A stretch of 64,000 nucleotides of DNA from contig MNVE01000003.1 of NCBI GenBank assembly GCA_001871475.1, forward strand, positions 37,837 through 101,836, read 5' to 3'. Shown here piece by piece: positions 1 through 64,000 of the stretch. This stretch comes from Candidatus Micrarchaeota archaeon CG1_02_47_40 (GTDB lineage Archaea > Micrarchaeota > Micrarchaeia > Anstonellales > CG1-02-47-40). The notes below the pieces were generated by a model, which saw only the letters and a program-made list of their open reading frames with translations, searched no databases and was not told the DNA's origin. A program made the translations under genes and the position numbers. Positions within the stretch are counted from its first letter, which is position 1; every line of letters begins with the position of its first letter.

Positions 1-2
1 AT

Positions 3-227
3 TCCACGGAGGCTTTCATTTCGCAGACACAGGGGGCGGTGTGCGGCACAGTGGAGCTTTCTCTCTGCAGGGGCGGCATAACACTGCTTTCAATGAAATC
101 CCCGCACGCGCTTTACGATTCGCGCCTCTCCTCGCGCGAGGGAACCTTCAATCAAAGAGATTCGCGCACCTTTGCGAAATTATACGGTCTGCAGGACGTA
201 ATTGCTTATAGGATGGATTTGGAGTAG
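3..227 (+). CDS. argG: Argininosuccinate synthase, C-terminal end (5' truncated by window)
   Basis: The reading frame is open from the window edge and ends at TAG 225-227. About 74 residues are visible, including MKSPHALYDSRL and TFNQRDSRTFAKLYGL, which match the C-terminal block of argininosuccinate synthase (RKSPYSLYD... then a DQ/NQ-D-A-x-G-F-I-K motif). The enzyme joins citrulline and aspartate using ATP in arginine synthesis. The ATP-binding N-terminal part lies outside the window, so activity cannot be judged. The 148 bases that follow hold only T-rich sequence and the promoter of the next gene. Confidence 0.8.
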   Translation, partial: STEAFISQTQGAVCGTVELSLCRGGITLLSMKSPHALYDSRLSSREGTFNQRDSRTFAKLYGLQDVIAYRMDLE

Positions 228-326
228 AGGGAAGTCCTTATTTTGAAAAAATCCGATATTTTCTCATTTTTCCCCTCTTTTTTCAAAATTTTCCCTTCTT
301 TTTCACATCCCTTTTAAAGCTTATTT

Positions 327-366
327 TTTCATATAAAATAACCAATAAATATTTCTTTAGAGGAGA
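327..366 (+). promoter_or_regulatory. TATA-like promoter and Shine-Dalgarno of the following gene
   Basis: An AT-rich stretch with ATATAAAATA at 331-340 resembles an archaeal TATA box. AGGAG at 361-365 gives a ribosome-binding site ten bases before ATG 376. This spacing favours ATG 376 over the in-frame GTG at 367. Confidence 0.45.
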
Positions 367-375
367 GTGGGAAGG

Positions 376-2094
376 ATGGCTGAACTAAAAACCGGTCAGG
401 CGCCAAATGGTCAAAATATTGCCGCTTCAAACGGAGTCAAGACATTTTTCAACACATTCATCAGCGGCAATAATAGGACTTTTCTTGAAAACGACTGGAG
501 AAAAACAATGGGCAAAAACGGGGAGAATTTTTTTGGAAAGCCTCCTGCGGAGCAGAACAGACTTTTTGTTTTATTTGCAGGGCAAGCCAGGGAATACGGA
601 ATCCCGCGCATGGAAAAGCTGAAATTCATACGCGAAAAGCAGTACGAGCACCGCATAAAACATCCGCAGGAGATGGGAAAAAACCAGCTCCCATGCCTTG
701 TTTTCATAACAAACGGACCAAGTGCGCACAGGGCATTCAACAACAGGTTCAAATACACTGAAAACGGAACACTTTTTAACGGAACTTTTGCGCTTGCATC
801 AATCTCCGCAAACCCGCAAGAAGCAAAATCAAATCAGGATTTTCAGGCGGTTTATTATATCCTAAATCACAATGCGCATGAAAGTGTAACAAGAAATAAC
901 AATCATATGCCCCCCTACATAATCGTCTGCACCCAATGCAAAAACGGCGATGAAGCATCTTTTCTTGAAGCCGCAGAGCTTTCTCTTGCGCGCACTAAAA
1001 AACTCCGCAAAGACGCAACAAGTGCGGGGCACCTGTTTGTCGGGCGGACATGGAAATTCCAGGTAGGAAAAACAAATGCAAACGTGCATCTGCCCGCGGT
1101 AGTCCATGCCATTGGCGAGAGGCGCTTTTACGTAGTAGAAAAGAAAAAGGGCAGGGGCGGCTTAAAGAAGCTCCCCTTTGAGGATTGGTGCGCCCAAAAA
1201 GGGATTTCAGAACATCCAATAGTCGCAAAACATCTTGAAAATCTCCGCCTTCACGCACAGGATGAACATTATGTGAAGGCGCTTGAGACTGCTTCTGCAT
1301 CCGTAATCTGGGAGTGCACGGATTCAAGACGGTTTCCCGAACTGACTGCAACTACATACCGGCTGATTGGCAGCATCCCAAGCGATGAGGAATTTTTGAG
1401 AATCGCAAAGGACGGCAAGGTAGAAGAGACTGAATTCGTAATACACGTGAAATGCGGCTACATAAACACCGCCGTTGCAATCCACAAAATGTTTGACGAA
1501 ATTCTTAATCGCACCACCACCGGAGAAAAACACATCTCAAGAAAAAGAATTTCCGAAGCATTGAAAAGAATTCTTAAGGGAAAAACTCCGAGTATGGGCG
1601 TAGAAGCGATACTCAACGAGATAGGGGGCGTGAGCGAAACTAACGCAGCGACTTTCAAGAAGCTTTTCGGCTCATCCGACGATTCAACACGTTCTGTTTT
1701 TAGGCACATGTACGCACGCGGGCTTTTTGAAATGAGCGATGGAAAACATCCCCTGCCTTTCATGACTGCGGCGAAAACTGTCGTGGATGCACTTGAGGGC
1801 ATCTGCATAAAAAACTCAAAAGTTGTTCTGCCTAACGGTTTGGAGTCATTTCTCATACACGAGCAGATTGCAAGAGAGCTGAAAGACCGGCTTCTGCTGC
1901 TTCTACAAAACCATGCAGAAGAGATAAAATCAGCTCGCACAGACGGCAAGCTTCCGGACATATCCGTTACTATGGCGGGGTTGAGCACCGCAAGGAAATG
2001 GCTCGTGCCTGATGGAATTTCCGCAGACTTAACCCGAACAGATTCAATTTTAAAGGAAATCCTCCAAACCGAATTAATGCAAAAAGAACTTTGA
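376..2094 (+). CDS. Unrecognised 572-residue protein
   Basis: No family is recognised. The product starts MAELKTGQ, is soluble with no signal peptide or membrane segment, and is basic throughout. The middle part is rich in Asn, His and Cys (HNAHESVTRNNNH near residue 170; CTQCKNG shortly after), and the C-terminal third is mostly alpha-helical (KRISEALKRILKGK, IARELKDRLLLLLQNHAEE). ATG 376 is chosen because of AGGAG ten bases upstream. The next gene starts 13 bases after the stop, so the two are probably co-transcribed. Codon use looks like that of its neighbours, giving no sign of recent transfer. Confidence 0.8.
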   Translation: MAELKTGQAPNGQNIAASNGVKTFFNTFISGNNRTFLENDWRKTMGKNGENFFGKPPAEQNRLFVLFAGQAREYGIPRMEKLKFIREKQYEHRIKHPQEMGKNQLPCLVFITNGPSAHRAFNNRFKYTENGTLFNGTFALASISANPQEAKSNQDFQAVYYILNHNAHESVTRNNNHMPPYIIVCTQCKNGDEASFLEAAELSLARTKKLRKDATSAGHLFVGRTWKFQVGKTNANVHLPAVVHAIGERRFYVVEKKKGRGGLKKLPFEDWCAQKGISEHPIVAKHLENLRLHAQDEHYVKALETASASVIWECTDSRRFPELTATTYRLIGSIPSDEEFLRIAKDGKVEETEFVIHVKCGYINTAVAIHKMFDEILNRTTTGEKHISRKRISEALKRILKGKTPSMGVEAILNEIGGVSETNAATFKKLFGSSDDSTRSVFRHMYARGLFEMSDGKHPLPFMTAAKTVVDALEGICIKNSKVVLPNGLESFLIHEQIARELKDRLLLLLQNHAEEIKSARTDGKLPDISVTMAGLSTARKWLVPDGISADLTRTDSILKEILQTELMQKEL

Positions 2095-2107
2095 AGGTGA
2101 TTCCCCC

Positions 2108-2695
2108 ATGGAAGACGCATTAGCCAAACTCTTAAAGGGAAACGAGAATTTCGCATGCAACTCCTGCCAGGTGAAAGTTTCTCCTGAAAAAAGGCAGGAG
2201 CTCTGCAAAGGGCAGTGCCCATCCGCGATAGTGCTTGCCTGCTCGGATTCCCGCGTTGCACCGGAAATAATATTTGATGCTTCATTAGGGGAAATATTCG
2301 TGGTAAGAACCGCAGGCAATGTCCTTGATAAAATCGCGCTCGGCTCAATAGAATATGCCGCCCTGCACCTTCACACCTCCCTAATAATCGTGCTAGGGCA
2401 TGAAAAGTGCGGCGCAGTAACTGCCGCCTGCAAGGTGGAAAATGGCGCGCAGGCTGAAAGCCCGAACATTTCAGCAATATGCAAGAAAATCCTTCCTGCA
2501 GTAAAGGCGGCAAAGAAGAAACTTCCTTCCGCAGGCGAGGCGGAGATTATAGAGAAGGCATCGGCAATAAACGTGAAGAAGGTAATCTCCAAGATAAGGA
2601 AAAGCCATATAATCTCAAAACTTCTCTCTGAAGGCAAAATAAAAATCGTCGGGGCAAAACATTCCATAACCTGCTCAAAAGTTGAAATGCTTTAA
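2108..2695 (+). CDS. Beta-class carbonic anhydrase
   Basis: The enzyme interconverts CO2 and bicarbonate with a zinc ion. The family's zinc ligands are visible: the CSDSR motif (Cys plus the Asp-Arg dyad) near residues 44-48 and H-x-x-C in GHEKCGAV near residue 100. The helix following IALGSIEYAALHLHTSLIIVLGH is the usual pre-zinc strand. At 195 residues it is of normal length for the prokaryotic type. ATG 2108 has GGTGA eight bases upstream. It lies 13 bases behind the unknown gene at 376 and likely shares its transcript. The cytoplasmic enzyme could supply bicarbonate for carboxylations. Confidence 0.88.
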   Translation: MEDALAKLLKGNENFACNSCQVKVSPEKRQELCKGQCPSAIVLACSDSRVAPEIIFDASLGEIFVVRTAGNVLDKIALGSIEYAALHLHTSLIIVLGHEKCGAVTAACKVENGAQAESPNISAICKKILPAVKAAKKKLPSAGEAEIIEKASAINVKKVISKIRKSHIISKLLSEGKIKIVGAKHSITCSKVEML

Positions 2696-2705
2696 TATCT
2701 TCCTC

Positions 2706-2720
2706 CTTTTTATATCCCTT
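2706..2720 (+). promoter_or_regulatory. TATA box of the aRF1 gene
   Basis: TTTTTATATCCC lies about 20-28 bases ahead of ATG 2737. That distance predicts a transcript with almost no leader. Confidence 0.5.
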
Positions 2721-2736
2721 TTTCCTAATCTAACCC

Positions 2737-5472
2737 ATGGATGACAAAAGCAAGGAAACATACAAGCTCAAGAAGCAGCTGCGCGAGCTTGCGCACCATT
2801 CAGGCGGCAGCACCGAGATGATTTCGGTTTACATCCCGCCAGGCTATCCCATATACGAGACTTCAAACAAATTAAAGACAGAGCTGGGGCAGGCATCAAA
2901 CATAAAATCAAAGGGCACGAGGAAAAATGTCACCGATTCGCTTGCAAAAATAATAAATTATCTGAAAATGTTTCGAGAAACCCCAAAAAACGGCATTGCG
3001 ATATTCTGCGGAAACATCTCAAGCAACCCCGCCAAAACCGACATAGAGCTTTTTTCCATGTCCCCACCCGAACCCTTAAATATACAAATTTACCGCTGCG
3101 ATTCCGCATTCTTTCTGGATCCGATAAGGGATTTGGTTGAGGTGAAGGATACTTACGGAATAGTTGTGCTGGATGGGCGGGAGGCGACGATTGCAACCGT
3201 GAAGGGGAAGTCCATAATCATACTGAAAAGGCTCAACTCAATGGCGCATGCAAAAATAAGGAAAGGGGGGCAGTGCCTTGCGCCAGACACTTTAATACAG
3301 CTTGCAAGCGGCGAACTTTCCCACATTTCCGAAGCACATGCCGGCTCCCTGATAAAGGCGGCAAACCTTCAGGATTTCACATCCACTGATTCATTGTGCT
3401 CCGACAAATTCACAACGAAGGCGAAAAATGCCTACAAAATAGTGGTTCATGCCCCGAGGATGGAAATAGAAGCGACCGCATGGCACCGCTTTTTTACTAT
3501 AACTGAAAACGGAGTGAAGGAAACGTTTGCAAAAGACCTGAAAAGAGGGGACAGGATGCTTATTGCAAGAAAATTAAACCATTCCGGAGCAGAAGTGAAA
3601 ACAGAATTCAAACCTTCCTATCGCATGGTTTTAGGGGAAAATGAATTCCTAAAATTGCAGGGAAGAAGAAAAGAGCTTAAATGGCCGCAGAGTTTAGTGG
3701 CAAAAAAACTCGGCATAACTCAAATGGCAGTTTGCAGGATGGAGCGGGGCGAAATTCCGCTTTCTGCAGGCAAGATACGGGAGCTGTACAAACTTTACGG
3801 GCTGTTCCTTGATGAAAAAAGTTTCAGAGTGCCTTCCGTAAGCCTGCCAGAGTGCTACACCGCGAACCTCTCCTACCTTCTTGGGGTTATTGCAGGCGAC
3901 GGCACGCTTGACGGGAACAGAATCATAATTTATGAAAGCTACTCCGAGCTTGCGGAAAAATATGCCCGCATTGCCAAGGAAACGCTCGGGCTTGAGGCAG
4001 TATTGCGCAAGGTGGATAAAACAGGGCAAAAAGGCAGTTTTGCGAAAAAAGAGTATTACGAAATCCGCCTCTACAGCAAAGACTTCGCAGAGTTTGTAAA
4101 TTCAGAAATCTCCCAAACAATCTCCTCTTCGGATATAAGATGCGTTCCTTTGCAGATACAAAAGTCCCCTCTAAACGTCCAGGCATCTTTTCTTTCAGGG
4201 CTCTATGATGCCGAAGGATACATTCACGGAAAACGTGTTGAGATTGCAATGCGCTCAAGGGAAATGATGCGCCAGCTGCAGGCAATGCTCCTTCGCTTCG
4301 GCATCTGTGCATCATATGGGGAAAAGGCGGTGAAGGGAAACCCGCAATGGTTCGTCAGCATAAGCGACCTGCAATCCCTTAAGAATTTTGAAACGAGCAT
4401 AGGGTTTTCGAGGGAGGACAAGAAAAACGCGCTTCGAAGAATTGCATCCAGGCGCATGAAGATGCAATTCGTTGATCAGGTGCCTGTTGATGGCAGGGAG
4501 GTTTTCAAATTCGTAAAAACGCTTGGCTTAAAGACAAGCGATTTTCATGCCGCAAGCGATTTTTTCAGGAACAAAAAGCCACTTGGAAGGGAAGCATTCA
4601 TAAAAAATATCAGGGGGGTTCTCCTTCAAAGGGCAGAGCGCCTCGGGCAGAAAAAACTGGCGGAAAAAATGCTTGCAAAGTGGCTGCCGGAACACATAGG
4701 AGTGGCAAAAGTATCAGAGAAAATTCCGATATGCACGGAGAGAAAATATTTTGACCTGACCGTTCCAAACACTTTCAATTTTGTCGCAAACGGCTTCATA
4801 GTCCACAACAGCGCCCGCAGATTTGAGCGCCTGATAGAAGAAAGCATAGAAAAATATTACAAGCGCATCGGGGAAGCGATGGATACCTATTTTCTTACGG
4901 GAATAAAGGGAGTGGTGGTGGGCGGTCCCGGGCCTGCAAAAGAGTTTTTCATGCAGGCAAAGCCCTTCAACTACCAGATAAAGGTGCTTGGGGTTGTTGA
5001 CACCGGCTACACCGACGAATACGGAGTCCGGGAAACCCTGACAAAAAGCTCCGAGCTGATACAGGGGCAGGAACTGCTTGAGGAGAAGAAAATAATAGAC
5101 TCCTTCCTGAAGGAAGTGGCGCACGGAGGGCTTGCAATATATGGAGAGAAAGATGTAAGGGAAGCAATGGAAAGAAAAGCAATCAAGACTCTCATGGTTT
5201 CGGAAGGGCTGCATTACGTGCGCGCAAAATTGATGAATTCAGCAGGGGAGGAAAAATGGGTGAATGCGCGCGACGAGGAGGAACTGGCAGAGAAAGCCGA
5301 GGCGGAAAAAGGCTTCAAAATAATGGAGAAAAAAGCGCTTCTTGACGATTTGGTTGATTTGGCGGAAGACAAGGGGATTGAGGTGAAAATAATCTCAAAC
5401 GAAACGGAGGAAGGGGCGCAGTTTTTGCAGTCTTTCTACGGAATAGGCGCGTTTTTGCATTATCGAAAGTAG
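2737..5472 (+). CDS. prf1: Peptide chain release factor aRF1 with in-frame intein
   Basis: This is class 1 archaeal translation termination factor. It reads stop codons through NIKS (residues 55-58) and triggers peptidyl-tRNA hydrolysis through GGQ (residues 177-179). The host protein is split: residues 1-179 end exactly in GGQ, then a 512-residue intein, then SARRFERLIEE..., the normal continuation of the GGQ loop. Removing the intein leaves 399 residues, the usual archaeal aRF1 length. The C-terminal domain (VLGVVDTGYTDEYGVRE) is intact. As the factor is expected to be essential, splicing must presumably work. The last codons are part of a 32-bp tandem repeat running past the stop. Confidence 0.95.
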   Translation: MDDKSKETYKLKKQLRELAHHSGGSTEMISVYIPPGYPIYETSNKLKTELGQASNIKSKGTRKNVTDSLAKIINYLKMFRETPKNGIAIFCGNISSNPAKTDIELFSMSPPEPLNIQIYRCDSAFFLDPIRDLVEVKDTYGIVVLDGREATIATVKGKSIIILKRLNSMAHAKIRKGGQCLAPDTLIQLASGELSHISEAHAGSLIKAANLQDFTSTDSLCSDKFTTKAKNAYKIVVHAPRMEIEATAWHRFFTITENGVKETFAKDLKRGDRMLIARKLNHSGAEVKTEFKPSYRMVLGENEFLKLQGRRKELKWPQSLVAKKLGITQMAVCRMERGEIPLSAGKIRELYKLYGLFLDEKSFRVPSVSLPECYTANLSYLLGVIAGDGTLDGNRIIIYESYSELAEKYARIAKETLGLEAVLRKVDKTGQKGSFAKKEYYEIRLYSKDFAEFVNSEISQTISSSDIRCVPLQIQKSPLNVQASFLSGLYDAEGYIHGKRVEIAMRSREMMRQLQAMLLRFGICASYGEKAVKGNPQWFVSISDLQSLKNFETSIGFSREDKKNALRRIASRRMKMQFVDQVPVDGREVFKFVKTLGLKTSDFHAASDFFRNKKPLGREAFIKNIRGVLLQRAERLGQKKLAEKMLAKWLPEHIGVAKVSEKIPICTERKYFDLTVPNTFNFVANGFIVHNSARRFERLIEESIEKYYKRIGEAMDTYFLTGIKGVVVGGPGPAKEFFMQAKPFNYQIKVLGVVDTGYTDEYGVRETLTKSSELIQGQELLEEKKIIDSFLKEVAHGGLAIYGEKDVREAMERKAIKTLMVSEGLHYVRAKLMNSAGEEKWVNARDEEELAEKAEAEKGFKIMEKKALLDDLVDLAEDKGIEVKIISNETEEGAQFLQSFYGIGAFLHYRK
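3274..4809 (+). mobile_element. Intein in aRF1 with LAGLIDADG endonuclease and an HTH insert
   Basis: The intein begins at Cys180 (CLAPDTLIQLASG, block A) and ends with FNFVANGFIVHN (blocks F and G) before extein Ser692. Block B is seen in ATAWHRFFTI. Two LAGLIDADG motifs, LLGVIAGDGTL near residue 381 and LSGLYDAEGYI near 486, mark a homing endonuclease, both with the acidic residue kept. Between block B and the endonuclease, around residues 306-345, lies a XRE/Cro-like helix-turn-helix (WPQSLVAKKLGITQMAVCRM). Splicing residues Cys1, penultimate His, terminal Asn and Ser+1 are all present, so it should be active. Boundaries are exact at codon level. Confidence 0.95.
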
Positions 5473-5547
5473 GTTCATTTTCATTTTTGCATTACAGAAC
5501 GTAAGCTCAGTTTCATTTTTGCATTACCTAAATTAAGCTTATTTTTT
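5452..5547 (+). repeat. Three imperfect 32-bp tandem repeats at the 3' end of aRF1
   Basis: TTTTTGCATTA recurs at 5452, 5484 and 5516 with exactly 32-bp spacing, followed each time by a similar CGAAAGTAGG/AGAACGTAAGC/CTAAATTAAGC segment. The first copy encodes the last residues and stop of aRF1. The third runs into the 3' end of the opposite-strand protease gene. The later copies are non-coding. Confidence 0.8.
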
Positions 5548-7272
5548 CAGCTTGAAAATTATCACGAAAAGAAGCACTGCGATTACAAAAAGCAGAACCA
5601 CTATCACTGTAATTGCGAGAAAACCGTCATAGTAAGGTGAATCAGCGGGTTTCTTTTCTTCTACACTTTCCCCTGCGCTTTCCTTTACAACTTCCTTTTC
5701 AATCCCTTCCTTCATTCTTCCTTCAATTTCCAGCGTGTTTTTTTCAAGCTCGCGTGCAAAAGCAAGCGCATAATACGCTCCCATGAGGTTGCCCTCCCTG
5801 TCCGCTTCGTATAAATATCTTCCATGCGCGGCGTACGCTTCACTCCACACGCCCGAATATTTCTGTGAAAGAAGGGATTTCACTTCCACTTCAATCTCTT
5901 CTCTTCCCTTCTCAAAACCCTCCTTCCCCGCTTTAGCGCTTGAATATGCATAGGCAGAATCAAATATTGAGGCAAGATATTCCCCTTTCTCATAAAGCTC
6001 TTGCGCATTCTCAAGCCGCCATGCCGCCTCCTCGTTTTCCACTCCCTCTGTGAGTATTTTTTCCGTTTCGTCAATCTTCCCGCGCGCCATAAGTGCAAAC
6101 CCGCTTTCATTAACTTTCTTCCCTTCAACTCCTGCCTCTCCCTTCATCTTCCCTGCAATCATGCACCAGCTTTTTGCGTAAAGCGCCTCGCGCAGCAGAT
6201 AATACTTCTCCTCAATCACTTCATAGCTTGAGTTTTTTACCTCTTTCACATTCTTCTCACTCCAGGAGCGCCTCAATTCTGCCCCGACACCCATCTCCCA
6301 ACTCTCTTCAAAAACAGTTTCTTCTCCACTATCTTGCTTCAAGCATTCTTCTGCTTCCCTTACTGTCTCATTCAAATCCCGCCCGCCTTGCACATCCAAT
6401 AAGAGTTCCAAATCCACTTTTCCAAGAAACGCCTCGTTTGCCGCGCTGTAATAATACCCGTGCTCAAAAAGTGTTTTTGCGTTTTTCTGCCTTTGGGAAA
6501 AATACTCTTCTATCTGTCCGTTCCCCTGCACTTTGTTTTCCTTTATCTTCTCCCCAAATTCCACTAGCATTTCAGAGGCGATTCCCTTCAATTCTTCTGC
6601 ATACTCCCCCCTGCTCAAGTTTTCCGGAGCCCTCACTAAATCTATCTGACTTTCATTCACAACAATTTCCCCTTCCGAAAGCGCAAATTCGTATGCCTCT
6701 CCTAAATTTCTTGCCTCAAGCAGGCGCACGCTTGCATTCTCCCCGAAAAAAAGAAGCTTCTCAAAAAAGCTCTGCACCGGCACCACAAAATAAGTCAGGT
6801 TTTTCTCTTCAACAGCATGAAGCTTTTCCACCATCCCTCCAACCGCGCCGATGCTTCCGTCAGGCTCTATCGTTCCGGTCAGTGCCAAATCATTTCTTAC
6901 TGTTCTGTTTCCCGCAGCAGCCGCTGCTAAAACAGCCATTGCCGCCCCGCCTGACGGGCCGCTAACCTCCCCTCCCCCGCCTCCGTATATGCTAAAAGTA
7001 ACATCGCACCCGCTTGCATTTGCATACTCTAAGCCAAGCACAGCCGCAATCTCCTGCGAAATTTGCGTGCTTATCCCGATTTTCGGCCTTATTTGCGTAT
7101 ACACTCTTCCATCTCCAGCGCTTGTGTGCGCCTCAACAGTCACAACATCTCCCTTTCCCTCCCCGAAAACCGCAGGCACAAAAACGCGCGCGAGCGCGTC
7201 AGGGCATTGCGCATGAACTGCATTAAGCAGGAGAAGAAGGGCAAAAAATAATGGGATAACTTTTCTTTCCAT
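5539..7272 (-). CDS. Secreted, membrane-anchored Lon-type (S16) serine protease
   Basis: An N-terminal signal peptide (VIPLFFALLLLLNAVHAQ) is followed by an S16 protease domain. The catalytic Ser is in GPSGGAAMA near residue 132 and the Lys in TIEPDGSIGAVGGMVEKLHA near residue 165. A long Glu/Lys-rich helical region follows. One C-terminal membrane segment (AITVIVVLLFVIAVLLFVIIF) ends in Lys residues. There is no AAA+ domain, so this is the ATP-independent archaeal Lon-like group (COG1750-like). The active site is predicted outside the membrane. Substrates are unknown. A LonB-like ATPase without protease domain sits 5.5 kb away, but no link can be shown. Confidence 0.85.
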   Translation of the reverse strand: MERKVIPLFFALLLLLNAVHAQCPDALARVFVPAVFGEGKGDVVTVEAHTSAGDGRVYTQIRPKIGISTQISQEIAAVLGLEYANASGCDVTFSIYGGGGGEVSGPSGGAAMAVLAAAAAGNRTVRNDLALTGTIEPDGSIGAVGGMVEKLHAVEEKNLTYFVVPVQSFFEKLLFFGENASVRLLEARNLGEAYEFALSEGEIVVNESQIDLVRAPENLSRGEYAEELKGIASEMLVEFGEKIKENKVQGNGQIEEYFSQRQKNAKTLFEHGYYYSAANEAFLGKVDLELLLDVQGGRDLNETVREAEECLKQDSGEETVFEESWEMGVGAELRRSWSEKNVKEVKNSSYEVIEEKYYLLREALYAKSWCMIAGKMKGEAGVEGKKVNESGFALMARGKIDETEKILTEGVENEEAAWRLENAQELYEKGEYLASIFDSAYAYSSAKAGKEGFEKGREEIEVEVKSLLSQKYSGVWSEAYAAHGRYLYEADREGNLMGAYYALAFARELEKNTLEIEGRMKEGIEKEVVKESAGESVEEKKPADSPYYDGFLAITVIVVLLFVIAVLLFVIIFKLKK

Positions 7273-7305
7273 ATAAAAACAACCCGAAAAGAATAAAAAA
7301 ATTTA

Positions 7306-7342
7306 TGCATCTCTGCTTGACGCGCTGCGTCAAGTCGATGCA
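7306..7342. repeat. Nested palindrome downstream of tRNA-Gly(CCC)
   Basis: An outer 6-bp stem (TGCATC 7306-7311 with GATGCA 7337-7342) encloses an 8-bp hairpin CTTGACGC-GCT-GCGTCAAG (7316-7334). A T-run follows on the + side. It lies just 3' of the tRNA and could act in termination or processing. The layout, outer stem, TCTGC spacer, hairpin, GTC spacer, outer stem, is shared with the element at 9033-9075. Confidence 0.75.
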
Positions 7343-7357
7343 CTTTTTTAGTGAAAG

Positions 7358-7468
7358 TGCATCCGCCGGGATTTTTGGGCGCCAATTACAGCAAACATGC
7401 TGCCAATCAGCCGAACCCGGGTCTCAAGCTTGGGAAGCTCGGATCCTACCAGGCTGGACTACGGATGC
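7358..7468 (-). tRNA. tRNA-Gly(CCC) with an apparent intron in the T loop
   Basis: Read on the minus strand: acceptor GCATCCG pairs with CGGATGC, D arm GTCC/GGAT, anticodon stem CGAGC/GCTTG with loop TTCCCAA (anticodon CCC), T stem CCGGG/CCCGG. The T loop starts TTC and ends AAAT, but about 38 extra bases (near 7375-7412) lie between. Removing them gives a 73-base tRNA with loop TTCAAAT. The insert folds on itself (CAGCA/TGCTG inside CTGATT/AATTGG) and ends GCCCAAAAAT, as in tRNA-Gly(GCC). Discriminator base is A at 7358. Exact splice points are ambiguous by a few bases. Confidence 0.88.
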
Positions 7469-7488
7469 ACAGGCAATTCTTTTGCCTC

Positions 7489-7503
7489 GCTATTTATTTA
7501 AAT
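7489..7503. promoter_or_regulatory. Shared divergent TATA box (tRNA-Gly(CCC) and sugar kinase)
   Basis: TATTTATTTAAAT at 7491-7503 reads as a TATA-like element on both strands. It lies about 22-35 bases from the tRNA 5' end on one side and 17-30 bases before the candidate kinase starts on the other. No other TATA-like sequence is visible between the genes. Confidence 0.5.
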
Positions 7504-7519
7504 GCCCCCTGCGTGCTAT

Positions 7520-8503
7520 ATGGCGATGGATGCGTATCTTTGTGCAATAAAATACGCAAAACGCAGTATTCCAAAGTCTGCTCTTTTTGCCTTCAACACC
7601 TGCATAGATGCGGTTGTAAAAACCACCCCCCAAATGCTGCTCTGCCTCCCCCTGATACAGAAGGACAGGCATGTGCGGGAAGCGGTTCTTTCTTCTTTAC
7701 AGAGGGAGATAACCATAGACAAGGAAGAGCTCTCCTTTTTGCGCAAAACCTTCCCCCGCCCCCAATACAGAATTGGAGGGCAGGCAGGGCAGGCTGCGGA
7801 AGTAGCGCGTGCATTGGGAGTTCTGCCGATAATATTCCCTGAAAGGAAGAAAAAAGAGCTTCCAATACACTATGTTTTTGAATACTGCAATTCGCTTGGG
7901 ATGTGCAATCGCATTATTGCCTCTTACGAGCCGCAGCCGATGATTCCACAGGCAGGCTTGCATCTTCCAAAGAGGCTCCTTCGCTCCCTCAGTCATGCCT
8001 TCCTTGGAGGCTTTCACCTAATGAAATCAAAGGAAGAGATTATGCAATCGGCAAAAATAATCCATGCCTGGAAAAAGCAAAACCCGCACCTACGCATCTT
8101 CGTTGAGCTTGGCGACTTTCAGAAAAAGGAAGTTCTGGCTGCCGCCAAAAAATACGTCCTTCCTCCTGCCGACTGCGAGGGGATGAATGAGGAAGAGCTG
8201 TTTCTGCTTACTGGCAGGCACGGAATAGATGCGATAAAGAAACTTCCAAAGGGAACTGGCAAAATACTCTTTCACTCCCCGAATTTTTCCTTCACACTGC
8301 CAAAGGATGAAGGGGACGAGCAGGCGCTCCTTTTTGCAAGATTAGTCTGCTCTTACAGGGCAAAATACGGGAAAAATCCCTCTTTTTCCTCGCTTGCAAA
8401 ATACGCAAAAACCTCCCCTTCACTGCACATAGAAAACCCGAAATTCACGGTTGGGCTGGGAGACGCTTTCAGCTGCGCTTACTTTCTGGCGGCAAAAAGA
8501 TGA
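7520..8503 (+). CDS. ADP-dependent sugar kinase (PFK/glucokinase family)
   Basis: It belongs to the ribokinase-like ADP-dependent kinases, which phosphorylate glucose or fructose-6-phosphate with ADP in modified archaeal glycolysis. Evidence is an early FNTCIDAVVKT strand, the substrate-binding RIGGQAGQAAEVARALG motif near residue 95, and a C-terminal GLGDAFSCAYF whose GxGD holds the catalytic Asp. About 327 residues is short for the roughly 450-residue family, so loops must be trimmed. Glucose versus fructose-6-phosphate cannot be told. ATG 7520 (or 7526) is preferred over 7502 because the TATA box overlaps the latter. The transcript would be nearly leaderless. Confidence 0.8.
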   Translation: MAMDAYLCAIKYAKRSIPKSALFAFNTCIDAVVKTTPQMLLCLPLIQKDRHVREAVLSSLQREITIDKEELSFLRKTFPRPQYRIGGQAGQAAEVARALGVLPIIFPERKKKELPIHYVFEYCNSLGMCNRIIASYEPQPMIPQAGLHLPKRLLRSLSHAFLGGFHLMKSKEEIMQSAKIIHAWKKQNPHLRIFVELGDFQKKEVLAAAKKYVLPPADCEGMNEEELFLLTGRHGIDAIKKLPKGTGKILFHSPNFSFTLPKDEGDEQALLFARLVCSYRAKYGKNPSFSSLAKYAKTSPSLHIENPKFTVGLGDAFSCAYFLAAKR

Positions 8504-8521
8504 TTGAATATACCGCGCACA

Positions 8522-8845
8522 TCATCCAAATGTCAGAATCCTATCCGACTCTTCCACCAGTTTAAGCAAATCCCTCATGGTTGAGATTGGGCAGACGCCG
8601 CTGCCCTCCTTCTGCCTTGATTTTAAGCAGGTTCCACATGCCAATATTTTTCCCTTATTCCCAAGGAAAGAGGCGACCTGTTCATCTACCTTGTATTTCT
8701 CGCTTCTGATTTCTTCTATCTCAACGCCCCTGTTCAGAAGAAAGACGCTGACCTCGTGATTTGCATTCAGCGCAGTCGTTCCGAATCTGAAGGCATTCCA
8801 AACTTCTTCCGGCTCGTTCGTGCTTATGACAATCCCGATTTTCAT
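8522..8845 (-). CDS. DsrE/DsrF-like protein
   Basis: This 107-residue protein has the DsrE fold signature: KIGIVISTNEPEEVWNAFRFGTTAL at the N terminus, then VSVFLLNRGVEI, and a Cys in ACGTCLKSR where sulfur-carrier relatives (TusD/DsrE) hold the active Cys. The family takes part in sulfur relay or binds small molecules; its substrate is unknown. AGGTG lies seven bases before ATG 8845. The tRNA-Gly(TCC) gene ends only 28 bases upstream on the same strand, so the two may share a transcript. Confidence 0.75.
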   Translation of the reverse strand: MKIGIVISTNEPEEVWNAFRFGTTALNANHEVSVFLLNRGVEIEEIRSEKYKVDEQVASFLGNKGKILACGTCLKSRQKEGSGVCPISTMRDLLKLVEESDRILTFG

Positions 8846-8873
8846 TCATAACACCTCTTTATAAAAACACATA

Positions 8874-8987
8874 TGCGGCCGCCGGGATTGGCAGGCTTGC
8901 CTGACAAATTTTGCCGTCAGGCAAATCTTTTGAACCCGGATTATTAGCTTGGAAGGCTAGAATCCTACCAGGTTGAATGACGGCCGC
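8874..8987 (-). tRNA. tRNA-Gly(TCC) with an apparent intron in the T loop
   Basis: On the minus strand, acceptor GCGGCCG pairs with CGGCCGC. The anticodon loop CTTCCAA carries TCC, and the T stem is CCGGG/CCCGG. The T loop begins TTC and ends AAT, with about 41 extra bases near 8890-8930. The insert contains a perfect 9-bp stem, TTGCCTGAC/GTCAGGCAA. Removal gives a 73-base tRNA. This insert lacks the GCCCAAAAAT ending of the other two Gly introns, so its junction may differ. One C-A mismatch sits at the outer anticodon-stem pair. The discriminator is A at 8874. Confidence 0.86.
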
Positions 8988-9032
8988 AAATATGGACTAT
9001 TTTAGGCAGGATAAGATTAAAAAGATGAAAAG

Positions 9033-9121
9033 AAAATGCGACTCTGCCTGCCCTTCGGGCAAGTCGTCGCATTTTTCGCTCTATTTGCCCTTCGGGCAAG
9101 TCTTGACAACTCCGTTGTCAA
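9033..9121. repeat. Cluster of three hairpins between tRNA-Gly genes
   Basis: First element: outer 10-bp stem AAAATGCGAC (9033-9042)/GTCGCATTTT (9066-9075) round TGCCC-TTC-GGGCA. It is followed by TTGCCC-TTC-GGGCAA (9085-9099) and TTGACAAC-TCC-GTTGTCAA (9103-9121). The outer arm AAAATGCGAC is repeated once more at 9129-9138, overlapping the 3' end of tRNA-Gly(GCC). The T-run after 9071 also makes a terminator possible. Confidence 0.75.
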
Positions 9122-9132
9122 TCTGCTCAAAA

Positions 9133-9241
9133 TGCGACCGCCGGGATTTTTGGGCCTTCGTTATCCCGCGAGGGGAGCACGAAGAGAACCCGGGCCTTAA
9201 GATTGGCAACCTCATATCCTACCAGGCTAGACGACGGTCGC
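9133..9241 (-). tRNA. tRNA-Gly(GCC) with an apparent intron in the T loop
   Basis: On the minus strand, acceptor GCGACCG pairs with CGGTCGC. The D arm is GTCT/GGAT-like, the anticodon loop TTGCCAA carries GCC, and the T stem is CCGGG/CCCGG. Between the TTC and AAAT of the T loop lie about 36 extra bases (near 9150-9185) forming TCTTCGT/ACGAAGG and ending GCCCAAAAAT. Removal gives 73 bases with loop TTCAAAT. The intron's CCC can pair with GGG of the 5' T-stem strand, leaving TTC as a three-base bulge, which would resemble a relaxed bulge-helix-bulge. Confidence 0.88.
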
Positions 9242-9409
9242 ATCCTTGATGCAACTATTCTTATGGATAAGCACATTTAAGAAAATTGCCCTTGCTTGGT
9301 AACAGTTTAAACATGGCCGAAAGGGTTTTATCCTTCCTTTACAAGAATAAACTGGGAGGGAGATGGGGGTAGAACAATTGTCGGGAGATTTTGTATTGTG
9401 TCACACTCC

Positions 9410-9480
9410 ACAACATATAAAAACACCCATACCTAAAATATAAACCTTCCATTCTTAAAACTCAAAATAGAGGAGATACC
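9410..9480 (+). promoter_or_regulatory. Promoter region of the PIN cassette
   Basis: ACATATAAAAAC (9413-9424) and AAAATATAAACC (9436-9447) are two TATA-like elements. AGAGGAG (9470-9476) is the ribosome-binding site before GTG 9482. The rest of 9242-9410 shows no gene apart from a 19-codon frame from ATG 9314 that could be a remnant. Confidence 0.5.
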
Positions 9481-9481
9481 T

Positions 9482-10000
9482 GTGGCTTACTCAAAAACTG
9501 AACCATCCCTTGTAGAATTGACCCGTGAACTATTTGGAGATTTGTCTGATTTCATATGTGAACGGAAGATAGATGAAGAAAAAGTAAAAAAGTATGATCA
9601 GGTTCTTTCAGTACTCGAAGGGCGAAAAGAGTGTTGGGCGATGAACACTGCCTTGCCACCAATAGACTCTATAAAAATTTACGGGGCTTATTCTACAGTC
9701 TACGGAACTCTTTACGGGATTGCTAAAAATCTTGACCTCGGGATAAAACGAAAGGAAAATCCAAAAGCTGCAAAAGAAGTGTATTCAATCCTTCAGAATG
9801 CGGTTGACCTTATACCAAAGCTTGAGAAGGTTACTAAAGAAAAAAAGGCTCCCGCCCAAATTATAAGTGAAATATTCGATGCCAGCCGTTCCCTAAGAAG
9901 GCAGGCAATAAACAAGCAGATTATACAGGCAGGAGAGCTTCCGGACAGAAAAAAGCTCATAATCGAACTCGGAGAGCATATTGAAAGCAATCTCAACTAG
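9482..10000 (+). CDS. Unrecognised helical protein, partner of PIN gene
   Basis: This is a 172-residue, almost all-helical, soluble protein with no family I can name. It starts at GTG 9482, six bases behind AGAGGAG; no ATG gives a better start. Lys and Glu are abundant and the C terminus reads KKLIIELGEHIESNLN. The next gene, a PIN-like protein, begins two bases after its stop. The pair has the size and order of an antitoxin plus toxin, but no DNA-binding motif is seen, so that is inference. Codon use is more AT-rich than in the neighbours, which suggests an acquired cassette. Confidence 0.75.
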   Translation: MAYSKTEPSLVELTRELFGDLSDFICERKIDEEKVKKYDQVLSVLEGRKECWAMNTALPPIDSIKIYGAYSTVYGTLYGIAKNLDLGIKRKENPKAAKEVYSILQNAVDLIPKLEKVTKEKKAPAQIISEIFDASRSLRRQAINKQIIQAGELPDRKKLIIELGEHIESNLN

Positions 10001-10002
10001 CG

Positions 10003-10791
10003 GTGTTTTCTTCTGTGGGTGTAAAAATTTACATAGAAACGTCAATAGTTGTTTCTGCATCGCTAGGTAGCATGCTTGGGGGCAAACAGTTGAAACATGA
10101 GCGCTATGACACTACATTCAATCTCCTTCAATATGCCGAACAGTATTACCAACAACAAAAAAATGGATTTTTCACAACACACAGTGTAGTTATTGAGGCA
10201 AAAAGAGTTATTGACAAAGCCCTCAACAGCCTGCTTGAAAGCAAACTTCCGAAGTTAATCAAAAAGGGAAAGCCAGAACGTTTAGTTAACGCAGAAAAAT
10301 ATCATCTCCTTCTTAATGAATGTACGGACCAACTCGAAACATGGCTATCTTATCTCAAATGCGAGAACTACGACAACCGGAAAAAATCCGAGATTGTTGA
10401 ACAGCTTCAGGGCGAGTTCCAGATTTTGGATATTGAGTTTCGGAAAGCTAACCCCGGCGACATTAATCATTTTCATCTATCAACGCGAAATACTGGTTTC
10501 AGAAGAGTATGCAAAGCCATTTGGACCGAGCAGAGAAAAGAAGCTCTTGAAGAATACAAGCCCAAACATGGACGGACTGATATTGAGATTATGGCAGAAA
10601 TAGCCAGCATAAACCAAGAAAAAAGTGTTGAAGTATATATTGCCAGTGAAGATAGACATTTTTATGCCAAACAAACCAGAGATCTTCTTGAACAGCTTTA
10701 TGGGATAAAATGCAGGCGTTCACACGAACTGTTGGCTGATGGTATGATAAAAAAGTTATTAAAGAACGAAGAGGCTACCCCTGCTTCTTAA
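10003..10791 (+). CDS. PIN-like domain protein, possible toxin RNase
   Basis: The 262-residue product opens with VKIYIETSIVVSAS, the PIN first strand with Glu where Asp is usual. It continues with a Glu in VVIEAKRVIDKAL and ends with DIEIMAEIA...VYIASEDRHFYAK, the second acidic cluster and the S-x-D-x-H-F strand. PIN proteins are Mg-dependent RNases. At nearly twice VapC length, it has a helical insert of about 110 residues in the middle. The start is uncertain: GTG 10003 leaves two bases from the previous stop, while GTG 10015 would fit the domain edge better. Confidence 0.65.
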   Translation: MFSSVGVKIYIETSIVVSASLGSMLGGKQLKHERYDTTFNLLQYAEQYYQQQKNGFFTTHSVVIEAKRVIDKALNSLLESKLPKLIKKGKPERLVNAEKYHLLLNECTDQLETWLSYLKCENYDNRKKSEIVEQLQGEFQILDIEFRKANPGDINHFHLSTRNTGFRRVCKAIWTEQRKEALEEYKPKHGRTDIEIMAEIASINQEKSVEVYIASEDRHFYAKQTRDLLEQLYGIKCRRSHELLADGMIKKLLKNEEATPAS

Positions 10792-10855
10792 GCAAATTAG
10801 GATGGACTTTCCCCATCTTGTTGAGGCAACTCAATAAACCTAACCCGAAATTTCA

Positions 10856-10974
10856 TGCCGCGTGCCGGATTTGAACCAGCGACACTGCGGTGCCAAAACC
10901 TCAAAAGGGAATTTTAGCAAACCCCCCTTGGAAATTCTTCAGCCGCATGCTCTCCCAGGCTGAGCTAACGCGGC
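10856..10974 (-). tRNA. tRNA-Phe(GAA) with canonical 37/38 intron
   Basis: On the minus strand, acceptor GCCGCGT pairs with ACGCGGC and the discriminator is A. The anticodon stem is TGCGG/CCGCA with CTGAAG at the start of the loop, giving anticodon GAA. T arm GCTGG-TTCAAAT-CCGGC is uninterrupted. About 45 bases (near 10892-10936) follow the anticodon, at the usual archaeal intron site. The exon/intron copies of ACCTC/GAGG-like and CCCC/GGGG segments allow a bulge-helix-bulge fold. Its T loop is a useful control for the other tRNAs here. Confidence 0.9.
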
Positions 10975-11006
10975 ACACTTGTGCCAACAAAGAATCTTTT
11001 GGCACT

Positions 11007-11023
11007 TCATATTTTAATAAGCT
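11007..11023. promoter_or_regulatory. TATA-like element between tRNA-Phe and GT39 gene
   Basis: CATATTTTAATAAGC at 11009-11023 is AT-rich on both strands. It lies 21-35 bases before ATG 11044 and about 35-49 bases from the tRNA 5' end. It fits a nearly leaderless start for the glycosyltransferase and may also serve the tRNA. Confidence 0.4.
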
Positions 11024-11043
11024 TGCCTGCCCAATCCTAAGTG

Positions 11044-12756
11044 ATGAAAAGGAAGCATTTTCTACTGCTTTTCGGGGCGATTTTGCTTGCCGCTTTATTC
11101 CTAAGGCTCAATGCGATAAACACCACCGAACCCTGGTGGGACGAAAATTTATACACTGTGCGCCCTTACAATTTCCTTGAATCCGACCACCTCTCCACCA
11201 TAGACCAGGCGCCCCTTTACTTTTACTTGGCAGATGTTGTGTACAAAATAATGGGGCTTTCAGTTTTCTCTGCGAGATTTCTCTCCCTTTTCTTCGGGAT
11301 GCTTTCCATTCCCCTCCTCTACTTAGTTGTGCGGGAAATTGCCTCAAAAGAGCACGCCCTCATTTCTTCAGCTTTTCTCGCATTCAGCGGTTTTCATATT
11401 GCTTATACAATTGGCGATATGGGATTGGCTGCCACTTTCTTCATCCTCCTATTCCTTTACTTTTTCATCAAACTCCTCAAAACAGGTGAGAACAAATACC
11501 TTCTTCTTTGCTCCCTTACAGCCGCACTGGGGACGCTTATAAAATCATACATGCTCATTTTCGCATTCTCCTGCGGGCTGTATTTCATCTACTCCCTTTA
11601 CCGCAAAGGAGGATTGGATGCGTCATCCTTCCTTAAGAAATTTCCCCTCAAATACCTCATCGCATCCCTCATTCTTTTCCTCTTTTTCGTTTCCCCCATT
11701 CTCATATACAACCTCCTCCTTTTCCAGGAAAAGGGGCAGATGGACATTATTTTCACAAGATTTTTCAGGCTTGATGAGAGTGCTTACGCAGGGCTTGGCA
11801 TGCCTGAATTTGACGTTTCAATACTTCCTGGCAATCTGGCAAACATGGTCTCCAATTACTTTTTGCACCACGACATGGCAATATTTTCCCTTGCGGTTTT
11901 GGGAATGCTTCTTGTCGCATATAAGAGAGAAGGGGAGCACACATCGCTTCTTCTCCTCTGTTTTCTGCTTCCGCTCTTCTTCCTTCTCTGCTCAACACAG
12001 CTTCCCAAAAACTTCGTGTTTTTCGCCCCGATAATTTCATTCTTTGCGGCGGATGCAGTTATTTTTTTGAGTTCAAAGGCAGCGCCGTTTTTCAAATTCA
12101 ACCATCTTCTTGCAATGCTCGTACTAATAGTCCTCGCACTTAATCTTTATGCCATCATCTCCAATTATGAACGCTCTTTCCCGACAGTCCAACTGCGCGA
12201 TGAGGTTTCAAAATATTCCCCTCAATCAACTCTTTTCATAGCGGACTCAAGAATTTACAGGGGCAAATTCACCTTTGCGCTCATGGACAGGCATTACGCT
12301 GAAACGCTGGAGTTAAGATATGTGCCATTTGCAAAGGACGAGGCAAACTCCGTGCTCACAAAAACCGTTTTCATAGAATGCGTGCCAGGGGACTGCGGCT
12401 GGGGTGCGGGCAAGGTAGATGCAACACTTACTGCAGAAGAGATAAGCTCCCTAAAGAAAAATCTCGTTGCGGGAAAGGACATTCTCCACAATGGCAAACC
12501 ATATTACCGCATCTACTCCGGTTTTCTCTCCCTTGAGCCATACTCCCTTTCAGGGTTGGATTATGTGCATTCCTTCTACTTCTACCCTGTTGCGTGGAAG
12601 GAAAAGCGGCTCTCACAGGACAATTACAATACGGAAAATTCACTGCATTCACTTGGAAAAATTGCGATTTACCTTTCCATAATTGCAGCAATAGTGCTTT
12701 CCCTCTATTCCATTTACGTTTTTGCAAGATTTTGCAAAAAAGAACAGACAGAGTAA
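11044..12756 (+). CDS. Membrane glycosyltransferase, GT39/ArnT-like
   Basis: The 570-residue polytopic membrane protein has an N-terminal membrane helix followed by INTTEPWWDENLY. The acidic residues after the first helix are typical of dolichyl-phosphate mannosyltransferase (GT39) and ArnT-type enzymes. About ten further membrane segments follow, then a soluble C-terminal region and a final helix (IAIYLSIIAAIVLSLYSIYVF). Such enzymes move a sugar from a lipid phosphate to an acceptor on the outer face; the acceptor is unknown. ATG 11044 is used; GTG 11041 directly before it is an alternative. Confidence 0.8.
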   Translation: MKRKHFLLLFGAILLAALFLRLNAINTTEPWWDENLYTVRPYNFLESDHLSTIDQAPLYFYLADVVYKIMGLSVFSARFLSLFFGMLSIPLLYLVVREIASKEHALISSAFLAFSGFHIAYTIGDMGLAATFFILLFLYFFIKLLKTGENKYLLLCSLTAALGTLIKSYMLIFAFSCGLYFIYSLYRKGGLDASSFLKKFPLKYLIASLILFLFFVSPILIYNLLLFQEKGQMDIIFTRFFRLDESAYAGLGMPEFDVSILPGNLANMVSNYFLHHDMAIFSLAVLGMLLVAYKREGEHTSLLLLCFLLPLFFLLCSTQLPKNFVFFAPIISFFAADAVIFLSSKAAPFFKFNHLLAMLVLIVLALNLYAIISNYERSFPTVQLRDEVSKYSPQSTLFIADSRIYRGKFTFALMDRHYAETLELRYVPFAKDEANSVLTKTVFIECVPGDCGWGAGKVDATLTAEEISSLKKNLVAGKDILHNGKPYYRIYSGFLSLEPYSLSGLDYVHSFYFYPVAWKEKRLSQDNYNTENSLHSLGKIAIYLSIIAAIVLSLYSIYVFARFCKKEQTE

Positions 12757-12789
12757 GTTTTATTATCCTCCCCTCCGTTTTATTTCCAT

Positions 12790-14214
12790 ATGTGGACTAC
12801 TGCCGAGGTGCCTATTCCTTCCGACCCCTTCTCCTGTGTTATCGGGCAGGATGAAGCGGTTAGGATAGCGCGCATAATCACAAAACAAAGAAGGAATCTT
12901 CTCCTGGTGGGTCCGCCGGGCGTAGGAAAGAGCATGGTCGCATGGGCTGTTTCTTCTTCTCTTCCCCCTGCCTGCGAGGAAATTTCAATCCTTCACAATC
13001 CGGAATGCCCGGAGCGCCCGGTATGCGAGTCAAGAAGAAGGGAAAACATAGACGCGGAGGAGCATTTTTTTCGTGTCAGCGGCAGGGCAACCGATGCGGC
13101 AGACATCCCCTTCCACGCTGCGGAGCGCCTCGGATTTCGCTGCCGCCGCTGTGCAGCAATCTCCTCATGCAATATTCAGGCATGCCCCAAATGCGGCTTT
13201 GACAAATACCGGCTTGCATCTTCCCCATTTGACGAGCTTGTCACCTCAATTGATTCGGGAAGAAGGGAAAAGCGCGTGCAGACGACGATAAAAAACACCG
13301 TTAGCGGCGCTGATGAGGTTTTCCTTTTTGAAGCCGCCTCGGATTCAAAGGCGCGCGTGTTCAATGCAAATGAACTTGAAAAGCTGAAACTTTACGCACT
13401 GCGCCGCCCCCGCAAAATACTTGTTCCGCTTGGGCGCAAGACGTTCATACAGGCGACCGGCGCAAGCGAAACCGAACTTTTGGGTGATGTGAAGCACGAC
13501 CCGTACGGGGGGCATGCGGAACTGGGCACGCAGCCTTATGCGCGCGTGGTGCCAGGCGCCATTCACGAAGCGCACGAGGGGGTGCTTTTCATAGACGAGC
13601 TTTCCTCAATGGGGCGATTGCAGCGCTTCATACTGACTGCGATGCAGGAGAAAAAATTTCCGATTTCCGGAAAAAACCCCTCAAGCACAGGCTCCTCCGT
13701 CCGCGTGGACGGGGTTCCGTGCAATTTCATTTTCGTTTCAGCCCTGAACATAAATGATTTGGCGGGGATTCTCCCCCCGCTGCGCTCAAGGATTGCAGGG
13801 GACGGCTACGAGGTTCTTTTAAATACGCACATGGGAGATACAAAAGAGAACAGGGACAGGCTCCTCCAATTCATGCGCCAGGAAATAGAAAAGGACGGAA
13901 GAATACCTCATGCCAATGAAGATGCGGCACACACACTAATTGAAGAAGCAAGGAAAAGGGCAGGGGAGATAGATAACGCACACGATTCGCTCACACTGCG
14001 CCTGCGCGGTTTGTCAGGTGTGATAAAGCTCGCAGGGGATCTGGCGGTGTTTGAAGGCGCACAGCTGATTGAAAAAAAGCACATAACCCTGGCAATAGAA
14101 AAAAACCGCTCGGTAGAGGAGCAGCTTCATGAAAAATACGGCTCTGCATTCAAGGCAGGGATGTCCGACCTCTCGTTCAGAGAAGGGCGGGAAAGGGCAA
14201 GCGACATCACTTAA
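12790..14214 (+). CDS. LonB-like AAA+ ATPase with zinc ribbon, no protease domain
   Basis: The AAA+ core strongly resembles archaeal LonB: IGQDEAVRIARIITKQRRNLLLVGPPGVGKSM (Walker A), PGAIHEAHEGVLFIDE (Walker B), TAMQEKKFPISG and an R-finger helix LPPLRSRI. Between Walker A and B, where LonB has membrane helices, lies a four-Cys ribbon (CRRC...CPKC, about residues 118-138). The protein stops after the AAA+ lid at 474 residues; the Ser-Lys protease domain is absent. It may be an unfoldase or chaperone rather than a protease. The start ATG 12790 follows a TATA-like TTTTATTT by about 14 bases. Confidence 0.82.
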   Translation: MWTTAEVPIPSDPFSCVIGQDEAVRIARIITKQRRNLLLVGPPGVGKSMVAWAVSSSLPPACEEISILHNPECPERPVCESRRRENIDAEEHFFRVSGRATDAADIPFHAAERLGFRCRRCAAISSCNIQACPKCGFDKYRLASSPFDELVTSIDSGRREKRVQTTIKNTVSGADEVFLFEAASDSKARVFNANELEKLKLYALRRPRKILVPLGRKTFIQATGASETELLGDVKHDPYGGHAELGTQPYARVVPGAIHEAHEGVLFIDELSSMGRLQRFILTAMQEKKFPISGKNPSSTGSSVRVDGVPCNFIFVSALNINDLAGILPPLRSRIAGDGYEVLLNTHMGDTKENRDRLLQFMRQEIEKDGRIPHANEDAAHTLIEEARKRAGEIDNAHDSLTLRLRGLSGVIKLAGDLAVFEGAQLIEKKHITLAIEKNRSVEEQLHEKYGSAFKAGMSDLSFREGRERASDIT

Positions 14215-14387
14215 CATGCCTTTTTCACATTCTTTTTTTTCCTCCTTCCCGTAAATACTCTTCCAATATTCTTCTTTTTCCCCTTCTTTTAAACATCGCA
14301 TAATCCCCCCATTAGTCTTTTTTCCTTCCTCGCAATCTTTAAAAACAGTCCCTCTGTAAGTAAGTGGAAATAAAGGGGTGCTTTTGA

Positions 14388-15200
14388 ATGTCAATGATAT
14401 CCACAAAGCAGATGGGCTACGGTTCTGCGGTAATAGGGCTGCTTGGGGTAGTTGGCAGTTTTGCAGGCGGAGGGGGCATTTTCTCCCTCATAGGCGGCAT
14501 CGTTGCCGGTTTGGGCGCGGTGCTTGCAATCGGATTTTACAAATACGGCTACGTGCTTTTCCCCTTCCTTACAACCGGGGCAAAAATAGTGCAGGTTACG
14601 GATACCGGCTATGAAATACCCCCGGAGCAGAATGCCATACTAAAGCGAGTCGGCTCAAGCTATTACGCCTCCATGTTTTTGGGGGTGCGCATATACGAAT
14701 CCACAACGGACAAGACGCCCCAGGAGAATATCATTTACTCCGAATACTTTGAGCGGGCGATTTCCTCTGTGCGCTTCGTCACGAAGTTTGCGATGTTAGT
14801 ATACGTAAAAGACATAACCGACTTTAGGGACAAGATGGAGACAAAGCACGCAGAGGCGCAGCTTCGGCTTTCCCGTGAGCGCGACAAATCCGAGCCGGAC
14901 GTGCTTAAAATAGACCGCTACGAGCGCGAGGTTTCCATGTGGGAAAACCAGATTTCAAAGCTCACAAAAGGCATCAAGCCCATGGGTTCTATTGCATACA
15001 TAATGACTACTGCTACCGGCTCAACAAAAGAAGCCGCGCTGGCTGCGGCAAAATCGCAGGCAAACGAGGTGCGCGCCACGGTGGCAAACGCGCTCAACGT
15101 GGATGTGGTGCCCTTAACAGGAGAAGAAATGAAGCTCTGCTTTGACTGGGAGCACACAATCCCCCCCACGCAAAGGGAAATCGAAAGCCAGCTTGAATAG
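14388..15200 (+). CDS. Membrane protein, first gene of HerA/VirB4 cluster
   Basis: The 270-residue protein opens with two glycine-rich hydrophobic segments (about residues 11-55). A mostly soluble domain follows, with a charged coiled-coil-like stretch (FRDKMETKHAEAQLRLSRER) and a C-terminal alpha/beta part. I recognise no family. It ends eight bases before the ATPase gene, so they are surely one operon. The layout, an N-terminal membrane hairpin plus large cytosolic part, would suit a membrane anchor for the ATPase. GGTG sits 10 bases before ATG 14388. Confidence 0.75.
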   Translation: MSMISTKQMGYGSAVIGLLGVVGSFAGGGGIFSLIGGIVAGLGAVLAIGFYKYGYVLFPFLTTGAKIVQVTDTGYEIPPEQNAILKRVGSSYYASMFLGVRIYESTTDKTPQENIIYSEYFERAISSVRFVTKFAMLVYVKDITDFRDKMETKHAEAQLRLSRERDKSEPDVLKIDRYEREVSMWENQISKLTKGIKPMGSIAYIMTTATGSTKEAALAAAKSQANEVRATVANALNVDVVPLTGEEMKLCFDWEHTIPPTQREIESQLE

Positions 15201-15208
15201 GTGTAAAA

Positions 15209-16783
15209 ATGGGAAGGATGAAACTATCCCACCTTTTCAACAAGGACCTCGCCAAAAGGAACATCTTCGTGCGCCCGCCGGAGCCGCCCGAAGAATACCT
15301 GATGAACGACCCGGTAAATTCCATTTACATTGGAAGGACAAAAATATTCCACGTCCCATTTTACTGGACATTCCAGAGGATAACAAACCCGCACATCTGC
15401 GTTGTGGGGATAACCGGCGCGGGAAAAAGCTACTTCGTGAAAACATTCCTGACGCGCGCCTCTTTCGTGTGGGGCACGAACGCATTCATAATAGACTGGG
15501 CAGGGGAGTACAAGGAATGGGTGAAGCAGACGGGCGGGCAGGTAATCTCACTTGGAAAAGGCTCTTACATAAACCTTCTTGATACCGGGGGGATGAAGCC
15601 CAACGACCGTGTGAAGCAGATAATCCGCACGCTTGAAATATTGACGGATATTGGAAGATACCCGGAGCAAAAGCGCCTCACGGAACAGGCGTGCGAGCGT
15701 GCATATGTGCAGGCAGGATTCAAGATGGACAAGAAAATACAGCGCGACCGCTCGGGCAGCCAGCTGCCCCCTCCCACACTGCGCGACGTGCAGCACTCGC
15801 TTGAGGAGCAGCTCTCGGCAGGCACCTACGAATTTCCCGCAGAGCTTGAGAACGCAATTTACCGTGTAAAGCAATTTACGCGCGAGGGGGAGGATTATTT
15901 CGCGCAGCAGTCAACCGTGAATTTGGAAAAGCTCACAAATGTAGGGCTTGTGGATTTGGATTTGTCAGGGCTTCCGGACGAGGTTTTCAGGGGATTGGCA
16001 GGGCTTTCAATGCTGCAATTCCTAAAGGAAAAAATGCGCGAGGCGGGCTGGAGCTCCACAAAGGGGCTGAAGCTGATGATAGTGCTTGATGAGGCGTGGA
16101 AGATTGCAAAGGACGACAATTCGGATGCGGTGATGATTGTCCGCGAGGGAAGGAAATACCAGTTCGGCCTCATAGTCGCATCCCAAAACCCGACAGATAT
16201 TTCAGAGGCGATTTTCTCAAACGTAGGCACAACATTCATACTGCGCGTGAAGTTCGAGCGCTTCCTTGATTACCTGCAGAGCACGCTCAACTTCTCGGAT
16301 TACATGAGGGGGGAGATAGGGAAGCTTGGCGTAGGGCAGTGCGCCGTGAACATGGCTTTTCAGACAACCACGGAATTTTCGGAAACGTTCCTCATAGACA
16401 AGGTGGACGGGGAGGAGCCCCTGCAGGAGCTCTTCCTTGATTTGGAATCCGCCCTGTCGGATGAGGAAAAGAGGGATGAATTTATGGCAAAAGTAGTTTC
16501 ATTTGAGAGGGGAGAGCTGAAGAAGAAGCTGTTGTCATTCGGGCTTGACAACGTGCACATAGAAGAAATAATCGGGCTTTTCGGGAAGAAAAACAACCAC
16601 GTGGACGTGGTGTCATTCGTCGTGCTGCTTGAGCGCTACGGCCTGGCGCGCAACAGCATAACCTCGTTTCTCAAGGACGTGGGGATTGACGATTCAACGG
16701 TCATAAACATCTTCTCAAAGTCCGATTTCAAGAAGCTCGGGATTGAGGACCGCGACATAACGCAGGTAATATTGGAGGAATAA
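15209..16783 (+). CDS. HerA/VirB4-type ATPase
   Basis: The 524-residue protein has a small beta domain (IYIGRTKIFHVPFYWT). A P-loop domain of the HerA/VirB4/DUF87 class follows: Walker A GITGAGKSYF near residue 72, a DWAGEYKEW strand, Walker B LMIVLDEAW near 293 and a Q/SQNPTDIS motif. After residue 400 comes an unusual helical tail of about 110 residues (KKKLLSFGLDNVHIEEIIGLF...). Relatives pump DNA or protein or power pilus assembly. With membrane partners on both sides, a role in a surface or secretion apparatus is more likely than HerA-NurA DNA repair, as no nurA is present. Confidence 0.85.
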   Translation: MGRMKLSHLFNKDLAKRNIFVRPPEPPEEYLMNDPVNSIYIGRTKIFHVPFYWTFQRITNPHICVVGITGAGKSYFVKTFLTRASFVWGTNAFIIDWAGEYKEWVKQTGGQVISLGKGSYINLLDTGGMKPNDRVKQIIRTLEILTDIGRYPEQKRLTEQACERAYVQAGFKMDKKIQRDRSGSQLPPPTLRDVQHSLEEQLSAGTYEFPAELENAIYRVKQFTREGEDYFAQQSTVNLEKLTNVGLVDLDLSGLPDEVFRGLAGLSMLQFLKEKMREAGWSSTKGLKLMIVLDEAWKIAKDDNSDAVMIVREGRKYQFGLIVASQNPTDISEAIFSNVGTTFILRVKFERFLDYLQSTLNFSDYMRGEIGKLGVGQCAVNMAFQTTTEFSETFLIDKVDGEEPLQELFLDLESALSDEEKRDEFMAKVVSFERGELKKKLLSFGLDNVHIEEIIGLFGKKNNHVDVVSFVVLLERYGLARNSITSFLKDVGIDDSTVINIFSKSDFKKLGIEDRDITQVILEE

Positions 16784-16787
16784 CGGC

Positions 16788-16805
16788 TGACGGCTTCCGC
16801 CGTCA
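16788..16805. repeat. GC-rich hairpin after the ATPase gene
   Basis: TGACGGC-TTCC-GCCGTCA is a perfect 7-bp stem starting four bases after the ATPase stop. It belongs to the short TTGACG-type hairpins seen also at 7316-7334. Confidence 0.7.
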
Positions 16806-16807
16806 AG

Positions 16808-16855
16808 GGTGATTTGAATGCAAAGAGGAATGGTGATTTGAATGCAAAGAGGAAT
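16808..16855 (+). repeat. Perfect 24-bp tandem duplication creating a 7-codon minigene
   Basis: GGTGATTTGAATGCAAAGAG plus GAAT is present twice in tandem. Each copy brings GGTGA and an ATG. The first ATG (16818) reads MQRGMVI then TGA, ending three bases ahead of the second ATG (16842), which starts the real gene. Confidence 0.9.
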
Positions 16856-17321
16856 TTGTATAATTTCCGAAACAGAAACGGAAGGGTATCCCATAAAGGA
16901 GGATTTTGTGATAAGCTCCCTGCGAAAACTGAAGCGGATTTTCGGCATAGCGCGCAACAACACGCTCGTGGTGGGGAGGGACAGCCTTGAGGAGTATAAA
17001 AAAAGGCGCTCAAAATTCGAGAAAACATTCGTGCAGTATGCGGCGATTGCAATAATACTGGTGCTTGCAATCGTGGTGCTGCCATTGCTTTTGGGCGCGC
17101 CGTTTTCAATCGGCTCCGTTCTCATGTCAATGGTGATAGGCGCATTGATAATTGCGTTTTCCCTGACTTCATACTTGCCCGCTATATATGCAGAAGGAGA
17201 AAAAGAGCCAAAGAAACAACCAACCATACTGACGGCAGTTGCAGCAACTCAAAAGAAATCCTCCCTTAAAAAACAAAAAACAGGCATCAACGTGTTTAAG
17301 AAAACACGTCTGAAAAAATAG
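16842..17321 (+). CDS. Small two-helix membrane protein of the HerA/VirB4 cluster
   Basis: The 159-residue protein has a cytosolic N part (about 65 residues, with FGIARNNTLVVGRDSLEEYKK). Two adjacent membrane segments follow (IAIILVLAIVVLPLLLG and GSVLMSMVIGALIIAFSLTSYL). The C-terminal tail is very Lys-rich (KKSSLKKQKTG...KKTRLKK). No family is recognised. ATG 16842 lies behind the second copy of a duplicated leader. Its tail could bind nucleic acid or membrane phosphates. Confidence 0.72.
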   Translation: MQRGICIISETETEGYPIKEDFVISSLRKLKRIFGIARNNTLVVGRDSLEEYKKRRSKFEKTFVQYAAIAIILVLAIVVLPLLLGAPFSIGSVLMSMVIGALIIAFSLTSYLPAIYAEGEKEPKKQPTILTAVAATQKKSSLKKQKTGINVFKKTRLKK

Positions 17322-17348
17322 GAATTTTTTCAAAAAACGGTGAATTGA

Positions 17349-18083
17349 TTGGTGCAGAAAAAACAGGAAGAAGCGGTTCCCCCGAAAGTGAGCGGGCTTT
17401 CCCTAGAGTGCAAAAGGCTTTCCTCCACGCGTGAAATTTTTGAATCTCTTTCTTCCTTGAGCTTTCTTGAGCTTCTCCAGGAAGAAGATGCGGTGGTTGC
17501 GATAAATGTGGAGAGCCGCGACATAAGGCGCAACCCCTACTTATTTTCCATCTGCTACTTCCGCCCCCTAAAAATAGAAATAATTTACACTTACACCGCA
17601 GGCATGAGCCCGAAAAAAAGGCGGCTTGACATTTTGCGCTACCTCCTAAACCTCCTTACCCTGACGAGCAGCCGCCATGAGATAGACATGAGGCAGGCAT
17701 ACCAGCTTCTTGAAGATGCAATCAGCGAGATGAACGAATACGTGACAAGCGACTACGACAAGCTCTATTCAGTTTACGACAACATGAAGAACGAGATAAC
17801 CACCATGCAGAAGAAGCTCGCCGAGCTTAGGGGGGCAAACGCCCTGCTCTCAAAGGAAAATTATGATTTGAAACTCGTGCGCGACGAGCTCCAGCTTAAG
17901 GTTTCGGCGGCGCAGGCAATGTCCGACGACGTGCTTGCAGCGAAGATACAGGAGTGGGTTTCCGAACACGACTCCGAGATAAACATCACCGAGTTCTCAA
18001 AAACTTTCAATGTTCCCGAAACAAGAGTGGAGCAGATGCTAAATCGGCTGGTTTCCGAAGGATACCTTTCAGCAAGGCAGTAA
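17349..18083 (+). CDS. Coiled-coil winged-helix protein of the HerA/VirB4 cluster
   Basis: The 244-residue protein has an alpha/beta N domain (residues 1-120) and a coiled coil around 135-185 (NEITTMQKKLAELRGANALLSKENYDLK). A C-terminal winged helix follows (KIQEWVSEHDSEINITEFSKTF NVPETRVEQMLNRLVSEGYL). The fold of the tail suggests DNA binding or protein-protein docking. GTG or TTG starts are possible upstream; GTG 17349 is used. It has no membrane segment, so it may act on the inner face of the complex. No named family. Confidence 0.72.
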   Translation: MVQKKQEEAVPPKVSGLSLECKRLSSTREIFESLSSLSFLELLQEEDAVVAINVESRDIRRNPYLFSICYFRPLKIEIIYTYTAGMSPKKRRLDILRYLLNLLTLTSSRHEIDMRQAYQLLEDAISEMNEYVTSDYDKLYSVYDNMKNEITTMQKKLAELRGANALLSKENYDLKLVRDELQLKVSAAQAMSDDVLAAKIQEWVSEHDSEINITEFSKTFNVPETRVEQMLNRLVSEGYLSARQ

Positions 18084-18125
18084 TAATGCCTCTAAAAATT
18101 CAGGCATTGGGGCTGGAATTGAATT

Positions 18126-20696
18126 ATGGAAGAGGATGACAAAGGGCTAAAATTCAAGATTTCAAAAAAAGCCTACGTTTTTGACATAACCCGCAGGTTC
18201 TCAAACGTGAAGCGGTTTTCAAAAGCAAAGCCGCAGGAGGGAGCGGGCTCTCCCATGCAGGCATTATCAGGTTTCCTCGGCAAGGGAGGAAAGGAAATGA
18301 AGCGCTGGGGGGCAAGGGAGGGTGCGGTGCTGCCGCAACCGGGAAAAAAAGGGAAAATGCCCTCTCAGCCCGCAAACCAGGTAGTGCGCATGGCTCTTTT
18401 TGCAGCAATTGCCGTAATCGCCGTTCTTGCACTTGTCATACTCTGGATTGGAAGCTATGGGCCGGTGTCAGGCGCACAGGCGCAGGGGCAGGCGGAATAC
18501 TCCCCCTTTCTTGAATTCGGGGTTGAAAACCAGCAGGTGCTGAATTTCGGCGATTCAAAAAACCTCTACACAATCTATTTTGAAATTCCCTTCACACAGC
18601 GCGACGTTTCAAGCGCAACAATTCGGGCAAAATATTATTCTGAAAAACTCCCATCGCAGATTTTCGTGCTCCAAACCCCGCGCCAGCAGGCTGAATCCTA
18701 TCCGGAATTTAGAAAAAGCCTTGAGAAGCAGCTTTCCGGGCGCGGGCTTTCCGTAAGCGACATCTCCATTGAGCAGCTGAAATCGCTCCCCCCTAGCACA
18801 CTTGTAATAATACCAAGCGGCTACTTTCCCCAATCCCTCCTTGAAGGGGATTTCACTTACGCGGAGCTTTTGCGCCGCCAGACGGTCATACTTTATATGG
18901 GCTTCCCGCTTGAGCAGATGCTTTCCGAAAACGGCTATCCTGTAGCGACTCCTGCAAACATCTCATCAACACTGCCATTCTCATTTTCAGGGAAGGCATC
19001 TCCTTCAACCGACGGGTTTAACCTTTTTGACCCCCTCTACAGCGCAACCTCCAAAAACCAGCAAGCAGTCTTACCGGTATGGGGCTCGGTTTCAGCAGTG
19101 AAAATGGATTCAGGCTATATTCTCTTCCTGCCCCAGACGCTTGACGGGGGCTGGAGCAGAAACGGCACAGCGGCGGCAATGGACGTTTCAAGGCTCGTTT
19201 TCGAGTCCCCCTGGCAGCCGCCCTTGTCTATTTCGGAAATTTATCTTGACACGGCAAACACCACCTCGGGGCGGATTCTGATTTTTTCAAATCCAATTTC
19301 GCGCCCCGAAGTTTTCATCCAGCTCTATGCCGAGGGCGTTTCTCCAGACTCAAAAACATATGCCCTGACAAAGCAGATTTCTGTGAAAAAGGCGCAAAAC
19401 TCCGACATATACATAAAAGGAGGCAGCGTTTTCCTCCCCACATACCTGACAGGGCAGAAAATACGCCTGACGCTTGATTTCAAGGAGCCGGCATTCTCGG
19501 AAAAAAAGCTTTTCCTCCAGACAGTGCTTGACGGACAGGCGCAAAAAAGCGAGCGCATACAGGAGGGGCTGACATCTTTACAGTCTCAGATTCCTTTTGA
19601 CTATGATTCCTCACTTCCCCCGGGAAAATACATCCTGCGCGTAGTTGACTCGGCAGGAAAAATGTATTCGCAGGCGATAGGCGAAATTGCCGATTTCCAG
19701 GTAGTGTCGCAAAGCGCGGATTTTAAGAAAGGAAATTTTCAATTTGGCTTTACCTCCCCGATTGCATCGCAAATCAACTTCACCTCCCTTCATGCAAGCG
19801 TTGACGGGAAGTTCCTTCAGGAAATCCCTGCAGGCAGCACTGCCAACTACTTCGTCCCGAACCTCGCAAGCGGGCCCCATACATTTTATTTTGAGTTTGA
19901 AGGCGGGTATGGAAAGAGCATACTGCTTGATTACCGCGTGCAGAAGCAGTTCTACGACAACCCTATTGTCGTTTTTTTGGGAATAATCACCCTGGTGTTT
20001 TTTGTTGTCGGCACATTCATGCGCAGGCCGGAGCGCGAGCTTTACTACCTTGACGTGCCTGACTTCCCCCCGATTTCCGCAATCAAAGTGCCTGTCGGGA
20101 AAGCAAGCGTGCTCTCTCTCTTTGACAAGATAAATAAGAATTACTCCTGGGAACGGATGCCCCTCTCTCTTGACGAGCTGAAAGGGGGCTTTTCCTCCCT
20201 CCGCCACAACGGAAAGCCCATCGTGGTCGGCTCCTACAACCTTGAGCGCGTTCTCTCAAAAATACAGGGGAGCAGCGGGGAAATAAAGGAGGTTTTCGGG
20301 CTTTGGGGCATGCGAAGGTGGGAGGAGGAGTCTGGAAGAAGCCTCAAAAACCTTTCAATGTTCCGCCTCATCCGCGACGTTTTCGTGAACAGGACTGTGC
20401 CATTTCTGCGCCCAAAAGAAAAAGACGGGCCTGACGCGAAGATAAAAATATCAAAAACTGATTACAACATCTATCTCTTTGAAGACGAGTCCTCTGCAGC
20501 CCGCGCCCTGTCCACCCTTGATGGGGCGCCCTCAATAATCGTATTTGAGAGAAAAAAAGAGATCTCCGATTTTTGCGACAGGCTCGTTTCAACTGATGAA
20601 ACCGCAGTGCGCCTGAAGCTTGAAATAAGCTCCGAGAGGGTGTTTCTTGTTTCACTTGAGGAGCTTGGGGCGTTTATTGATTCGAAGAAGGTTTAG
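18126..20696 (+). CDS. Large membrane protein with ectodomain, HerA/VirB4 cluster
   Basis: The 856-residue protein has a basic cytosolic N tail and a membrane helix at about 87-109 (VVRMALFAAIAVIAVLALVILWIG). An exported domain of about 500 residues, rich in beta structure, ends in a second membrane helix at about 613-632 (NPIVVFLGIITLVFFVVGTF). A cytosolic C domain of about 220 residues closes it. The exported part has a Rossmann-like segment (SLPPSTLVIIPSGYF) and Ig-like strands near the second helix. No family is recognised. It is the only cluster member with a large outside face, so it may be the surface or channel part. Confidence 0.78.
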   Translation: MEEDDKGLKFKISKKAYVFDITRRFSNVKRFSKAKPQEGAGSPMQALSGFLGKGGKEMKRWGAREGAVLPQPGKKGKMPSQPANQVVRMALFAAIAVIAVLALVILWIGSYGPVSGAQAQGQAEYSPFLEFGVENQQVLNFGDSKNLYTIYFEIPFTQRDVSSATIRAKYYSEKLPSQIFVLQTPRQQAESYPEFRKSLEKQLSGRGLSVSDISIEQLKSLPPSTLVIIPSGYFPQSLLEGDFTYAELLRRQTVILYMGFPLEQMLSENGYPVATPANISSTLPFSFSGKASPSTDGFNLFDPLYSATSKNQQAVLPVWGSVSAVKMDSGYILFLPQTLDGGWSRNGTAAAMDVSRLVFESPWQPPLSISEIYLDTANTTSGRILIFSNPISRPEVFIQLYAEGVSPDSKTYALTKQISVKKAQNSDIYIKGGSVFLPTYLTGQKIRLTLDFKEPAFSEKKLFLQTVLDGQAQKSERIQEGLTSLQSQIPFDYDSSLPPGKYILRVVDSAGKMYSQAIGEIADFQVVSQSADFKKGNFQFGFTSPIASQINFTSLHASVDGKFLQEIPAGSTANYFVPNLASGPHTFYFEFEGGYGKSILLDYRVQKQFYDNPIVVFLGIITLVFFVVGTFMRRPERELYYLDVPDFPPISAIKVPVGKASVLSLFDKINKNYSWERMPLSLDELKGGFSSLRHNGKPIVVGSYNLERVLSKIQGSSGEIKEVFGLWGMRRWEEESGRSLKNLSMFRLIRDVFVNRTVPFLRPKEKDGPDAKIKISKTDYNIYLFEDESSAARALSTLDGAPSIIVFERKKEISDFCDRLVSTDETAVRLKLEISSERVFLVSLEELGAFIDSKKV

Positions 20697-20699
20697 AAT

Positions 20700-21833
20700 T
20701 TATTTCAGCAATCCTTCATAAACCTTCAGCATCTTCTCTGCGCACTTCTCCTTTGAATAGGCAAGCGCGCTTTTCCTTGCAAATTTCCCCATCCTCCCCC
20801 CATCTTCAATCGCCATCAGGATTTTTTCCGCGCAATCCTCCCCATCATGAAAGCAGTATCCGCTCTTTCCCTCACTTATGAATTCTGCAGTCGCTGATTT
20901 TTTCGGCGCGCACACAGGCACTCCGCAGGAAAGCGCTTCAAGCGCAGTCATTCCCTGCGTCTCAAACAGGGAGGGAAGCACGAATACGTCAGCAGCGCAA
21001 TAAAAGCTCCTCAATTCCCCTTCCGGCACGAAGCCGGTGAAAAGGAACATCCCCTCAAGATTGCTTTTTTTCACAATCCCCTCATAATACTCAAGCGCCG
21101 GCCCCCTTCCCGCAACCACGAACACGCTGTCCGGCAGCTCGCTTCTTATTATTCCTGCCGCCTCAATAAGCACATCAAGGCTTTTTTCCTTTGCAACTCT
21201 TCCAAGGTAAAGTATGACCCTTTTCCCGGAAATTCCAAGCCTCTTTTTCACCGCCTCCCCCTCTTTTTTTGAATGGGAAAACTTTTCCACATCCACGCCG
21301 CTTGGGACAATCACGCTCTCTATTCCGTGCTCTGCAAGTATCCTCCGCGTGCTCTCACTCGGGCAGGTCACCTCATCAAAACAATTGTAATACGCCTGCA
21401 GGTATTTCCAAATCAGTCTGCCTCCCACTCCCTGCGCGGTTTCCCCCCAGCCCAAATAATGCGTTGCACCGGTCACAAGCGTGTGAAACGTAGCAACCGA
21501 GGGCACACGGAGAAATTTCGAAGTCTGTACAGCCGCCAGCCCCATCGTGGCAACCGCGTGCGAGTGCACGAGCCCAATCCCAAGCTTTCTTGCCTTTAGC
21601 GGGGCAAAAAAAGGGAAAAGCGCCACCTTGTAATCAGGGTAAGGGGCGAATTTTGCAGAAGTGTAATAAAACACATTCCTGTCCCGGTTTTCAATCCTGT
21701 CGCACTCGCTTCCCGAAGAAAAAACATACACCTTATTTTTTTTTCCCTCCAGAAATTCGCACATGGAGAGTATTGACGTGACAACTCCGTCTTTATTTGG
21801 AAGGTAAGTATCTGTAAAAAATGCAATTTTCAT
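20700..21833 (-). CDS. Glycosyltransferase family 4 (GT-B)
   Basis: The product starts KIAFFTDTYLPNKDGVVTSI, the N-terminal strand and Gly-rich loop of GT4 enzymes. It has LVHSHAVATMGLA and, in the C-terminal half, the nucleotide-sugar site VILYLGRVAKEKSLDVLIEA with the E-x7-E motif at ETQGMTALEALSCGVPV. About 377 residues is normal. ATG 21833 is chosen; the TTG at 21848 is less likely. It likely adds a hexose to a lipid or glycan at the inner face of the membrane; relatives make phosphatidyl-inositol mannosides or diglycosyl lipids. It lies directly behind the DUF2070-like gene and is probably in its operon. Confidence 0.88.
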   Translation of the reverse strand: MKIAFFTDTYLPNKDGVVTSILSMCEFLEGKKNKVYVFSSGSECDRIENRDRNVFYYTSAKFAPYPDYKVALFPFFAPLKARKLGIGLVHSHAVATMGLAAVQTSKFLRVPSVATFHTLVTGATHYLGWGETAQGVGGRLIWKYLQAYYNCFDEVTCPSESTRRILAEHGIESVIVPSGVDVEKFSHSKKEGEAVKKRLGISGKRVILYLGRVAKEKSLDVLIEAAGIIRSELPDSVFVVAGRGPALEYYEGIVKKSNLEGMFLFTGFVPEGELRSFYCAADVFVLPSLFETQGMTALEALSCGVPVCAPKKSATAEFISEGKSGYCFHDGEDCAEKILMAIEDGGRMGKFARKSALAYSKEKCAEKMLKVYEGLLK

Positions 21834-21854
21834 TTTTCTCAATTCCAAACGGTC

Positions 21855-23645
21855 CTACTTTATTTTAGTCAGCCCCCAAAGAATCGCAACAACAGTGCCT
21901 ATCAGTATAGTGGGTGCCGCAATCCTCGCAATCGCAACCACCGAGCTTATCGTTGCGACCATTTCTATTGACTGCCTTGAGCCGAACACCTCAATCTTCA
22001 TCCTTCCAAGAGCAGAGCCGGCTTTCACCTCCTCAAGATTGGCATAAGCGCTTAAGAGGCACTCCAAAACCGCATCAGCAGTCTTTGCGCCCCCCCGCTT
22101 CCCTATGGGGTTTAGCACCCCCTGCACGTTGTTTATCTCGTGCGTGTCAGTTGTGAATACCTCGCATCCTATCTTCTGTCCCTTTCCCCTGCCCCACTTC
22201 TGCACGGTTTCAATAAGCTCGCTTCTGAATTCTGGTGTCACCCCGTTTGAGTCAATCACAACATATGCAAACAATTTTCCAACATCAAAGAGCGCCACTT
22301 TTATCCCGTTCCCTCCGATTGCAGGCTCTCCGACTGGGTTTTTTCTTCCGATTCCAAGCCGCATTTTTTTCATATCTGCCTTTTTTGAAAGCGCGTCAAG
22401 CAGCGCATCTTCCATCTCAAATGCAATTGGCGAGCCGGGCTCCACAGAAGCAATATCCCCTGTTTCCGAGTTGTGCTCATCCACAACGATTGCAGTTTTA
22501 GCATATCTGCCTGCAACGTTCATAAGCGAGCGCCCGATGGCAAAATTCACATCCTCCGTGGTTTTCGGCGCCCGCGTGAAAGAGGCAAACGCGCAATCAT
22601 TCACCAGGAGGCAGAGCGCGCCCGAGTCTCCGCTTTTCCCTTCCAAAATCGCCCCCTTGGCAGGCGAGAATTTCATCTTCTTTCTTTCAAATTCATACGC
22701 CTGCATTATTTTTTCCGCTTCAGTGCCAGCAACCGGGTTAAAATCATGCGTGCAGGTGCCATGGAACACAAACACTTCCCCTCCTTCTTGTTTTCCTATC
22801 CTCTGCGCAAGAATTTTCGGGAATTCGCTCCCGCCCAGATTTCCAAACGGACCAAAGTGCACGTAAGGCACTATGAATGTGGTTTTCTGCCGCTTCCCCT
22901 CAAAGCAGAGCACCCCAAGCAGCGTTTCAACCTCCTCTCCCATCTCTTCAAACGTCTCTTCCAAATCCTTTTCCCGGTTCAGCCACTGCGCGGCAAACAT
23001 ACTGATGGCATCAGTGCTTTTCACCCCGATGTTTCTTTTCATCGGCGCGTTTATGAGAAAGAAAAGCATGTACAGCCCGACAAGGAAGAGAAATGAGGCA
23101 AAATACATCTTCAGTATTGCAAGCAGCCAGTCCTGCTCAATTTCAATCTGCCTGCTTGCAAGGAGAAATGCTGCGTTGTAGCATAGCTGCAGCAATGAAA
23201 ATAAGAAAGCGGTTTTTCCCAATCCAAACACTGTCCCCACGATGAAAAACCACGTGACGAACGCAAGCCCAAACCCAACGAACACCACCTCGTTTCCAAG
23301 GGGCATTCCCGCCCGCTCAAGCAATGCGCCTGCAATGTAAAAACTCCCATATACTGCCGCCGCGACAAGGGAGAGGAAAATCACCCTTCGCAGCACAATC
23401 TCCCGCCTTACTATGTAAAAAGTGATTGCCGAGAGGAGAGCAGGCACGGTTATTAGGAAAATTCCGGTTGCCATGCCCTCAACCGCAGAGGAGAATCCTA
23501 CCTCTCCCTTCCTTATGGAAATTATTGCTATCCCGAAAATCATACCTACAAGCGCAAGGTAAAGCCACAGCACCCTTGCCCTTGGCAGGCTCATGAAATA
23601 CTTCGTGAGGTTTACGGCGCGTTCAGCAGAACCCATCAATTTCAT
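21855..23645 (-). CDS. DUF2070-like archaeal membrane protein
   Basis: It has six or seven membrane segments in the first 215 residues. A large soluble domain with conserved His/Asp motifs follows (VPYVHFGPFGNLGG; FHGTCTHDFNP; VVDEHNSETGD; TTDTHEINN). A last membrane helix closes the protein (PTILIGTVVAILWGL). Length (596) and arrangement fit the archaeal DUF2070 family, whose function is unknown. The HxG/HN/DxH residues suggest a metal site. Divergent from nmd3, with TATA-like boxes at about 23655 and 23670. Confidence 0.68.
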   Translation of the reverse strand: MKLMGSAERAVNLTKYFMSLPRARVLWLYLALVGMIFGIAIISIRKGEVGFSSAVEGMATGIFLITVPALLSAITFYIVRREIVLRRVIFLSLVAAAVYGSFYIAGALLERAGMPLGNEVVFVGFGLAFVTWFFIVGTVFGLGKTAFLFSLLQLCYNAAFLLASRQIEIEQDWLLAILKMYFASFLFLVGLYMLFFLINAPMKRNIGVKSTDAISMFAAQWLNREKDLEETFEEMGEEVETLLGVLCFEGKRQKTTFIVPYVHFGPFGNLGGSEFPKILAQRIGKQEGGEVFVFHGTCTHDFNPVAGTEAEKIMQAYEFERKKMKFSPAKGAILEGKSGDSGALCLLVNDCAFASFTRAPKTTEDVNFAIGRSLMNVAGRYAKTAIVVDEHNSETGDIASVEPGSPIAFEMEDALLDALSKKADMKKMRLGIGRKNPVGEPAIGGNGIKVALFDVGKLFAYVVIDSNGVTPEFRSELIETVQKWGRGKGQKIGCEVFTTDTHEINNVQGVLNPIGKRGGAKTADAVLECLLSAYANLEEVKAGSALGRMKIEVFGSRQSIEMVATISSVVAIARIAAPTILIGTVVAILWGLTKIK

Positions 23646-23705
23646 CTCCTAACCGTTATAATCTCGTATATCTTTATAAAAACCCCCCCTCCCCAATAAC
23701 CTCCT

Positions 23706-24329
23706 ATGGAAAAAATCTGCCCAAGATGCGGCATTTCCTCAAAAACCGCCCCCTTCGCAGGCAATTTCTGCGAGAACTGCTACCCGCTTAGCGTGCGCAT
23801 CCCAATGGCGGTTAACGTTTTACAGTGCAAAAAGTGCCGCCATATAAAATATGCGGGCTGGTCAGCGCCAACGCCAGAAAACCTAACCCATATCATTCTC
23901 AAGCAGAGCAAGGGAAAGGTTGCATCCGCCCGCTTTGACAAGAAGAACTCCCTGCTTGCAGTTGAAATGGATTCCGCGCACGGCACTTTCATAAAATCAT
24001 TTCCCGTGGAAATAATTTATTCTCCCTCCCTCTGCGACACCTGCTCAAAATCCGCAGGCAGCTACTCGGAAGCGATAATACAGCTTAGGGGGAACAAGGA
24101 GAAGATAGAAAAATACATTGACAAGCTCCAGTCAAGGATTCGCAGGAAAACCTTCATTTCCCGCACCGTTTCCCTTTCTGAGGGAATTGACTTTTACGTC
24201 GGGGATAAGATAGAGGCGCTGCGGGCGCTGCAGAACTTTGATTTGGAATATCTGCGCACGGAAAAGCTGGTGGGGCAGAGAAAAGACGGGAGAAGGATTT
24301 ACCGCTCAACTTTTCGGGTGCGGTTCTAA
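23706..24329 (+). CDS. NMD3-like ribosome biogenesis protein
   Basis: The N-terminal part has the paired zinc motifs of NMD3: CPRCG...CENC (residues 5-26) and CKKCRH, with a further CDTC near residue 117. An OB-like region (RTVSLSEGIDFYVGDKIEAL) follows. In eukaryotes NMD3 escorts the large subunit; archaeal forms of about 200-350 residues probably help late 50S maturation. The first 207 residues match the compact archaeal version. A TATA-like TCTTTATAAAA lies about 27-36 bases before ATG 23706. Confidence 0.85.
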   Translation: MEKICPRCGISSKTAPFAGNFCENCYPLSVRIPMAVNVLQCKKCRHIKYAGWSAPTPENLTHIILKQSKGKVASARFDKKNSLLAVEMDSAHGTFIKSFPVEIIYSPSLCDTCSKSAGSYSEAIIQLRGNKEKIEKYIDKLQSRIRRKTFISRTVSLSEGIDFYVGDKIEALRALQNFDLEYLRTEKLVGQRKDGRRIYRSTFRVRF

Positions 24330-24616
24330 ATTTTCACTAATCCTCTTTTCTTAAGCTCTTCCGCCCCCTGCGGGTTCCAAAGCCAGCTAACCGTCTTATC
24401 AGCTTCAACATGTATTTTTCCGGAATATTCCAGATAATCAAGTATGGTGACAAAAGTCGTCCACATGACTTTTTTCTTTAAGTTTTTCCATATTTCCGTT
24501 ATGGTTTTTGAGCTCCTGCTCCTGAAAAGCTCCTTTTCCATCATGAGTATGGTGTCAAGCCTGGGATACCTGTCAAGGTTTTTCGGCTTAAATTCAGTTA
24601 GAGTTGTAGCCCCCAT
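24326..24616 (-). CDS. Small winged-helix-like protein
   Basis: The 96-residue protein appears to be a single winged helix: KTITEIWKNLKKKVMWTTFVTILDYLEYSGKIHVEADKTVSWLW, where helix-turn-helix is followed by a beta wing. It may be a transcription regulator. Its 3' end overlaps the convergent nmd3 stop by four bases. The 100 bases upstream hold two palindromes and two hairpins that could be its operator and leader. Function unknown. Confidence 0.65.
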   Translation of the reverse strand: MGATTLTEFKPKNLDRYPRLDTILMMEKELFRSRSSKTITEIWKNLKKKVMWTTFVTILDYLEYSGKIHVEADKTVSWLWNPQGAEELKKRGLVKI

Positions 24617-24617
24617 A

Positions 24618-24708
24618 TTTATCCCTTTGCCCTTCGGGCAAATCTAAAAAACCTAAAGGTTTTTTATCAATTGATGTATTTATCAAATGATAAATTTATA
24701 ATGCTTTT
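24618..24708 (-). promoter_or_regulatory. Leader with hairpins and AT palindromes
   Basis: TTTGCCC-TTC-GGGCAAA (24626-24642) and AAAACC-TAAA-GGTTTT (about 24649-24664) form two hairpins ahead of the winged-helix gene. Beyond these, ATCAATTGAT and TTTATCAAATGATAAA (about 24667-24697) are AT-rich palindromes next to TTTATAA. The arrangement suggests a promoter with operator sites, the hairpins lying in the leader; the AAAACC hairpin may also end the upstream gene. Confidence 0.5.
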
Positions 24709-24715
24709 CTTTTTG

Positions 24716-25696
24716 TCAAGATTGGCTTTTCCTTTTGTTCCCTCCAATCCAGCCAATCCCCTCAACAATGCCAACCGAATCAACCAGTATCATCACAAAC
24801 CTTGTCATCAGCGTGAAAGCAATCGCCTGCGGCAAGCCTATTCCAAACTGCATCAAGACAAACGCAGCCCCTGCCTCGCTAACACCTGCCCCGGCAATCG
24901 TGGGAAGGGGCATGAACTGCAAAAGGGTTATGATTGGCTGCACAAAACCCCAGAATATTATTGGGGCAAACGCAATTTCCGGCTTTACCCCCAGGCTCAT
25001 GGCAATGAACCACCACTCAATCGCCTTGAAAATCCAGGTAATGAATATGAGCACGAGTATGTGCGGTGTCAGCGCCGATATAGCATGCGAGTTCTCCTGC
25101 ATCTTACCTATCATTTCCAGCGCTTTTCCCCCGAATGGCAGTCTCTCCGCGAAAGAAATCATTCCTAAAAACCTCTGCGAGAAAAGCAGGAGCGCCATAA
25201 AGGCAACCATTCCAAAAAGGCCAAGCAACCCCAGCACGATTCCCGCCCCGGCATTCTCCCCTGCCCCCACAATCACAAATGAAAATAAATACCAGGCGCC
25301 TATTCCGCCTGCAACCAGCTTGTAAATGAAATCAAACATCTGCGGGCCCAATATGGAAACAAGCGCCTCCCCGCTTTTCACTTTATGATTTTTTGCCAGC
25401 ACAGCCGCAGTTGCAAAATACCCGCTTCGCGCAGGCGTGAAATCCGATGCGAGCATGCCTGAAAAATGCGAGGTAAGTATCTTTTTGTACTCAAGCTTCG
25501 TTCCCAAATACTCAAGAATCATCTGTATTCTGTAAGCCATCACCGCATTAATTGCAAAATAAAAAACAAGCGCAACCGCAAAATAAGCAAGATTTGCCCC
25601 TGCAATCACTTCCGCTACCTTTCCGACATCCGCAAAGCTGACAACCGCAGCAAGCACTATCAAGGAAAAAACTATCTGCAGAATGGTTCTTTTCAT
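24716..25696 (-). CDS. LPG-synthase-like membrane protein (UPF0104 type)
   Basis: The 326-residue, roughly eight-helix membrane protein has SHFSGMLASDFTPARSGYFATAAVLAK and, later, PLPTIAGAGVSEAGAAFVL, the two signature regions of the lysylphosphatidylglycerol-synthase membrane domain family (UPF0104). The archaeal members are flippase-like and often sit with glycosylation genes. The start ATG 25696 (MKRTILQIV) is chosen because the longer frame would run into the tRNA-His gene. Confidence 0.78.
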   Translation of the reverse strand: MKRTILQIVFSLIVLAAVVSFADVGKVAEVIAGANLAYFAVALVFYFAINAVMAYRIQMILEYLGTKLEYKKILTSHFSGMLASDFTPARSGYFATAAVLAKNHKVKSGEALVSILGPQMFDFIYKLVAGGIGAWYLFSFVIVGAGENAGAGIVLGLLGLFGMVAFMALLLFSQRFLGMISFAERLPFGGKALEMIGKMQENSHAISALTPHILVLIFITWIFKAIEWWFIAMSLGVKPEIAFAPIIFWGFVQPIITLLQFMPLPTIAGAGVSEAGAAFVLMQFGIGLPQAIAFTLMTRFVMILVDSVGIVEGIGWIGGNKRKSQS

Positions 25697-25722
25697 TTTC
25701 TGTCCTCGTGGAGTATTAAAAG

Positions 25723-25866
25723 GGCCACAGCCGAGATTCTCATTTTCATACCCCATTCTTTCTCTTGGGGGGTGAAGACCTTAGGGGGGTGAAACCCCCA
25801 TATGGTTTTGAACTCGGGCTAAGGGCTCCACAGGCCCCTGTGCTACCAGGCTACACCACCGTGGCC
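25723..25866 (-). tRNA. tRNA-His(GTG) with about 70-base intron in the T loop
   Basis: On the minus strand, G-1 (25866) faces C73 (25723), the archaeal tRNA-His identity pair. Acceptor GCCACGG pairs with CTGTGGC, anticodon stem GGGGC/GCCCT-type with loop CTGTGGA (GTG), and T stem CCGAG/CTCGG. After TTC (25810-25812) about 70 bases intervene before GAAT (25736-25739). Removing 25740-25809 yields the perfect loop TTCGAAT and a normal 74-base tRNA. The insert has CCCCCC runs and GGGGG, allowing strong internal pairing. TTCA can pair with TGAG at the intron end. Confidence 0.88.
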
Positions 25867-25967
25867 ACTGGCATTAATTGTAAATTAGAATGCTTAAAAA
25901 CACGTATCTCAAAAAGAAGAAAATAAAAGAAATAAAAAAGAAAAAAAGAGAGGGAAAATGTTCCCCC

Positions 25968-26240
25968 TTACTGCACGATTTCCCCGATTGCAAACGTGGA
26001 CTTAAGCTCCTTTATCCTTACCTTTATCTTGTCCCCCTTGTTTGCACCCGTGACGAATATCACGAAACCGTCCTTTTTTGCTATGCCGTCCCCTTTTGCG
26101 GCGATTGCTTCTATTTCAACGTCAATCTCGTCGCCGACTTTTACGGGCTTTGGCATAAATCCCCTGTTCCCTCTTCCTCCAAATCCTCCTCCTTCATCTC
26201 CTCCTCTGCCTCTTCCAAATCCTCCTTCTTCATCTCCCAT
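25968..26240 (-). CDS. TRAM-domain RNA-binding protein with Gly/Arg-rich head
   Basis: Residues 1-30 are Gly-, Arg- and Glu-rich (GGFGRGRGGDEGGG). Residues 31-90 form one TRAM domain: VKVGDEIDVEIEAIAAKGDGIAKKDGFVIFVTGANKGDKIKVRIKEL. Stand-alone TRAM proteins of archaea bind RNA and can act as chaperones; the RGG-like head is likely to widen RNA contact. Start ATG 26240 has an AGGAGG sequence nearby. Confidence 0.87.
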   Translation of the reverse strand: MGDEEGGFGRGRGGDEGGGFGGRGNRGFMPKPVKVGDEIDVEIEAIAAKGDGIAKKDGFVIFVTGANKGDKIKVRIKELKSTFAIGEIVQ

Positions 26241-26373
26241 TTTACATACCTCCTTTTTCCAAAAAAAGCCGATCTCTCTTAGCAGTCATTCCCGCTTTGA
26301 AGAATTAGGCTTTCCGTGCCCCCCATTATGCACGGGACTGTTTATAATATTATCCCATTCAAATAAAGGCATT

Positions 26374-28656
26374 ATGGACTCAAGACGGCTCCTGATTTTT
26401 CTTTTGTTCATTGCCTTTTCAATGGCGTGTCCCTACTCCTCAACATCATTCACACTTGGCACTTCCGGCACTATAAACGTGAATACTACTTTCGACCTGT
26501 CAGTCACTGCAGTCAATGACACACAGTATGCGGGCGGTTGCCAAGACACGCTGAACGCAAACAGCTTATCGGTGCTGCTGGCAAGTTCTGGGAACCCTCT
26601 TTCAAACTACGACATTTCTTCATCTTATTCCAGCACAATTGCAACTGTTACGCTCAAAATCATCTCGCTTGGAACCTACAATATCTCATTTAGCAGCGCT
26701 GGCTGCGAATACGGCCCAATTTCCGCAAGCACAATCCTCTCCATTTACGGGGGAAACTTCTCCGGGCACATCTGGAATCAGACAAGCGGCACCGCGTTTG
26801 CCGGAGCGCAGGTAATCCTCTCAAGCGCAAGCTATGGCACGCAAACCGCTTTCAGCGATGCGGCAGGATTTTACTCCTTCCCGCAAACCCCTTCCGCTTC
26901 GGGCTATACTCTCACCGTAAACGCAAGCGGCTATTTGCAAAATCAGAGCACTTCAATTTCCCTGGCAGAAAACGAGGTCAAAACAACTGATTTCATACTC
27001 TACGCAAACCAAACAAGCACGCCTGCTGCCCAAGTGAACGTCACTCTGACGGGCATCGTTTCCAACTCCTCCACAAGTTCGCCGCTTTCCTCAATAACGC
27101 TCACCCTGCAGAACTCCTCCGCAAACCTCACAAACTCCACAAACTCAAGCGGTGCATATTCTTTCGGGGGAATTGCAGAAGGTACATACACCCTCTTCAT
27201 AACCTCAAGCGGCTTCAACTATTATTCCTCCTCACTGACTCTCTCAAATGGGACAAACAGCTATGACGTTTCGCTCGTGCCCTCAAGCACCGCAAGCAAC
27301 GGCACGGTGTATGGGTACATCAGAAACTCCACAAACAACGCCTCAATCACAAATGCGACAGTGAAAATATCAAAAACAAGCTACTCAAACACCTCAAGCA
27401 CCTCCTCAAGCGGCTATTATTCCTTTTCGCAGCTTTCAGCAGGCAATTACACAATAGAAATAAACGCCACCAACTTCGTTTCGCGCCTGCTTTACTTTGA
27501 GATAAAAAATTCCACAAGCGCTGTAGAGTTGAACATTTCCATGTTCACATATGTGATTACGAACCTCGCAAACGGGGTTTCCTGCTCGCTTGATTTACAG
27601 TGCAGTTCTTTGCACTGCTGTGCCGGCATCTGCACCGAGCTTGCCTGCAACCTCCAGGACGGTTCCGTCTGCTCCGCCGCCTCGGAGTGCCTTCTGGGCA
27701 GCTACTGCTGCAACTCGCATTGCCAGAGCATTCCCTGCGTGCAGACGAATATTCCTGCCGGAGGCTTGTGCAACCAAACCTACCAGTGCATAAGCGGGCT
27801 TACCTGCTGCCAGGGGGCATGCTCGCAAACCTGTGCGCAGGCAGATGAGGCGGTGTTTATTGAAAGAAGCGAAGTGGTGGTGCTCGGCTTCAAGAGGATT
27901 GAGGTAGTGCGCACGCTCGCTTCAAACAAATCGCAGGGAACGAGCAAGATAATCCTTTCCATAACAAACAAGGATGCGGAGGGCATAAATAATTTCGAAT
28001 ACCGCGAAACAATTCCCTCCTGGGCGCACACATCAACTTTAGTTGAGTTTGGCACGCGCCCCTTCTCAAACGAAACGCAGGCAAATCAGGAACTGTTTGC
28101 TTTCTGGCGCTACTCTTCGTTTGCCCCCGGAGAGAAAATAACCCTCTTATACACAATAAACAAATACATGGACAAGCTTGACGGATTCTCCTCTTTTGCG
28201 CAGCGCTACGAGGAGACAGTGGGGCAGTCGGAAAAGGCGGCAAGGCTGATTGCGCCAGCAAGAATAAAGCTCGGGCAGCAGGTAATGATTTCAGTGAAGG
28301 ATTTGGCGGGCAACCCCATTGAAAACGCAGGGGTGGCGGTCACTGCGCCAAACTCGGTGCGCACAATCTTAATTACCGATAAGGACGGGATTGCAAAATA
28401 CGTCGCCACCATAGAGGGCAATTATTACTACTCACTTGAAGGGTATTCCCTAATAGAATCCGTGAAGAAAACAGAGGCGCTTTCAGATTACTCCGAACCT
28501 GCAAACCTGACAAACGGCACTGCTGCCGGGGAATTCCGCCTCGGCGGGCTTGACAAGATGTCAATAGGCGTCGTTATTCTCGTCCTGCTTTTAGTCGCGG
28601 CGGTGATAGTGCTTGTGCTGATTGCGCTGTTTTACTACATTTATCTGAAAAAATGA
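26374..28656 (+). CDS. Cys-rich cell-surface protein with carboxypeptidase-regulatory-like repeats
   Basis: The 760-residue protein has a signal peptide (LLIFLLFIAFSMACP). Three beta-sandwich repeats of the CarboxypepD_reg/PEGA type follow (motifs AGAQVILSS...DAAGFYSF; SSPLSSITLTL...SSGAYSFGGI; NASITNATVKIS...SSGYYSFSQL). A knot-like block of about 90 residues holds many Cys (LQCSSLHCCAGICTELAC). An Ig-like part ends in a membrane anchor (SIGVVILVLLLVAAVIVLVLI). Asn-x-Ser/Thr sites are very frequent, so heavy N-glycosylation is likely. ATG 26374 follows a TATA-like TTTATAATATTA. The long upstream frame overlaps the TRAM gene and is rejected. Confidence 0.83.
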   Translation: MDSRRLLIFLLFIAFSMACPYSSTSFTLGTSGTINVNTTFDLSVTAVNDTQYAGGCQDTLNANSLSVLLASSGNPLSNYDISSSYSSTIATVTLKIISLGTYNISFSSAGCEYGPISASTILSIYGGNFSGHIWNQTSGTAFAGAQVILSSASYGTQTAFSDAAGFYSFPQTPSASGYTLTVNASGYLQNQSTSISLAENEVKTTDFILYANQTSTPAAQVNVTLTGIVSNSSTSSPLSSITLTLQNSSANLTNSTNSSGAYSFGGIAEGTYTLFITSSGFNYYSSSLTLSNGTNSYDVSLVPSSTASNGTVYGYIRNSTNNASITNATVKISKTSYSNTSSTSSSGYYSFSQLSAGNYTIEINATNFVSRLLYFEIKNSTSAVELNISMFTYVITNLANGVSCSLDLQCSSLHCCAGICTELACNLQDGSVCSAASECLLGSYCCNSHCQSIPCVQTNIPAGGLCNQTYQCISGLTCCQGACSQTCAQADEAVFIERSEVVVLGFKRIEVVRTLASNKSQGTSKIILSITNKDAEGINNFEYRETIPSWAHTSTLVEFGTRPFSNETQANQELFAFWRYSSFAPGEKITLLYTINKYMDKLDGFSSFAQRYEETVGQSEKAARLIAPARIKLGQQVMISVKDLAGNPIENAGVAVTAPNSVRTILITDKDGIAKYVATIEGNYYYSLEGYSLIESVKKTEALSDYSEPANLTNGTAAGEFRLGGLDKMSIGVVILVLLLVAAVIVLVLIALFYYIYLKK

Positions 28657-28709
28657 GAAAAACGCTTCTTGAAAAAGATATAAAGGCTAATCATCATAAT
28701 TTTTCTTAA

Positions 28710-28831
28710 GCTGGGGTCGCATAGCCTGGTCAGTGCGCTGGATTGCTAATCCAGTGCCCGCAAGGGCACGCAGGTTCTCGCAGGCATTGCTTTTCGGCAT
28801 TGCATGCGGCCTAAAAATCCTGCCCTCAGCG
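28710..28831 (+). tRNA. tRNA-Ser(GCT) with an apparent intron in the T loop
   Basis: Acceptor GCTGGGG pairs with CCTCAGC; discriminator G. The anticodon loop TTGCTAA carries GCT. The long variable arm GTGCCCGCAAGGGCAC confirms the serine class. T stem GCAGG/CCTGC holds TTC (28775-28777), then about 37 extra bases (28778-28814), then AAAT. The insert starts TCGCA and ends TGCGGCCTAAAAAT; TCGCA/TGCGG pair and CCT can pair with AGG of the T stem. Removal gives 85 bases with loop TTCAAAT. Confidence 0.88.
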
Positions 28832-28861
28832 TTTCTTTTTTTAGATTTCTTTGGAAAACTA

Positions 28862-29124
28862 GAATGAATGGGATTCACCGGTTTTGCCGCCTTTTGCAAA
28901 GAATGGTGATTTGGGCTTACACTCCGCCTTGTATCTTGCAAGCACAAACAAGGAAAACTTAGGGCTGCTCCTTCCGGCCTGACCCGGTTTGTCTGCCTGA
29001 ATGTCCTGCAAGGCAGGGCATCGACGCTTGGGCCCAAGCCATGGATTGCAAAAAACAACGCATCCGGCTTTTCGGTCCTGCCTAAAGGGGATTTGCAGCA
29101 ACAAGGGACCCCTGGCCCCCCGAC
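28862..29124 (-). ncRNA. ffs: Signal recognition particle (7S) RNA
   Basis: The minus strand contains the near-invariant SRP core, GGGTCAGGCCGGAAGG followed by AGCAGCCC (28961-28985), with the GGAAG tetraloop-type tip of helix 8 and the internal loop residues that bind SRP54. A length of about 260 bases and the C-rich/G-rich 5' part fit archaeal 7S RNA. AATATATTTTT at about 29138-29150 is a TATA box at the right distance for a start near 29124. Ends are estimated from that box and the extent of pairing. Confidence 0.88.
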
Positions 29125-29183
29125 CTATCCCGAAAAATATATTGCGCGTTCCTGCTTTATAAGGCTGTTTTCCCTCCCCCAAA

Positions 29184-29200
29184 ACCGTTATATATATATT
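29184..29200 (+). promoter_or_regulatory. TATA box of ftsZ
   Basis: CGTTATATATATATT at 29186-29200 lies 31-45 bases ahead of ATG 29231. Transcription would begin about 10 bases before the ribosome-binding AAGGGGGTG. Confidence 0.6.
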
Positions 29201-29230
29201 GCGCGTTATGCTATGCAAGGGGGTGTTCTC

Positions 29231-30271
29231 ATGGAACAGACGCTATTTTCCGCAGTTGAAAGCCATCCTCAAACTTCCGATTCCGATTCTGACAATCCAG
29301 CCCCGAGAATACTCGTAGTGGGGGTGGGAGGGGCAGGCTGCAACACAATAAACCGCCTCATAAGAGGAGGGGTTTCCGGAGAAAACCTGATTGCTATAAA
29401 CACCGACAAGAAGCACCTTAACATAGTTTCCCCGCAGGCAAGAAGAATACTTATAGGTGCAAGCATAACACGCGGGCTTGGCGCTGGGGGCTTTCCCCAG
29501 ATTGCAAGAAAAAGCGCTGAAGTTTCAAGGGGAGAGCTTTCAAAGGCGATTGAAGGAACCGACCTGATTTTCATTACTGCGGGAATGGGAGGGGGCACGG
29601 GCACGGGAGCAGCACCCATAATAGCAGACATTGCAAAGGAGCAGGGCGCTCTCGTTGTTTCATTGGTAACTTACCCTTTCAAGCTTGAAAGAGCAAGGCT
29701 GAAAAAAGCGCAGGAAGGAATAGAAGAGCTGAAGCGCTCCTCGGACACTCTCGTGCTTATAGATAATAACCGCCTCCTTGAATACGCGCCGAACCTTCCA
29801 ATTGAGCGCTCGTTTGAAATCATAGACGAGATAACCTCGCGCGCAGTAAGGGGGATAACAGACACCATCTGCAAGCCCTCTCTTCTTAATCTTGATTTTG
29901 CGGATGTGCGAAGCGTGATGCAGGGAGGAGGAGTTTCCATGATTGCGGTGGGGGAAGGAGCTGGCGTTGAGAGGGTGAATGACGTTGTGAAAAATACTAT
30001 GCACCACCGCTTTCTTGATGTTGATTACGAAGGCGCAAAGGGCGCTCTTTTGCATCTTACCGGCGGGCCCGAACTTACAATTGGGGAAGTGAATGAAGTT
30101 GGGGAGCGCTTCACCGAAGCGGTTGACCGCAACGCAAACGTGGTTCTGGGCGCACGCCACGACCCTTCATTCAGCGCAAAAATAGAGGCGATAACGATTT
30201 TCACAGGGATAAAGTCGGATTATATTTTGGGAGGGGAAAGAAAGGAAGGGGGCGAAATCATCCGTATTTAG
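29231..30271 (+). CDS. ftsZ: Cell division protein FtsZ
   Basis: The 346-residue tubulin-like GTPase shows the T1 loop VGVGGAGCNTINRL near residue 33, the tubulin signature AGMGGGTGTGAAP near 118, and the catalytic T7 region DLLLNLDFADVRSVM-like stretch near 220. FtsZ polymerises with GTP into the division ring. The start ATG 29231 (MEQTLFSAVES) follows AAGGGGGTG by six bases; the longer frame runs across the promoter. The C terminus is short, lacking a clear conserved tail peptide. Confidence 0.95.
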   Translation: MEQTLFSAVESHPQTSDSDSDNPAPRILVVGVGGAGCNTINRLIRGGVSGENLIAINTDKKHLNIVSPQARRILIGASITRGLGAGGFPQIARKSAEVSRGELSKAIEGTDLIFITAGMGGGTGTGAAPIIADIAKEQGALVVSLVTYPFKLERARLKKAQEGIEELKRSSDTLVLIDNNRLLEYAPNLPIERSFEIIDEITSRAVRGITDTICKPSLLNLDFADVRSVMQGGGVSMIAVGEGAGVERVNDVVKNTMHHRFLDVDYEGAKGALLHLTGGPELTIGEVNEVGERFTEAVDRNANVVLGARHDPSFSAKIEAITIFTGIKSDYILGGERKEGGEIIRI

Positions 30272-30561
30272 GATTTTTCTGAAAGAGTTTCCCTTATCGC
30301 CTGCGAAATAATTTCATTTTCCGTCTTTCTTAAAGCTTCGGGCATTCTTTGATTAATAATTCCCATTACTCCTTCAAGAAGCGGATGCTTTTTCATAATC
30401 CTTTGCGCGCCCTCAAAATCGCCAAATCCATTCTTCATCATATGTGCCTGCACAGCGCAGGACAATGCCAATTTCGTCTTTCCTTTTGCAGATGCTTTGT
30501 CCGCCACTCTAATCAGTCTTATCACTAAAGGTCCCTTATCCATTCCAGGTGTGTTAGCCAT
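30268..30561 (-). CDS. Small unrecognised protein
   Basis: The 97-residue protein is helical and basic (KASAKGKTKLALSCAVQAHMMKNGFGDFEGAQRIMKKH). No family recognised. It overlaps the convergent ftsZ stop by four bases. Start ATG 30561 has GGTGG close upstream. It seems a true gene because the frame has neighbour-like codon use and a regular amphipathic pattern. Confidence 0.6.
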   Translation of the reverse strand: MANTPGMDKGPLVIRLIRVADKASAKGKTKLALSCAVQAHMMKNGFGDFEGAQRIMKKHPLLEGVMGIINQRMPEALRKTENEIISQAIRETLSEKS

Positions 30562-30595
30562 CCCACCACCCCATAATATTTACCGCGACAAACTA

Positions 30596-31813
30596 TTAAA
30601 CCTTGCTTTCAAGAAACTCCCCCAGTGCAACAGTCGCATACGCACCCTTCTGAAGGGAAAAGGAAAACACTCCTTCCTTAAAAGAGAAATCAACCAAAGG
30701 CGCAAGCGCGCACCTTTCTCCCCCTTTTGAGGAAAGCGCGGCAAACTTTTTCAGGCGGAAATTTTCAAGTGCAATCCCTTCTCTTTCCAATACCTCCTTC
30801 TCAATTTCATTCAACTCCTCTTCCTTTGTTTCATACCCAAGCAGTTTGCACACGAGAAAAGAGTCCTTTCCTTCTCTTCCAACTGCCTTCACTTCCGTAT
30901 CTGCAAACCCGAACTCATTTTTCCCGCAGTAATGCTCCCCTTCCATTGCAGTAAAATCCCTTCTCTTCACCCTTTCCTCCAGCATCAAATTGAATAAATA
31001 AGACTGATACGCATGCACAAACATAAGCGAAAGCCCTCTCGGAATCCTCTGCAATGCCCCTACAAAATCGTGCGGCAGGCTTGCAAGGTGCGCCGCCATC
31101 GTCCTTTCATATTTTAAGTGGTGCGGAAATTCCCGCAGAGCTTGCCCATAATTTCCGGTTGCAAGCAGGTTTTTTCTTGCAATAACTGATTTTTCATCCC
31201 TTTCATTTTGCGTGCCGCACAAATACTCCCCCACAGCCCCTTCAAAATCGCCCTTCAGCATCATCTTTCCTACAATATGCGTGTTCTCCCTCATTGAGCC
31301 GAATCTCTGGGTGCCGAAATAATTCGGAAAAACGCCATCCAGCTCACTGTAAATCTCCTGTACTTTTTCGCCCGTTCCCTCCCCTCCCCCTATTTTTACA
31401 GTAAATCTATTCCCCTGCAAATCCCCCATCCTAACCTGTTCATCCGCAAGCCACGCCCCGTTTATTTCCATGTCTTTTATGTGCAATGAAAGCACTTTTT
31501 CCGGCTCAACAGCAAACGCGCTCTCCAACTGCACCGTCATGGCATTCTTATCCTTCACTCCGGCATGCGAGAGCCTTTTAGGGGAGATGTGCAATCTTCT
31601 TGCAATTTCCATTTCCGCGCCCAAAGTGCTCCAGTCTTTTTTCTGCAATATAAAATGCGTGAATTTTGCGCCAGCGGAGGCAGGAGCTACCGCTTCCATC
31701 TTCTCATCCAGCGTCAATACATTCCCCTCCTTCGTTATCTCCTCCACGAAGAAGTTTGAGGAAGACGGCACAAATCCTATTCCAATCCCATCCGTTTCTG
31801 AAAGATAGCGCAT
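30596..31813 (-). CDS. truD: tRNA pseudouridine(13) synthase TruD
   Basis: TruD makes pseudouridine at position 13 of tRNA. The family motif AGVKDKNAMTVQ, with the catalytic Asp, is at about residue 83, and NYFGTQRFG plus RIPRGLSLMFVHAYQSYLFN are the other blocks. About 405 residues is standard for archaeal TruD. ATG 31813 (MRYLSETDG) is chosen because TATA box ATATTTAAATATA (31827-31839) leaves little or no leader; the frame upstream crosses it. Divergent to topA. Confidence 0.92.
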   Translation of the reverse strand: MRYLSETDGIGIGFVPSSSNFFVEEITKEGNVLTLDEKMEAVAPASAGAKFTHFILQKKDWSTLGAEMEIARRLHISPKRLSHAGVKDKNAMTVQLESAFAVEPEKVLSLHIKDMEINGAWLADEQVRMGDLQGNRFTVKIGGGEGTGEKVQEIYSELDGVFPNYFGTQRFGSMRENTHIVGKMMLKGDFEGAVGEYLCGTQNERDEKSVIARKNLLATGNYGQALREFPHHLKYERTMAAHLASLPHDFVGALQRIPRGLSLMFVHAYQSYLFNLMLEERVKRRDFTAMEGEHYCGKNEFGFADTEVKAVGREGKDSFLVCKLLGYETKEEELNEIEKEVLEREGIALENFRLKKFAALSSKGGERCALAPLVDFSFKEGVFSFSLQKGAYATVALGEFLESKV

Positions 31814-31824
31814 GCAAATACCCC

Positions 31825-31876
31825 ACATATTTAAATATACTCAATAAGAATAGAGGCACTCCACATATAATATACA
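31825..31876. promoter_or_regulatory. Divergent promoters of truD and topA
   Basis: ATATTTAAATATA (31827-31839) precedes truD by 14-26 bases. CACATATAATATAC (31863-31876) precedes topA ATG 31897 by 21-34 bases. Both predict leaderless or nearly leaderless transcripts. Confidence 0.5.
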
Positions 31877-31896
31877 TTAGGTTTGGTGTTCCGAAA

Positions 31897-33951
31897 ATGC
31901 AATTGATAATATGCGAAAAGCCAAAGGTTGCGCAAACCCTTGCGGAAGCGCTCTCGGAAGGGAAATTGGAAAGAAAGCGCGCCCATGATATCAATTACTA
32001 CCTTCTGGAGCGGAACGGAAAGGAAATAGCAATCGCTTCTGCAGTTGGGCACATATACTCCCTTGAGGAGGCGGGAAAGGGAAAGAGCTACTCCTATCCT
32101 GTATTTGAGGTCGGGTGGAAAAAAGCTTACGAGGTTGATAAGGGAGCGGATTACACAAGGAATTACATAGAGCTTCTGGAAGAGCTTGCGCAAAAAGCAG
32201 ACGAGTTCATAGTCGCGTGCGACTACGACATAGAGGGAAGCCTCATAGGGTATAACGTTGTGCGTTTTGCCTGCAATTCAAAGCAGGGAAAAAGGATGAA
32301 GTTCTCCGCACTGACACGCGAGGATTTGATAGAAGCATACGAAAACATGGAGGAGCTTGATTACAAAAACGCGCAGGCAGGGGAGGCGCGCCACATGCTT
32401 GACTGGTTCTGGGGCATAAACCTAAGCCGCGCGCTCATGGGGGCGCTAAAACGCGCAGGCACATTCAGAATAATGAGCATAGGAAGAGTGCAGGGTCCGG
32501 CGCTTTCCATACTTGCAAAAAAGGAAGATGAAATAAGCGCATTCAAATCCACTCCCTACTGGCAGCTTTTTTTTGAGTCAAAAAAAACCACCTTCATGCA
32601 CGAGAGGGAAAAGTTCGAGGTGAAAGAGGAAGCAGTGCGCGCGCTTTCCGCGACAGGAAAGGAAGGGAAAGTAATGCAGATAGAACGAAAGGAATATGCG
32701 CAAAAGCCGCCATTCCCCTTTGACTTGACCTCACTGCAGGTGGAGGCGCACGGCGCACTTCACATCGACCCTAAAAGGACGCTTGAGCTTGCGCAAACAC
32801 TCTACGAATCCTCCTTAATTTCCTACCCGCGCACAAGCTCGCAGAAGCTCTCCTCAAAACTCCGCCTGCCGCAAATAATCGAGAAACTTTCAAAAAACCC
32901 AAAATATTCCGTTCATGCAGGCAAGCTTCTCTCTGAAAAGCGCTTTGCCCCAAACGAGGGGAAAAAGGAAGACCCGGCACATCCTGCAATACACCCCACC
33001 GGCTTGGGAGGGAGCATGGGAGTGCAGGAGGAAAAGCTATACGATTTGATAGTGCGCCGCTTCCTCTCCACATTCGCCCAAGACGCAAGGCGCGAAAGCC
33101 AGAAAGTAGCGGTTGATTCAAACGGAGAAAAATACATTGCAAGCGGCAACCGCACGGTATTTGAGGGGTGGTTTGAAATTTACAAACCCTACCTGAAGCT
33201 GGAAGAGGTGACGCTTCCCCCATTTTCCGAAGGTGAGCGCATTGCGCTTGAAAACCTGCGGATGGAGGAGAAAAAAACAAAACCCCCAAAGAGATACACA
33301 CCCGCTTCCATTATTTCCGCACTTGAAAAAGTGAAGCTTGGCACAAAGGCAACCCGCGCCTCAATAGTTGAGACGCTTTTCAAGCGCGGCTATGTGGGGG
33401 GGAAGCAGATAGAAGTCACACCCTTTGGCATGTCGCTTTACCGCACGCTCTCCAAAAACGTCCCCGAAATACTTGATGAGGAGATGACGAGGAACATTGA
33501 GGAGGAGATGGAAAAGATACAGCTTGGCGAAATTGAGGAAGGGCGCGTGATTGAGGACGGGAAGGAAATACTCTCAAAAACACTTGAGCATTTCGTTTCC
33601 GTTGAGAAAACCATAGGCAAAACCCTCTCAAGCGGGCTTGTGGCAAAGAGGACAAGCGATTCCCTTCTTGGAAAATGCTCCTGCGGAGGGGATTTGCGCG
33701 CAATCATTTCCCGCGCAAAGAAAAGGTTTGTCGGCTGTTCCAATTACCCGAAATGCACCCTAACCTACCCACTGCCGCAGGAGGGAAAAATAGAACCTCT
33801 TGGAAGTATTTGCGAAAAGTGCAAAACCCCCCAGATAAAAGTTACGCGCAAGGGGAGAAGGCCGTTTCTGATGTGCCTTCTGCCCACCTGCGAAACCAAA
33901 AAAGACTGGGGAAAGCCGAAAAACGCAAGTAATGCACAGAAGAAAAATTAA
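31897..33951 (+). CDS. topA: DNA topoisomerase I (type IA)
   Basis: The 684-residue enzyme starts MQLIICEKPKVAQTLAEAL (TOPRIM, with VACDYDIEGS supplying the acidic residues near 100). The active-site Tyr lies in SLISYPRTSSQKL near residue 311. The C terminus has two Cys ribbons, CSCGG...CSNYPKC and CEKCKTP...CLLPTC. It relaxes negatively supercoiled DNA by single-strand passage. ATG 31897 is chosen; the longer frame reads through the divergent promoter. Confidence 0.93.
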   Translation: MQLIICEKPKVAQTLAEALSEGKLERKRAHDINYYLLERNGKEIAIASAVGHIYSLEEAGKGKSYSYPVFEVGWKKAYEVDKGADYTRNYIELLEELAQKADEFIVACDYDIEGSLIGYNVVRFACNSKQGKRMKFSALTREDLIEAYENMEELDYKNAQAGEARHMLDWFWGINLSRALMGALKRAGTFRIMSIGRVQGPALSILAKKEDEISAFKSTPYWQLFFESKKTTFMHEREKFEVKEEAVRALSATGKEGKVMQIERKEYAQKPPFPFDLTSLQVEAHGALHIDPKRTLELAQTLYESSLISYPRTSSQKLSSKLRLPQIIEKLSKNPKYSVHAGKLLSEKRFAPNEGKKEDPAHPAIHPTGLGGSMGVQEEKLYDLIVRRFLSTFAQDARRESQKVAVDSNGEKYIASGNRTVFEGWFEIYKPYLKLEEVTLPPFSEGERIALENLRMEEKKTKPPKRYTPASIISALEKVKLGTKATRASIVETLFKRGYVGGKQIEVTPFGMSLYRTLSKNVPEILDEEMTRNIEEEMEKIQLGEIEEGRVIEDGKEILSKTLEHFVSVEKTIGKTLSSGLVAKRTSDSLLGKCSCGGDLRAIISRAKKRFVGCSNYPKCTLTYPLPQEGKIEPLGSICEKCKTPQIKVTRKGRRPFLMCLLPTCETKKDWGKPKNASNAQKKN

Positions 33952-33963
33952 AAAATGATTGCC

Positions 33964-33975
33964 GAGTTATATATG
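33964..33975 (+). promoter_or_regulatory. TATA box of the Cys-rich secreted protein
   Basis: GAGTTATATATGCG lies 15-26 bases ahead of ATG 33990, so the transcript is nearly leaderless. Confidence 0.5.
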
Positions 33976-33989
33976 CGAGGCGATTAAAC

Positions 33990-34631
33990 ATGAAAAACAG
34001 CTTTTCCGCGCTTTTTGGGGTATTTTTGCTTCTTTTTTCCGCCGGGATTTCCTTTGCGGTTTCTGACTGCAGCGACTTGACGAAATACGGGGAATGCTCC
34101 ACAACCATTGCAGGCAAATACTGCACCGGATATCCCGCGCCCACCCTGCAGGATTATGCAAGCAAATGCGGCTGCACGGCTGTTGCCGGATACACGGTTG
34201 ACCCTGCCGACCCTGACAAGTGCGTGGCGCTGGAAACGGGCTGCGCGAACAACAACCCTGCCTGCGGCGCGGATTACAACTGCGTTAGCAATGCTTGCGT
34301 GAAGAAAGCAGGATGCCAGTACTTAAACCCTCCATGCAACCCGGATGAGACGTGCACGAGCAACGCATGCGTGAAAAAATCAGGATGCGAATTTTCAAAT
34401 CCGCCATGCCCAACCGGGAAGATGTGCCAGAGCAACGAGTGCGTTTCACTTGGTGGAACTCCGACCCCTCCACCTGTCGACAATCAGCCGGATACCACTC
34501 CCTCTTCAAACTCCATTGCAGGGCCTGATCTTTTAGTGCACGAGCCGCGCAATGAGGGGTTTGCCTGCTGTGCAAGCTCACTGGCAATCTTATTTACGGG
34601 AATGTTCGCGGCTTTCAAAAAAAGTGAGTAA
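33990..34631 (+). CDS. Secreted Cys-rich repeat protein with C-terminal anchor
   Basis: A signal peptide (ALFGVFLLLFSAGISFA) precedes a compact domain. Three repeats of about 25 residues follow, with the pattern C-N/S-NPPC-x-xD/T-x-xC-x-SNACV-KK (NNNPACGADYNCVSNACVKK; YLNPPCNPDETCTSNACVKK; FSNPPCPTGKMCQSNECVS). A Pro/Thr linker comes next, then a short hydrophobic tail with a CC pair (FACCASSLAILFTGMF). The Cys are expected to be disulfide-bonded outside the cell. No named family. Confidence 0.78.
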   Translation: MKNSFSALFGVFLLLFSAGISFAVSDCSDLTKYGECSTTIAGKYCTGYPAPTLQDYASKCGCTAVAGYTVDPADPDKCVALETGCANNNPACGADYNCVSNACVKKAGCQYLNPPCNPDETCTSNACVKKSGCEFSNPPCPTGKMCQSNECVSLGGTPTPPPVDNQPDTTPSSNSIAGPDLLVHEPRNEGFACCASSLAILFTGMFAAFKKSE

Positions 34632-34695
34632 GGGTTTCAGGAAAAGCTAATTTCCTAGGCAAAAACATGCATATTTCATGCGATTTGGAAGTAAG

Positions 34696-37614
34696 TCAGC
34701 TATCCTGTTCCATAAAACCAGTAAGCCTGCTTTCCACTTTGTCTTTAGTCATAAGAGCGTACTGTAAGACCTCTTCGGTAGTTGCTTCCTTGTTGCTGAA
34801 ATCGTAGAACGTTCTCTCGCCAAGAAGCACATAATACCAAGTGCAGTTCATTCTATCTTCTGGTTTTAGCTCGTTCACCTTGCCAATCCAGTCAAGTGTT
34901 GCCAGTCTTTTTTGCTTCACATTAGTATTGTTCATGTCGCGCTCTGCTTTTGTTTCCACAAGGTAAAATTTATCGGCTATTTTAACCATAAAATCTGGGA
35001 AATAGTGCGCCAGCATACCGTCTTCCCTTATGTAAAGGATATTGGCAAAGTTGCAGTAATGCTCGTTTATCTTGATGAACGCCTTTACCTTCGAGTCAGA
35101 ATCTATGAACTCAATAAACGCCTTTTCAAAACCGCCTTTGTTGGACGGATACGCAATTTTTGGATATATTATCTTTGCAACATCTATGGCATACGTTTCT
35201 CTGATTTTTATCTCGGTTATCCCAGAGAAATGCCTCTTGAGGATTGTTGCATCTACAACTCTGAGCCTTTTCTGCAAATCATATATCACTTGGCTTAAGT
35301 TCCTGATGATATGTTGTATTATCCTCGCCTGGGTGAGGATGAGTATACGCCAGTTGTTGCCAGCCATTGGGTCGAATTCCTCCTCAAACAGCCTGTGCCG
35401 TATGTAGTCATCGGTTAGCTTGGCGATTACCGCAGAATTGATTTGCATCACTGGGAAATTCTTCTGTGCGCGTTTTCCTATCTTAACTGGAACTGAAGAA
35501 ACTGCATTTACAATCTTCTCCAGAAACGAATTGTAGCTCTTTGCGGTGAAAATGTCCGCAGTAACGGAATACTCACCAAATTTGGTTTTTACTGTGAGTT
35601 CTTCTGCATAGAAAACATCTCCGTCACGGTTCACAAGCGGCTTCAACTCCGAAAGCTTGATGGGAAACGGTTCCAATTTTTCCACGGCAAGCGCATCGGA
35701 AGTCAGATGTTCCTCTTGGTCATGCACAATGATCGGCCAGTAGAAATCATAGTCCTTGAAATTCGCCTTAAGGGTAACGTTGATTATGTCGCCAACAACA
35801 TGGTCTTTCGTTGGAAGCTCCTTTGTCGTGCCTATCGCTCCGCTCAGTTCGGTTTCGTAGAACTCCACGAAGGCAGGGTGTTCGATAATGTACAATATGT
35901 CCATGGAGTTTATCGGTTCTTCCTTCTTTATGAGCAGCCGTTCCCTTGTGTCCCGCTTGCTGTCCTCATACTCCGGCTCGCGCCACATCAGCCGCAAGCC
36001 CCTTCCTATCGTCTGCTCAAGCAGTATGTAAGATGACGTTGCACGTAGAGGGACTATCACGCAAATATTATTTACGTCGAATCCCTCTCGCAGCATCAGG
36101 ACTGAGATTATCACCTTCGGATTTATGTTTCTGTCAATACTGAAAAGCTGTTGCTTAACCCGTTCCCATTCTTCCTGCCCAATTTCCCCTTTCCTGTTGG
36201 AGTGGATTTCCGTTATCTCCTCTTTTGACAGCCCCTCATGCATCAGGAATTGGTGTACAAGCGGAACGACAGTTGTATCCTCGCAGACTACCAGCATTTT
36301 TGGGTGTTTGGTCTTATCTGTCCCTGCAAATCCATCATCGAGTATTTTTAGCCGTGAAAGTCCTGCCCGTAGCATCGTCCTTTGTCCGTCCGAGAGAACG
36401 GTCGTTTTGCCGTCCTTTTCCGCTTTGAAACCGAGTGCATCAAGAGGGATGGCTGCCAATTCCTTCCTTTTGTCAATTGCAACTGTCTTGACCAGCCCGT
36501 TCTGTATTGCGGTTATAAGCTCGAAATTCACGATGATGTGCGGGAAGAAATGCCTTGTGCGCTTCTGCCCAGAGCCGGTGATTGAATAAGGCGTGGCTGA
36601 GAAGTCAAACTGGATGAAGTTGGTGTTCTTGCGTTTGGATATTTCATCAAGCGAATCCTGCCACTTTTTTTCAAACACCTCATCAGATTTCTTAATTTCG
36701 CCCAAATGGTGTGCCTCGTCATTGAATACAACGAGGTCTGGAAGCCTTGCCAGGAATTCAAGTTCCCTGCCGCGAAGATAGCGGTTGTCCAGCTCGTTAA
36801 GGGAGTGCCCGGCAGTTGTTCCAGGGGTTATCGGCAAGAGTTCCTTCACAGTTTCGGCAGGGCTGTCAAGCGGGCTTCCATGCTCATCCTCTTCTTCCTC
36901 TCCAGCAAGCAGATGCCAGTTGGTTATGGCAATAAGCCCCTCTCCAGTTACCTTCCTTCCTATTTCGTCCTTTTGCGAAACGCAGGACTGGATAAAACCG
37001 AATACCTCGCCTTTGTAGGCAGGAGGGATAAAAAGGGATTCAAACCTCCGGAAATCCGATTCATTGAAGTTTCTTGTGCCGTCATCCCTTCTTTTTCCAA
37101 GATAAGCATCAAGCAGGCGCTCATAGACTATTATGCCTGGCGCAACCAGAAGGAAATTCTTTGAGAACCTGCCTGAAGGCGTTTCTTCATTCTTGGCGTT
37201 AAGGTAATGCCAGATCAACAAGGCGGAGAGAACCCATGTCTTGCCGGTTCCTGTTGCCATCTTGACACAATATTTGGGATGCTCGTGCTTTTCCTTCTTC
37301 AAGTCCAGCAAATCCATATTGTTAAGAAGGTCAGGGTAAATCGCCATGTAAAGCTCATGAACTCCCTTAACTTTGAGTATCTCATGGACGTAGATTGAGT
37401 TGAGTATCGCCTGCCACTGCCCTTCGTGGAAGTTTATGTTCCTTGTGTCTGCAAAACCCCCGTCAGGGTCCCAAAAACGCAGCAAATCCCTTGTGGTTGG
37501 CGAAACCTTCTCAAGAAACGCCCCCTCCTCCCACTCTCTGTTTGCTAATTTGGTTATTAATTCTGCGAGCCGAAGCGGCGTTGTTCCTGTTCCGAGAGAT
37601 TTGGCAACGACCAT
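34696..37614 (-). CDS. Type III-like restriction enzyme, Res subunit
   Basis: The 972-residue SF2 helicase-nuclease has Walker A CVKMATGTGKTWV near residue 118, DEAH-box VFNDEAHHLG near 297, motif III DFSATPYS, and motif VI QTIGRGLRL near 540. A C-terminal PD-(D/E)xK nuclease is seen as DFMVKIADKFYLVETKAE near residue 905. Res cuts DNA when the partner methyltransferase finds unmodified sites. It is the last gene of a minus-strand operon: Mod, GGCT-like, Res. Codon use is more AT-rich than the housekeeping genes, consistent with transfer. Confidence 0.88.
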   Translation of the reverse strand: MVVAKSLGTGTTPLRLAELITKLANREWEEGAFLEKVSPTTRDLLRFWDPDGGFADTRNINFHEGQWQAILNSIYVHEILKVKGVHELYMAIYPDLLNNMDLLDLKKEKHEHPKYCVKMATGTGKTWVLSALLIWHYLNAKNEETPSGRFSKNFLLVAPGIIVYERLLDAYLGKRRDDGTRNFNESDFRRFESLFIPPAYKGEVFGFIQSCVSQKDEIGRKVTGEGLIAITNWHLLAGEEEEDEHGSPLDSPAETVKELLPITPGTTAGHSLNELDNRYLRGRELEFLARLPDLVVFNDEAHHLGEIKKSDEVFEKKWQDSLDEISKRKNTNFIQFDFSATPYSITGSGQKRTRHFFPHIIVNFELITAIQNGLVKTVAIDKRKELAAIPLDALGFKAEKDGKTTVLSDGQRTMLRAGLSRLKILDDGFAGTDKTKHPKMLVVCEDTTVVPLVHQFLMHEGLSKEEITEIHSNRKGEIGQEEWERVKQQLFSIDRNINPKVIISVLMLREGFDVNNICVIVPLRATSSYILLEQTIGRGLRLMWREPEYEDSKRDTRERLLIKKEEPINSMDILYIIEHPAFVEFYETELSGAIGTTKELPTKDHVVGDIINVTLKANFKDYDFYWPIIVHDQEEHLTSDALAVEKLEPFPIKLSELKPLVNRDGDVFYAEELTVKTKFGEYSVTADIFTAKSYNSFLEKIVNAVSSVPVKIGKRAQKNFPVMQINSAVIAKLTDDYIRHRLFEEEFDPMAGNNWRILILTQARIIQHIIRNLSQVIYDLQKRLRVVDATILKRHFSGITEIKIRETYAIDVAKIIYPKIAYPSNKGGFEKAFIEFIDSDSKVKAFIKINEHYCNFANILYIREDGMLAHYFPDFMVKIADKFYLVETKAERDMNNTNVKQKRLATLDWIGKVNELKPEDRMNCTWYYVLLGERTFYDFSNKEATTEEVLQYALMTKDKVESRLTGFMEQDS

Positions 37615-38088
37615 TTACGATTCCTCGTTAGTACTGATTTGTTTTAGTTCATCAATGTAATCTACGGGAAGTCCGCACTCTAAAGCACCTTTGATAATCT
37701 TTGACATATACTGATTGGAAGGAGTAAAGTTGCCCGTTTTGTTAGCTTCGTAAGTAATAACATTCATACCATTTTTCTTACAATCGAAAACGGTCACAGT
37801 TTTTCTTTCATAAGAGTTTGTCTTACGTCCATTCTTATAACCCTCAAAACGGTCCAATGTCTTTATACCCTCTTCGGACAGCTCAAAGACCACACCCCAT
37901 AGCTTTTTTCCTTGTGCATTTCCAAAACTTGCAACGCCTCCTTTCTGTATTTGTGAAACACGAGGGAAGATTAATGTTTTGTTTGGGAGATATGCTACAA
38001 AAAGCGGTTCTAGACATGGTTTTTCAAGTCTTTCTCTAATCTGCGATATCAGCAGATTAGTTCCGTATGCAAAATATAGCACCATCAC
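37615..38088 (-). CDS. Gamma-glutamylcyclotransferase-like protein within the R-M operon
   Basis: The N terminus [15 protein letters not shown] is the substrate-binding YGSN-type signature of the GGCT/AIG2 fold. [15 protein letters not shown] and [21 protein letters not shown], with the catalytic-type Glu, follow. Family enzymes cyclise gamma-glutamyl amines. Its ATG overlaps the Mod stop and its own stop abuts the Res start, so all three are translated together. Why a GGCT fold sits between Mod and Res is unclear; it may modify a protein or small molecule in the defence response. Confidence 0.82.
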
Positions 38089-39968
38089 TTAACCTCGCTA
38101 ACAGTCGCACTTTCAAAGCCGAACACATCCACCGCCTTGACGCAGATTTTTCTCTTACGTTGTGTTTTTGGAAGGACAAGCTTGGCGACCCTTTTTGTCC
38201 TCATGTCTTCGTTGTTTTCCCTATAATCCTGCCACTTGCTCCTGAACATTTCACCGTCATAGTCTGGGTCAATGCTCCAATATTCGATGAGGCTTAGCGG
38301 GTCATCCGCAATTATTTTCTCCAGCTTGTCCTTGTTTTCCTTGTCCATGTTAAGGGCATCAGGCGAAAGGAGGACGTAATTGTCAAGTTCGATTACAAGT
38401 TCTTCGCTTTCTTCGTTGTAATTGTTTTTCTTTATTGGTTTTATTATAAGATATTGAAGGGAAGAGAAGCGCACTTTCCCGGTTTTTATGAGCTGTTCAT
38501 AGCTTGCCTTTGTTTTCAGTCTGTCCAAAAGGTCAGGGGGAATTACTAGCACTTCCAACCGCTCGTCGTTTATGTTGTCAATCTGCCGCCCAATGTCAGA
38601 CACAAAATTCCAGCCAAGTACGACAACCTTCTCCCAACCACCCATGAACGACGCGCGTAGCTGCTGCGCTTTTTTCAGCGTGGCGTAGCCAGTCATTTTT
38701 GAGGGAGAGTCCACGAAAACGAGCGTCTTTGCCTGTTTGATGTAGCCAAGGTTGTTAGGCACGCCCTCCTGCTGCGGGAAGGGAAGCGCGCCATAAAGGC
38801 TGATAACAACGTGCGCAAGGTCGCCGATAGTTTTGAATGAGGACTGCTCAAACTGCTCTTTTTGATAGTCGCCTATTGATTGGTAGAAGAAGGGCTTTGC
38901 ATCTTGGTCTATTAGACGCTTCCTTGCAATCATGCAAGCTGGCTTGCCCAAGTCGCACATAATCCACTTTCTACCCAGTTTCTCTGCGACTGCGCCAGTC
39001 GTGCCAGAGCCGGAGAAGAAGTCGGCAACTATGCCATCTTTTGGCAGTGACGATTTTATTATTCTCTCTAATAAAGCGACTGGTTTTTGCGTTGCGTAGT
39101 CTACCCTCTCCTTTGACATAGAATTCTCATACGGTATGTCCCACACATCATTCGGAATCATGCCTTCGTCTGGATAATATGTTCTCCATTTTCCGGCATC
39201 AAATCTTTTTCTGCATACTCTACCGTTGTCATCAACATCTCTAAAATGCGATTTAATATATTCGTCAGTATAAGGAATCTTTGCTGCTTCCGCATCAAAA
39301 AAACTGTTTTGACCTTTACCATAGCAATAGATAGTATCATGTTTCAATGCGAATCTGTCTTTGGGTCTTCCGAGTGTAGAATAATACCAAATTATCTCAT
39401 TTCTAAAATTTTCCTTCCTAAAAACCTCATCCATTATCACTTTCGCATAGTGCCCAACATGCCAATCCAAATGCACATAAATGCTCCCCTGCTCGCTCAA
39501 CAATTCCCTCATGAGCACAAGCCTTGGAACTATCATGCGAAGATAGCTTGCCGTCCCATCCTTCCACGTATCCGAATAGGCAAACTGTTCAATCACAGTG
39601 GGACGTTGTTCTATCTCTGTATTCGGAAGGGTTATTTTTGTGCGGTAATCCGCCTTGCTGTCAAACGGAGGGTCTATGTAAATAAGGTCAATCTTGCCAA
39701 GAAGGGAGGGTGTGTGTGCGTCGCCTGCAAGCAAAGCTTGCATTGCAAGAAGATTATCCCCGTAAATCATCCGATTATGCCATTCCTTTTCCGAATCTTC
39801 CCTTAAGGACTGCCCAAAGTAGCCGCCTTTCGCCTTTGTAGGAAGAACAAACTCGTTTGTCTGCAGGGTAACTCTATTTGACCTAGAAAGTCCGTCAAGG
39901 ATATGCTGCGCCTCTTTCTTACCCTGTGCCACTATTTTTGGCAATTCATCAATAAGCGAATCGGACAT
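38085..39968 (-). CDS. Type III-like adenine DNA methyltransferase, Mod subunit
   Basis: The beta-class order is seen: motif [12 protein letters not shown] near residue 97, then target-recognition region, then motif [23 protein letters not shown] near 310. About 627 residues. It methylates the recognition site and specifies it for Res. ATG 39968 ([11 protein letters not shown]) follows a GGAGGG; the frame upstream is unlikely. The upstream operator-like repeat and HxlR gene suggest regulated expression. Confidence 0.9.
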
Positions 39969-40017
39969 TGAAACAACCCTCCAATACTGCAACAATTAGC
40001 CCGCTCACCTTAATTAA

Positions 40018-40043
40018 AGTTTCTTATTGGAAACTACAGTTTC
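40018..40043. promoter_or_regulatory. Operator-like inverted and direct repeat
   Basis: AGTTTC (40018-40023), GAAACT (40030-40035) and AGTTTC (40038-40043) form three half-sites between the divergent Mod and HxlR genes. CTATAAG just beyond may be the TATA box. An HxlR-type dimer encoded next door is the natural candidate ligand. Confidence 0.55.
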
Positions 40044-40090
40044 TATAAGTAGCGCAACGGTATTCAATCTCCAAAACTACACTACCGTAT

Positions 40091-40375
40091 ATGCTTGGAA
40101 ACAACAAATGGCGTCTGTTGCAGGAAATCTCACGGCTCTACGTTCCAGATATCCTGGAAGCGTTGCAGAACAAACCCATGCGATTTACCGACCTCAAGAA
40201 GATATGCAAAAGCCAAAAAACCCTGACCCAGCGCCTTCACTCCCTTGAGGACTGCGGAATGGTTACAACTGAAGTTCACAAGGAGAAGAAGCAGAAGGTT
40301 ACCGTCCTCTACACTCTGACACAAAAAGGCAAATCTGCGATAGAAATAGCGCAGAATGTAACAAAGCTTTCCTAA
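40091..40375 (+). CDS. HxlR-type winged-helix regulator
   Basis: The 94-residue protein matches HxlR: NNKWRLLQEISRLYVPDILEAL, MRFTDLKKICKSQKTLTQRLHSLEDCGMVTTEV, then YTLTQKGKSAIEI. It is a typical one-domain dimeric repressor. It diverges from the R-M operon with the palindrome between, so likely controls both. Its stop overlaps the convergent unknown gene by four bases. Confidence 0.87.
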   Translation: MLGNNKWRLLQEISRLYVPDILEALQNKPMRFTDLKKICKSQKTLTQRLHSLEDCGMVTTEVHKEKKQKVTVLYTLTQKGKSAIEIAQNVTKLS

Positions 40376-41487
40376 CTCTTTCTTTGTCTCTTAAGTGTAT
40401 ACCTAGTTGAATAGCCTTTTTTGCCTGTGAGGTAAGTTCCAAGCCCTGTATTCTCCGCCAGCACCTTGCGGACGCGAGTTTCTTCCTTGAGCTTGGTATA
40501 CGTATTAACAAAGTTCTGCTTGTTTAAGGGACTTGCACAGGACATTAATCCTGCATACGTGTTTTCGAGTGCTTTTTGTTGCTTCAAATCATAAAGATAT
40601 GTGTCCTGATTGAATATCTTAAGATCCCTCGAAGGCGACATCTTCTTTATGTCAATCTTCACGGCATCCGGGTTATAGTTTGGAACATGGTTGTTGCCCA
40701 AGCCGTCTATTCCAAGTCCAACAGAGAACATCTCTTCAGCAGGGATGAGCTTTAAGATGCCCGTGCCGTGCGAAGGATGTCGTATGTTTACGCCATAAAT
40801 GAAATAGTTGTCCCGGAATTGGTCATCGAGTTGCCGATTGAGCATGTGCATCTTTTCAACGCGCGTTTCATGGAAAGGTCCAGTACCTTGGAAGTCTGCG
40901 ATCACAAACCTAATCTCATGTTTTTTCAACCGCTGGAGTATCTTTTCGAAGTCCTCACGAGTGGTGTTAGTGATGGGTATGCTGATTCCCATCTCGCGTT
41001 TGTTTCTGAATTTGGCAGATGCAACAAACTTATCAAGAAATTCGAGGTATTTGGTAGTGAAGTTCTGGCTCTTTTCAAGAAGTATAAGCTTCTTGTTGAA
41101 TGCAGGAGAGATTATTACATCCGTGCGAGTGGCATATATGCTATCTGTCAGTGCGTTGATGTCATTGGGAAAAAAACTAAGTTCGAAAAGCAGCATGTTG
41201 AAGGTGCTTTCACCATTAACCTTCCTAGTACTGAAACGAAGCTTTTGGTAGAAACCTGTTTTATCAACTTTCTTTAATCCTGAAAAGTCGTCTTCACCTA
41301 TTTTTCGGTATCTCTCGAATATGCCGCTGTTAAATACCTTCAACTGTTCCTGATTTTCGAGACTTTGAGGTGGAGGCAAAATTGCAACGTTCGGAAATGC
41401 GAATGAAACTCCCCTCCTCTTCACTGTGGTCAATCTTCCATACGTTTCGGGGTCTTCCTGTGACTTAATCTCCAAGTCGCTAGCCAT
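40372..41487 (-). CDS. Unrecognised 371-residue protein of the defence island
   Basis: The soluble alpha/beta protein has a pattern that could be a TIM barrel (DVIISPAF; MGISIPITN; IRFVIADFQGTG; FIYGVNIRHPSHGTG; SVGLGIDGLGNNHVP). The C-terminal part is helical and Lys/Arg-rich. I know no family. It lies between the R-M operon and a PIN pair, on the strand facing away from the regulator, with AT-rich codon use. It may be a defence accessory or just island cargo. Confidence 0.72.
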   Translation of the reverse strand: MASDLEIKSQEDPETYGRLTTVKRRGVSFAFPNVAILPPPQSLENQEQLKVFNSGIFERYRKIGEDDFSGLKKVDKTGFYQKLRFSTRKVNGESTFNMLLFELSFFPNDINALTDSIYATRTDVIISPAFNKKLILLEKSQNFTTKYLEFLDKFVASAKFRNKREMGISIPITNTTREDFEKILQRLKKHEIRFVIADFQGTGPFHETRVEKMHMLNRQLDDQFRDNYFIYGVNIRHPSHGTGILKLIPAEEMFSVGLGIDGLGNNHVPNYNPDAVKIDIKKMSPSRDLKIFNQDTYLYDLKQQKALENTYAGLMSCASPLNKQNFVNTYTKLKEETRVRKVLAENTGLGTYLTGKKGYSTRYTLKRQRKS

Positions 41488-41524
41488 ACTAAATTAAATA
41501 AGCTGAGCTGGTTTATTAATACAT

Positions 41525-42076
41525 ATGGGTCTGGACGACATCACCAAGCGCAAGAAAGCCATCCTTGGTTTTCTGTATGCCAATTCAATGGAACCAGTGG
41601 ACAAAATACATCTGATGAAGGAAGTCTTCTGGCTTAGTGGCAACACCAATGACTATAAAGAACTTATAGAAAATTATGGTGCTTACGATTATGGTCCGGA
41701 TGATCAGGAGCTTGAGGCTGATGTTGATGAGTTAATTGCTTTTGGATATGCGGAGCAGATTTCTGATAAAGAAAAGAAATACAAACTCACCAACGACGGT
41801 AAGAACATTATCCCAAAACTTCTCTCTGATGACGAACTGATTGTCTATGAGACTATCAAGCAGACTATGAACAAACTCAACTTTGAGGAACTTCTTTATC
41901 TAGTTTACAAAAGATTTCCTGAATTTGCTGTCAATTCTGTAGCTAAGAATGTACTGCGCAAGGAAAAGGAGATGATCCCCAAACTGATTGCCAAGGGCGC
42001 CATCTCTCAGGCATACGCAGCTAAACTGCTTAAACTCTCCATCCAAGACGTTCAACGTCTTTATAGTAGGTGCTAA
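41525..42076 (+). CDS. Panacea-like antitoxin with UPF0175-like tail
   Basis: The N-terminal region (residues 1-110) has KIHLMKEVFWLSG...YDYGPDDQELEADVDELIAFGYAEQI...YKLTNDGKN, resembling the SocA-like Panacea/YGP proteins seen as antitoxins. The C terminus (AKGAISQAYAAKLLKLSIQDVQRL) is like the HTH of UPF0175. The PIN gene starts two bases after its stop, so it is the likely antidote and autoregulator. Starts at ATG 41525, 24 or more bases behind AT-rich TTATTAATAC. Confidence 0.65.
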   Translation: MGLDDITKRKKAILGFLYANSMEPVDKIHLMKEVFWLSGNTNDYKELIENYGAYDYGPDDQELEADVDELIAFGYAEQISDKEKKYKLTNDGKNIIPKLLSDDELIVYETIKQTMNKLNFEELLYLVYKRFPEFAVNSVAKNVLRKEKEMIPKLIAKGAISQAYAAKLLKLSIQDVQRLYSRC

Positions 42077-42077
42077 T

Positions 42078-42455
42078 GTGTATGCCATCGATACCTGTGT
42101 CATAATAGAACTATCAAAGAAACCAGACATCCTAAACTCTTTTTGCAAGTGGGCTGAAGGTCGGAAGGAAAGGTTTATTGTCTGCACACAGGTTATGCAG
42201 GAATGCAAACGTGAGAAAACGATTGCAATGCTCGAGCAACTTAAAGTGAAAATTGCTCTTTCTGAAATCGCAGACTTGGATGGTTGGGCTGAATTTGGAA
42301 GCTCAATGACCTTAGGGGATGGCGAGCTGTCTACTATCTTCTTCTGTAAAGAAAAACAAGCCACAATGATATCCTTTGACAAGAAAGCTGTAAGGACATG
42401 CAGGCTTCTAAAAGTAAGCGTTATTGATTTTGAAGAAGAATTTATCCACAAGTAA
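42078..42455 (+). CDS. PIN-domain toxin-like RNase (VapC-like)
   Basis: The 125-residue product shows all PIN acidic positions: VYAIDTCVIIEL (first Asp), QVMQECKREK (Glu), TLGDGELSTIFF (Asp and Glu), and MISFDKKA (last Asp). It starts with GTG 42078 just after the stop of the antitoxin-like gene. PIN toxins cut tRNA or rRNA until neutralised by the antitoxin. Confidence 0.83.
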   Translation: MYAIDTCVIIELSKKPDILNSFCKWAEGRKERFIVCTQVMQECKREKTIAMLEQLKVKIALSEIADLDGWAEFGSSMTLGDGELSTIFFCKEKQATMISFDKKAVRTCRLLKVSVIDFEEEFIHK

Positions 42456-42581
42456 TATCCTCTCTAACTCAAACGTTATCCTGCAGAATATTACTTTCCC
42501 TGTCAAATATTGTATCCAGATGCAAAAAAATAAATAAGGAATTGAAGGAGGCAACTTCCCTCCAATTCCTTCTTTCTCCTT

Positions 42582-44036
42582 CTAACCCTTCGTAATTATC
42601 TGCACGCTTGCGGGCTTTCTGAAAACATTGCCTATCTTCACCCCGAAGAGGAATTTCACCTTCTTATTCTCCGCCATATCCGCCAGGCGCTGGGTGATTA
42701 TGCCGTCAAACACTATCGCGCCAACGCTTGCCTCCTCCTCAAGGTTTTTTATAATATCGCGCACAGGTATCTCCTTTACGCACTCGCCGGCAGCGCTGTA
42801 AAAGCGCGCGCGCAGGGTATTCTCAAGCTCGTCAAGTGCCTTTCTATATTCTTCCGGCGGCGTCTCGGGGGCTGCCTGCTGCTCGGGGGCAGGCGGTTTC
42901 ACCTGCACCGGCAGGGGCGCTTCCACAGGCTGAATATCGCGCACCACTTCCTCGCGGGCTTTTTCAACGGTCTGCGAAACAGGCGCGCGCGCCGGTTCCT
43001 CCTTATGCACCATCACTGGCGCGGACGCACCAGCATCCGAGTACTGGGTTCTCCTATCCCCATACCGCTGGTATGGCCGCTCTCCCCTCTCATCATATCT
43101 TCCCTGCCTCTGCTTATTTGCGCCCCTTGCATAATTTCTATCACTGCCTTCCCTTCCATAACTCCGGTCAGAGCCTTCCCGCCCGTAATTCCTCTCCCCT
43201 CCTTCCTTTCCGTTTTGGCCTGTCTGCTCATACGGAACGCGGGCGCGCAGGCATTTTATGAGTTCTTTTCTTGAGAGCTCCTCAACCTCCATCCCCCTCG
43301 GCGCGCGCGCGACAAAATCAATGTCCGCGACGTTTGCAAGCTCCCGCAGTATTATATCCCCTCCCCGGTCGCCGTCAAGGAAAGCAGTCACTTCTTTTTT
43401 GCGGCAGAGGTTTGCAATCGTTTCGGTTACGTTCGCGCCCCCTACTCCAATGATGTTGGTCACGTCGTTTTTCAGCAGGTTGAGCACATCTGCCCTTCCT
43501 TCAACAACTACGATTGAGTCGTACTTTTCTATTCCCGGTCCGCAGGGGAGCTTCTCAACGCCATAGCTTGAGATTTCCGAAACCTTCACCTCTTCCCTTA
43601 CCATTTCCGAGATTTCCTTGCTTTCCGGTATCTCATTTACTATCATCGTCTTTAGGAGCCCCTTTGCCCTTTCTATGAGATCCTTTCTTTTCACGCTCCG
43701 CGTGTCCTCAATCTTCTCAACGCTTATTTTTGCGTCGCAGGGCCCTATCCGGTCAACAGTTTCCAGCGAAGCTGCGAGTATGCATGTCTCAACCATATCC
43801 AGGGATGAGGGAAGCCTTATCGTTCCCTTGCTCCTGCCCCCTTTGGGCTGCAAATCCACCTCAATCCTCCCTATCCTTCCGTTCTTCTGCAAATCGCGCA
43901 AATCAAGCTCGTCTCCTAAGAGCCCTTCGGTCTGCCCGAAAACCGCCCCGACCACATCCGGCTTTTCAACGAGCCCGCCAATATCAACGGTCGCATATAC
44001 TACGTATTTCACTGTGTCTATGTAAGTTTTTCCCAT
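42582..44036 (-). CDS. dnaG: Archaeal DnaG-like primase
   Basis: The 484-residue protein has the archaeal DnaG N-terminal domain (YVVYATVDIGGLVEKPDVVGAVFGQTEGLLG), then TOPRIM with VVVEGRADVLNLL near residue 168 and FLDGDRGGD near 215. A low-complexity linker of about 120 residues follows (ERNYGREGSDRSYGR, then Pro/Gln/Glu). A C-terminal domain of about 90 residues closes it. In archaea DnaG works with RNA-degrading exosome as well as in priming. ATG 44036 follows AGGTGA with five bases, better than the GTG at 44045. Confidence 0.93.
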   Translation of the reverse strand: MGKTYIDTVKYVVYATVDIGGLVEKPDVVGAVFGQTEGLLGDELDLRDLQKNGRIGRIEVDLQPKGGRSKGTIRLPSSLDMVETCILAASLETVDRIGPCDAKISVEKIEDTRSVKRKDLIERAKGLLKTMIVNEIPESKEISEMVREEVKVSEISSYGVEKLPCGPGIEKYDSIVVVEGRADVLNLLKNDVTNIIGVGGANVTETIANLCRKKEVTAFLDGDRGGDIILRELANVADIDFVARAPRGMEVEELSRKELIKCLRARVPYEQTGQNGKEGGERNYGREGSDRSYGREGSDRNYARGANKQRQGRYDERGERPYQRYGDRRTQYSDAGASAPVMVHKEEPARAPVSQTVEKAREEVVRDIQPVEAPLPVQVKPPAPEQQAAPETPPEEYRKALDELENTLRARFYSAAGECVKEIPVRDIIKNLEEEASVGAIVFDGIITQRLADMAENKKVKFLFGVKIGNVFRKPASVQIITKG

Positions 44037-44041
44037 ATTTT

Positions 44042-44287
44042 TCACCTATCTAATAGAAGCTTTTCAAGCTCCTGCTCTTCGCAGGAGAGATGCAGCCTCT
44101 TTGTTTTGCTTTTCAATCCATTCACTATTTCCACACGGCAGCCAAGCGAATTCCCGAGTTTTTTCACAAGCTCTGCATTCGCCTCTCCGCCTTGCGCCTT
44201 TGCACAAACGCGTATCCTGACAATTCCGTCCTTTTGGCTTATGCCAAACTTTCTCGCGTTCGCGCAAACACGCACTTCAATTTCCAT
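44042..44287 (-). CDS. DUF167/YggU-family protein
   Basis: The 81-residue product is EIEVRVCANARKFGISQKDGIVRIRVCAKAQGGEANAELVKKLGNSLGCRVEIVNGLKSKTKRLHL, the DUF167 fold with its G-x-A-N and K-S-R/K pattern. Function is not known. ATG 44287 is the natural start; the longer frame adds an improbable hydrophobic head. Its stop lies just before the dnaG start, so the two probably form an operon. Confidence 0.8.
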   Translation of the reverse strand: MEIEVRVCANARKFGISQKDGIVRIRVCAKAQGGEANAELVKKLGNSLGCRVEIVNGLKSKTKRLHLSCEEQELEKLLLDR

Positions 44288-44458
44288 TTCTATTATATAC
44301 CCTCCTCTAAGAAAGATGAACAAAAGAAGCGGGAGAAATATTGGCTGTGCAATGTTGACTACCAGCCTCATTGCTCATTTAGGCTCTGCCTGCCATCCTT
44401 GCACAGCAACATCATTTCTGATTTTTCACTTATATAAGCATTACTTATTTGCCGGAGC

Positions 44459-44917
44459 CTACTCTTCCAGGGCTGACTTGCACTCATCAGGCACTTCCTT
44501 CATTCGTGCCTTCTCAACCATTATTGTTGTCATTCCCGGGTAAACACCAAGGAGGTCGCTTTCGGTTATTATGCCGACGAGCCTCTCCTTTTTGTCTATA
44601 ACGGGCAGCCTTTTCACGTTGTGCTTTTTCATCGCAAGCGCGGCATCCTCAACTGGCTTTGAAACGTCAATCACCCGCAACGGAGAGGACATTATCTGGC
44701 TTACTTTCGTCTTTTTTGGGTCAAGCCCTCTTGAGACGACTTTGTAAACAATATCCCTCTCGGTGACGATGCCATCCGCCTTTGACTTATTGGTTATGAT
44801 TATTGAGCCGACCTGCGTCTTTTTCAAGAGCGCCGCCGCCTCATGCACAGTCTTGCCCGACTCAAGTGTTATGACTCCGACTGTCATGCAGTCTCCCACT
44901 TTTATGTCATCCTTCAT
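44459..44917 (-). CDS. CBS-domain protein
   Basis: Two CBS motifs make up the protein: VGDCMTVGVITLESGKTVHEAA...GSIIITNKSKADGIVTERDIVYKV and VSQIMSSPLRVIDVSKPVEDAA...RLPVIDKKERLVGIITESDLL. Pairs of CBS domains bind adenosyl nucleotides and sense energy charge. About 152 residues, no effector domain. ATG 44917 (MKDDIKVGD) fits the domain edge better than the ATG 12 codons earlier. Confidence 0.88.
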   Translation of the reverse strand: MKDDIKVGDCMTVGVITLESGKTVHEAAALLKKTQVGSIIITNKSKADGIVTERDIVYKVVSRGLDPKKTKVSQIMSSPLRVIDVSKPVEDAALAMKKHNVKRLPVIDKKERLVGIITESDLLGVYPGMTTIMVEKARMKEVPDECKSALEE

Positions 44918-44987
44918 GCTTTTTTTATGCGAATGAAAGCTTTTAAAACCCAAGCATTTTTAATCGGGCAACGCGCACCTTAATCTC

Positions 44988-45371
44988 ATGTTTGGCAATT
45001 ACTCAAAGGGTTCCCGCGCAGAAAGGGAACTCATAAATTATTTCTCGGAGAAAGGATTTTCCGTAATACGCGCCGCTGGAAGCGGGGGCAACTCCCTCTC
45101 GCCCGACATGCTCGCATTCAGGAACACACGGCAGTACGCATTTGAGTGCAAGGCGCACGACCGGGGAAGCCTGCAGATAGAAAAAGAGCAATTTCTGGGG
45201 CTGAAAAAATGGGAGGAAAATACGGGCATCACCACTTTTATTGCCTGGCGCGTTTCCCGCGAGGGATGGTTTTTCCTCTTCCCCTCTTACTTTAAGGAGA
45301 ACGAATGCTCCTTTTCAATTTCACTTGGGGATGCGAAAAAGCTGGGGAAGAGAAAAGAAGAGCTGCTCTAA
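44988..45371 (+). CDS. hjc: Holliday junction resolvase Hjc
   Basis: The archaeal Hjc pattern is clear: KGSRAERELINYFSEKGF, IRAAGSGG, PDMLAFRN and AFECKAHD, giving the catalytic Glu, Asp and E-x-K of the nuclease fold. 127 residues is the standard length. It resolves four-way junctions in recombination. Start ATG 44988 leaves about 35 bases from the divergent CBS gene. Confidence 0.92.
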   Translation: MFGNYSKGSRAERELINYFSEKGFSVIRAAGSGGNSLSPDMLAFRNTRQYAFECKAHDRGSLQIEKEQFLGLKKWEENTGITTFIAWRVSREGWFFLFPSYFKENECSFSISLGDAKKLGKRKEELL

Positions 45372-45574
45372 AGATTTATTTTGTATGGGCGAGGTCTGCA
45401 CTTAACCGAGCCTTCAGCTTTGCATTCATCAAATCGATGACCACTAGGCTCCGAAACTCTCTTATTATTTTTCTCTATCGAACAGGCCCTAACAGTTATA
45501 ATTTTATCAATATGATTCAGCAAAATCCATTCTTTACCGTCTATCACCGTAGTTGGCAGTTTGCATTCGCCCAC
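45368..45574 (-). CDS. Small hypothetical protein, third gene of a mini-operon
   Basis: The 68-residue product from GTG 45574 (GECKLPTTVIDGKEWILLNHIDKI) lies six bases after the coiled-coil gene's stop and overlaps the hjc stop by four bases. No family. It could be real or a chance frame; support is the tight spacing. Confidence 0.4.
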   Translation of the reverse strand: MGECKLPTTVIDGKEWILLNHIDKIITVRACSIEKNNKRVSEPSGHRFDECKAEGSVKCRPRPYKINL

Positions 45575-45580
45575 TCGTCA

Positions 45581-45976
45581 TCACTCTTCGTCGTTTCTCG
45601 CAAGAAGTATTTTTTCATTTTCCAAAATATCCATTATTCTTGATATTTGTTCAAATGGCAAATTCGTTTCTCTTTGCAAATCAAAAATATTGACTTCCGT
45701 TTTTCCATTATCCTTCATTTTTCTAAGAATGTTTTCAATCACATTTCTTGCTTCTGCATCTGTCCGTTGTATCTGGCAAGTTCCGCTGTTCTGAAACCTT
45801 CGTAATTCGGCTATCTCACGCTTCAGTTCCTTCATCTCCTCCTGCATTACAATCACTGCCGTATCTTCATACCTTCGTTGAATCTCAAAATTCTGTTTTA
45901 TGGTTTCTACTATCTCCCTCTGCAAAGATAAAAGGTCGGAATCCACGGTTTCAGTTTTTTGTATCATTCTTGCCAA
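45581..45976 (-). CDS. Coiled-coil protein with winged-helix tail
   Basis: 131 residues: a coiled coil (SLQREIVETIKQNFEIQRRYEDTAVIVMQ...ELKREIAELRRF) followed by a winged helix (VNIFDLQRETNLPFEQISRIMDILENEKILL). It could be a small DNA-binding regulator. It overlaps the upstream gene's stop by 26 bases. No named family. Confidence 0.68.
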   Translation of the reverse strand: MARMIQKTETVDSDLLSLQREIVETIKQNFEIQRRYEDTAVIVMQEEMKELKREIAELRRFQNSGTCQIQRTDAEARNVIENILRKMKDNGKTEVNIFDLQRETNLPFEQISRIMDILENEKILLARNDEE

Positions 45977-46238
45977 TCCTCTCCAATTTATCCGTTATTA
46001 TTTTCAACTTTTTAATGTCCTCCTCCGGTCCTTTCAGCTCCACACTAACTACTCCATTTTTATCGGAACTAACAAAAATCAAAGAAACTCGGATTCCCTC
46101 GTTTTCCGATTTGTCCATTCTAAGCAATGCGAGACTTATCGGCGAAAAACCCTGTTCTTTTATAGCATCTGCAACTTCGGTTTTTAGTAACCTCTGCATA
46201 TCGCAGTTATCTATCCGATATTTAATCGGTTCTCCCAT
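45951..46238 (-). CDS. Small hypothetical protein
   Basis: A 95-residue alpha/beta protein (KYRIDNCDMQRLLKTEVADAIKEQGF; IRVSLIFVSSDKNGVVSVELKG). It is the first gene of a minus-strand group of three. No recognised family. The frame overlaps the following gene by 26 bases. Confidence 0.62.
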   Translation of the reverse strand: MGEPIKYRIDNCDMQRLLKTEVADAIKEQGFSPISLALLRMDKSENEGIRVSLIFVSSDKNGVVSVELKGPEEDIKKLKIITDKLERIGKNDTKN

Positions 46239-46287
46239 AACATTACCATTTCCAAATAGTTTAGTTAAGCTACAATATTAAACTTTT

Positions 46288-46860
46288 CTATTCCGCCCCA
46301 AAACCCCTTACCTCAAGCGCGACCGCCATCTTTCTTGCCTGCAAAAAAACGAAATGAAAAAGCGGCACAGCCAAAGAAAAGAAATCCCCCCCTCCTCTTA
46401 CTTCCTGTGCCATTCTGACATGCCCCAATTTTCTCTGCAGGAAAGGAAGGTAGCGCAGTGCTATCGAGAGCATCAGCACGAGCTTTTTCGGGAAGCTCCA
46501 AAAAAGAAGCGCATCTGCGATTTCATGCGTTCTCGTCGAATAAATGAACAAGAGGGAAGAGAAGCAGATGAAATAAATGTAAATGAAATTCATCGCCCCT
46601 GCATAAACTCCGCCGATAAAAAACACCCTGACAAGGAAAGGGACAAGCGCAAAAAGCAAAAGCAGGCGGTTTTTTGCAGTTGCCCAAAGAAGGGAAATTC
46701 CCGAAAGCCAATAAAGCGCAAAAAGAAGGACAAGTAACAGCCAGGACTCTTCAAGCGGCAGAAGCAGCGCCCCCAAAAGCAAAAACGCAAGCCCCGCTAT
46801 TTTCACTCTCGCATCAAGCAGATGAAGGGGGGAATTTCCCTGCACGTATTTCACTATCAT
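46288..46860 (-). CDS. ECF transporter T component
   Basis: The 190-residue protein has five or six membrane segments. The N terminus is GNSPLHLLDARVKI and the C terminus has ARKMAVALEVRGFG, the coupling Ala-Arg-x-x-x-A-L-E-x-R-G motif of EcfT/CbiQ that joins the ATPases to the S component. It lies 44 bases behind the ATPase gene and completes an S-A-T operon. The substrate cannot be told. Confidence 0.83.
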   Translation of the reverse strand: MIVKYVQGNSPLHLLDARVKIAGLAFLLLGALLLPLEESWLLLVLLFALYWLSGISLLWATAKNRLLLLFALVPFLVRVFFIGGVYAGAMNFIYIYFICFSSLLFIYSTRTHEIADALLFWSFPKKLVLMLSIALRYLPFLQRKLGHVRMAQEVRGGGDFFSLAVPLFHFVFLQARKMAVALEVRGFGAE

Positions 46861-46903
46861 ACTCCTTCCCTTTTCAACTTTCTTCCCTGCACATCTTTCA
46901 GCA

Positions 46904-47620
46904 TCATAACCCTTCCCTTTTCAGCTTTCTAATGCATTCTCCATCATTGGTGCAAACCTTCAACCGCCCATCCAGCAGAACCGCCACCTTTTTCGCGTAC
47001 CCCTCAAGTATCCCCAAATCATGCTCGGCAAAAATTATGGTTTTTCCCCTCCTATTCTCCCCTGCAAGCGCCTCAAAAATCTCCCTCGTTTCCCTTCCCC
47101 CAAGTGAAGAGCCCGCCTCATCCAAAAGAATTATCTCATTATCCATGGCAAGCGCGCAGGCAACGGATAATTTTTGTTTCTGCCCAACCGAAAGGGCAGT
47201 CGGATCCCGCCTTTCAAATCCCTCCAATCTAACCTGTGCAAGCGCCCTTTCCACCTTCTCTTCAATCTCGCCTTTCTCCATCTTCCTGTTCCTCAAGGCA
47301 AACGCAACCTCGTCAAAAACGCTCTCGCAGAATATCTGATCATCCGGATTTTGAAGCACCGTGGAAACAATTGCACTCATCTTCCGCGCCCCTTCCCTAA
47401 ACGGATTTCTTCCCATCACACTAATTTCGCCCCGCACTTTCCCTCCAATCAGTTTGGGTATAACTCCGTTCAGACAATTCAGGAGCGTGGTTTTCCCGCT
47501 TCCAACCCTTCCAACTATCCCTAAAAATTCTCCCCTCTCTACTGAAAAAGAGACATTGCGCAGTATCTCCTCTTCTTGCGTGTATGCAAAATAAATGCCC
47601 TTTGCTTCAACTGCTTTCAT
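46904..47620 (-). CDS. ECF transporter ATPase
   Basis: The 238-residue ABC ATPase has Walker A GRVGSGKTT near residue 40, Q loop VLQNPDDQIF, signature LSVGQKQKL (LSGGQ altered to LSVGQ), Walker B IILLDEAGSSL and H-loop EHD. LQNPDDQIF is typical of EcfA subunits. Only one ATPase gene is present, so it may form a homodimer. ATG 47620 (MKAVEAKGIYF) fits the fold; the 20-residue frame upstream overlaps the S gene. Confidence 0.88.
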   Translation of the reverse strand: MKAVEAKGIYFAYTQEEEILRNVSFSVERGEFLGIVGRVGSGKTTLLNCLNGVIPKLIGGKVRGEISVMGRNPFREGARKMSAIVSTVLQNPDDQIFCESVFDEVAFALRNRKMEKGEIEEKVERALAQVRLEGFERRDPTALSVGQKQKLSVACALAMDNEIILLDEAGSSLGGRETREIFEALAGENRRGKTIIFAEHDLGILEGYAKKVAVLLDGRLKVCTNDGECIRKLKREGL

Positions 47621-47639
47621 ATGCCTTCTCCCCTCCCGC

Positions 47640-48437
47640 TTATTCCGCATATTTCTTGAAAAAGCCGAACTTAAAAGCAATCATCCAGGCTATGAAAAAC
47701 TCAACCGCACCCTGCAGGGCATTCCAGAAGAATATCACCATATACCAGGCAACCCCCTTTCCCAAAAAGGGAAAGGGGACCCCTTCAAGAAATGAAACAA
47801 AATCTTCAGGAGACATCTTGAAAAATATCGGGCCTGCAAAATAAAAGTTCGCCGCTATCATTACTACCCCCCTAACAAGCAATGCAAGCAAAAGCACAAA
47901 AAAAGCAGGCGCGGCGCCTGCAAGGGCAGAAGATTTTGCGCCGGCGGAATATTTTTTCCAAATCAAAAGCATCAGGTAAGAAAAAAGTGCAATCAACACC
48001 AAGGGTGCAATCCCAACAAGCACGCTGTTTTTTCCGAAAATTCCCTCAAAAATTCCCGCAAAATAAGCTCCAATCCCGAAAAAAGCTATAAGGGCTGCCG
48101 CCGCAAGCACAACAACTCCCATAAGCTGCCCCTTCCCTTTCCCTGCCGCAAGCAAATAAGCCGCAGGCACTATTACCATCGGCATCGTCGCTGAAAATTT
48201 CGTGAGTGCGCCAATGTAACTTGTAGGAGAAAAAAAAATGATTGCAAGCGCCACCAGCACCGCCACATACAGTGCGGTTTCATACCCAAGGATAAAAAAT
48301 GCAACCAGCACCGGCACGCCGACCAAGTCTATTGTCATTCCAAAGCCGGTCGGCAGCCCTAAAATGCCGTTTGACATCTGCAAAAGAAATGCCAAAGATG
48401 CCAAAAGCGCGCCTGCAGCAAGCTTGTAAGTGTTCAT
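47640..48437 (-). CDS. ECF transporter S component-like membrane protein
   Basis: 265 residues with six or more membrane segments. The N-terminal LAAGALLASLAFLLQM...GFGMTIDLVGVPVLVAFFILGY matches the L1/loop region of S components. A long middle segment makes it larger than usual (about 190). As first gene of an S-A-T operon it is likely to bind the vitamin or metal. Which one is unknown; no riboswitch was seen upstream. Confidence 0.7.
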   Translation of the reverse strand: MNTYKLAAGALLASLAFLLQMSNGILGLPTGFGMTIDLVGVPVLVAFFILGYETALYVAVLVALAIIFFSPTSYIGALTKFSATMPMVIVPAAYLLAAGKGKGQLMGVVVLAAAALIAFFGIGAYFAGIFEGIFGKNSVLVGIAPLVLIALFSYLMLLIWKKYSAGAKSSALAGAAPAFFVLLLALLVRGVVMIAANFYFAGPIFFKMSPEDFVSFLEGVPFPFLGKGVAWYMVIFFWNALQGAVEFFIAWMIAFKFGFFKKYAE

Positions 48438-48495
48438 GCTACTCTCTTGCTGAAAAACCCCTTTAAACTGCCATTAATCATTTTTGAGTAATTGC

Positions 48496-48512
48496 CACTA
48501 TATTTATATATC
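48496..48512 (+). promoter_or_regulatory. TATA box of the class V aminotransferase-like gene
   Basis: ACTATATTTATATATCC lies 30-46 bases before ATG 48542. No other promoter-like sequence appears in the gap. Confidence 0.45.
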
Positions 48513-48541
48513 CAATCCCACATAATACACACGGTTTTAAC

Positions 48542-49990
48542 ATGCAATTTTTCAGAATGCACGCCTTCCAACCCCCACAGCCTCTGAAAAAGCCGGTTCT
48601 GGGTGAGCTACTGGAAGACGTTTCCCTTGCACGCATGAAGGGGGTCAGGTACAAGAGATGGAGCGAAACCGCTCCCTTTTGGCTTGGAAACGCAGGTATA
48701 AGCAGGCCGTATTCAGAGTTTACATGCAGACCATACACCACTTATAAAAACCTGCTCTCAAACTTTGAACAAAACAAATCCAGTATGATTTTTTATGAAT
48801 ATGCGTTTGGCATGGAAGAAATAAGAAAAGACATAAAATCCGTTTTCGGAGACTGCACAATTCTTTTTGATTCCAACGGCTCAACCCTGATTTCAACGCT
48901 TGCAAAAGGAGTAAAGGCAAGAAGACAGCATGAACCGGATTCAATGACCTTCTCCGATACCGGGAGGCTGGTCTACAGCGCTCTTGCATTTGAAACTCCT
49001 TCCATACGGCAGCTTAACACAAATTTTGAGCAGCCCCTCGGCATTTTTGACTATCCTGCCCCTGAAAAATATCCCTTCAGGCAGGAAATCCCTGAATCAG
49101 TCAGAGTGATAAACATATTCTCACACGATGCTTCAGGATATATCCCGAAAGACGATAGCTTGCTTCTGCATGAGCTTGAGCAGATGCTGAAAACAAACAA
49201 GAAGATATGCCTTTTCCTGCTCCTTCACGTTTCGCGCACGGGGCGCATCCTGCCTGTTGAGAAAATGGCGAGCATGATAAAAAGCAAAAAGCCAGACGCA
49301 TATGTGTTTGTTGACGGCTGCCAGGCGGTCGGCAGGCTTCCCTACGAAGAAATAAGGCGGGCATTTGATGCTTCCGATGCATACGTTTTTGTCGGGCACA
49401 AGGCGCTCGGTTCAATGGTCTGCGGAGCCGCAGCATTAAAAAGAGGGGTGGAAGAATGGCTTTTCTTCCCGGCAATTGAAAATGATTTTCTTTTCAACTT
49501 ACGGCTCTTCCAGTTTGAAAGCATAGAGATAAACGAGCTTGTGGCAAAAAAACAGGTGGAAAAAAAGCTTCCAAACTATATGGTGTCGCTTCCCGAAATA
49601 ATGTCCCTTCGTCTTGCGCTTTCCCATTCCATTGAAAATTTTGCAAAGCAGCGCCCGACCGTAGAATGGGCAAAAGAGGAGATACTCGACCTTCTTTTTA
49701 GTTTTGGCGCACTGCACCCCATCGGGCGCGCGAACCACGTAAACGACATAGTTTCCTTCTTTACCTCCCCTCCTTCTCTTGCGCGTAAAATAAAAGACGC
49801 GCTTCAGAATCCGCCTCTTCTTGGCAGCAAAAAGTGCCGTATTGACCTGCCAATAACAATCGCTCCGATAACTGACGACGGGGCTGCGAGAATTGCGATA
49901 GACCCAAAGATTGAAAGCCTGCCCGAAGCGATAGGCACACTTAAAACAAGGTTGATTTCCATAATGCAAGAAGTTAGCGCCCGATTCTAA
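48542..49990 (+). CDS. PLP-dependent class V aminotransferase-like protein
   Basis: The 482-residue protein has VFVDGCQAVGRLPYEE (Asp and Gln that hold PLP) near 257 and YVFVGHKALGSMVCGAA, with the likely Schiff-base Lys, near 283. SHDASGY and VSRTGRILP add to the fold. It resembles cysteine desulfurase/selenocysteine lyase relatives. The substrate is unknown and no active-site Cys loop of SufS type is clear. It ends 17 bases inside the convergent aroE-aroK gene. Confidence 0.72.
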   Translation: MQFFRMHAFQPPQPLKKPVLGELLEDVSLARMKGVRYKRWSETAPFWLGNAGISRPYSEFTCRPYTTYKNLLSNFEQNKSSMIFYEYAFGMEEIRKDIKSVFGDCTILFDSNGSTLISTLAKGVKARRQHEPDSMTFSDTGRLVYSALAFETPSIRQLNTNFEQPLGIFDYPAPEKYPFRQEIPESVRVINIFSHDASGYIPKDDSLLLHELEQMLKTNKKICLFLLLHVSRTGRILPVEKMASMIKSKKPDAYVFVDGCQAVGRLPYEEIRRAFDASDAYVFVGHKALGSMVCGAAALKRGVEEWLFFPAIENDFLFNLRLFQFESIEINELVAKKQVEKKLPNYMVSLPEIMSLRLALSHSIENFAKQRPTVEWAKEEILDLLFSFGALHPIGRANHVNDIVSFFTSPPSLARKIKDALQNPPLLGSKKCRIDLPITIAPITDDGAARIAIDPKIESLPEAIGTLKTRLISIMQEVSARF

Positions 49991-51431
49991 GTTTTTTCAG
50001 AATTTCTTCCGCAACCTTTTCCTTCTCCTTCCTTACCCTTGCAGTTTCATCTGCATATTTTTCGTATAATCGTTCTCTCTCCCCTAAAATTTCCTCCAGC
50101 CTCTCCTTTTTTTCCCTTCCCTCAAGAAGCGGCCTTCCCCTTCCCCATCCCACCCTGTTTGCAAGAGTTTCTGTATCCGCTTTTAAGTAAAACACAATCC
50201 CATTTCTTTTCAGCTCATTCATATTCCCTTCCTTCAAAACAACCCCTCCTCCGCAGGAAATGACCGTATTTTGCATGAGTGCAGCCTCTACTGCAACAAT
50301 GCTTTCAATTTCCCTGAAAAAGCGCTCACCTCTCTTTTTGAATATTTCACTTATGCATCTCCCCGCCTTCTTCTCAATTTCCTTATCCATATCAATGAAT
50401 TTCCGTTTCATTTTCTTTGCCAGGAATTTCCCGACGCTTGTTTTCCCGCTTCCCATCATCCCGATAAGCACAATATTTTTTTCTAGCTTCCCGGCACTCG
50501 CCTTTCTGCTTTCCGCCATCCCCATCTGTGCGATATTCTTTTTCCGCTTTCCGATATCCATTTTCCCGCTTCCACGCATTCCTATCCTAACAATATTCTT
50601 CCTCCGGTCAAGCTCCCTTTCAAGAGCCTCTTGCATCGCTTTCAAATCCGCCTCCCTTCCAAACCACAACTTAAACGATTCCGCCCCCTGAAAAAGAAGC
50701 ATCCTCTCTCCGGTAATCGTTTTGCATCCCTTCTTTTTAGCTTCAAGAATCAGTTTTGTTTCCTTCGGATTATATACTAAATCAAATACTGCCATTCCCT
50801 TATGCAAAACATTCTCCCTTACAGGGCATTCCCCCTCTTTCATTCCGATGCTCGTGCAATTTATTATTAGCGCGGCATCGCGCACCACCTTTCCAATCTC
50901 CTGCAAATCAATCCCTTCAAACTGTGCATCAACCTTCCCTCCAAATTCCTCTGCAAGCAAAACCGCCTTTCCCTTCGTCCTGTTTGCAATAGTAACTTTT
51001 TTCGCCCCTCCCTTCGCAAGCGCAAAGCAAACAGCCCGCGCCGCCCCTCCAGCTCCAAGAACAATGCAGCGCTTTCCCTTAATTTTCACTTTCTCTTCAA
51101 TGGCTCTCGTTGCCCCAACCCAATCAGTATTATAACCAATAAGCTTCCCTTTCCTATTCACAATCGTATTCACTGCCCCTATTTTTTTTGCGGTTTCATC
51201 AACCTCGTCAAGGCATTTCATCACTTCCTCTTTGTAAGGAATAGTCACATTCGTTCCAGCTACATCCTCCTGCCTCAATTCCTCCAAAAAGCCCGCCAGC
51301 TTCTCTTTTCCCAACTCCCGCGCAACATAAACACAGTCAATTCCCAGTTTCCTAAAATTCGCATTATGCATGGCAGGCGAGAGGGTGTGCGAAAGCGGAT
51401 ACCCGATTACAAAACACTTCTTTTTTGCCAT
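49974..51431 (-). CDS. aroEK: Shikimate dehydrogenase-shikimate kinase fusion
   Basis: Residues 1-270 are AroE: GYPLSHTLSPAMHN, VTIPYKEEV (catalytic Lys), NTDWVGA and NADP site GAGGAARAV. Residues 325-485 are a bacterial-type AroK/AroL kinase: GMMGSGKTSVGK, FIDMDKEIE, CGGGVVL and RPLLEG. Most archaea use a GHMP-type shikimate kinase instead, so this kinase is probably of bacterial origin. The link between domains holds two degenerate copies of the P-loop segment. Two successive steps of chorismate synthesis are fused; aroA is divergent next door. ATG 51431 (MAKKKCFVIG) is chosen. Confidence 0.92.
   Translation of the reverse strand: MAKKKCFVIGYPLSHTLSPAMHNANFRKLGIDCVYVARELGKEKLAGFLEELRQEDVAGTNVTIPYKEEVMKCLDEVDETAKKIGAVNTIVNRKGKLIGYNTDWVGATRAIEEKVKIKGKRCIVLGAGGAARAVCFALAKGGAKKVTIANRTKGKAVLLAEEFGGKVDAQFEGIDLQEIGKVVRDAALIINCTSIGMKEGECPVRENVLHKGMAVFDLVYNPKETKLILEAKKKGCKTITGERMLLFQGAESFKLWFGREADLKAMQEALERELDRRKNIVRIGMRGSGKMDIGKRKKNIAQMGMAESRKASAGKLEKNIVLIGMMGSGKTSVGKFLAKKMKRKFIDMDKEIEKKAGRCISEIFKKRGERFFREIESIVAVEAALMQNTVISCGGGVVLKEGNMNELKRNGIVFYLKADTETLANRVGWGRGRPLLEGREKKERLEEILGERERLYEKYADETARVRKEKEKVAEEILKKLRIGR
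50431..50612 (-). repeat. 60-bp tandem triplication of the shikimate-kinase P-loop segment
   Basis: Three copies spaced exactly 60 bp encode KNIVRIGMRGSGKMDIGKRK, KNIAQMGMAESRKASAGKLE and KNIVLIGMMGSGKTSVGKFL. Only the last keeps a full Walker A with GKT/S. The first has GSGKMD, the second ESRKAS. Confidence 0.85.
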
Positions 51432-51489
51432 AATAATCATTCTCTTGAAGCCAAACTCTTATTTAAGTTGCGCCTTCCAACCTTTCTTT

Positions 51490-52749
51490 ATGCAACAAAT
51501 AGTATCACCCTCAAGCGTTTCCGGCTCTGTTTTCGCCCCCCCCTCAAAATCATACTCGCACCGCGCGATAATATGCGCCTCCCTTGCAGAGGGAAAATCG
51601 CGCATTCGGGGCTTTCTTGAGTCGGATGACATCAATGCGACAATTGAGGCAGTGCGCGCATTCGGGGCAAAAGTAACGAGGCAGAACGGCTGCCTTGAAA
51701 TTGAAGGATGCTTCCCAAAACCTCCCTCCTCCCCGATAAACTGCCAGGAAAGCGGCTCCACTGCCCGCTTTTTCATTCCCATAATGGCATTGGCTGGAAA
51801 AGGCACGATTACCGGGGAAAAAGGTTTGCTCAAACGCCCGATGCAGCCCATAATAGATGCACTTTCAAAAGCAGGAGTGAGCATAAACTCAACAGGCGGA
51901 TTCCTTCCCCTTGAAATAAGCGGGCCTTACAGGGGCGGGCGCATTGAAATAAAGGGAGATGTTTCTTCCCAATTCATTTCAGGCATCCTCTTTGCCGCAT
52001 CCTTGGCAAAAAAAGAAACTATGCTAACCGTTATCGGAAAGCTTGAGTCAAAGCCATACATACGGACAACCCTTGAGGTGCTTGGGGATTTTGGCATTAT
52101 TGTAAAAACAGACAGCTCCCTTCTTTCATACCACATACCTGCGCTCCAGCGCTGCACGCCCCGCGCCTATTCCGTGCAGGGTGATTTCTCTTCTGCCGCT
52201 TTTCTGCTTGCGGCAGGCGCAATAGCGGGAAAAGTAGAAGTTTCAAACCTGAAAATAAACAGCGCACAAGGGGACAGGGCAATCGCTTCACTCCTAAAGG
52301 AGATGGGGTGCAGCATAACCGCGGATGCAAATGCAGGCAAAATCACTTCTGAAAAATCACCCCTTCACGGAATCAAAATAGACGCTTGCGACATTCCCGA
52401 CCTCGTGCCGATATTGGCAGTTCTTGCCTGCTATGCAAAGGGAAAAACCACCATTTACAATGCCGCACGTTTGCGCATAAAGGAAAGCGACCGCCTGAAT
52501 GCGATTGCTTGCGAGCTGAAAAAAATGGGCGCGAAAATAGAAGAGAAGGAGGATGGGCTGTTGATAGCCGGAGGCGTGCTTCACGGTGCTGTCATTGACC
52601 CTCACGGCGACCACCGCATTGCGATGAGCTGTGCAATCGCTGCGCTTGGCGCGGAAGGAAAAACAGTCATAAAGAATGCCGAAGTCATCAGAAAGTCCTA
52701 TCCGAATTTCTTTTCCGACATGAAAAAGTTTGGGGCAAGAGTTTCCTAA
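51490..52749 (+). CDS. aroA: 5-enolpyruvylshikimate-3-phosphate synthase
   Basis: The 419-residue enzyme joins shikimate-3-phosphate and PEP. It has PPSKSYSHRAIICASLAEG near residue 17, NCQESGSTARFFIPIMAL near 80, LLKRPMQPIIDAL, RLRIKESDRLNAIACEL near 335 and DPHGDHRIAMSCAIAAL near 372. All family signatures are intact. ATG 51490 is used because CTTATTTAAG lies about 25 bases upstream, predicting a leaderless start; the longer frame crosses the aroE start. Confidence 0.94.
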   Translation: MQQIVSPSSVSGSVFAPPSKSYSHRAIICASLAEGKSRIRGFLESDDINATIEAVRAFGAKVTRQNGCLEIEGCFPKPPSSPINCQESGSTARFFIPIMALAGKGTITGEKGLLKRPMQPIIDALSKAGVSINSTGGFLPLEISGPYRGGRIEIKGDVSSQFISGILFAASLAKKETMLTVIGKLESKPYIRTTLEVLGDFGIIVKTDSSLLSYHIPALQRCTPRAYSVQGDFSSAAFLLAAGAIAGKVEVSNLKINSAQGDRAIASLLKEMGCSITADANAGKITSEKSPLHGIKIDACDIPDLVPILAVLACYAKGKTTIYNAARLRIKESDRLNAIACELKKMGAKIEEKEDGLLIAGGVLHGAVIDPHGDHRIAMSCAIAALGAEGKTVIKNAEVIRKSYPNFFSDMKKFGARVS

Positions 52750-52967
52750 TCCTTATACTTCACAATCGCATCCAGCAATCCATGCGCATAGGCAATGCTG
52801 CCAAAAGCGGTGAAAATCTCCCCTTTTTTCAAAAAATATTCTGCATCGGAGCAGTATTTCTTTGCTGTTAGGACTGCCAGCTTTTCTCTTTCCCCTATTG
52901 GCAAGCCTTCCATGCTCTCATGAAACTTCTTAATATCTATTTCAACTCTTTCCTTCTCCCCAACCAT
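52746..52967 (-). CDS. DUF357-family small protein
   Basis: 73 residues with the archaeal DUF357 pattern: CSDAEYFLKKGEIFTAFGSIAYAHGLLDAIVKY, two helices with a conserved Tyr-Ser-Asp-A and YAHGLLDA. Function unknown. It overlaps the aroA stop by four bases (convergent). ATG 52967 or the ATG two codons upstream may be used. Confidence 0.78.
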   Translation of the reverse strand: MVGEKERVEIDIKKFHESMEGLPIGEREKLAVLTAKKYCSDAEYFLKKGEIFTAFGSIAYAHGLLDAIVKYKD

Positions 52968-53001
52968 AAACATTTATTATGCTCCCCCGTATTAAAAACT
53001 C

Positions 53002-54603
53002 ATGCACTTCAACGCAAAGATTAAGGAGCTGGATGCATTCATTTCTCCTCCAGATGCCTTCCTCAAGGTTGCTTCCGCCTACGGAAGGGAAGGCACATTC
53101 ATGCTTGAATCGGTGTATGATGAGCGCTCCACCTCCCTTGCAAAGCGCTTCTCAAACCTCTCTATACTCTCTTTCTCCCCGCTTCTTGCAATGAAAACAA
53201 GGGGAAAAGAGGCATTCCTGGAGGGAAAGATTTCTGCGGAAGTAGGAAATGAAATTGGCAAACAATTCAAACGCCTGTCTCCCAATTCATTTGAAAATCG
53301 CTTTACGCGGATACCCCGCGCTTCGCGCGGGGAGGAGCGATTTTCAAAATTTTGCAACGAGCTGGCGGATACGGCGGGCTTGCCCGCCGAGAGCCCTCGT
53401 TGCAAATCATTCTCTTTAGGAAAAAAAGACCCCCTGCACTTCCTTCACACCTGCGTTTCCCTGCTTTCTTCCGACAAAATACAAAGCCGCTTCTCCTTTG
53501 GGCCTGTAGGATATTTCTCCTATGACACGGTGCGCTTTTTTGAGAAGCTGCCGGAAAAACACTCCGCTCCTTCCGATTTTTTTGATTCGTATTTCATCCT
53601 TCACAAAAATTCCCTCGTATTCAACCATGCAGAGGGGAAGACGCAGATAATAACTCATTATGCAGAAGGGGAAAAAGAACCAAAGGCTGAAATTGAGAAG
53701 ATAGAACAAATACTGCGCAAAGGCAAGCCGCTTTCTTTTCCTTCCTCCTCCAATCCATCAAACGTTTCCTCAAACACAAGCCGCAATGAATTCTATGCAA
53801 TGGTGCAAAAGGCGCGGGAATACATAAAAAGCGGGGACATTTTTCAGGTAGTGCTCTCGCGCAAATTTTTAATGCAAACAGAAGAAGACCCAATCTCAAT
53901 CTACTTCCGCCTGCGCGAGCTCAATCCATCTCCTTATCTTTTCTATTTAGATTTCGGCTCCCAGCTTCTTGTTGGCGCCTCACCAGAAGTGCATGTGCGG
54001 GTGCAGAATGGGCTGGTTGAAGCCAGGCCGATTGCAGGCACGAGAAAAAGGGGAAAAACACCCGAAGAAGAGGAGAAAATTTCCCAAGAACTCCTCAAAG
54101 ATGAGAAGGAAATGGCAGAGCACACGATGCTTGTTGATTTGGCAAGGAATGATTTGGGCAGGGTTTGCGAATTCGGCACCGTTTCCGTTCCAGAAAAATA
54201 CATAATTGAGAAATACTCCTCTGTCCAGCACATAGTTTCTCATGTACGGGGAAAATTAAGGAAGGGATTTGACTGCTTTGACGCATTGCGCGCCACCTTT
54301 CCGGCAGGCACCGTTTCCGGCGCGCCAAAGGTGCGGGCAATGGAAATAATAGAAGAGATGGAAAAAGAGAGAAGAGGCACTTACGGCGGAGTCGTGGGGT
54401 ATTTTGATTTGAATGGGAATATGGATACATGCATAACAATAAGAACAATCTTTATGGATGGCAATACTGCACAGGTGCAGACAGGCGCAGGTTTAGTGCT
54501 TGACTCAACGCCTGAAGGCGAATTCAAGGAAACCCAGAGAAAGGCAAATTCCTGCATACCTGCATTGACTGGAAAGGAGATTAAAGTTGGCAGTGAAGTA
54601 TGA
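53002..54603 (+). CDS. trpE: Anthranilate synthase component I (or PabB), with in-frame palindromic insert
   Basis: The C-terminal chorismate-binding domain is complete: [79 protein letters not shown] and [34 protein letters not shown] lies in the N-terminal domain. Residues about 97-135 are encoded by two nested palindromes and look foreign to the family. trpG overlaps its stop (ATGA). With it, this makes anthranilate from chorismate; PABA synthesis is the alternative. 533 residues is about 40-70 longer than compact archaeal TrpE. Confidence 0.9.
53290..53406. repeat. Two nested palindromic elements inserted in the trpE frame
   Basis: Element A, 53290-53348: outer 12-bp stem TTTGAAAATCGC/GCGATTTTCAAA round hairpin CCCCGCGC-TTC-GCGCGGGG (53314-53332). 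Element B, 53351-53406: outer 11-bp stem TTTGCAACGAG/CTCGTTGCAAA round CGGCGGGC-TT-GCCCGCCG (53372-53389). Both share the spacer ending GCGGATA directly before the inner hairpin. Together they add 39 codons without a stop or frameshift. Confidence 0.85.
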
Positions 54604-55208
54604 AAAACCAAGCACAGGAAATGAAAAATATGAAAAAAATACTCTTCATAGACGCTTACGACAGCTTCGTTTATTCCCTTTACCAGTATTTTGGCGAGCT
54701 TTCAGAGGGAAAGGCAGAGCTTCTTATCTACCGCAATGACAAAATAACCATCCAGCAGATAAAATCCATTTCTCCTGACTGCATAATACTCTCCCCCGGT
54801 CCGGGGCATCCAAAAGACAGCGGCTTTGTCCCCATCATCATCTCTTTCCCTTCCACTCCTATCTTCGGGGTTTGTTTAGGGTTGCAGGCGCTCGGGCTTG
54901 CATATGGAGGAAAAATAGAAAGAGCAAACAGCATAATGCACGGGAAAACAAGCGAAATAAGGCATGATGGAAAAACCATATTTAAGGGAGTGAAAAACCC
55001 CTTCACTGCTACGCGCTATCATTCCCTTATCGTTGCTAAACTGCCGGCTTGCCTTGAGATATCCGCACGCGACACACAGGACAATTACATAATGGGGGCA
55101 CGGCACAGAAAAAACCCCCATGAGGGGGTGCAGTTTCATCCCGAGTCAATCCTGACGGATGAGGGAAAGAAAATTATTGCAAACTTCCTCAAGCACTACG
55201 TTTGGTGA
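54600..55208 (+). CDS. trpG: Anthranilate synthase glutamine amidotransferase subunit
   Basis: This is a class I glutamine amidotransferase: DAYDSFVYSLYQYFGEL, ILSPGPGHPKDSG, nucleophile Cys in FGVCLGLQALGLAYGG near residue 87, and HPESILTDEG near 180 with the catalytic His/Glu. It feeds ammonia to TrpE. It starts at ATG 54600 inside the trpE stop, so translation is coupled. A PabA role is possible as the two cannot be distinguished. Confidence 0.9.
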   Translation: MKNQAQEMKNMKKILFIDAYDSFVYSLYQYFGELSEGKAELLIYRNDKITIQQIKSISPDCIILSPGPGHPKDSGFVPIIISFPSTPIFGVCLGLQALGLAYGGKIERANSIMHGKTSEIRHDGKTIFKGVKNPFTATRYHSLIVAKLPACLEISARDTQDNYIMGARHRKNPHEGVQFHPESILTDEGKKIIANFLKHYVW

Positions 55209-55212
55209 GCAA

Positions 55213-56196
55213 ATGACAAGCCAAAAGACCGCAATCTTCGGAGGCACCTTTGACACAGTGCATGAGGGGCACGAGCGCCTTTTTGAAGAGGCGAAAAAAT
55301 TCACCCGTGTGGTAATTGGGCTGACTACCGATTCCTTTGCGAAAAAAAGCAGAAATTACAAGGTGAAGCCTTACGCAAAAAGGAGAAAAACACTTATGCG
55401 GCATTTGAGACGCTTCCATCTTCATGCAAACATCATTCCCCTCCCAAACCGCTTCGGCATAGGCACAAGCATGAAAGACATCCACTCCATTATCGTAAGC
55501 GAAGAAACTGAACCTGTCGCAAAAGAGATAAATGCTATTCGCAGGCGCAAAAAACTTCCCCTTCTCAAAATAATCTGCGTTCCTCTCAAATTCGCTCTTG
55601 ATTACAAAAAACTTTCGGCGGAATACATCTACTTTAGGAAAACCGACAGAAGCGGGCATCGCCTCTCAAAGCTTTCAATTTCCTTAGGTTCAAAAAACCC
55701 CTCAAAGATAAATGGGACTAAAAAAGCCCTTCTGCGGATATTCGGCAAAAACCTTTTTTCCCTCCGCGCATTTTCCCCCTCATCAGGTATTCCTTCTCAA
55801 CCATTTGGGCGCAAAACCATCTCCGGGGCGATAAACAGGGCGAAAAACTCCTACAAAAAGGCAAAAAATGCCGATTTTGGCATAGGACTTGAAAGCGGCT
55901 TATTTTCTCTTGCAGGCAGGCACTGCGACATCCTCTTCTGTGCAGTATATGACGGACAGCACATCACAATAGGAAACAGCATGGGATTTGAAGTGCCGCA
56001 CGGAATAGTAGAAGAGATAAAGGTTGAAAAATCAGAGCTTGGGCACGTGGTTTCCAGAATGGCTGGAGTTAAGGGAATAGGAAAAAAGGGAGGTGCCATA
56101 CACTACCTTTCAGGCGGCTTGCTTTCCCGCGAACAGATGATAGAACAGGCGGTTTTATGCGCATTTATCCCGCGAATTCATCGGGCGCTGCATTAG
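55213..56196 (+). CDS. Phosphopantetheine adenylyltransferase fused to XTP/ITP phosphatase (YjjX-like)
   Basis: Residues 1-150 are archaeal PPAT (CoaD type): AIFGGTFDTVHEGHERLFEEA (H-x-G-H), VVIGLTTDSF. Residues 160-320 are a DUF84/YjjX-type non-canonical purine NTPase: ISLGSKNPSKINGTKKAL, GIPSQPFGRKTISGAINRAKNSY, FGIGLESGL. The two parts make coenzyme A precursor dephospho-CoA and remove ITP/XTP, which are not linked steps, so the fusion is probably organisational. It starts five bases after trpG. Confidence 0.87.
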   Translation: MTSQKTAIFGGTFDTVHEGHERLFEEAKKFTRVVIGLTTDSFAKKSRNYKVKPYAKRRKTLMRHLRRFHLHANIIPLPNRFGIGTSMKDIHSIIVSEETEPVAKEINAIRRRKKLPLLKIICVPLKFALDYKKLSAEYIYFRKTDRSGHRLSKLSISLGSKNPSKINGTKKALLRIFGKNLFSLRAFSPSSGIPSQPFGRKTISGAINRAKNSYKKAKNADFGIGLESGLFSLAGRHCDILFCAVYDGQHITIGNSMGFEVPHGIVEEIKVEKSELGHVVSRMAGVKGIGKKGGAIHYLSGGLLSREQMIEQAVLCAFIPRIHRALH

Positions 56197-57041
56197 GGTT
56201 TCTTTTTGGGGTTTGCTTTCTTTTTTGCGGGAGTTTCTTCCTTCTTTTCAGCGCCGGTTAGCTGGGAGTAAATCTCAACAAGCCCATACACACTTATTCC
56301 GGTAACGGCAGGGTAAAGCACGATTCCGACAGCGATGCCTACCAACGGAATAAGCGAGAGCAACCCACCCGCAAGGCCTATTGTTATACTGATGACTTCA
56401 ATCAAAAGAAACGCACCAAGCACACCCCAAACTTTTCCTTCTGTTTTATCCCATGACAGGTCAATGGCTTCCCTGATACTGCAGTTCTTTTTTACCCAGA
56501 AGAATATTGTTGAAACATAGAACCTTATCATATAATACATCAAAACCGGCACCGAAATGATGGTAAGCACCATAATCGCAATCGGAACAATAATACCTAT
56601 TGCGGTACCAGAATCGAACGCAGAAGGGGCAACAACCATTGCCCCCATCAAAACAATCCACAAAACAAAAGGAACTCCAGTCACAATAATCAGTTTCGGT
56701 CTTTTCAGTGAGAGTATGCAGTAAATAAACTGGGCTATGGAAACTCCGATAAACTTCACTATTGAACCAATGTCAATAGCGTTAGAGGTAATTTCCCTCT
56801 TTTTCAACGCAAACGAAATTAACTTCGCAGAAAAGAACGCACCCAAAACAACCATCACCAAAAGCTCGACAACCAACGCCAGCACAAGCGCCAGATTCGC
56901 CTGCATGCCGACTATCGTTGCACTATACAGCGCAGAAAGCACGAAACTTATTATTCCAAAACCAATTCCCCACATCCAGAACTCCTTGTTATTATACCAC
57001 GCAAAACTCTCCTTCGCAATCTTTCCATAATCAAATCCCAT
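56193..57041 (-). CDS. Polytopic membrane protein of unknown function
   Basis: 282 residues with six or more membrane segments and a cytosolic tail of KKEETPAKKKANPKKKP. NCSIREAIDLSWDKTEGKVWGVLGAFLLIEVI sits in the second half and resembles the glycerophosphoryl diester phosphodiesterase-type membrane-domain proteins. Its stop overlaps the convergent PPAT fusion by four bases. No certain family. Confidence 0.7.
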   Translation of the reverse strand: MGFDYGKIAKESFAWYNNKEFWMWGIGFGIISFVLSALYSATIVGMQANLALVLALVVELLVMVVLGAFFSAKLISFALKKREITSNAIDIGSIVKFIGVSIAQFIYCILSLKRPKLIIVTGVPFVLWIVLMGAMVVAPSAFDSGTAIGIIVPIAIMVLTIISVPVLMYYMIRFYVSTIFFWVKKNCSIREAIDLSWDKTEGKVWGVLGAFLLIEVISITIGLAGGLLSLIPLVGIAVGIVLYPAVTGISVYGLVEIYSQLTGAEKKEETPAKKKANPKKKP

Positions 57042-57106
57042 TCACTCCACCTCATTTTTTCCTTCTCCTTCTTTCCCCAAAATTTTTCCCATCTTTTCCT
57101 TCCCCT

Positions 57107-58183
57107 CTACTCTCCAACCTCCAATATCCTCTCCGCCTTCTTCACCATCTTCTTTTTCCTCTCCTGATGCTTTTTAAGCCAATCGCACACTTTCTCCGCA
57201 ACCATCTCCTTATCCTCCCCGCAAAGCACTTCCCCGCAAAGGCATCTCCTCTCCATTTCCTTCAGCTCCTTGTCCTCAAGGAAATGAAACTTCGCCAATT
57301 CATACACCACGCACTTTCCAATCTCCCCCCCCTTCTTCCTCTGCTCCTCAACAGTCGCCCTTCCCCCTGTAAAAGCCCTCATTATTTTTTTTCGCGCAAT
57401 TTCAGGCGTATCAGATAAAAACAGCACTCCTAAAGGATCTCTTTTGCTCATCTTCTGCTCCCCTGAAAGGCTCTTTGCATACACATGGTAAGTGGAGGAA
57501 GGAAGCACCAACCCCTCTTTTGCCGCAATATCTCTTGTCATTCTGATGTGCGGGTCCTGGTCAGCCCCAACAGGCACAAGCACGTGCTTTTTCCCCCCAA
57601 AATCAGGATGCTGGGGCAGTAAAATATCCCCTGCCTGCGTTAATGCGGAAAAATACAGCCCAATTTCCTTTTCTCCATACAAGGCGCGAAGAGCAGCATC
57701 CGTAACTCTTTTTGAAAACAAATACGCCATATTCATTACGCGCACTTCCTGCGACTGCCTCCATATATACGCATTCTTCTCATCCAAGCCAAGTGCAAGC
57801 ATATCTGCCAAATTAGAAACTGCAAATTTCCCTCCTTCCTCAAGTGTTACCCCATTATCCGCATAAGCCTCCAAATCAGCAATCGCATAAAACACTTTTG
57901 CCCCAAACTCCTTCTGAAAATAAATCATTTCATCCGCAGTCATCTTTGAGCCGAGGTGAAACTCGTTTGAGGGCTTTATGCCGCTCATCACCGCAACTTC
58001 CTGCCCCTTCTCCCTTGCTTCCAGAAACTTGTCCAAATCCCGATGCGCAAATACGATGCCCCTCCCAAAAATTCTTCCTTTATTTTTTATTCTTTTCAAT
58101 ATTCCTTCCTCTATCCTTTTGAGCCCGAACTCCCCAAAAAGCTTCTCATACTCCACAAGCTGGTTTGCCCAAGGGTCAAGCAT
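57107..58183 (-). CDS. trpS: Tryptophanyl-tRNA synthetase (archaeal type)
   Basis: The product starts MLDPWANQLVEYEKLFGEFG, the archaeal/eukaryal TrpRS N-terminal motif. It has HIGH-type GIKPSNEFHLGSK near residue 75, QADMLAL-like helices, VPVGADQDPHIRMTRDIA near 210, and KMSKR in GEQKMSKRDPLG near 250. 358 residues. ATG 58183 is chosen; it overlaps the stop of the KaiC-like gene by eight bases. Confidence 0.92.
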   Translation of the reverse strand: MLDPWANQLVEYEKLFGEFGLKRIEEGILKRIKNKGRIFGRGIVFAHRDLDKFLEAREKGQEVAVMSGIKPSNEFHLGSKMTADEMIYFQKEFGAKVFYAIADLEAYADNGVTLEEGGKFAVSNLADMLALGLDEKNAYIWRQSQEVRVMNMAYLFSKRVTDAALRALYGEKEIGLYFSALTQAGDILLPQHPDFGGKKHVLVPVGADQDPHIRMTRDIAAKEGLVLPSSTYHVYAKSLSGEQKMSKRDPLGVLFLSDTPEIARKKIMRAFTGGRATVEEQRKKGGEIGKCVVYELAKFHFLEDKELKEMERRCLCGEVLCGEDKEMVAEKVCDWLKKHQERKKKMVKKAERILEVGE

Positions 58184-58994
58184 CACGATAATCAAACCTC
58201 TTTTTCGGAAAAATACGCATTCCGCCTTCGCCAATTTCCATCGGAATCAATTTGTTTGAGTGCGCACTCCCGCGCATTTTCAGTATCTCAAGCGCCCTTT
58301 TGCGCTCCCCCTCCCGGTAAAGGTTGTAAAGGTAAATATACCCGTCGGCAACGCTTTCTATCTCGTATTTTGTTGAGGGCATTCCCTGCGAGATTTCCGC
58401 CTTTCCCTTGTCCTCGCATGTAATAAGCGTGGTGCAGTTCCATCTCCTTATCTTTGAAACCAAATCAATCATTCCCACCCTTCTCTCATCCTCCTTCTCA
58501 TAAACAAGCGCAAGCGGAACCGCGGAATCAACCACTACCCTTTTCACTCCCATGCTCTTTATGAGATTGAGTATAGTATTCTCCTGCGTGTAAAACTGCT
58601 CAACCTCGTGGTGCGGATAATCAATAAAAACCATCTTTTTCTCCTTTTCCAGCTTTTCCAAATCCCATCCCAGCGAGCGCATGTTCTCGCACATGGGCCG
58701 CTTCTCCTCATCAATTGAAATGAAAAGCCCGAGTTCATCGTATTTTAGCATTCCGTTTATTATGAATTGCATTGAAGAAACGGTCTTGCCGCTCCCGTTT
58801 GGGCCTGCTATGACTATTACGCTGTTTTTTACAAAACCCCCGCCAAGCGCTTCATCCAGCCCGTCTATGCCGCTTTTTACCCTCTCCCCCCTTTTGGGTG
58901 CTGCCGCTTCGGATGTGCGCAAAGCCGCCTTCCTCTTCTCCTTAATCTTTTCAAGCTCAGAAAGAAAATCAATTTCACTCTTTTTTTCCGCCAT
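58176..58994 (-). CDS. KaiC-like RecA-superfamily ATPase
   Basis: The 272-residue protein has VKSGIDGLDEALGGGFVKNSVIVIAGPNGSGKTVSSMQFI (Walker A), SIDEEKRPMCENMRSLGWDLEKL and VKRVVVDSAVPLAL (Walker B), as in single-domain archaeal KaiC. Such proteins are probably signalling or membrane-linked ATPases. It overlaps the next minus-strand genes on both sides, suggesting a tight operon with the partner upstream. ATG 58994 is favoured. Confidence 0.87.
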   Translation of the reverse strand: MAEKKSEIDFLSELEKIKEKRKAALRTSEAAAPKRGERVKSGIDGLDEALGGGFVKNSVIVIAGPNGSGKTVSSMQFIINGMLKYDELGLFISIDEEKRPMCENMRSLGWDLEKLEKEKKMVFIDYPHHEVEQFYTQENTILNLIKSMGVKRVVVDSAVPLALVYEKEDERRVGMIDLVSKIRRWNCTTLITCEDKGKAEISQGMPSTKYEIESVADGYIYLYNLYREGERKRALEILKMRGSAHSNKLIPMEIGEGGMRIFPKKRFDYRDA

Positions 58995-59502
58995 CTTCCT
59001 CCCCCTTTTTCCGTGCAAGCAGCATTCTTCCCAACTCCTCCTTTTTCAGCAATTTCCGTTCATACGCCTTCAGCTCTTCAGGGCTTACCGTTTTCTTTAT
59101 TGCTTCTTCGGCATACTCGTTTGCAATCGTCGCCACGTTGAGGAGCATTGTCTGCGCCTCCCCAACATTCAATTTTATCTCATTGGGCTTTAGTATCTCA
59201 ACCCCGATGGGCAGGTATTTCGCGCAAAGCATTGCCAATGAATTGAAATCCCTGAAAACCATCTTCACTTCGGCAGAGGTAAAGAAGCTTCCCGCCTCCT
59301 CGTCCTTCTGCGTCTGTTCTATCTTTCCGTATGCGTGCAAAACCCCATGCTCCGTAACCAGCCTTCCGATAAACCCGACCATGATGTTCCTTAGTGCATC
59401 CTGCGAGCCGCCGTGTATATCATAATAAAGCAGCGCCTGCACCCCGCCCTCGCGCAGCGCCCTTTTTGCAATCTCTTCACCAATTCTTTCCTGCTCGTCC
59501 AT
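58975..59502 (-). CDS. Conserved archaeal partner of the KaiC-like ATPase
   Basis: A 175-residue soluble protein (GGVQALLYYDIHGGSQDALRNIMVGFIGRLV; EVKMVFRDFNSLAMLCAKYLPIGVEILKP) ending in a Lys/Glu-rich tail. I know no named family. It overlaps the KaiC-like start by about 20 bases, so the products may interact. Confidence 0.68.
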   Translation of the reverse strand: MDEQERIGEEIAKRALREGGVQALLYYDIHGGSQDALRNIMVGFIGRLVTEHGVLHAYGKIEQTQKDEEAGSFFTSAEVKMVFRDFNSLAMLCAKYLPIGVEILKPNEIKLNVGEAQTMLLNVATIANEYAEEAIKKTVSPEELKAYERKLLKKEELGRMLLARKKGEEDGGKKE

Positions 59503-59526
59503 TCAAATCAACCTCTTTCAGTGCAG

Positions 59527-60588
59527 TCAATAAACAATCTTATGCAGTTTCTTCTCCTTTGCCGCCAATTTTATTTCGCGCGCAATCCTTCTTCCCATGC
59601 TCATTTCTTCCTTGTAAGCATACACGCTGTAAGGCGAGCCGCGCGGGTAAAGGTTTGTTCCTGCAACGATGCGCGATGATATTTCAAAAGCGTAAAACTG
59701 CAAATTCTCGTCGCACACGGTTTCAATGCAGAAAGGGCCGGGTATCCCTCCGAACATCCTCTCCGCCGCCTCCACCACATTCTTTCCTATCTCCAGAATT
59801 TCCCCAAGCAGGCTTTCGCGCAGAACTATCGGTTCGTTTCCAACTACGGTAAAAGAGGGCTGTATGCTCATGCCTGCGGAAAGGGGGCGGTAAATCTCAT
59901 CAACATTGCTCTCATACCTCCTGTCCACGCCCATAAGCTCAACGCTCCCCTCGCTTGCACGGTATCCCTCTTTTGAAATCGGGCTGTAAAAGTAATGGGG
60001 GTAAATCCGTATTCCCGCCAGATACTCCTGCACCATAACCCCTTCCCTGTCCTTTACCTTCCTCTCAAATTCCTCATAAGAATTCACCGCCATATACCCC
60101 CTGCCTCCCTTTGCACCTGGAAATTTCACTATACAGGGCCTGTCAATCTCCTCCGGTTTTATTATTTTTGGAAGCTGGAGCTTTGCCTCTTTCATCCATT
60201 CAAACATCTTCTGTCTGTCCCGCTCCCATAGAAGGGAATTTCTGTTTCCCACTATCGGCACCTTTATCTCCATGAGCGCGTTCCCGCTGTACTCCACAAG
60301 CGAGCCGTGAGGCACTAAAATCGCATTCTTTTTAAGCAGCTCCTCATCCACTCCTCCTGCAAACGCCTCTTTGGGGTCATCCACCAGAAGGTATTCGTCA
60401 GGAGCTGCCTGCGAAAACGAATCATACACTTTCTTCCTTTCGGGCGTGCAGATTCCGATTGTTTTTATTCCCTCCGCGCGCGCGCCGTGGAAAAGCTGGA
60501 GCGCGCAATGCGAGCATAGCGTGGCTATTTTTATCTTCTTTGAATCGTATCCCTTAACGATTTCGTTTATTTTTTCCTTTGTAATCAT
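59527..60588 (-). CDS. purP: FAICAR synthetase PurP
   Basis: The 353-residue ATP-grasp enzyme makes FAICAR from AICAR, formate and ATP, the archaeal replacement for PurH. It has IATLCSHCALQLFHGARAEGIKTIGIC, IVPHGSLVEYSG, PIVGNRNSLLWERDR, IVKFPGAKGGRGYMAV (ATP-grasp) and GMSIQPSFTVVGN with the family's PSF. The next gene is a divergent paralogue. It retains all blocks seen in characterised PurP. Confidence 0.92.
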   Translation of the reverse strand: MITKEKINEIVKGYDSKKIKIATLCSHCALQLFHGARAEGIKTIGICTPERKKVYDSFSQAAPDEYLLVDDPKEAFAGGVDEELLKKNAILVPHGSLVEYSGNALMEIKVPIVGNRNSLLWERDRQKMFEWMKEAKLQLPKIIKPEEIDRPCIVKFPGAKGGRGYMAVNSYEEFERKVKDREGVMVQEYLAGIRIYPHYFYSPISKEGYRASEGSVELMGVDRRYESNVDEIYRPLSAGMSIQPSFTVVGNEPIVLRESLLGEILEIGKNVVEAAERMFGGIPGPFCIETVCDENLQFYAFEISSRIVAGTNLYPRGSPYSVYAYKEEMSMGRRIAREIKLAAKEKKLHKIVY

Positions 60589-60592
60589 AGAA

Positions 60593-61741
60593 TCACGTTA
60601 CTATCTCATCCATTCTCCCTTCTTTCTTTGCCTTTTTCACTTCCATCGCAATCCTTCTGCCTACGCTTATGCTTTCCCCGAAGAGGTATCCAGTATAAGG
60701 AGTAAATCTAACTCCGGGTGAGCCGGGCACCCTAAAGGATACGTCAAATATTACAATTTCTTCTGAATTCTCCTTAGGCACAACTGCTCCCTGCAATGCA
60801 AACGGCCCAATCAATCCCGGAGAATAATGCTTCCCGCACGCTTTCACGAATTTTTTCCCCTCCTCAAACACTTTTTCAAGAAGGCTTTCCCTTATGGTGC
60901 AGGCAACATGCCCGACTTCAACATTGCTAACTTGCACTCCCGCGCCCGCCCTTCCCGCTCCAATCTCCTCCTGCTGAATGGCAGGCAATCTTAAAATCCC
61001 ATCCAAATTCGTCTGCCTTCTCATGTCCGTTCCGAGCAGTTCCAGCCTCTTCTCAAGAGGCGAATAGAAAAAATTGAAATTGTAATGCGCTCCCAAAACA
61101 ACCTCCTCAATAAGCGCGTTTTCAATTCCCTCTTTTGTGGCAATTCCTTCTGCAATCTTCGTCTGCGCATTGTGTCTATACTCTATCTCATTTGAAGCAA
61201 AGAAGAATGCCCTCTCATAAGTCCTTTTTGCCTGCGGTGCCTTCACAATTGCCAATCTATCAATCTCGCCCGCATTCTTAAACTTCTTCGGCACGGCAAT
61301 TCCCGCCTCTTTGAGCAGCCAGTCCTGATTTTTAGGTGTATTTCTCTCTTCCGCCTTCAGCAAATGCCTATTGCCGAAAATCGGCACCTCAAATTCATTT
61401 TCAATCGCATCATAACCAACATATACGGAAAATGAGCGGTGCGGCACAAAAATTGCCTGCCTTTTCTGCAGAAGTTTTACCGTTTCCGTTTTTACAATCT
61501 CCTTAAAATCCCCAAACACCATTGCCTCATCCACTACCCCTATCTCTCCTTTTCCCTCTTTTCTTGTTTTGTAATATTCCGCATAAACTCTTTCCCTTCC
61601 CTTCTTGCACAATACAAGTGTGGAAAACCCTTCCCTCTTTGCTCCCTCGCAGATGTCAAGCGCGGAATGAGAGCCCAAAGTAGAAATTATCGGCTTCTTG
61701 TAAGAATCGGCGAGTTTTCGCATCTTTTCCAGTTCAAACAT
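60593..61741 (-). CDS. PurP paralogue (FAICAR synthetase-like)
   Basis: A 382-residue protein of the same family as its neighbour: STLGSHSALDICEGAKREGFSTLVLC, FVPHRSFSVYVGYDAIE, PIFGNRHLLKAEER, AIVKAPQAKRTYERAFF. The glycine-rich ATP-grasp loop (GGRG) of the other copy is replaced by KRTYER, so ATP handling may differ. Two PurP genes occur in several archaea; the second may have another role or form mixed hexamers. ATG 61741 is used. It shares a TATA box with guaAb. Confidence 0.85.
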   Translation of the reverse strand: MFELEKMRKLADSYKKPIISTLGSHSALDICEGAKREGFSTLVLCKKGRERVYAEYYKTRKEGKGEIGVVDEAMVFGDFKEIVKTETVKLLQKRQAIFVPHRSFSVYVGYDAIENEFEVPIFGNRHLLKAEERNTPKNQDWLLKEAGIAVPKKFKNAGEIDRLAIVKAPQAKRTYERAFFFASNEIEYRHNAQTKIAEGIATKEGIENALIEEVVLGAHYNFNFFYSPLEKRLELLGTDMRRQTNLDGILRLPAIQQEEIGAGRAGAGVQVSNVEVGHVACTIRESLLEKVFEEGKKFVKACGKHYSPGLIGPFALQGAVVPKENSEEIVIFDVSFRVPGSPGVRFTPYTGYLFGESISVGRRIAMEVKKAKKEGRMDEIVT

Positions 61742-61760
61742 ACCTGTATTTTCCAAAAAA

Positions 61761-61773
61761 CCTTTATAATAAC
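61761..61773. promoter_or_regulatory. Shared divergent TATA box of purP paralogue and guaAb
   Basis: CCTTTATAATAAC at about 61761-61773 reads TATA-like on both strands and lies about 20-32 bases from ATG 61741 and ATG 61793. Both transcripts would be nearly leaderless. Confidence 0.5.
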
Positions 61774-61792
61774 TATCCCCTCAAATTTCCAT

Positions 61793-62749
61793 ATGCCGTT
61801 CTCTCCAAAGAAGTTCATAGACTCCGCAGTTCTACATATTCGCACCACCGTAGGGAAGGAAAAAGCGATAATAGCGGTGTCCGGCGGGGTGGATAGCATG
61901 GCAGCCGCTGCCATAGCGCATCTGGCGATTCCAAAACAGCTGACTTGCGTATTCGTTGATACCGGCTTGATGAGAAAAAACGAAGCAAAGACGGTAAGCG
62001 CCGCCGCAGAGAAGGTAGGCATCAGCCTGAAGGTAATTGACGCTTCAGATACTTTCTTCTCCTCTCTTGCGGGAATAACCGACCCTGAAGAGAAGAGAAA
62101 AGCAATAGGCAGGCTTTTCATAGAAACATTTGAGAAAGCAGCAAAAAAGGAAGGAGTTTCCTTCCTCATACAAGGGACGATTGCACCCGACTGGATAGAA
62201 TCCGGCGGAGGAAGCCGCGACAAAATAAAATCCCATCACAATGTAGGGGGCTTGCCTGAAAAAATGCACCTGAAATTATGCGAGCCAATGCGGGATTTGT
62301 ACAAGCATGAGGTGCGCATGGTTGCCCGCGAGCTTGACCTGCCGGAGGAAATTTCAGAAAGGCAGCCCTTTCCCGGTCCCGGGTTGGCTGTGCGCATAGT
62401 GGGCGAGATTACAAGGAAAAAGGCAGAGATAGTAAGAGGAGCATGCGCCATTGCAGAAGAAGAGATAGAAAAAGCCGCAAAAGAGGGAAAGATAGAAAAG
62501 CCCTGGCAGTATTTTGCCGCCCTTCTCCCGACAAAAACCGTCGGGGTGAGGGGGGACGAGCGCGCTTACCAGTATATCGTGGTTGTAAGAGCTGTGCGCT
62601 CGCTGGACGGGATGACAGTCAATTTCTCGCACCTTCCGCCTGAATTACTGCAGAAAATCTCAACAAGAATTACGAATGAGATAAGGGAAGTTGGAAGAGT
62701 GCTTTACGATATTACTAATAAGCCGCCTGCAACTGTGGAGATGGAATAG
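61793..62749 (+). CDS. guaAb: GMP synthase, PP-loop (B) subunit
   Basis: 318 residues with the PP-loop IIAVSGGVDSMAAAAIAHL near residue 25, LIQGTIAPDWIESG, RQPFPGPGLAVRIVGE and the C-terminal dimerisation domain YQYIVVVRAVRSLDGMT...ITNEIREVGRVLYDITNKPPATVEME. It aminates XMP with ammonia from a separate amidotransferase subunit, as is usual in archaea; that subunit is not in the window. ATG 61793 follows the shared TATA box. Confidence 0.94.
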   Translation: MPFSPKKFIDSAVLHIRTTVGKEKAIIAVSGGVDSMAAAAIAHLAIPKQLTCVFVDTGLMRKNEAKTVSAAAEKVGISLKVIDASDTFFSSLAGITDPEEKRKAIGRLFIETFEKAAKKEGVSFLIQGTIAPDWIESGGGSRDKIKSHHNVGGLPEKMHLKLCEPMRDLYKHEVRMVARELDLPEEISERQPFPGPGLAVRIVGEITRKKAEIVRGACAIAEEEIEKAAKEGKIEKPWQYFAALLPTKTVGVRGDERAYQYIVVVRAVRSLDGMTVNFSHLPPELLQKISTRITNEIREVGRVLYDITNKPPATVEME

Positions 62750-62750
62750 T

Positions 62751-63770
62751 TTAGTAATACTCTCCCTTCATCCTTCCCAGCACCAGCACCGCCGCCACAC
62801 TCGTTATCCCGCTGAAGCAGAACGCCGCCGCAGCGCCAAAAGACTGCCAAAGCACACCTGCAATGAGGCTTGCACCAAAAGCCATCAAACCCGAAATTCC
62901 CTGATAATTCCCAAACAGCGTTACTCTTCTTCCGCCGCTTGCAATCTCGCTGCCAAGCGCCCTCTGCACCGTTTCAAAGCCTGCAGTCGCAACCCCGTAT
63001 AAAGAGAGCAGTATCACAAGCTGCCAAACTTCATTCGCAAACCCAAATCCCACAAACGCAATCCCAAACAAAATATATGCAAACACAAGCGCCTTCCTGC
63101 TTCCGTGCATATCCGCAAACTCCCCGAAAGGGATGCTAAACGCGGCATACATCAAATTGAAGAGAAGATACGCAAGCGGAATCATTCCAATCCCGACTCC
63201 AAGCTCGTTTGCGCGTATGAGCACGAAAGCGAATGAAAAATTCCCAAGCGCGAATATCGAGGCAGCAAGGATGAAAAGTCGCGAATTCTTTTTTTCTTTC
63301 ATTTCACTCTTTTCCCAAGCGCCCTTACGCTCTGCATTCTCCCTCTTCCGTATCTCTACCTCAACTCCCTTCCCCTGCTTCTCTTTCACGAAAAAGAAAA
63401 TTATCACAAGAGAAAGCATTGCGGGAATCACGGACACGAGGAAAACATCCTGAAAGCCAAAGAGGAAATAATTAATGAGTATAAACGCCAAAAGCGGCCC
63501 CAAAACCGCGCCTGCCGTGTCCATCATCCGATGAAACCCGAATGCCTCCCCTCTTATCTTTTCACTTGTCGAATCTGCAATCAGCCCGTCGCGGGGCGGA
63601 CCGCGCATCCCTTTGCCAGCCCTGTCAAGAAATCTCAAAAAAAGCAGCATCTGGGCGGAATTCGCAAACGCAAAAAACGGCTTGGTTGCCGTTGAAAGGG
63701 AATAGCCAAGAAGCATTAACGGCTTTTTTCTTAAATCAGGTGCGAGTGAAAACCAGCCCGCGCAAGCGGG
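62751..63770 (-). pseudogene. MFS transporter truncated by IS200-like insertion
   Basis: Ten or so membrane segments of a major-facilitator protein remain (FLRFLDRAGKGMRGPPRDGLIADST; AFGFHRMMDTAGAVLGPLLA). The frame stays open upstream of ATG 63716 and encodes SLAPDLRKKPLMLLGYSLS, the conserved loop between helices 2 and 3, so the true N terminus was further out. It then meets a TAG at 63771-63773 inside the hairpin region before the transposase. The first two helices are thus missing. ATG 63716 could still start a shortened product. Confidence 0.75.
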
Positions 63771-63890
63771 CTATCCCGCCTTCAGGCGGGGGATGAAACG
63801 CGCACATTCTTTTTCTTTCAATGCAATTCCATATCCAGCGGCGGCGCGGGGCGCTTTCGCGCCCCCATAACACCATATCCGCCGCTGGAG
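63755..63890 (+). mobile_element. Putative left end of IS200-like element with hairpins
   Basis: AGCCCGC-GCAA-GCGGGCT (63755-63772) and CCCGCC-TTCA-GGCGGG (63775-63790) form adjacent hairpins at the point where the MFS frame breaks. Further in, CCAGCGGCGG (63835-63844) pairs with CCGCCGCTGG (63879-63888) round GGGGCGC-TTTC-GCGCCCC (63848-63865). Subterminal hairpins are the recognition sites of Y1 transposases. Confidence 0.65.
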
Positions 63891-63898
63891 ACGAGACA

Positions 63899-64000
63899 AT
63901 GTCTAGCACAAGCTTTGTGAATGGAAACCACAGCGTAGGTATAAATGCCTTTCACCTGCAGTGGTGCCCCAAATACAGGAAGGAAATCCTGAATGGCTCC
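63899..64000 (+). CDS. tnpA: IS200/IS605-type Y1 transposase TnpA (N-terminal part, cut by window)
   Basis: The visible 34 residues, SSTSFVNGNHSVGINAFHLQ then WCPKYRKEILNGS, match the N terminus of Y1 transposases (HVVWCPKYRKEVL). It sits 11 bases inside the hairpin-rich left end. The catalytic HUH motif and Tyr are beyond the window. Confidence 0.85.
   Translation, partial: MSSTSFVNGNHSVGINAFHLQWCPKYRKEILNGS

Follow-up and report, generated by a model that had tools for sequence, protein, structure and literature searches.

The aRF1 gene of Candidatus Micrarchaeota archaeon CG1_02_47_40, which lies in the window studied here (the whole stretch of 64,000 nucleotides that was analysed), carries a 512-residue insert directly after its catalytic GGQ tripeptide, and this raises the question of whether the insert is a mobile element tolerated by its host or a device by which the host controls translation termination. 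The gene occupies positions 2737-5472 of the forward strand, on which all features of the gene described below are also encoded, and forms a single uninterrupted frame of 911 amino acids without internal stops. The TIGR03676 model (aRF1_eRF1) matched the precursor with 401.6 bits (cut-off 234.7) in two stretches, the first of which covered model positions 1-174, and both NIKS and GGQ were read in the sequence, identifying the host protein as a class 1 release factor. Its TAG stop codon was considered as a possible special feature and rejected, given that TAG also ends 11 of the 42 long ORFs in the window.

The N-extein (2737-3273) comprises domain 1, which recognises stop codons and contains NIKS (Pfam eRF1_1), and the start of domain 2 through GGQ, i.e., Gly177-Gly178-Gln179 at 3265-3273. 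The C-extein (4810-5469) holds the remainder of domain 2 together with domain 3 (Pfam eRF1_2 and eRF1_3; PDB 4af1, E 2.2e-23). Between them lies the intein (3274-4809), and the codons at the two junctions are CAG (Gln179, 3271-3273) and TGC (Cys1, 3274-3276) on one side, and AAC (Asn512, 4807-4809) and AGC (Ser+1, 4810-4812) on the other. An earlier note on this DNA, made from the sequence alone, had placed an intein right after Gln179, and its boundaries proved exact to the codon; the spliced product of 399 residues that it expected equals the length computed here for the predicted aRF1.

Domain searches of the insert returned Intein_splicing (61 bits), LAGLIDADG_3 (81 bits) and HTH_3 (24.5 bits), with the helix-turn-helix domain (3655-3804; Pfam HTH_3/HTH_31, present in 12 of 16 members) located after the N-terminal splicing part and ahead of the endonuclease. 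The residue set of a class 1 intein is complete. It consists of the N-terminal nucleophile Cys1, the block B TxxH motif (Thr68-Ala-Trp-His71, 3475-3486), the block G pair His511-Asn512 (4804-4809) and, as second nucleophile, the host Ser+1, which becomes Ser180 of spliced aRF1; Asp494 of block F (4753-4755) is also present. Cys1, Asp494, His511 and Asn512 were invariant in alignments of both 16 and 19 homologues; His71 was likewise invariant, and Thr68 was invariant in the former alignment and conserved in at least 90% of the latter. The two LAGLIDADG motifs, YLLGVIAGDG (3874-3903, acid Asp209) and FLSGLYDAEG (4189-4218, acid Glu314), were recognised from the sequence and by Pfam, and each closes on an acid before Gly (GDG and DAEG), as in homing endonucleases. 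The domain scores, splicing residues and homologues thus bear out the identification of the insert as an intein, and the presence of all splicing residues, another point of the earlier note, extends to their conservation in the homologues.

An AlphaFold2 model of the intein built with 16 homologues was of high confidence (pLDDT 92, pTM 0.89), and a Foldseek search with it gave the TliVMA and PhoVMA inteins and PI-PfuI as the best solved matches, indicating a Hint fold. When the entire precursor was modelled (mean pLDDT 85, pTM 0.58), the individual parts came out well and the joints at residues 171-177 and 694-699 were loose, so that the intein hangs by flexible links from the tip of this loop of GGQ. 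Comparison of this model with the PDB returned both intein structures and the archaeal aRF1 4af1, the alignment of the latter spanning the insert. Release of peptides by the unspliced precursor appears unlikely from this model, since the 512 residues of the intein occupy the place at which GGQ has to enter the catalytic centre of the ribosome. That unspliced aRF1 should not terminate translation, as had been proposed earlier, is therefore a sound expectation.

A genome-wide search (1.15 Mb, 93% complete, 16 contigs) found no second aRF1, intein-free or otherwise, an intein-free copy being one of the findings that the earlier note had named as speaking against it; the one other match to an eRF1 domain was a pelota-like protein of 355 amino acids. 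Further LAGLIDADG insertions were observed in this genome (contigs C15, C1, C11 and C6; loci L047, L048, L050 and L051), in aIF5B/IF-2, V-ATPase subunit A, CDC48 and RtcB. The insertion in aIF5B/IF-2 follows the GHVDHGK P-loop, so that an initiation factor and the termination factor are alike interrupted by inteins. Contig C11 also contains a LAGLIDADG-like ORF of 224 amino acids (C11:249557-250162; L049:1438-2109) that matched no NCBIfam family and is perhaps a free-standing homing endonuclease.

The same insertion site was then found well beyond this genome, with aRF1 inteins at the identical post-GGQ position in at least 50 genomes of three archaeal phyla. Within Candidatus Micrarchaeota, 17 of 301 genomes, belonging to eight families, carry an aRF1 intein at exactly that point. 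Of 19 genomes in a second phylum, five share the junction, as do at least 28 of the 279 that were sampled from a third, these two counts resting on similarity to the aRF1 inteins already found here, a detection that unrelated or very short inteins could escape, and the 28 including two genomes (G459 and G572) in which the gene is incomplete or split across contigs. The short aRF1 of the third phylum suggests that it may be Woesearchaeota-like DPANN. Among 77 other archaea searched, one of which lacked any aRF1 match, no such split of aRF1 was detected. The junction itself, GGQ/C at the start and HN/S at the end of the intein, was repeated in 49 other genomes, of which 47 have GGQ and two have GGW, and so exact a recurrence means that the insert is not due to chance. 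A naturally split intein in G572 was considered and rejected, as each half stops at a contig end. In three further genomes (G075, G181 and G282; L095, L096 and L097), contig ends break aRF1 within a few codons of GGQ/S; a population with mixed intein-plus and intein-minus alleles could break the assemblies at this place. No viral or plasmid carrier emerged: the viral_contigs set contained no relative of the intein, and its phage and plasmid matches were partial and approximately 22-30% identical.

The two GGW genomes (G438, L159; G464, L165) come from two genera of one family, and their aRF1 has GGW for GGQ directly ahead of the intein, the Trp codon being TGG as read in G438; NIKD replaces NIKS in both. 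In the 972 kb of G464 that were read, no aRF1 other than the GGW one was found, even with GGQ-type aRF1 probes of the same phylum, in a search in which a pelota probe meant as positive control also gave no match. A variant genetic code in this genome was rejected, since long ORFs there end in each of the three stop codons, mostly in TAA. These proteins call into question how strict the need for GGQ is.

Every stage of a homing cycle is represented in the set: close relatives with an empty site, full inteins, a decayed endonuclease and mini-inteins. Empty GGQS sites occur in G001, a sister of the window's genome within its family, in G276 and in others, as befits an in-frame insertion. The G078 intein has lost its two catalytic acids (GDG to GGG, DAEG to DARG) and kept the splicing residues, which are also kept in the two mini-inteins, of 142 amino acids (G097) and 157 amino acids (G295). 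All other full-length copies retain both endonuclease acids. Ten columns (C1, G13, T68, H71, F74, E83, D494, F503, H511 and N512), all in the splicing halves, were invariant among the 16 homologues, and eight of these remained so across 19 homologues from the three phyla. Within the close group of the window's intein, conservation was 0.61-0.66 for the endonuclease versus 0.61-0.66 for the splicing part, and most nucleotide differences affected the third position of a codon, which is what continuing selection on the endonuclease would produce.

On a tree of 67 aRF1 sequences, 16 label changes were required for the 17 carriers and shuffled labels needed no more, in a sample to which empty sisters had been added on purpose, so that 16 is not an unbiased rate. 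The nearest pair that differs in occupancy, G278 (intein) and G276 (empty), has exteins that are 93% identical. Between the window's intein and that of G039, a member of another family (f5), identity is 67%, versus 59% for the exteins; the inteins are likewise more alike than the exteins in comparisons of the window's genome with G059 and G044, and elsewhere in the set the inteins diverge faster than the exteins. Approximately unbiased tests on the extein data rejected the groupings of the intein tree (p 4e-5, 0.007 and 0.012), whereas those on the intein data rejected host-like groupings only in part (p 0.06, 0.22, 0.10 and 0.04). Taken together, these sequence comparisons give good support to horizontal movement of the aRF1 intein across the set; its transfer into the window's own lineage is likely, though not proven, and is graded no higher because the intein-side tests were mixed.

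In our view, the insert is very probably a full-length class 1 intein with a LAGLIDADG homing endonuclease, a selfish element at the codon boundary after GGQ of the single aRF1 gene that is predicted both to splice and to cut. Its anatomy, exact recurrence, residue conservation, scattered presence, and decayed and mini forms are directly established; from these we infer splicing by the intein, cutting by the endonuclease and inactivity of the precursor. The chemistry of class 1 splicing is standard. Cys1 would attack the Gln179-Cys1 bond, the N-extein would pass to host Ser180 and Asn512 would then cyclise, the expected outcome being a 399-residue aRF1 with an intact GGQ-S sequence. The freed intein could then cut empty aRF1 alleles, and repair would copy it in. 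GGQS was invariant in all 67 aligned relatives, and the host thereby offers an invariant Ser at the +1 position. An invariant GGQS hinders both escape mutation and imprecise loss; persistence of the intein can accordingly be ascribed to its sitting in one of the least changeable stretches of a protein that the cell needs. Inteins are known to favour conserved and catalytic positions (PMC2814812), and this site agrees with that.

Might the host nevertheless have put the intein to use? If it had been co-opted as a regulator, splicing would respond to some condition or to the state of translation and so control active aRF1 and termination. Conditional splicing is on record for RadA and other inteins (PMC5790916), the position beside a catalytic residue makes splicing all-or-none for activity, and two lineages retain mini-inteins that are unable to home by themselves. 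We nonetheless regard co-option as very unlikely: turnover on the aRF1 tree is scattered and near-maximal, the endonuclease acids are retained in the full-length copies with one decayed exception, and an unsystematic look at the ORF noticed no additional conserved cis element. An insert that is scattered and absent from near relatives is distributed like a mobile element, not like a control on which the host depends. Co-option is the strongest form of the earlier suggestion that splicing feeds back on termination, which has gained no positive evidence and has the patchy distribution against it; the gene shows neither a frameshift nor an in-frame stop such as RF2 autoregulation employs, and with the C-terminal junction 220 codons ahead of the stop, splicing could start before termination. 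A narrower possibility, that in some lineages slow or conditional splicing sets the pool of active release factor and hence stop-codon readthrough, is very improbable too, though least so in the mini-intein carriers. On-off occupancy in three phyla is the mark of a wandering genetic parasite rather than of a demonstrated regulatory switch.

A defective intein, with aRF1 supplied otherwise or dispensable, would be in keeping with the score of the N-terminal intein model TIGR01445, which at 19.4 bits falls under its cut-off of 24.5; yet the splicing residues are invariant in all homologues, both exteins are intact and conserved, mini-inteins are retained and the search for another aRF1 came back empty, and we give this reading scant credence. 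Even less credible is an assembly chimera or annotation artefact. Although the assembly consists of 16 contigs, the junction recurs to the residue in the 49 other genomes, in some cases on very long contigs (829 kb for G479:C1 and 1.18 Mb for G089:C1). The selfish, splicing intein is therefore the reading we retain.

The earlier note had proposed a search for intein sites in aRF1 and eRF1, and the outcome was divided: genomes of three phyla contain the site, and the full-text literature and intein surveys searched, a scope lying outside InBase and most subscription literature, made no mention of an aRF1 or eRF1 intein. NCBIfam includes models for RtcB, GyrA and other proteins that bear inteins, and a search of the precursor against it brought up none for aRF1. 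Within that part of the literature, the GGQ site of aRF1 is apparently unreported as an intein site; the novelty lies in host and site, the class of object being well known. The only stop-codon release factor, broken next to the residue of peptide release, thus joins the proteins colonised by inteins. The series of empty, active, decayed and mini forms across three archaeal phyla offers a test set for how inteins persist in a translation factor that cells cannot do without, and allows one to ask if delayed splicing alters termination.

Compared with known inteins, those in aIF5B/IF-2, V-ATPase subunit A, CDC48 and RtcB of the same genome are similar in being LAGLIDADG inteins in housekeeping hosts, but they match the aRF1-intein profile only partially (21-125 bits), so that the aRF1 intein is no recent copy of any of them. 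A glmS-type intein (G383, L125), from what is presumably a Methanocaldococcus-type organism, matches this profile over its full length with 300-320 bits, well under the 380-777 bits of full-length homologues at the aRF1 site, and its host, as read from the sequence, is glmS (glutamine-fructose-6-phosphate transaminase) instead of aRF1. Together with the related loci L161-L164, it is among the closest non-aRF1 inteins by profile. PI-PfuI (PDB 1dq3), whose host we take to be ribonucleotide reductase, is the top PDB sequence match (E 7.7e-12), albeit at low identity. The TliVMA and PhoVMA inteins of archaeal V-ATPase subunit A (PDB 7qss and 7qst) share the Hint fold with a nested LAGLIDADG endonuclease and head the Foldseek matches (E 2.1e-26 for 7qss), but differ in host and site and are 18% identical across the structural match. 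Archaeal VMA inteins likewise occupy a catalytic site of their host (PMC2814812).
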